NCBI GenBank assembly: GCA_934402375.1
Contig: CAKRUB010000043.1
Location: 1-20,226, forward strand
DNA from: an uncultured Acetatifactor sp.
Lineage (GTDB): Bacteria > Bacillota > Clostridia > Lachnospirales > Lachnospiraceae
Direction of reading: 5' to 3'
DNA length: 20,226 bases
Shown here: piece after piece, positions 1 to 20,226 of the stretch
Layout of the letters: each line of letters starts with the position of its first letter
How positions within the stretch are numbered: position 1 is the first letter of the stretch
Notes under the pieces: generated by a model
What the model was told of the DNA's origin: nothing
Databases searched by the model: none
Seen by the model: the letters and a program-made list of their open reading frames with translations, nothing else
Translations under genes and position numbers: made by a program

Positions 1-58
1 ATCTTAGAAAGTGGCGTAAAATCAAGGAAAATCAGTATTTTCAAGGAGTTTTTAAGGA

Positions 59-532
59 ATGATAAAAGTACTATTCGTGTGCCACGGCAACATCTGCCGT
101 TCCCCGATGGCGGAGTTCATCCTAAAGAAAAAAGTCAGCGACCTAGGCATAGCCGACCGGTTCTACATTGCCTCCGCGGCGACGAGCACGGAGGAGATCT
201 GGCACGGCGTGGGCAACCCGGTCTATCCGCCGGCGAAGGCGGAGTTGGCGAAGCATGGGATTTCCTGCGAAGGGAAGCGGGCAGTCCAGTTGAAGGCGTC
301 TGACTATGACGATTACGACTTTCTGATCGGCATGGACGACATGAACATCCGCAATATTGAGCGCATGACCGGGCATCAGGGCAGCAAGATCAGGCTGCTG
401 CTTTCCTTCTGCGGGCGGAATGAATCGATAACCGATCCGTGGTACTCCGCGAGATTCGACGATACCTACCGGGACGTCGACGAGGGATGCGACGCCTTTC
501 TGGAATACCTGCGTGAAAACAAGCTTTTATGA
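59..532 (+). CDS. Low-molecular-weight protein-tyrosine phosphatase
   Basis: Predicted cytoplasmic LMW phosphotyrosine phosphatase, 157 aa, the usual family length. The N-terminal P-loop CHGNICRSP (C8 to R14) is the CX5R(S) catalytic signature: C8 is the nucleophile and R14 binds phosphate. The conserved aspartate is in the DPW motif near residue 126, the expected general acid. An AAGGAG-like RBS lies about 10 nt before the ATG. Its TGA stop (530-532) overlaps by 6 bp the stop of the convergent LysR remnant. The natural substrate is unknown; relatives act on protein phosphotyrosine or arginine in Firmicutes. The first 58 bases of the window show no other gene, and the promoter was not identified. 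Confidence 0.93.
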   Translation: MIKVLFVCHGNICRSPMAEFILKKKVSDLGIADRFYIASAATSTEEIWHGVGNPVYPPAKAELAKHGISCEGKRAVQLKASDYDDYDFLIGMDDMNIRNIERMTGHQGSKIRLLLSFCGRNESITDPWYSARFDDTYRDVDEGCDAFLEYLRENKLL

Positions 533-1168
533 AAATTGCTCTGCGGAAAGCTTTTCCACCGCGTCCACAAACCGTCTGACATCCTCGGGTGCTTCCCGGC
601 TGTAGAGCAGCTCGTAGGAAATGCTGTACTGCCAATTCACGGGAATGGAGACAAGCCCGGGGTGGACGTCGCGCCAGCACTCAATGGTGAGGAGAACCTT
701 GCCCGTCTCGGCGCAGCGGTTGAATACGGACATATCGTAAAACTGCGGTGTATCTTCAATGTGAATCTGAGGATGATTCTGCTCAAGGTCGTTTCGGAGA
801 AAATCGTTGACGCCGGAATCCCCGCGGCAGACCATCATCAAGGTCTCGCCGTATAAATCTTCAATTTCTATCACCGGCTTTGCTGCGAGTTGGTGTCCGC
901 GCGGCACGGCGATCATTTTTCTGTAGCGACCCAACGGCAGGAAAGAGCACAGTGACAGCCATGATTTGGAGTCACAGACACCGATCAGAAAATCAAACTT
1001 TTCTCCCAGCTTTCCAATTTCAGAGAGAATCCCCTCATGATTATCTTCAAAAGGCACAAGATGCAGCTTATATTCGGGAAAATCCTTATTGACGCGGTAC
1101 CAGAGATCCATGAAGGGCTTTGCCGGGTTCAGCAGCGATGTCCCGACACAGAAGGTAGTATCAGCGGC
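527..1168 (-). pseudogene. LysR-family regulator remnant (effector-binding domain only)
   Basis: The minus-strand reading frame matches a LysR-type co-inducer-binding domain. It starts near the stretch TTFCVGTSLLNP, which is where this domain normally begins after the linker helix, and runs to a TAA at 527-529. The N-terminal winged helix-turn-helix and linker helix (about 85-90 residues) are absent. Upstream of about 1168 the frame stays open to 1360, but the translation no longer looks like LysR; that DNA is the other strand of a flavodoxin 3' end and the cupin start. There is no frameshift inside the retained domain, so the loss looks recent. Without the HTH it cannot act as a DNA-binding regulator. 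Related clusters commonly have LysR divergent from flavodoxin genes, which explains the geometry. Confidence 0.75.
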
Positions 1169-1288
1169 ATGGGCAGCAGTGTGCAGGATATTAAGAAGCT
1201 CTGTCCGAACGCTAAGGTAGAGCCGGGGCTTGCCATTCACGGCGGAAGCGCAGCTCATGCGCAGAAGGAGGTAGAGAAATGGGTATGA
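1163..1288 (+). pseudogene. Flavodoxin C-terminal remnant
   Basis: The last ~41 codons of a flavodoxin-like gene. The translation begins around SGMGSSVQDIKKLCPNAKV and ends in EVEKWV-stop, matching the usual flavodoxin ending (G-x-G-I/M-G-x-S, a helix, then the KxW terminus). Upstream in the same frame the sequence is antisense to the LysR remnant and has no flavodoxin character: the FMN phosphate loop and the isoalloxazine-binding loops are missing. The stop (1286-1288) overlaps the cupin ATG by 10 bp, and the GGAGG that serves the cupin gene lies in these codons, a sign of former translational coupling. The family assignment rests on the short C-terminal match only. Confidence 0.6.
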
Positions 1289-1719
1289 AAATAGCTGACA
1301 AGAATGAATTTGAGAAGTACAATGTTTTTGGAACGGGAGCCGAGAATACAGGTTATGCACAGTATTTCAGCGGAGCGTCCTTTCTGAATCCTTTGACGGA
1401 CCCCGGGAAGACGGTGTTTCTGGCAAATGTTACCTTCGAGCCGGGCTGCCGGAACAACTGGCATATCCATCATGCGAAGACCGGCGGCGGTCAGCTGTTG
1501 ATTTGCACGGCGGGCGAGGGCTGGTATCAGGAGGAGGGAAAAGAGGCGGTGAGTCTTGTCCCCGGAATGGTTATTACGATACCGGCGAATGTCAAGCACT
1601 GGCACGGCGCGAAGAAGGACAGCTGGTTTTCCCACATTGCGGTGGAGGTGCCGGGCGAGGAGTGCAGGAATGAGTGGTGCGAGCCGGTTACGGACGAGGA
1701 ATACGGAAAGTTAGGATAA
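1279..1719 (+). CDS. Cupin-domain protein
   Basis: A 146-aa single-domain cupin, small beta-barrel type. Cupin motif 1 shows H62 and H64 in WHIHH, with Q72 in place of the usual metal-binding glutamate; motif 2 is PGMVITIPANVKHWHG with H107/H109. A divalent metal site is therefore likely, though the Glu-to-Gln change could alter the metal or reaction. The ATG at 1279 is preceded by GGAGG at 1266-1270; a second in-frame ATG at 1285 is possible. It is followed after 95 bp by a carboxymuconolactone decarboxylase-like gene, a pairing often seen with flavodoxins and short-chain redox proteins. The substrate is not known. The native upstream promoter appears to have been deleted with the flavodoxin/LysR N-termini. 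Confidence 0.85.
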   Translation: MGMKIADKNEFEKYNVFGTGAENTGYAQYFSGASFLNPLTDPGKTVFLANVTFEPGCRNNWHIHHAKTGGGQLLICTAGEGWYQEEGKEAVSLVPGMVITIPANVKHWHGAKKDSWFSHIAVEVPGEECRNEWCEPVTDEEYGKLG

Positions 1720-1754
1720 GTGCTGCTTGCGGTCATGCACATTCTGCACAACTG
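1720..1754. repeat. Decayed solo end of the araA-flanking repeat
   Basis: Directly after the cupin stop, 35 bases align with the right-hand end of the repeats at 12772-12920 and 14517-14665. Shared blocks are CTGCTTG, GGTCA, a CATT core and the terminal CAACTG, with about five mismatches in the last 24 bases. The rest of the element, including its left terminal repeat, is absent. It is best read as an old truncated copy. Confidence 0.55.
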
Positions 1755-1814
1755 ATGCGCGGGAAAGTGCGAGTTTTGCAATCGACTGAAAAAGAACCGA
1801 AAAAAGGAGAAAAC

Positions 1815-2159
1815 ATGGAAAAGATTGTTCAGACAGCGGGACGGGACGCGCTGGGGGAGTTTGCCCCCGAGTTTGCGCACTTTAACGACGACGTTTTATT
1901 CGGAGAGAACTGGAACAATGAGGCAATAGACCTCAAGACAAGGTGCATCATCACCGTGGTAGCCCTGATGGCATCCGGTGTGACGGATCCCTCACTGGTC
2001 TATCATTTGCAGAACGCGAAGAGTCACGGCGTGACGCAGGAGGAGATCGCAGCGATCGTCACGCATGTAGCGTTTTATGCGGGCTGGCCGAAGGCATGGG
2101 CGGTGTTCCGCATGGCGAAGGAGGTCTGGAAGAACGCACCGGAAGAGGGAGAAAAATAG
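1815..2159 (+). CDS. Carboxymuconolactone decarboxylase family protein
   Basis: A 114-aa CMD/AhpD-like all-helical protein. The C-terminal motif HVAFYAGWPKAW is the typical CMD signature, and the mid-region LKTRCIITVVALMASG matches the conserved helix. It lacks the CxxC pair of AhpD alkylhydroperoxidases, so it is more like the decarboxylase branch; the true reaction is unknown. The start at 1815 is chosen because AAAGGAGA lies 5 nt upstream and homology begins there; the longer open frame from 1674 lies in cupin sequence. It probably works with the cupin and the lost flavodoxin in a small-molecule redox or degradation step. No good terminator follows; the next promoter starts at its stop codon. 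Confidence 0.85.
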   Translation: MEKIVQTAGRDALGEFAPEFAHFNDDVLFGENWNNEAIDLKTRCIITVVALMASGVTDPSLVYHLQNAKSHGVTQEEIAAIVTHVAFYAGWPKAWAVFRMAKEVWKNAPEEGEK

Positions 2160-2186
2160 CACAAATTGTAAAATTTTTGCTATAAT
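2158..2186 (+). promoter_or_regulatory. Extended -10 promoter with abutting palindrome
   Basis: TGCTATAAT at 2178-2186 is a consensus extended -10; no good -35 is placed upstream. It is overlapped by a 24-bp near-palindrome at 2158-2181, with arms AGCAcAAATT and AATTTtTGCT around GTAA and one mismatch. That is a plausible operator for the 2222 gene. The palindrome begins inside the CMD stop codon. Confidence 0.6.
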
Positions 2187-2221
2187 GTACGAATCAGAGG
2201 AAAAGCCGTAAAGGAGAACGA

Positions 2222-3829
2222 ATGAAAAACGAAGGAAGAGGTGTACTAAAAAATAAGATTTTCCTGTATCTGACAGAATTTTTTGCAGGAATGTCTGTCA
2301 TGGCGGTGGAGCTAGGTGCAAGTAGATTGCTTGCACCCTATTTTAGTTCTTCCCAGATCGTGTGGACGATTATCATCGGGACGATCATGATAGCAATGGC
2401 TCTCGGCAATATCTATGGAGGAAAGACAGCGGACAAGAACCCGAATCCAGACAAGCTGTATGGAAGGATCATCATTGCCGCCATCTGGATTGCACTGATT
2501 CCCATAGTTGGCAAGTACATTATTCTTACGATTTCGGCGCTGCTTATCTTTACGGTCAGCGGCAATTTCCTGATCATAGCGGCGTTTGCGGCGTGTATGG
2601 TGATTTTCGTATTTCCCTTATTCCTGCTGGGAACAGTAACGCCGTCACTGGTAAAATATTCTGTGGACAGCCTTGATGACAATGGTAAGACCGTCGGGAC
2701 GCTCGGCGCTTTTAACACGATAGGCAGTATCATAGGTACCTTTGTCCCGACCTTTGTAACCATTCCGGCGGTCGGAACGTCAATTACCTTTTTGATATTT
2801 TCAGGAATTCTGCTCGTGCTGGCTATCGTGTATTTTGTGAGTGTCCATTCGGGCAGGAAAAAGATCATAGCATCTGTGATTATCTTCGTATTGTGCTGTG
2901 GACTTGGATATTCCGACTCGTTTGCCTTCTGGCAGAGCGACCTTACCTATGAAGGTGAATCCGTATACAATTATCTGCAAGTTTACGAGAACGAGAATGA
3001 GGTGGCGCTGTCCACGAATGTGCTGTTCGGGGTACAGTCTGTTTATATGAAACAGGACACTCTTACGGGGATGTACTATGATTACGCGATGGCTGCCCCG
3101 CTCATGCTGGACGGCAGGGATGTGGAAGATATGGATGTGCTGATTCTCGGCATGGGTACAGGCACTTATGCAACACAGTGCAGAAAATACCTCGGCAATA
3201 TGAACGTTGAGGGTGTTGAGATTGATGATAAAATTATAGACCTGTCGAGACAATATTTTTCCCTTTCGGAGGAGATTCCGGTGACATCCTACGATGGAAG
3301 GGCTTTCCTGAATGCGATTGACAAGAAATATGATGTGATCATGGTGGACGCATACCAGGACATCACGATTCCGTTTCAGATGTCGTCCGTAGAATTTTTC
3401 AGCCTTGTAAAGGATCATCTGAAGGAAGATGGCGTCATGGTTGTCAACATGAACATGCGCGGCACGAAGGAAGGAAATATTAATCAATATCTGGCAGACA
3501 CCATCGGAAGTGTATTCCGCGCAGGATATGTAGTCGATGTTGCGGGTACGTCCAACCGTGAACTGTTCGCGTCGGACAATGACAGAGTCATAGAGAATCT
3601 TTCCGCAAATACGGAAAAGCTGAGTGACGGCGAATTAAAGCGGATGATGGAAAAGGTGACGGCAAATCTGGAACAATATGAGAAGAGTGACTATATTCTG
3701 ACGGATGATAAAGCACCGGTCGAGCTTCTCGGTATGCAGGTGATCGATGAGCTGATCAAGGACGAGGTGGCATATTATAAGACAATATACGAAGAGCAGG
3801 GCATTCAGGGCCTGCTGGATTCTCTGTAA
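2222..3829 (+). CDS. Membrane protein with spermidine-synthase-like domain
   Basis: A 535-aa fusion. Residues ~1-230 contain about seven hydrophobic helices and begin with the MSVMAVELGASRLLAPYF segment typical of the 'fused MFS/spermidine synthase' family. Residues ~240-535 form a Rossmann methyltransferase-like aminopropyltransferase domain with the SAM/dcSAM loop GMGTG at 310-314, an acidic VEID following it, and VDAYQD near residue 376 at the catalytic aspartate position. Family members are annotated as putative polyamine synthases, but the polyamine reaction is rarely shown, so the substrate is uncertain. RBS AAGGAG lies 5 nt before the ATG. It is monocistronic: its own promoter upstream and a terminator at 3897-3932. 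No speD or other polyamine gene is in the window. Confidence 0.82.
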   Translation: MKNEGRGVLKNKIFLYLTEFFAGMSVMAVELGASRLLAPYFSSSQIVWTIIIGTIMIAMALGNIYGGKTADKNPNPDKLYGRIIIAAIWIALIPIVGKYIILTISALLIFTVSGNFLIIAAFAACMVIFVFPLFLLGTVTPSLVKYSVDSLDDNGKTVGTLGAFNTIGSIIGTFVPTFVTIPAVGTSITFLIFSGILLVLAIVYFVSVHSGRKKIIASVIIFVLCCGLGYSDSFAFWQSDLTYEGESVYNYLQVYENENEVALSTNVLFGVQSVYMKQDTLTGMYYDYAMAAPLMLDGRDVEDMDVLILGMGTGTYATQCRKYLGNMNVEGVEIDDKIIDLSRQYFSLSEEIPVTSYDGRAFLNAIDKKYDVIMVDAYQDITIPFQMSSVEFFSLVKDHLKEDGVMVVNMNMRGTKEGNINQYLADTIGSVFRAGYVVDVAGTSNRELFASDNDRVIENLSANTEKLSDGELKRMMEKVTANLEQYEKSDYILTDDKAPVELLGMQVIDELIKDEVAYYKTIYEEQGIQGLLDSL

Positions 3830-3848
3830 ACAGCTCAGTAGAAATTCC

Positions 3849-3878
3849 TTGACATGTCTGTGTCCGATGTATTATAAA
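3849..3878 (+). promoter_or_regulatory. Consensus sigma-A promoter upstream of the ALS-like gene
   Basis: TTGACA at 3849-3854, an 18-bp spacer and TATAAA at 3873-3878. The predicted transcription start is near 3885, about 12 nt before the terminator hairpin at 3897. It lies 19 bp after the stop of the preceding gene. Confidence 0.75.
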
Positions 3879-3896
3879 TAGAATATCTAAGCAAAG

Positions 3897-3932
3897 GAGC
3901 TTATTGGCAGATCGCCGATAGGCTCTTTTTTT
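3897..3932 (+). terminator. Intrinsic terminator / candidate attenuator before the ALS-like gene
   Basis: A continuous 12-bp stem (3897-3908 with 3914-3925, two G-T pairs) and a 5-nt loop, followed by seven T. It lies 67 bp after the spermidine-synthase-like gene and 30 bp before the ALS-like gene, but downstream of the promoter at 3849-3878. It therefore terminates upstream transcripts and also faces transcripts started at that promoter. Confidence 0.85.
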
Positions 3933-3962
3933 ATTACCTTGCGGAGAAAGAAGGGACATAGA

Positions 3963-5651
3963 ATGATGGAAAAAGAAAAGAAAACAACAGAGGAACCGAA
4001 GGCTGAGCTGACGGCGGCGGAGGTGCTTGTAAAATGTCTGGAAAATGAGGGCGTCGAGTACGTTTTCGGTATTCCGGGGGAAGAGAATCTGGACATGATG
4101 CGCGCACTGGAAAAGTCGTCAATCCGGGTCATTGTCGTGCGGCACGAGCAGGGCGCGGCATTTATGGCGGATATGTACGGACGGCTGACCGGCAAGGCGG
4201 GCGTCTGCTTCTCGACACTGGGGCCGGGTGCAACGAACCTGATCACGGGAACCGCCGACGCCAACAGTGACGGCGCGCCGCTGGTTGCGATCACGGGTCA
4301 GGTCGGGACGGAGAGAATGCACCTGACCTCCCATCAGTATCTGAACCTTGTGGAGCTGTTTGCACCGATCACAAAGCGGAGCAAGCAGATCGTCAATCCC
4401 GATTCTGTCAGCGAGATCATGCGGATTGCCTTTAAGTATGCGGAGAGTGAGAAGCCGGGCGCCTGTCATGTCGATCTGCCGACCAATGTGGCGGCGATGA
4501 AGGTGACGCCCGGACCGGCAGCGCTGCCGTTGAAGAAGCCGGAGCTTGGCAGGGAGAATGCGTCCTTTGGCAGTATCGACAAAGCGGCGGCAATGATCTT
4601 CAAGGCGAAGAGACCGGTGATCCTCGTGGGACACAGCGCGGTGCGAAACGGAGCGGGGGAGGCGCTGACAGCGTTCGCCGACACCTTACATATTCCGACG
4701 GTCAACACCATGATGGCGAAGGGCATCATTCCTTATACCAACAAATATTCCATGTGGACAATTGGCATTCCCCAGAAGGATTACCAGAATAAAATCATTG
4801 ACATGGCGGATCTGGTGATTGCGGTCGGGTATGACATCGTGGAGTTTGCGCCGAGAAAATGGAATGCGGAGGGCAGCCACACCATCATCCATATTGATTC
4901 CCGCCCCGCCCATATCAATAAGCTCTTCCAGCCGGAGACGGAGGTTATCGGCGATATTTCCTATTCCCTGCAGCAGATCCAGTACCGCTGCGAGCCGAAG
5001 GAGGAGCCGGTGGAGTTCCTGAAGCTGAAGCAGGAGATGGTGGAGGAGTACGAGAGCTACCGCGAGGACAGGTCGTTTCCGATGAAGCCGCAGAAAATCC
5101 TGCAGGATGTGCGCAGATTCATGGGGGAGGACGATATTGTCATCTCTGATGTCGGCGCCCATAAAATGTGGATTGCGAGAGAGTATAACTGCTATAAGCC
5201 CAATACCTGTATCATTTCCAACGGGTTTGCGACCATGGGCATCGCGGTTCCCGGGGCGGTCGCGGCAAAGCTGATCCACCCGGACAAGAAGATTCTTGCC
5301 ATATCCGGTGACGGCGGCTTCATGATGAACAGTCAGGAATACGAGACGGCGCTGCGCGAGAGGATTCCGATTGTGACGCTGATCTTTTCGGATGCCAGCT
5401 ATGGGCTGATTAAATGGAAGCAGCAGGATCGCTTCGGCAGCAGTTGTTTTGTGGATTTTACGAACCCGGATTTTGTGAAGTACGCGGAGAGTATGCATGC
5501 GAAGGGCTACCGCGTCGAGAGCGCGGAGCAGCTGATTCCGATTCTGGAGGAGGCATTCAGTCAGGATGTGCCTTGTATCATTGACTGTCCGGTAGATTAC
5601 AGCGAGAATGAGAAGCTGTCGGTTTACTTGAAAAATAAATTTGGGGAGTAG
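3963..5651 (+). CDS. Acetolactate synthase large-subunit-like TPP enzyme
   Basis: A 562-aa thiamine-diphosphate enzyme of the AHAS/POX fold. The N-terminal Pyr domain carries VFGIPGEENLD and the cofactor-activating glutamate E62 in RHEQGAAF; the PP domain carries GDGG..N (about 449-456) followed by ALRERIPIVTLIFSDASYG. The expected reaction is condensation of two pyruvates to 2-acetolactate. No small regulatory subunit, budA decarboxylase or ilv genes are nearby, so a catabolic or stand-alone role is as likely as branched-chain synthesis, and a related TPP-enzyme substrate cannot be excluded. The start is ATG 3963 (or 3966) behind AGAAGGG; an upstream TTG at 3939 in the same frame is poorly placed. 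The last codons F-G-E-stop are inside an inverted repeat shared with the convergent gene. Confidence 0.85.
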   Translation: MMEKEKKTTEEPKAELTAAEVLVKCLENEGVEYVFGIPGEENLDMMRALEKSSIRVIVVRHEQGAAFMADMYGRLTGKAGVCFSTLGPGATNLITGTADANSDGAPLVAITGQVGTERMHLTSHQYLNLVELFAPITKRSKQIVNPDSVSEIMRIAFKYAESEKPGACHVDLPTNVAAMKVTPGPAALPLKKPELGRENASFGSIDKAAAMIFKAKRPVILVGHSAVRNGAGEALTAFADTLHIPTVNTMMAKGIIPYTNKYSMWTIGIPQKDYQNKIIDMADLVIAVGYDIVEFAPRKWNAEGSHTIIHIDSRPAHINKLFQPETEVIGDISYSLQQIQYRCEPKEEPVEFLKLKQEMVEEYESYREDRSFPMKPQKILQDVRRFMGEDDIVISDVGAHKMWIAREYNCYKPNTCIISNGFATMGIAVPGAVAAKLIHPDKKILAISGDGGFMMNSQEYETALRERIPIVTLIFSDASYGLIKWKQQDRFGSSCFVDFTNPDFVKYAESMHAKGYRVESAEQLIPILEEAFSQDVPCIIDCPVDYSENEKLSVYLKNKFGE

Positions 5652-5666
5652 CGGCTACTCCCCAAA
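5640..5666 (-). terminator. Terminator hairpin shared by two convergent gene ends
   Basis: A perfect 12-bp stem (5640-5651 with 5655-5666) and a 3-nt loop. On the minus strand it is followed by a T-rich tract (ATTTATTTTT), so it should terminate the ABC-transporter operon. On the plus strand the downstream bases are A-rich, so it is a weaker terminator for the ALS-like gene. Both stop codons lie in the stem. Confidence 0.8.
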
Positions 5667-6251
5667 AAGATCGTTTACAATATTTGCAAGAATGGAAACA
5701 GTTCTGTCTACCCCGAAGCGGGAGGAATCGATCATCAGATCCTTGTTTGTGGACGGGCCGTTGTACTCGGGACAATAGCGCCTGTGGTACAGCTCCCTCG
5801 AGCGGTCGACCTCCCGTATCATCTTGCGGGCAATCTTTTCATCCATCTTCAGAATTTCCGTACAATTCCGCAGCCGCGCCTCCACGGGGGCATAGACATA
5901 GACGTTCAGATGATTTTCCATGTCCATCAGGATGCTGTCGGCACAGCGGCCGACAATAATGCAGGATTCCTTCTTGGCGAGGTCGCGGATGATATTTTCC
6001 TGAATGCTGAAAATTTCATCCTGCATACTGCCCATTCCCATGCCGAGTGGGTACTGCCGCTTGAAAAATGCGGTGTTGGAATTTTCCTCCTTGTTGCTGA
6101 TCACGGACACCGGAAGACCCATGCGCTTCGCCGTTTCCTCCACAATATCCCTGTCGTAGAAATCGATCTGCAGGGTCTCCGACAGGTGCTGGGCGATTGT
6201 GCGCCCCAGACTGCCGAACTGTCTTGAAATAGTAACTACATATTGCTTCAT
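5655..6251 (-). CDS. Cytidylate kinase-like family protein
   Basis: A 198-aa P-loop kinase of the cytidylate-kinase-like family (Pfam AAK/cytidylate_kin2 type). The N-terminus ISRQFGSLGRTIA is the modified P-loop (R10-T18). YDRDIVEETAKRMG, CIIVGRCADSIL and the arginine-rich lid RELYHRRYCPEY are family hallmarks. The start at 6251 is chosen because homology begins with MKQYVVTISR; the frame is open further upstream to 6353 but lies over the permease gene. It is 19 bp downstream of the second permease gene and so is probably the last gene of the transporter operon. Its RBS (AAGCGAG) is weak, suggesting coupling to the permease. True CMP kinase activity is unproven for this family. Confidence 0.85.
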   Translation of the reverse strand: MKQYVVTISRQFGSLGRTIAQHLSETLQIDFYDRDIVEETAKRMGLPVSVISNKEENSNTAFFKRQYPLGMGMGSMQDEIFSIQENIIRDLAKKESCIIVGRCADSILMDMENHLNVYVYAPVEARLRNCTEILKMDEKIARKMIREVDRSRELYHRRYCPEYNGPSTNKDLMIDSSRFGVDRTVSILANIVNDLFGE

Positions 6252-6270
6252 AGATAACACTCGCTTTCTG

Positions 6271-7035
6271 CTATTCTGCTTTGACGGGAACGACCCGTTT
6301 CTTTTTCGCCTGCATTTTTCTGACAATACAGGAGAGAGTAAAGTTAATGACAAAGTAGATCAGGCACGCAAAACCGAACAGGACGAAGACATCCGATACA
6401 TTTACCGTGTTCAATCCGTTGTAGCGGTGGGCGGAGCTCAACAGCTTTTTCACCCGGGACATCAGCTCGATCGTCGCCACGTTGGCGAGATAGGAGGAGT
6501 CCTTTACCGTTGTGATGACCTGACTGAGCAAGGTGGGAACAATGTTGCGGTACGCCTGCGGCAGAACAATATACCACATGATCTGCAGCGTGTGGAAGCC
6601 CTGCGCGTGTCCTGCCTCAAACTGTCCGTGTGCAACGGAGTTCAGACCGCCGCGCACGATTTCCGCGATGACGGAAGAGGTGAAGAGGATCAGGGCAATA
6701 ACGGTTTTGAACAACAGCTTTACCTCTGCGGAGGACAGCCCGAACAGCTTCCTTTCCAGAAAAGCGGGGCAAGGGCAGAAGACCAGGCAGATAAAGAGCC
6801 ACAACAGCAGGGGAGTGTTCCGGAAAATTTCTATGTAAGCCGTTGCAAGCCATTTCAGGATGCGCCAGCCGCCCTTGTTACAGTAATTCCGCAGCAGAGC
6901 CAGAAGGGAGCCGATTATCAGACCGAAGAGAACAGCGGTCACGGAGATGATCAGCGTAAACAGCACGCCCTTCCACAGGTAAAGCAGGACGGCAGAATTT
7001 GTGATGATGGAGATGCTTCCCTTTAAGTTTTCCAT
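6271..7035 (-). CDS. Polar amino-acid ABC transporter permease (second)
   Basis: A 254-aa inner-membrane subunit of the HisMQ/GlnP (BPD_transp_1) family, with about five hydrophobic helices. The cytoplasmic EAA loop reads EAGHAQGFHTLQIMWYIVLPQA near residues 140-160 and couples to the ATPase. IEIFRNTPLLLWLF is the conserved segment before helix 3. The ATG at 7035 follows the first permease's stop by 3 nt, with AAAGGATGG inside that gene as RBS, so translation is likely coupled. It forms a heterodimeric channel with the first permease. A longer periplasmic insert around residues 88-105 with cysteines (VFCPCPAF) is unusual. The substrate is set by the receptor and is probably an acidic or polar amino acid. 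Confidence 0.92.
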   Translation of the reverse strand: MENLKGSISIITNSAVLLYLWKGVLFTLIISVTAVLFGLIIGSLLALLRNYCNKGGWRILKWLATAYIEIFRNTPLLLWLFICLVFCPCPAFLERKLFGLSSAEVKLLFKTVIALILFTSSVIAEIVRGGLNSVAHGQFEAGHAQGFHTLQIMWYIVLPQAYRNIVPTLLSQVITTVKDSSYLANVATIELMSRVKKLLSSAHRYNGLNTVNVSDVFVLFGFACLIYFVINFTLSCIVRKMQAKKKRVVPVKAE

Positions 7036-7038
7036 AAG

Positions 7039-7761
7039 CTACGCCATCCTTTCTGTATTCTGAAGATCCTTTGCGGTTCGCACATCCCGCTTCTTGAGTG
7101 AAATCTCCCACATGCTTGCCAGCGAGGACAGCGGGCAGCACACGAGGAAGAACAGCAGTCCGCTGACGAGATAAGCGGGGGCATAAGCACCGCCGGTCGA
7201 TTCCCCGGTGACAAAGCTGTAGGTGGCGGAAATCAGGTCGCTTCCGCCGATAATGTAGAGGCAGGATGTATTCTTGATCAGGTTGACAACCTGATTCACC
7301 ATGGGCGGCAAAATGATCTTGATGCTCTGGGGCAGGATAATAAAGTACATTTTCTGGATATAGCCAAAGCCCTGGGCGTCTGCCGCCTCGAACTGACCCT
7401 TGGGTATCGCCTGAATCCCGGCGCGGATTACCTCGGACACATAGGCACCGTGGTAGATGCCCAGAGCGATAATTCCGGCTCTGATAATGCCGAGGCTCAT
7501 TCCGGCAAAGGCGAGGGAATAGTATAAAAAGCACATCTGCAGGAGGAGCGGCGTATTCTGGATCAGTTCCACATACACTCTCGAGATCGCCCTGAGAATC
7601 CGGCTGTTGCCGGTGGCAAACAGACCGGAGATAATGCCGATCACCAGCGCCAGCAGCAGACCGACAAAGGCAGTCAGAGCGGTATTGCCAAGTCCTTGCA
7701 GGAAGACCTGCCGGAAAGTCCATATTTTGTTCCAGGCATCTGCGGAGAATAATTCATTCAC
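7039..7761 (-). CDS. Polar amino-acid ABC transporter permease (first)
   Basis: A 240-aa HisMQ/GlnP-family permease. It shows the RVYVELIQNTPLLLQM segment and the EAA loop EAADAQGFGYIQKMYFIILPQS. It starts with GTG: the codon at 7759-7761 reads GTG on the minus strand, and GGAGG sits 8 nt upstream, which settles the start; the nearby ATG is out of frame. It lies 36 bp after the receptor gene and 3 bp before the second permease. It pairs with that permease to form the membrane channel for the transporter operon. Confidence 0.93.
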   Translation of the reverse strand: MNELFSADAWNKIWTFRQVFLQGLGNTALTAFVGLLLALVIGIISGLFATGNSRILRAISRVYVELIQNTPLLLQMCFLYYSLAFAGMSLGIIRAGIIALGIYHGAYVSEVIRAGIQAIPKGQFEAADAQGFGYIQKMYFIILPQSIKIILPPMVNQVVNLIKNTSCLYIIGGSDLISATYSFVTGESTGGAYAPAYLVSGLLFFLVCCPLSSLASMWEISLKKRDVRTAKDLQNTERMA

Positions 7762-7797
7762 GTCGCTTACCTCCTTTAAGAAAGAATTTAATAATAA

Positions 7798-8721
7798 TTA
7801 GTCAATTCCGTTTTCGGTGATCAGGGCATCAATCGTTCCGTCTGCAAGCCATGTTGTCACCAGCTCCTCGCAAAGCGTGCTGAAGCCCGAGCCCTTTTTG
7901 GTTGCGATGCCGTACTCCTGAGGGGAGAACTTGTCGTTGATGTAGGAGCGGGAGTCTGTGTTGTAGACGGCAAGGATGGACTTGTCAACGCAGAAGGCAT
8001 CTACCTCGCCGGCGCTCAAAGCGGTGGAGATGGTGGGATAGTCGTCGTACTGCTGGAAGCTGATGCCTGTCGTCCAGGTAGCCGCGTCAAAGGTGTCGGG
8101 ATCGAAGTTCGTTCCGTCGATGAAGCCGCCGTCGATCATTGCCTTAGTCAGGCTCTTTGCCGAGGTAGAACCGGAGGAGACGCCGACCTTCTTGTCTACC
8201 AGACCGGAGAGATCGGTGATGCCGGATGCATTCTCGACAAGAACGGTTACATAGTCGGTATAATAAGGGGTTGTGAAGTCCCAGCTCTTCTTTCTCTCGT
8301 CGGTGATGGTAAAGGTTGCGAGAACGCAGTCAATGTCGCCGGAATCGAGAAGCTCTGTTCTCGTCGCGGCGGTTACAGCGGTGAACTCGCAGTCTACGCC
8401 GAGATAATCTGCAATCTTTTGTGCCAGCTCAATCTCCATGCCGGAGTATTCGCCGGTCAGCTCGTCCTGATAGCCAAAGCCCAGAACAGCATTCTTAACG
8501 CCGACGCGGAGAACGCCTCTGTCAACGATTGCCTGTACATCGGGCGAAAGCGTGGTCTCCGTTCCGCTTTCCGAAGAAGTCTTTGAGGAGGTCTCGGAAG
8601 ACGGAGTGGCAACGGAACCGGTTGTTCCGGATGCCGGGGTGTCGCCTGAACCGCAGCCCGTAAGCACAGATGCGGCCATTACAGTAGCAAATAACAGTGC
8701 GGATAACTTTTTCATTTTCAT
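7798..8721 (-). CDS. Amino-acid ABC transporter substrate-binding lipoprotein
   Basis: A 307-aa solute-binding protein (SBP_bac_3). The N-terminus is a lipoprotein signal: a charged start MKMKK, a hydrophobic core and lipobox LTGC with the lipidated cysteine at residue 23, then a Ser/Thr-rich linker to ~60. The core motif FTITDERKKSWDFTTPYY is typical of Asp/Glu-binding receptors such as PEB1 or GluB. The start at 8721 is chosen because GAGGAG lies 6 nt upstream and it gives a proper signal peptide; an upstream ATG at 8745 would add eight residues before the signal. The gene lies between the ATPase and permease genes. Acidic amino acids are the likely ligands, an inference from sequence resemblance. 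Confidence 0.92.
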   Translation of the reverse strand: MKMKKLSALLFATVMAASVLTGCGSGDTPASGTTGSVATPSSETSSKTSSESGTETTLSPDVQAIVDRGVLRVGVKNAVLGFGYQDELTGEYSGMEIELAQKIADYLGVDCEFTAVTAATRTELLDSGDIDCVLATFTITDERKKSWDFTTPYYTDYVTVLVENASGITDLSGLVDKKVGVSSGSTSAKSLTKAMIDGGFIDGTNFDPDTFDAATWTTGISFQQYDDYPTISTALSAGEVDAFCVDKSILAVYNTDSRSYINDKFSPQEYGIATKKGSGFSTLCEELVTTWLADGTIDALITENGID

Positions 8722-8739
8722 AATTTTCTCCTCTTTTCT

Positions 8740-8753
8740 GCACACTTGTGTGC
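8740..8753. repeat. Short perfect palindrome between ATPase and receptor genes
   Basis: GCACACTTGTGTGC is a 14-bp perfect inverted repeat in the 64-bp gap upstream of the receptor gene, about 18 nt before its start codon. It could be a small mRNA hairpin setting the relative expression or stability of the receptor message, or a protein site. There is no T tract, so it is not a terminator. Confidence 0.45.
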
Positions 8754-8785
8754 TGTATTAGTGCAAGGGATTTCTCCCGTTCACT

Positions 8786-9511
8786 CTATTTTCGTATGAT
8801 TTTTCCGAGGAACTGCTTTACTCTCTCATTTTTCGGATTTTCAAAGAATTCCTCCGGCGTTCCCTCCTCCAGAATTTGACCGTCTGCCATGAAAATGATG
8901 CGGTCGGCAACCTGTTTCGCAAAGCCCATCTCATGAGTGACGACAACCATTGTGATATTTTCCTTGGCAAGCTTGATCATTACGTCAAGCACCTCCTGAA
9001 TGGTCTCGGGATCCAACGCGGAGGTCGGCTCATCGAAGAGGATGATCTTTGTCTGCGCACACAGCGCTCTTGCGATAGCGATACGCTGCTGCTGTCCGCC
9101 GGAAAGTGTGGTCGGGTAGACATGCGCCTTATCGGTCAGACCGACAACGTCCAGATAATGATAGGCGAGGTCTTCCGCTTCCTTTTTGCTCTTGTGGTGC
9201 AGCTTCATGGGAGCCAGCGTCAGGTTTTTCAAGACAGTCATATGCGGATAGAGATTAAACTGTTGGAAAACCATCGAAGTCGTATCCCGTACCAGCTTTG
9301 TCTTATTTTTGTGGGTCAGCTCCTGACCGTCTATGTAGATGTGGCCGCTGGTCGGTGTCTCAAGATAATTCATACAGCGGACGGTGGTGGATTTGCCGGA
9401 GCCGGACGGCCCGATGATGACCAGCTTTTCCCCCTCCTTTACCTCTAAGTTGACATCCTTAAGTACATGCAGGTCGCCGAAATATTTGTTGACATTTTCC
9501 AGTTTGATCAT
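8786..9511 (-). CDS. Polar amino-acid ABC transporter ATP-binding protein
   Basis: A 241-aa GlnQ/HisP-family ATPase with all motifs intact: Walker [10 protein letters not shown] (34-42), Q-loop FQQFNLYPH, signature LSGGQQQR, Walker [13 protein letters not shown] and the switch histidine in VVTHEMG. It powers the importer made with the two permeases and the lipoprotein receptor. It is the first gene of the operon, with AGGAG 7 nt before the ATG. A strong promoter (9614-9642) and a terminator-like hairpin (9546-9592) lie in its leader, so expression may be attenuated. It is 241 aa, the normal family length. Confidence 0.95.
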
Positions 9512-9545
9512 GGGAATCTCCTGCCTTTCCTACAAAATAATCTGT

Positions 9546-9592
9546 AAAAAAATAAGGCGCTCTCCGTCCCCACCGGGATCGGAAAACGCCTT
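9546..9592 (-). terminator. Intrinsic terminator / candidate attenuator in transporter leader
   Basis: On the minus strand AAGGCG pairs with CGCCTT (9587-9592 with 9554-9559), then TCCG/CGGA, then TCCC/GGGA closing a 4-nt loop. It is followed by A and seven T (9552-9546). It lies downstream of the gene ending at 9663, but also about 15 nt after the predicted start of the promoter at 9614-9642. Confidence 0.8.
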
Positions 9593-9613
9593 TGTCTTCC
9601 TTTGATTTTACAA

Positions 9614-9642
9614 AGTATACACGCATACAATAATAATGTCAA
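9614..9642 (-). promoter_or_regulatory. Consensus sigma-A promoter for the ABC transporter operon
   Basis: On the minus strand: TTGACA (9642-9637), exactly 17 bp, then TATACT (9619-9614). The predicted start is near 9607, giving a ~95-nt leader to the ATPase gene. The promoter lies just after the stop of the preceding DUF885 gene and before the hairpin at 9546-9592. Confidence 0.85.
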
Positions 9643-9662
9643 TACATTTTTTGAGAAATATA

Positions 9663-11504
9663 TCATTGCACAGTTCCTGAGACATTGTTATCCGCCTCCA
9701 GCCGTTCCCGCAGCGACAGGAAATCGGCGGGGCCGTTGTCAAGGTAGAAGCTGTGGAAGCGATAGTCCGTGTAGGTGTCACCCCAGAGAGTGCGGGCATC
9801 GTTCTGGAGGGACAGGATCTCGAGATAGCCGAGGTAATATTTCAGGTAGTTGCAGGGCTCCTGTGCTATGTAGGTGTAGATTGCCTTTGCGGAGGAGCCG
9901 TCTGTAATGCCGAAGCCCTCCAGAACCTTCGCCACGCGGCTGTAAGAGGCGTCTTCATAATGAATCATAATGTCCAGAAGGGAATACAGACAGAGCTGCA
10001 GGCTGCGGTTATGCTTTTCGAGCTGCACAAGCAGCGCGTCCTGACCGAGATTGCTCTCCTGTAAAAGTGCCGAAGCATAATCATAGGAAAGAAATTCCAC
10101 ATAGAGCGCCCAGCCCTCCAGATACCCGCCGTACCAGAGAAGCTCCTTCACAGGGCGTTCTCCCTCTGCGAGCGTGCGGCGGTTGCCGTAGACGGTCTGG
10201 TAGAGATGTCCGGGATAGCCCTCATGTGCGAGCGTTGTGTAGAGTTCAAGTCCCTTCGGTGTCTTCTGCTGGTTGATGTAGATCACATTCTGGGTCGTAT
10301 CGTCCAGAGGCGCCGTCAGGTAGAAGGCGGGGGCGCTGTAGCTTTCGAGGCTCTCGGACACAGGTTTGACGGACACGGACACGGCTTCCCCGGAGATGAC
10401 GGGAAAGCTCCCCTTCATGCGCCCCTGCAGATCGGTCAGCATCTGGCTGATATCGCGGAGCGGGAAGGCAATCTCCTCATCCTGCGTGTAGCGCTTTGCC
10501 GCGTCGGGATGCTGGGTCAGAAGACTACGGATGGCCTCATACTCAGCGGTAAACTGCGCGGTGAGCAGCTCCTGTACCTCGCTCACAGGACGGTAGGAGC
10601 CGGTTTCCGAGAGGAGCAACGCTTCATAATATTCCTTTCCCTGCGGTTTTGCGGCGAGTCCGGTCAGCGGGACATCAGGGTTCTCCAGCAGGAGCAGGCC
10701 GTCCCCGAGTGCGACGTAGGCGGGCAGCAGAACCGTGCGAAGCAGTCTGTCGTTTGTGTCGATGTATTTCTGAGCATCTGCCGCCGTGATGGAGCCGTTT
10801 TCGAGAAGGGGTTGCAGGCGCTCGGCGAAGGTAGTCTGTAAAAAGTGACTGTTGCTGTCGAGTGCTTCGCTTGTGACAATGGTGTCACATTGCTTGCGGA
10901 CACTCTTTAATGAGGAGGCGGGCATCGAGAGCCCGGCGGCAGCCTTTTCCTGCTCATAGACCAGAAGCGAGGCGAAATATTCGTCGGTCTGATCGAGAAG
11001 GGAAAGATAGTCCTCCACATCCCGTCTGGTGCGGAAGGTGTACTCTGCGAGCAGAATGGGTAGCTGCGACTGCATGCCGGAGGACGGAGCCAGTGGTTCA
11101 TTGTAGTAGCGGAAGCTGCCGAGAGCCATGGAATTATCCAGATAGCGGGTCAGCAGTGTGCAGAGATAGGCGTCGGAAGCATTCAGCTTTTCGGCGCGGA
11201 CGGAGCGTAGGGCGGCAATGGTGTTTTCCAGTGCAAACTGTCCTCTGAGCGTGTTGTCTGCGTCGTAGCCGGGCAGCACCGCGTCGTAATCATAAATGCC
11301 GAAGTCTGCGGGATGGGCGAGAGAGTAATGCATGTTCAGGGTACTGGAGGTCATCTCCTCGGTAAAGAGCCTTGAGGTGATATTGGTGAAGCGTTTCTCG
11401 TCCTTTTTATACTGAAAGAGGAACAGGGTAAGGCTGCCGAAGGCGAGCAGGACAGCCGCCAGAAATAAAATCTGACGGAGGGATAGAGCAGATTTCTTTT
11501 TCAA
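9663..11504 (-). CDS. Membrane-anchored DUF885 metallopeptidase-like protein
   Basis: A 613-aa protein with an N-terminal membrane anchor (about residues 9-30, preceded by lysines, no lipobox) and a large helical extracytoplasmic domain of the DUF885 family. The putative zinc site HEGYPGH has H427, E428 and H433, followed by an EGW motif whose E463 is the likely third ligand. Family members are thought to be metallopeptidases or carboxypeptidases, but activity is poorly established. The start codon is TTG at 11504 behind AGGTGAT; no ATG or GTG gives an intact anchor. It is divergent from araR, and a palindrome sits in its probable promoter, so AraR might control it. The link to arabinose use is inference. 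Confidence 0.82.
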   Translation of the reverse strand: MKKKSALSLRQILFLAAVLLAFGSLTLFLFQYKKDEKRFTNITSRLFTEEMTSSTLNMHYSLAHPADFGIYDYDAVLPGYDADNTLRGQFALENTIAALRSVRAEKLNASDAYLCTLLTRYLDNSMALGSFRYYNEPLAPSSGMQSQLPILLAEYTFRTRRDVEDYLSLLDQTDEYFASLLVYEQEKAAAGLSMPASSLKSVRKQCDTIVTSEALDSNSHFLQTTFAERLQPLLENGSITAADAQKYIDTNDRLLRTVLLPAYVALGDGLLLLENPDVPLTGLAAKPQGKEYYEALLLSETGSYRPVSEVQELLTAQFTAEYEAIRSLLTQHPDAAKRYTQDEEIAFPLRDISQMLTDLQGRMKGSFPVISGEAVSVSVKPVSESLESYSAPAFYLTAPLDDTTQNVIYINQQKTPKGLELYTTLAHEGYPGHLYQTVYGNRRTLAEGERPVKELLWYGGYLEGWALYVEFLSYDYASALLQESNLGQDALLVQLEKHNRSLQLCLYSLLDIMIHYEDASYSRVAKVLEGFGITDGSSAKAIYTYIAQEPCNYLKYYLGYLEILSLQNDARTLWGDTYTDYRFHSFYLDNGPADFLSLRERLEADNNVSGTVQ

Positions 11505-11589
11505 AGGGAGATCACCTGATTGCGGTCTGTGTTGATTAAGTATATGTCGCTGGGTTCCCCGTCATGCCGTCTCCGGCTTTTTTGTGACC

Positions 11590-11619
11590 GCTATAGTTGT
11601 ATGCAATACAACTTGTAAA
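11590..11619 (-). promoter_or_regulatory. Probable DUF885-gene promoter with palindromic operator in its spacer
   Basis: On the minus strand: TTTACA (11619-11614), 18 bp, then TATAGC (11595-11590). The spacer is filled by the perfect inverted repeat AGTTGTATgcaATACAACT (11595-11613). Its TTGTAT/ATACAA half-sites resemble AraR half-sites (TTGTAC/GTACAA in Bacillus), though with a longer centre. A protein bound here would block this promoter. Confidence 0.5.
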
Positions 11620-11647
11620 AATGTACTAAAAAATAAGCAAAGATGTA

Positions 11648-11676
11648 TTGACTTAAAAGTACAACCTGCATATACT
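11648..11676 (+). promoter_or_regulatory. araR promoter, apparently giving a leaderless transcript
   Basis: TTGACT (11648-11653), 17 bp, TATACT (11671-11676). The araR ATG begins at 11683, only 6 nt after the -10, at the expected transcription start. A GTACAAC half-site (11659-11665) lies in the spacer and could give autoregulation. Confidence 0.7.
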
Positions 11677-11682
11677 TAAGAT

Positions 11683-12765
11683 ATGGAAGACAGACAGACG
11701 AAGTACAGTGACATTGTTCACTACCTGAAAAACTTTATAGATGAGGAACAGCTGAAGCCGGGGGATAAGCTGCCGTCGGAGAACGAGCTCACGGAGCGGC
11801 TCGGCGTCAGCAGGCAGACAATCCGTAAGGCAATCGGAATACTGGAGGAACAGGGGACGGTGCGAAGGGTCAAGGGCAGCGGGACTTATGTGGGCTTTGA
11901 CCGCAGGGAAAATCTGGAAAAGCGGAACCGGATTGCGGTGCTGACGACGTATGTGGACAGCTATATTTTTCCGAAGACCATACAGGGGATTGAGAGCGCG
12001 CTTTTCGAGAGAGGGTATTCGGTACAGATTTCCTTTACAAATAATACGCTGGAGCGGGAGAAGAACGTGCTGACTGACCTCATCAGCCGTGACGATGTTG
12101 CCGGAATCATTGTCGAGGGAACGAAGAGCGGGCTTCCGAATCCGAATCTTGCCCTGTACAGGCAGCTCATGAACCGGAGGATTCCCATCCTGTTCATCAA
12201 CACCTTCTACCCGGAGCTTGCGGTTCCGCATGTCTCCCTGAATGATGTGGAGGCGGCGCAAAAGGCGGTCAATTATCTGATTGCAAGAGGGCACAGGAAC
12301 ATCGGGGCGATTCTCAAGCTGGATGACGGACAGGGACGGCTGCGCTATCTTGGGTACTTAAAGGCGATGGAGGCAGCGGGACTTGCGGTCACGGACTCAC
12401 GCATGGTCTGGATCGACACGGACGAATCGAAGCAGTTGAATTTCTGCCGGGATAAGATACTGAACCGGGTGGAGGAGTGCAGCGCTCTTTTCTGCTATAA
12501 CGATCAGATCGCCTTTCAGCTGATAAGGATGTTGCAGGAGAAGGGGATACGGGTGCCGGAGGATGTGTCGGTGATCAGTATTGACGACTCTGACCTTGCG
12601 CTCCACAGCGAGGTGCCGATCACATCCCTGCCCCACCCGAAGGAAAAGCTGGGCGCCAGAGCCGCAGAGGTGCTGCTCGATATGATTGATGGGAAGAAGG
12701 GGGAGCATACCGTGGAGTTTGAAACCCGCGTGGTGGAGCGGCAGTCAGTTACGGATTGGGCATGA
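11683..12765 (+). CDS. araR: AraR-type arabinose-responsive repressor (GntR-HTH/LacI-sensor)
   Basis: A 360-aa hybrid regulator. Residues ~7-72 are a GntR winged HTH (KYSDIVHYLKNFI, LKPGDKLPSENELTERLGVSRQTIRKAI, VRRVKGSGTYV). Residues ~85-358 are a LacI/periplasmic-binding-type sensor (NRIAVLTTYVDSYIFPKTIQGIE, ARGHRNIG, DDSDLALHSEVPITSLPHPKEKLG). This architecture is that of AraR, which binds L-arabinose and leaves its operators. It is followed by araA, araB and araD on the same strand, which supports the assignment. Homology starts six residues after this ATG, so no later start is possible, yet no Shine-Dalgarno precedes it. Candidate sites lie upstream of itself, araA and araB. Confidence 0.9.
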   Translation: MEDRQTKYSDIVHYLKNFIDEEQLKPGDKLPSENELTERLGVSRQTIRKAIGILEEQGTVRRVKGSGTYVGFDRRENLEKRNRIAVLTTYVDSYIFPKTIQGIESALFERGYSVQISFTNNTLEREKNVLTDLISRDDVAGIIVEGTKSGLPNPNLALYRQLMNRRIPILFINTFYPELAVPHVSLNDVEAAQKAVNYLIARGHRNIGAILKLDDGQGRLRYLGYLKAMEAAGLAVTDSRMVWIDTDESKQLNFCRDKILNRVEECSALFCYNDQIAFQLIRMLQEKGIRVPEDVSVISIDDSDLALHSEVPITSLPHPKEKLGARAAEVLLDMIDGKKGEHTVEFETRVVERQSVTDWA

Positions 12766-12771
12766 TTCTGA

Positions 12772-12920
12772 AAGTGACGTTGCACAGAATGCACAGACCA
12801 CCGCAGGCACGCTTTCGCTACCTTCCGCACGCAGCGGTGCGTAAGATGTCAAAGTACGCCATCTAAGCACCGGCGGCTCCAGAGTGCGCTGCTTGTGGTC
12901 AGGTGCATTTTGCGCAACTG
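12772..12920. repeat. Structured inverted-repeat element, copy 1 (between araR and araA)
   Basis: Positions 12772-12908 are identical over 137 bases to 14517-14653, and the last 12 bases are similar, ending in CAACTG. The ends form an imperfect terminal inverted repeat: the left begins GTTGCACAGAATGCAC and the right, reverse-complemented, begins GTTGCGCAAAATGCAC; both continue to GACCAC. Inside, GCAG/CTGC, CGGTGC/GCACCG and AGATG/CATCT can pair in nested order, so the whole element could fold into one long arm. It carries no credible gene. It is either a MITE-like or REP-like mobile repeat or a transcribed structured element in the araA leader. Confidence 0.85.
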
Positions 12921-12932
12921 TAGCCTGAAACC

Positions 12933-12945
12933 TACAAGATTTGTA
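12933..12945. promoter_or_regulatory. Candidate AraR site upstream of araA
   Basis: TACAA-GAT-TTGTA is a 5-bp-arm inverted repeat 37 bp before the araA start. The half-sites match those upstream of araR but in the opposite arrangement, so this is tentative. TTGTAA/TAGTAT with a 15-bp spacer nearby is only a weak promoter candidate. Confidence 0.3.
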
Positions 12946-12981
12946 AATTCCTAAAAATAAATAGTATGGAGGAAAGAAAAG

Positions 12982-14478
12982 ATGAAGGAAATGAAGAAGT
13001 ATCAGTTTTGGTTCTGCACTGGTTCGCAGGATCTGTACGGAGAGGAGTGCCTGAAAAAGGTGGCTGCGCATTCCAGAGAGATGGTGGAGGGGCTGAATGC
13101 GTGCGGCGCGCTCCCCTATGAGCTGGTCTGGAAGCCGACATTGATCGATCAGGCGTCGATCCGCCGTACCTTTAACGAGGCGAACAACGACGAGAATTGC
13201 GCAGGTGTGATTACCTGGATGCACACCTTCTCTCCGGCAAAGATGTGGATCATCGGTCTTCAGGAGTACCACAAGCCGCTATGTCATTTACATACCCAGT
13301 ATAATGAAGGGATTCCCTATGACACCATCGACATGGATTTCATGAATGAGAATCAGTCTGCACACGGCGACAGAGAGTACGGACATATCGTGACCCGCAT
13401 GGGTATCGAACGCAAGGTCATTGTCGGACACTGGCAGAATCCGCAGGTGGCGGAAAAGCTGGCTGACTGGATGCGTACAGCTGTAGGCGTTATGGAGTCC
13501 TCCCACATCCGCGTTTGCCGTATCGGTGACAACATGAACAATGTTGCCGTCACAGAAGGCGACAAGGTGGAAGCACAGATGAAGTTCGGCTGGGAGATCG
13601 ACCATTACAACGTCAACGATGCGGTGGAGTATGTTGACGCTGTCTCCAAGGGGGATGTGGACGCTCTGGTCGAGGAATATTACAGCAGGTATGAGATTCT
13701 TCTCGAGGGGAGAGACCCGGAGGAATTTAAGAAGCATGTGGCAGTTCAGGCACAGATCGAGATCGGACTTGAGAAATTCCTTGAAGCCGGAAATTATCAT
13801 GCGCTGGTTGACCACTTCGGAATGCTGGGCGGATTAAAGCAGCTGCCGGGTCTTGCCATCCAGAGGCTGATGGAGAAGGGCTACGGCTTCGGTGCGGAGG
13901 GCGACTGGAAGACGGCAGCAATGGTTCGCCTGATGAAGATTATGACGCAGGGAAAGAAGGATGCAAAGGGAACCTCCTTTATGGAGGATTACACCTATAA
14001 TTTCGTTCCCGGCAAGGAGGGAATTTTGCAGGCGCATATGCTGGAGGTCTGCCCGACGATAGCGGACGGCCCTGTCAGCATCAAGGTACAGCCCCTGTCC
14101 ATGGGCAACAGGGAGGATCCCGCGCGTCTGGTATTTACCAGCAAGACCGGTCCGGCGGTTGCAACCTCGCTTGTTGACATGGGAAATCATTTCCGTCTGC
14201 TGATCAATGCGGTGGATTGCAAGAAGTGTGATAAGCCGATGCCGAAGCTTCCGGTGGCAACAGCCTTCTGGACACCTCAGCCTTCGCTTGCGGTGGGCGC
14301 AGAGGCGTGGATTCTCGCGGGCGGCGCACACCACACGGCATTCTCCTATGATCTGAGCGTGCAGCAGATGGTGGATTGGGCGGACGCAATGGGGATTGAG
14401 AGTATTGTTATCGATAAGGATACAACGATTCCGGCGCTGAAGAATGAGTTGAAGTGGAATTCGGTTTTTTATAGATAA
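12982..14478 (+). CDS. araA: L-arabinose isomerase
   Basis: A 498-aa protein, full length for AraA (E. coli 500). It converts L-arabinose to L-ribulose in the cytoplasm with Mn2+. The catalytic/metal residues known from E. coli AraA (E306, E333, H350, H450) are all recognisable in context: GDWKTAAMVRLMKIM, SFMEDYTYNF, QAHMLEVCPTI and HHTAFSYD. The N-terminus YQFWFCTGSQDLYGEE is the standard opening. GGAGG lies about 10 nt before the ATG; a second ATG at 12991 would remove three residues. It is the first structural gene of the arabinose block and is flanked on both sides by identical 137-bp repeats. Confidence 0.97.
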   Translation: MKEMKKYQFWFCTGSQDLYGEECLKKVAAHSREMVEGLNACGALPYELVWKPTLIDQASIRRTFNEANNDENCAGVITWMHTFSPAKMWIIGLQEYHKPLCHLHTQYNEGIPYDTIDMDFMNENQSAHGDREYGHIVTRMGIERKVIVGHWQNPQVAEKLADWMRTAVGVMESSHIRVCRIGDNMNNVAVTEGDKVEAQMKFGWEIDHYNVNDAVEYVDAVSKGDVDALVEEYYSRYEILLEGRDPEEFKKHVAVQAQIEIGLEKFLEAGNYHALVDHFGMLGGLKQLPGLAIQRLMEKGYGFGAEGDWKTAAMVRLMKIMTQGKKDAKGTSFMEDYTYNFVPGKEGILQAHMLEVCPTIADGPVSIKVQPLSMGNREDPARLVFTSKTGPAVATSLVDMGNHFRLLINAVDCKKCDKPMPKLPVATAFWTPQPSLAVGAEAWILAGGAHHTAFSYDLSVQQMVDWADAMGIESIVIDKDTTIPALKNELKWNSVFYR

Positions 14479-14516
14479 AAGCAAAGCGAGATAAAAGCGA
14501 AACGGAGGGTTTCGGC

Positions 14517-14665
14517 AAGTGACGTTGCACAGAATGCACAGACCACCGCAGGCACGCTTTCGCTACCTTCCGCACGCAGCGGTGCGTAAGATGTCAAAGT
14601 ACGCCATCTAAGCACCGGCGGCTCCAGAGTGCGCTGCTTGTGGTCAGGTGCATCCTGTACAACTG
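14517..14665. repeat. Structured inverted-repeat element, copy 2 (between araA and araB)
   Basis: A direct repeat of copy 1, 1745 bp downstream. It is identical over 14517-14653; the terminal bases differ (CCTGTACAACTG against TTTGCGCAACTG). Same orientation, same predicted fold. The changed end creates part of an inverted repeat TACAAC-T-GTTGTA at 14658-14670 that resembles AraR half-sites. No obvious target-site duplication is visible at either copy. Confidence 0.85.
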
Positions 14666-14670
14666 TTGTA
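14658..14670. promoter_or_regulatory. Candidate AraR site upstream of araB
   Basis: TACAAC-T-GTTGTA is a perfect 6-bp-arm inverted repeat at the junction of repeat copy 2 and unique DNA, 97 bp before the araB start. Its half-sites match those of the araR upstream palindrome. No convincing -35/-10 pair was found next to it. Confidence 0.35.
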
Positions 14671-14767
14671 TGGAATGCATGGATTTCGTAGCGTAATTAT
14701 TCCGGATAAATATGTAAAATAAATTGATAAGCTGGATAAATAGATAAAAATAAGAGGAGGATGTGAG

Positions 14768-16366
14768 ATGACAGAGGAAAGAAAGGTTGCGATCAGGGAG
14801 GGAAAGACGGCGCTGGGAATCGAATTCGGTTCCACAAGAATCAAGGCGGTGCTGATCGACGAGAGCCACAACCCGGTCGCTATGGGAACGCATGACTGGG
14901 AGAACCGTCTTGAGAACAATATCTGGACCTACAGTCTGGAGGACATCTGGAACGGGTTGCAGGGCTGCTATCGCAGTCTGGCGGAGGATGTCAGCGCGAA
15001 GTACGGAGAGAAGCTGACGAAGATCGGAAGTCTGGGTTTCTCCGGCATGATGCACGGCTACATGGCATTTGACGCGGCGGGCGAACTGCTGGTTCCGTTC
15101 CGCACATGGCGCAACACCATGACGGAGGAGGCGTGCAAGGCGCTGACACCGCTCTTCCAATTCAATATTCCGCAGAGATGGAGCATCGCCCACCTCTATC
15201 AGGCGATTCTCTCCGGGGAGAAGCATGTCGGTGACATTACCTTCTTCACGACGCTTGCGGGCTATATTCACTGGAAGCTCTCCGGAGAAAAGGTGCTCGG
15301 CATCGGCGAGGCATCCGGCATGTTCCCGATTGATTCCACCGCGCGCGATTATGACAGGAAGATGATTGAACAGTTTGATGAGCTGATTGCGCCGAAGGGC
15401 TATGGCTGGAAGCTGGAGGAAATTCTGCCGAAGGTGCTCTGCGCGGGAGAAAATGCGGGAGCGCTGACCGAGGAGGGAGCGAAGCAGCTGGACCCGACGG
15501 GAACCCTGCAGGCAGGGGTGCCGATGTGTCCGCCCGAGGGAGACGCAGGAACCGGCATGGTTGCCACGAACAGCGTCAGAGTGCGCACGGGCAATATTTC
15601 CGCAGGAACCTCCATCTTCTCCATGGTTGTCACGGAGAAGGCGCTTGAAAAGGTACATGAGGAGATCGACATGGTGACGACTCCCGACGGAAATCCGGTT
15701 GCAATGGTGCACTGCAATAACTGCACCTCCGACCTGAATGCGTGGGTGAATCTTTTCGATGAGTTTGCAGGAAAATTCGGCATGAAGCTCGACAAGAACG
15801 AGCTGTACGGAACGCTTTACCGCGAGGCGCTGGCGGCGGACACGGACTGCGGCGGGCTCATGGCATACAACTATTTCTCGGGAGAGCCCGTGACGGGTCT
15901 GAACGAGGGAAGACCGATGTTTGTCCGCACACCCGACGCGAAATTCTCTCTGGCAAACTTCATGAGAAGCCACCTTTACAGCGCTATGGCGACGCTGAAG
16001 ATCGGCAATGACATCCTTCTGAAGGAGGAGCATGTCAAGGTGGATTCCCTGATGGGACACGGCGGACTGTTCAAGACGCCTGTAGTCGGACAGCAGCTCA
16101 TGGCGGCGGCATTTGATTCTCCTGTGACAGTTATGGACACTGCGAGCGAGGGCGGCGCATGGGGAATGGCGGTTCTGGCGGCATTTATGACGGAAAGAGC
16201 GGACGGTGAGACCTTACCTGACTACCTCTCTGACAAGATCTTTGCCGGACAGACGGGAACGACCATCGCACCTAAGGCGGAGGATGTTGCAGGCTTTGAT
16301 GCCTTTGTTGAGAAATATAAGAGCACTCTTCCTGCGGAGAAGGCAGCAGTTGAGGGCTTGAGATAA
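14768..16366 (+). CDS. araB: FGGY-family kinase, probable L-ribulokinase
   Basis: A 532-aa sugar kinase of the FGGY family. N-terminal ATP/phosphate loop [15 protein letters not shown], central [13 protein letters not shown]-terminal signature region [18 protein letters not shown] and adenosine-binding [16 protein letters not shown]. Placed between araA and araD, it most likely phosphorylates L-ribulose to L-ribulose-5-phosphate. It is shorter than E. coli AraB (566 aa), and such clostridial members are often labelled only as FGGY kinases or xylulokinase-like, so the gene name rests on context. RBS GAGGAGG lies about 8 nt before the ATG. It follows araA after 289 bp holding repeat copy 2, and precedes araD by 29 bp. 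Confidence 0.83.
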
Positions 16367-16395
16367 GAGATTGAGATAAAGTGAGGGTTTATAAC

Positions 16396-17103
16396 ATGCT
16401 GGAAGAGTTGAAGAAACTGGTATATGAAGCGAACATGGATCTGCCCCGGTACGGTCTTGTCACCTTTACATGGGGAAATGTCAGCGCCATTGACAGGGAG
16501 AGCGGCCTTGTTGTAATCAAGCCGAGCGGCGTGGACTATGACAAGCTGACACCCGCAGACATGGTGGTTGTCGATCTGAACGGTAAGCGCGTGGAGGGAG
16601 ACTTAAATCCTTCCTCGGATACAGCGACCCATGTAGAGCTGTATAAGGCATTCCCGAAGATCGGCGGTGTGGTGCACACGCATTCCTCCTATGCGACGAG
16701 CTGGGCGCAGGCGGGACGCAGCATTCCCTGCTACGGAACGACCCATGCGGACTATATTTACGGGGAGGTTCCCTGCGTGAGATGCCTGACAAAGGAGGAA
16801 ATCGATCAGGCATATGAGGAGAATACAGGGCATCTGATTGTCAACGAATTTCAGAGAATGGGCAAGGATCCCGTGGCCGTGCCCGCAGTGCTCTGCAAAA
16901 ATCACGGCCCCTTCGCGTGGGGAAAGGATGCGAAGGAAGCTGTTCACAATGCCGTGGTTCTGGAAGAGGTGGCAAAGATGGCTTACCGCGCGGAGACAAT
17001 CAATCCCCGCATCCAGCCTGCACCCCGGGAATTACAGGACAAGCATTATTATAGAAAGCACGGTGCAAATGCCTATTACGGGCAGCGCCCCAAGAATGAA
17101 TGA
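16396..17103 (+). CDS. araD: L-ribulose-5-phosphate 4-epimerase
   Basis: A 235-aa class II aldolase/epimerase (E. coli AraD 231 aa). It interconverts L-ribulose-5-phosphate and D-xylulose-5-phosphate. The zinc ligands are visible in [16 protein letters not shown] (two histidines) and [11 protein letters not shown] (third histidine); TWGNVSAID and IKPSGVDYD bind the phosphate, and [13 protein letters not shown] is typical AraD. The start ATG 16396 sits behind GTGAGGG; an in-frame GTG at 16381 would add five residues and overlaps that RBS. It is the last enzyme of the arabinose-specific pathway; a small hairpin with TTTTT follows at 17133-17160. Confidence 0.95.
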
Positions 17104-17132
17104 CGACCATCTGCACGATAGGTGTAAAATGG

Positions 17133-17160
17133 AGTGTGTTCGAGCACACTAAGCGTTTTT
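17133..17160 (+). terminator. Weak intrinsic terminator after araD
   Basis: AGTGTG pairs with CACACT (plus a T-G pair, loop TCGA; 17133-17150). Then comes AAGCG and TTTTT at 17156-17160. The spacing to the T run is slightly long, so some read-through into the transketolase genes is likely. The rest of the 147-bp gap has a TATGAT at 17200 but no good -35. Confidence 0.5.
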
Positions 17161-17250
17161 AGCAATAAATGACTAGACGCAGGGGGCATTGTGTGGTAGT
17201 ATGATGGCGATAGAACGAGTTGCCGCGGGGGCGGCAGAATGGAGGAAAGC

Positions 17251-18093
17251 ATGAACAATTTAGAACTGCAGCAGCACGCAAATGACGTGCGAAAAGGCAT
17301 TGTAACAGCAGTTCACAGTGCAAAGGCGGGGCATCCCGGCGGATCTCTTTCCGCAGCAGACATCTTTACCTATCTGTATTTTGAGAAGATGAATATCGAT
17401 CCCAAGAATCCTGACAAGGAGGACAGAGACCGTTTCGTACTGTCTAAGGGGCATACAGCTCCCGGACTCTATTCCGCACTGGCATACAGAGGATTTTTCC
17501 CGGTTGAGGATCTGAAGACACTGAGACATCTCGGCTCTTATCTTCAGGGTCATCCCTGTATCCACATCCCCGGTGTAGATATGTCATCAGGCTCCCTCGG
17601 ACAGGGAATTTCCGCAGCGGTCGGAATGGCTCTCGGCGGAAAGCTGGACAATAGAGACTTCCGTGTATACACCCTTCTGGGTGACGGCGAGATCGAGGAA
17701 GGTCAGGTCTGGGAGGCAGCCATGTTTGCAGGCTTCCGCAAGCTGGACAACCTCTGTGTCATTGTAGACAACAACAATCTGCAGATCGACGGACCGATCG
17801 ATCAGGTATGCTCTCCTTATCCGATCGACAAGAAGTTTGAGGCATTTAATTTCCATGTGATCAACGTAGATGCGCATGACTTTGACGCACTCCGCGCAGC
17901 CTTCAAGGAGGCAGAGGAGACAAAGGGTATGCCGACCTGTATCGTAGCGCACAGTGTCAAGGGCAAGGGCGTTTCCTTCATGGAGAACAGCGTTGACTGG
18001 CACGGCAAGGCTCCGAATGATGAGGAGTATGCGGTAGCTATGGCTGATCTGGAGAAGATCGACGAAGAATTAAAGAAAGCAGGTGAAGCATAA
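17251..18093 (+). CDS. Transketolase, N-terminal (TPP-binding) subunit
   Basis: A 280-aa first half of a split transketolase. It carries AKAGHPGGSLS (GHPGGS 27-32), SKGHTAPGLYSALA, the PP-domain TPP/metal motif GDGEIEEGQVWEAA (144 onward) and VDNNNLQIDG. The start ATG 17251 is chosen because GGAGG lies 6-7 nt upstream; an ATG at 17239 overlaps that RBS and adds four residues. With the next gene it forms the active enzyme that moves two-carbon units between pentose and hexose/triose phosphates. It lies right after araD, so it can process the xylulose-5-phosphate that pathway makes. Its TAA overlaps the next ATG by 1 base (TAATG). Confidence 0.95.
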   Translation: MNNLELQQHANDVRKGIVTAVHSAKAGHPGGSLSAADIFTYLYFEKMNIDPKNPDKEDRDRFVLSKGHTAPGLYSALAYRGFFPVEDLKTLRHLGSYLQGHPCIHIPGVDMSSGSLGQGISAAVGMALGGKLDNRDFRVYTLLGDGEIEEGQVWEAAMFAGFRKLDNLCVIVDNNNLQIDGPIDQVCSPYPIDKKFEAFNFHVINVDAHDFDALRAAFKEAEETKGMPTCIVAHSVKGKGVSFMENSVDWHGKAPNDEEYAVAMADLEKIDEELKKAGEA

Positions 18094-19037
18094 TGGCAGA
18101 GAATACGGTGAAAAAGATCGCAACCCGTGAAAGCTACGGAAACGCTCTGAAGGAACTGGCAGAAGAGTTCCCGAATCTGGTAGTGCTGGATGCTGACCTT
18201 GCAGCAGCTACCAAGACTGGTATTTTTAAGAAAGCATATCCTGACCGCCATATCGACTGCGGTATCGCAGAGAGCAATATGATGGGTGTGGCAGCAGGCT
18301 TGTCTCTGGTTGGCAAGATTCCTTTTGTAAGCTCCTTCGCTATGTTTGCGGCGGGACGTGCCTTTGAGCAGGTTCGTAACTCTATCGGTTATCCGCACCT
18401 TAACGTAAAGATCGGCGCTACCCATGCGGGCATCACTGTCGGCGAGGACGGCGCTACCCATCAGTGTAACGAGGATATTGCGCTGATGAGAACGATTCCG
18501 GGAATGGTTGTTATGTGTCCCGCGGATGATGTGGAGGCAAAGGCGGCTGTTCGCGCTGCACTGGAATACGACGGACCTGTCTACATCAGATTCGGACGTG
18601 CCGCTGTTCCGGTAATCAACGATAAGCCTGACTATAAATTCGAGATCGGCAAGGGAACCGTTGTCCGCGAGGGCAAGGATGTCACGATTGTCGCTACCGG
18701 AATCTGTGTGGATTCCGCTCTGGGCGCGGCTGAGAAGCTGGCGGCTGACGGAATTGACGCTGAGGTTATCAGCATCTGCACCATCAAGCCTCTTGACGAG
18801 GAGATCATTCTCAACAGTGCAAAGAAGACCGGCAAGGTCGTAACTGTTGAGGAGCATTCCGTGATTGGCGGACTTGGAAGCGCTGTCTGTGACTGCCTGT
18901 CCGAGAAGCTGCCTACACCGGTTAAGAAGATCGGTATGCAGGATGTCTTCGGTGAGTCCGGTTCTGCAGCAGCTCTGGTTGCCAAGTACGGTCTGGATGC
19001 AGAGGGCGTTTACAAATCCGTAAAGGCATTTCTGTAA
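18093..19037 (+). CDS. Transketolase, C-terminal (pyrimidine-binding) subunit
   Basis: A 314-aa second half of the split transketolase, with the Pyr domain and the C-terminal transketolase domain. The cofactor-activating glutamate is E60 in DCGIAESNMMGVAAGLS. FAMFAAGRAFEQVRNSIGYPHLNVKIGATHAG and VYIRFGRAAVPVI are conserved. The C-terminal domain runs from ~185 (KDVTIVATGICVDSALGAAEKL) to HSVIGGLGSAVCD and the end. Start and stop overlap with the N-subunit (TAATG) implies translational coupling and 1:1 synthesis. It is followed by a strong terminator at 19063-19105. Confidence 0.95.
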   Translation: MAENTVKKIATRESYGNALKELAEEFPNLVVLDADLAAATKTGIFKKAYPDRHIDCGIAESNMMGVAAGLSLVGKIPFVSSFAMFAAGRAFEQVRNSIGYPHLNVKIGATHAGITVGEDGATHQCNEDIALMRTIPGMVVMCPADDVEAKAAVRAALEYDGPVYIRFGRAAVPVINDKPDYKFEIGKGTVVREGKDVTIVATGICVDSALGAAEKLAADGIDAEVISICTIKPLDEEIILNSAKKTGKVVTVEEHSVIGGLGSAVCDCLSEKLPTPVKKIGMQDVFGESGSAAALVAKYGLDAEGVYKSVKAFL

Positions 19038-19062
19038 ACCGGGAAAGTAAATAAAGATTTTT

Positions 19063-19105
19063 AAAGTCCCTTTTATTGGAAGGTATCTGATAAAAGGGAC
19101 TTTTT
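19063..19105 (+). terminator. Intrinsic terminator after transketolase genes
   Basis: A perfect 14-bp stem (19063-19076 with 19090-19103; AAAGTCCC/GGGACTTT core), a 13-nt loop and a run of T. It ends the arabinose/transketolase block 26 bp after the last stop. Confidence 0.92.
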
Positions 19106-19216
19106 GTGTTTGCTTTTCAATAAGGTTTTTGTTATAAATTTAAGGAAAGTTTAAACAACTTTGATACAATTTGGGTTTATATTATCCTTAGATAAAATAC
19201 ATGAGGGGTACATAGG

Positions 19217-20125
19217 ATGCAGGGCAGTAACGCGGTCAGACGGAGTGAAGAGCCGGAGCTGATCAATATTAAGAGGAATCCTTATCTGGCAGATTACGAG
19301 AAACAGAGAAGACGGGACGTTTCTTCTGTGCAGCAAAGAAGAAACGTAAGACGATATGGAAACGAAAAAGTTCCGCAGCGCAGGCAGCCGGGAGACAGTC
19401 GGGCGGCGGCACAGGCAAAACGAAGAAAACAGGTGCGCAGACAGCGTGCGGCAGTGTGGGTGATTGCCTGCGGAATCATTCTGATCTTCGGACTGATGCT
19501 CTTGCAGAAGAGAATTGCCGGTGCTGCGTCGGAAGACCAGGGCGTTAATTTCATACAAAAGGTACAGGACGAAATTTTTGCTCCGGCAGCCGGCAGCATA
19601 CAGGGACTTCCGGCGGAAAAATATAATGCGCATCCGGACTGGGCAGAGGATTTCCTGACACCGAATGAATACTCCAGACCGGGAGAACCGCTGGAGACGG
19701 TGAAAAATATTTTTGTGCACTATACGGCGAATCCCGGCACGAGCGCAGCCCAGAACAGAAGCTATTTTGAGCAGCAGAAGGACATGCATCAGGCGAGCGT
19801 CAGTTCCCATTTTATCATAGGGTGCGACGGAGAAATCTTACAGTGTTTGCCACTGGATGAGATAGGCTATGCCGTACAGACGAGAAATTATGATTCGATT
19901 TCCATAGAGTGCTGTTTCAAGGCGAAGGACGGCTCCTTCACGCAGGAGACCTATGACTCGCTGATCGCGCTTCTTGCATGGCTGACGGATGCTTATGGAC
20001 TTGATACAGAGGACATATTGCGGCACTATGATTGCGGCGGTAAGAAGTGCCCGCTGTACTACACGGAGCACCCGGATGCGTGGGAACGGCTGAAGGATGA
20101 CGTCGCCGAGTACTCAGAAACGTAA
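19217..20125 (+). CDS. Membrane-anchored N-acetylmuramoyl-L-alanine amidase (amidase_2)
   Basis: A 302-aa predicted type II membrane protein. Residues 1-77 are a strongly basic cytoplasmic tail (18 arginines), 79-97 one transmembrane helix (VWVIACGIILIFGLMLL), and ~150-300 an amidase_2/PGRP-like domain outside the membrane. Zinc ligands by analogy with T7 lysozyme are H168 (VHYTANPG), H270 (RHYDCGGKKC) and C278; the KKC lysine matches its catalytic lysine. It should cleave the N-acetylmuramoyl-L-alanine bond in peptidoglycan. The start ATG 19217 follows GAGGGG by 8 nt. It is monocistronic between two terminators; upstream TTGGGT/TAAAAT (19171-19198, 16-bp spacer) is a possible weak promoter. 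Confidence 0.88.
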   Translation: MQGSNAVRRSEEPELINIKRNPYLADYEKQRRRDVSSVQQRRNVRRYGNEKVPQRRQPGDSRAAAQAKRRKQVRRQRAAVWVIACGIILIFGLMLLQKRIAGAASEDQGVNFIQKVQDEIFAPAAGSIQGLPAEKYNAHPDWAEDFLTPNEYSRPGEPLETVKNIFVHYTANPGTSAAQNRSYFEQQKDMHQASVSSHFIIGCDGEILQCLPLDEIGYAVQTRNYDSISIECCFKAKDGSFTQETYDSLIALLAWLTDAYGLDTEDILRHYDCGGKKCPLYYTEHPDAWERLKDDVAEYSET

Positions 20126-20135
20126 AATAACAGTT

Positions 20136-20188
20136 GAAAAAATGCCTCAGGGATGCTACACTTTCCTTGGAAGCATTTTTTCTTTTAC
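20136..20188 (+). terminator. Intrinsic terminator after the amidase gene
   Basis: GAAAAAATGC (20136-20145) pairs with GCATTTTTTC (20173-20182), with AGG/CCT able to extend pairing inside the loop, followed by TTTT. It lies 10 bp after the stop. The last ~38 bases of the window show nothing further. Confidence 0.75.
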
Positions 20189-20226
20189 ACTATGTGTGTC
20201 TAAAGCCGATCTATTCATCTGAAGGA

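What the first reader, a model, noticed from the sequence alone, without database searches (positions are those of the whole stretch)
12772..14665. Two identical 137-bp structured repeats flanking araA
Copies at 12772-12908 and 14517-14653 are base-for-base identical while flanking DNA differs. Each has imperfect ~23-bp terminal inverted repeats and nested internal pairing, with no gene inside. This looks like a non-autonomous mobile repeat (MITE/REP-like) or a new structured RNA family. Perfect identity implies recent duplication, gene conversion or selection on the fold.
Basis: seen in the sequence. Interest (0 to 1): 0.7.

Follow-up and report, generated by a model that had tools for sequence, protein, structure and literature searches.

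The report
Mobile fold-back repeat of gut bacteria
The two identical repeats beside the arabinose gene araA belong to a large, apparently undescribed family of short mobile DNA elements that fold into a conserved hairpin shape and are scattered through many gut bacteria of the family Lachnospiraceae, often just behind the ends of genes.

Summary
In detail: two copies, identical over 137 bp, in the araR-araA and araA-araB gaps. They belong to a large family. A covariance model built from 24 copies matches 125 of 299 sampled Lachnospiraceae genomes, with up to 48 matches per genome. Rfam has no family overlapping it, and nine paper searches did not turn it up.

In one genome it is a ~210-bp MITE with TAGGTAATTGCGAAAC ends and 8-13-bp target duplications (18 of 27 copies). 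The same ends flank a ~1.8-kb IS1182-like transposon. The five closest relatives of the host lack both window copies. Against this, the window copies themselves show no such ends or duplication.

The core is conserved: loops stay fixed while nearly all helices covary. In one genome 33 copies have mostly unrelated but well-paired outer stems. Pairing is almost purely Watson-Crick, unlike lysine riboswitches in the same genomes, which hints at DNA-level maintenance. But a mini-hairpin reads GNRA on the minus strand in 172 of 191 copies, which hints at RNA or single-stranded DNA of that strand. Copies prefer one orientation just behind stop codons (103 against 29).

Best reading: a MITE superfamily with a selected, structured core whose biochemical role is unknown.

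The parts
12777..12924 (+). Element copy 1 in the araR-araA gap (identical block 12772-12908)
   Evidence: Model R1 match, 140 bits; identity with copy 2
14522..14669 (+). Element copy 2 in the araA-araB gap (identical block 14517-14653)
   Evidence: Model R1 match, 138.4 bits; identity with copy 1
12779..12801 (.). Copy 1, 5' arm of outer stem P1
   Evidence: Read; paired
12895..12918 (.). Copy 1, 3' arm of outer stem P1 (holds all four right-hand differences between the copies)
14524..14546 (.). Copy 2, 5' arm of outer stem P1
   Evidence: Read
14640..14663 (.). Copy 2, 3' arm of outer stem P1
   Evidence: Read
12811..12818 (-). Copy 1 mini-hairpin, loop GAAA when read on the minus strand
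   Evidence: Loop is GNRA on the minus strand in 172 of 191 copies
14556..14563 (-). Copy 2 mini-hairpin, loop GAAA when read on the minus strand
   Evidence: As for copy 1
11683..12765 (+). araR-like regulator, gene upstream of copy 1
   Evidence: Reading frame; homologues; name given from the operon context, recalled
12982..14478 (+). araA, between the two copies
   Evidence: Reading frame; tblastn order in relatives; name from the finding
14768..16366 (+). araB-like kinase, gene downstream of copy 2
   Evidence: Reading frame; tblastn order in relatives; name recalled

Best explanation
The two repeats are members of a Lachnospiraceae superfamily of non-autonomous fold-back elements (MITE type) with a conserved, structured, non-coding core. 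SHOWN: many copies, conserved loops with covarying helices, transposon ends with target duplications in one lineage, a ~1.8-kb IS1182-like transposon with the same ends, and empty orthologous gaps in the nearest relatives. INFERRED: that transposase moves the element in trans by its ends; the core is not needed for movement, because core-less derivatives keep ends and duplications. The window's copies are recent gains, by two insertions or by one insertion and a copy into the next gap. The core is kept by selection as a folded single strand, most likely the minus strand, as RNA or single-stranded DNA. Copies are retained best just behind gene ends in one orientation. As copies age both arms change together, probably helped by template switching in replication, so old copies keep well-paired but private stems.
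For: Copies: 125 of 299 family genomes; 5-48 matches in eight genomes scored more deeply. Structure: 41 of 47 pairs with a two-sided change, covariation 0.511 against 0.18 shuffled and 0.11-0.14 slid. Mobility: duplications of 8-13 bp in 18 of 27 G201 copies, 0 of 702 mismatched flank pairs; transposon with the same ends; core-less derivatives. Site: element in 0 of 24 araR-araA gaps and 1 of 23 araA-araB gaps of relatives, that one with unrelated arms. Placement: 103 plus against 29 minus orientation within 80 nt of a stop codon, 39 against 36 on the start side. Private stems: 33 G038 copies, P1 arms 35% alike between copies, 94% paired within copies.
Against: The window copies show neither TAGG..CCTA ends nor a duplication. 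Nine of 27 G201 copies have no repeat longer than 4 bp. The IS1182-like protein was not found in G201, G164 or G107, where the ends are common (by eye one G164 contig ends in the transposon's left end). G303 and G008 copies have other outer sequences, so one transposase does not explain all. Watson-Crick-only pairing and the GNRA loop point to different carriers, DNA and RNA. Gene calls were crude and copies were the best-scoring ones.
Confidence: 0.74

Rival explanations
1. A structured RNA family first and foremost (3'-UTR element or small RNA), with transposition an accident of a few lineages; each copy is host-functional and its arms differ by compensatory drift.
For: Strong covariation with fixed loops; GNRA loop on the minus strand in 172 of 191 copies with a covarying 2-bp stem; strand-specific placement behind stop codons.
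Against: Aligned core pairs hold 50 G-T and 62 A-C of 4599 cells (one non-pair position left out), where lysine riboswitches of the same genomes hold about 143 G-U and 9 A-C of 880 (riboswitch tally by hand). Folded separately, G-U is 2.8% (plus) and 6.9% (minus) against 16.9%. The GNRA strand is mostly antisense to the gene just upstream. Target duplications and empty sites show movement.
Confidence: 0.2
2. The pairing is not selected at all: template switching at quasi-palindromes keeps the arms of ageing MITE copies complementary, and the covariation is a mutational product.
For: Watson-Crick-only pairs with no G-T over A-C excess in P1 (105 against 131 of 3906 cells); private perfect stems; template switching is reported to create and repair stems (PMC8794818, abstract).
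Against: Loops are conserved across copies whose stems are saturated, and placement is strand-specific; neither follows from a mutational process. In G201 P1 mismatches (77 cells) outnumber two-sided changes (13).
Confidence: 0.15
3. A REP/REPIN-type element moved by a Y1 (RAYT) transposase.
For: Palindromic, extragenic, often in oppositely oriented pairs (21 of 22 neighbouring pairs); compensatory hairpin changes are also described for REPINs (PMC3116915, passages).
Against: Y1_Tnp occurs in 4 of 12 element-bearing and 4 of 8 element-free genomes; the element is ~150-210 bp with TIRs and 8-13-bp target duplications.
Confidence: 0.04
4. An intrinsic transcription terminator, or an element that lives in terminators.
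For: Place behind stop codons and between convergent genes; a few copies are followed by T runs (for example L114, L349).
Against: In the 68 of 189 copies with a strong outer stem, the 8 nt after the 3' arm hold 2.72 T on average against 2.59 just inside; 16% have 5 or more T. The window copies lie between co-directional ara genes without a T run.
Confidence: 0.06

Closest known systems
Bacterial MITEs such as ERIC, Correia elements and QMITE2 (review PMC10969869, passages seen)
   Same: Short, non-coding, terminal inverted repeats, target duplications, intergenic, stable folds; QMITE2 is reported mainly in 3' untranslated regions
   Different: Here one core is conserved across a bacterial family with changing ends, and old copies have private, still paired stems; no sequence relation was tested
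REPINs / REP sequences (PMC3116915, passages seen)
   Same: Extragenic palindromes, paired copies in opposite orientation, compensatory hairpin changes
   Different: No association with Y1 transposases; much longer, with target duplications of 8-13 bp
TwoAYGGAY RNA (Rfam RF01731)
   Same: A long variable outer stem with conserved inner hairpins; one copy lies ~360 bp from an element in L248
   Different: Different consensus; no Rfam family overlaps the element in the stretches scanned
IS1182 family insertion sequences
   Same: The transposon with the same ends encodes a protein whose best NCBIfam hit is IS1182 and has DUF772
   Different: Far below the IS1182 cut-off; the element itself carries no transposase and its core was not seen in the transposon

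Membership tests
MITE (superfamily) | Short, non-coding, many copies | tested here: met
   ~150-210 bp; 5-48 matches in eight genomes
MITE (superfamily) | Terminal inverted repeats | tested here: met
   G201 and some other genomes; not in G193, G283 or G200 with this pattern
MITE (superfamily) | Target-site duplications | tested here: met
   18 of 27 G201 copies, control 0 of 702
MITE (superfamily) | Autonomous partner with the same ends | tested here: met
   L297, L300, G283, plasmid pCY360, Roseburia plasmid
MITE (the window's own two copies) | Ends and target duplication | tested here: not met
   None seen in the flanks; mobility rests on empty sites in relatives
Structured RNA family | Covarying helices with conserved loops | tested here: met
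Structured RNA family | G-U wobble trace of RNA pairing | tested here: not met
Structured RNA family | Transcript | not testable with these tools
   No expression data
Any Rfam 15 family | Match above gathering score | tested here: not met
   relaxed
REP/RAYT | Y1 transposase in the same genome | tested here: not met
   4 of 12 element-bearing genomes
Intrinsic terminator | T run after the stem | tested here: not met
IS1182 (the partner) | NCBIfam NF033551 above cut-off | tested here: not met
   68-69 bits against 270; called IS1182-like only

The most novel reading that the evidence does not exclude
A new kind of bacterial repeat in which a conserved, branched, GNRA-capped core acts as a selected nucleic-acid device at gene ends, while each copy keeps its own well-paired, private inverted-repeat arms, renewed at the DNA level by template switching instead of by slow compensatory drift: a mobile element turned gene-end element that writes its own stems.
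Probability: 0.25. Interest if true: 0.82.

Novelty: new variant of a known kind. Interest (0 to 1): 0.66.

Why it matters
The family is present in about two fifths of the 299 Lachnospiraceae genomes sampled, a major group of gut bacteria, with tens of copies in several. It has strong covariation and a non-random place behind genes, yet no Rfam match, and nine paper searches did not find it. It offers a natural system for two questions: how mobile repeats come to carry structured cores, and how hairpin stems stay paired while their sequence changes completely. Its Watson-Crick-only covariation is also a warning that covariation alone does not prove an RNA.

Tried and rejected
Viral origin: 15-mer patterns in IMG/VR gave only short matches, at most 19 bp by blastn, and the model finds nothing in the 10 contigs. 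The one 'Bacteriophage sp.' record (MT839578) reads like a bacterial chromosome contig and carries one copy.

Plasmid copies: blastn with the window element found one chance match in a pyruvate carboxylase gene, and with a G164 copy none.

A PF01609 transposase as partner: none in G201, G164 or G107; 10 hits in 4 other genomes, none with the pair of ends. The partner was then found by its ends.

Terminator reading: not supported. RAYT reading: not supported. Strand choice by folding energy: the minus strand folds better in 171 of 191 copies, but the stabilisation over shuffles is equal (-12.57 plus, -12.86 minus). Whether old copies keep their sites in congeners of G038 could not be tested, since that genus holds one genome. 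A scan of 11 ara loci for control RNAs found none, so lysine riboswitches were used.

Papers: searches found no description of the family. Supplementary tables could not be read, so one of the 3161 candidates of PMC8040213 (passages seen) may overlap it. Weinberg 2017 is not held.

Full report
OBSERVATION. The repeat finder gives one 165-bp family at 12766-12930 and 14511-14675, 94% identical. A base-by-base check shows identity over 12772-12908 against 14517-14653; the next differences are 12771 and 12769 on the left and 12909, 12910, 12913 and 12914 on the right. The right-hand four lie in the 3' arm of the inverted repeat; by eye each copy has two departures from a perfect stem. The fold beats dinucleotide shuffles on both strands. 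No genome is held for the window, so relatives were used. The nearest relatives of the araR-like protein are Lachnospiraceae, some named Acetatifactor.

FAMILY. Blastn of the 165 bp found related cores in 3 of 13 near-relative genomes, and of a 106-bp core stretch in 28 of 299 genomes of the family of G003. I aligned 24 copies (A1), took the RNAalifold core fold, added the outer stem by hand and built covariance model R1. R1 matches 125 of 299 family genomes at E 0.001 or better; at most 10 candidates per genome were scored and stricter filters applied, so counts there are floors. With up to 150 candidates scored, eight genomes chosen for having copies hold 5, 8, 32, 43, 48, 20, 15 and 17 matches. 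The one with 32 is Lachnospiraceae bacterium GAM79 and the one with 17 a MAG named Acetatifactor muris. At class level 11 of 391 genomes match at E 1e-4; eight of the 11 were also in the family sample, and the family of the other three is not told. The family thus looks confined, or nearly so, to Lachnospiraceae. No Rfam match overlaps the element in the stretches scanned.

ANATOMY. From outside in: end repeats in some lineages; an outer stem P1 of about 20 bp; a small internal loop; P2 (GCAGG/CCTGC); a 2-bp mini-hairpin; P3 with a conserved bulge; P4 with a conserved loop. On A1, 41 of 47 pairs have a two-sided change in at least one copy and 86% of cells pair, against 33.5-45.4% when partners are slid. 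The covariation score is 0.511 against 0.18 in shuffles (0 of 500 as high). The core fold came from A1 itself, so the slid control flatters it, and shuffles ignore relatedness. In G038 the aligned cores show fixed loops with changing stems; 33 copies have 5' P1 arms 35% alike between copies and 94% Watson-Crick within copies, the lowest copy 67%. By contrast G201 arms are 93% alike and 88% paired, G008 66% and 88%; G193 gave no value.

MOBILITY. In G201 copies are mostly 200-211 bp with ends like TAGGTAATTGCGAAAC..GTTTCGCAATTACCTA. Of 27 copies with both ends, 18 have direct repeats of 8-13 bp, against 0 of 702 mismatched flank pairs with 7 or more; nine have 4 bp or less. The end pattern occurs 58, 28, 13 and 20 times in G201, G164, G107 and G144, once in G119, and not in G193, G283 or G200. 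By eye, L202 (124 bp) and L214 (63 bp) keep ends and direct repeats without the core, and L201 has a scar of about 20 bp between repeats of about 12 bp. A scan of viral contigs for the end found 6 loci; L297 and L300 have both ends about 1.8 kb apart around a 485- or 507-aa frame. The protein has Pfam DUF772; its best NCBIfam hit is IS1182 at 68-69 bits against a cut-off of 270. It was found in 5 of 17 genomes, closely only in G283 (70% identity) and as fragments in G038, and not in G201, G164 or G107. The G283 copy has matching ends and, by eye, a 12-bp duplication. Plasmid pCY360 of Butyrivibrio proteoclasticus B316 has a 1766-bp copy with a 14-bp duplication; a Roseburia sp. 831b plasmid has a 1752-bp copy, with no duplication seen. 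G303 and G008 copies have other outer sequences, so more than one transposase may be involved.

THE WINDOW SITE. Of 45 araR relatives, 24 have a measurable araR-araA gap and 23 an araA-araB gap. R1 finds no element in the 24 and one in the 23: L068, whose arms are unrelated to the window's. Five relatives at 82-86% identity have araA-araB gaps of 36-46 bp against 289 in the window; their araR-araA gaps are 95-107 bp in three and 234-247 bp in two, the latter filled with other GC-rich repeats that R1 does not match. Both window copies are therefore gains in the host's lineage. I cannot tell two insertions from one insertion plus a copy.

RNA OR DNA. (1) Core pairs are almost purely Watson-Crick. 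Over 191 copies, leaving out one position that does not behave as a pair, 4599 cells hold 50 G-T and 62 A-C; with it, 4786 cells hold 131 and 63. P1 holds 105 G-T and 131 A-C of 3906. Twenty lysine riboswitches, one from each of 20 genomes (19 of them in the copy analysis by name or by family survey; all 20 had matches, or, for G008), fold with 190 G-U of 1124 pairs; the elements fold with 279 of 9953 on the plus and 722 of 10394 on the minus strand. In the aligned riboswitches I tally by hand about 143 G-U and 9 A-C of 880 cells. (2) The mini-hairpin loop reads GNRA on the minus strand in 172 of 191 copies and on the plus strand in none; its stem is GC/GC in 134, GT/AC in 32 and AC/GT in 10. 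That points to the minus strand, as RNA or single-stranded DNA. (3) Folding energy does not decide. In the younger G201 copies, core cells with a two-sided change (68) exceed mismatched cells (45), but in P1 mismatches dominate (77 against 13); cells are not independent events. Template switching can make and repair stems (PMC8794818, abstract and opening) but does not explain fixed loops.

POSITION. Gene calls were simple (open frames of at least 80 aa, longest first) and copies are best-scoring ones from chosen genomes. The matches gave 203 rows; 4 opposite-strand shadows and 8 duplicates were dropped. Of 191, 103 lie within 80 nt behind a stop codon in plus orientation and 29 in minus (p 6.5e-11); on the start-codon side 39 and 36. 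Of 22 neighbouring pairs closer than 400 bp, 21 are convergent in plus orientation, one tandem, none divergent. By genome the excess points the same way in all 12 groups but is significant alone only in G038, 20 to 0 (limit 120 nt for G201, 80 elsewhere). I infer retention by selection more than insertion preference. The GNRA strand is then usually antisense to the gene just upstream.

WHAT IT IS NOT. No T run follows the strong outer stems. Y1 transposases occur in 4 of 12 element-bearing and 4 of 8 element-free genomes. It was not found on plasmids or in the viral contigs searched with the model.

LITERATURE. Nine searches listed no paper that describes this family. Passages of PMC10969869, PMC2864571, PMC12306157, PMC8040213 and PMC3116915 were seen and the abstract and opening of PMC8794818. 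Supplementary tables were not open to me.

VERDICT. 'MITE' is well supported for the superfamily and inferred for the window's copies. What makes it more than another MITE is the family-wide structured core, the private stems of old copies and the strand-specific place behind genes.

Noticed in passing
L248:2035-2196 (G055): A TwoAYGGAY RNA (RF01731, 72.8 bits) lies ~360 bp from an element copy; it too has a long variable outer stem.
   Followed up: no
L068:8503-8653: A relative has an element with unrelated arms in the same araA-araB gap, about 48 nt behind araA as in the window.
   Followed up: partly
L057:6490-6735 and L058:7085-7316: The araR-araA gap of two Acetatifactor-like MAGs is filled by GC-rich repeats of about 46 bp that model R1 does not match.
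   Followed up: no
L276, L277 (G303): Element copies are enclosed by a different inverted repeat, GGACAGNCCCAAATTGCACA, also seen as GGGGACAGTCCC repeats nearby.
   Followed up: no
L429:857-885 (plasmid pCY360): The IS1182-like element is preceded by the end of a second one with the same 14-bp sequence between them, as if two insertions used one target.
   Followed up: no
MT839578.1 (L134): A GenBank 'Bacteriophage sp.' record has housekeeping-like frames and one element copy; it looks like a mislabelled bacterial contig.
   Followed up: partly
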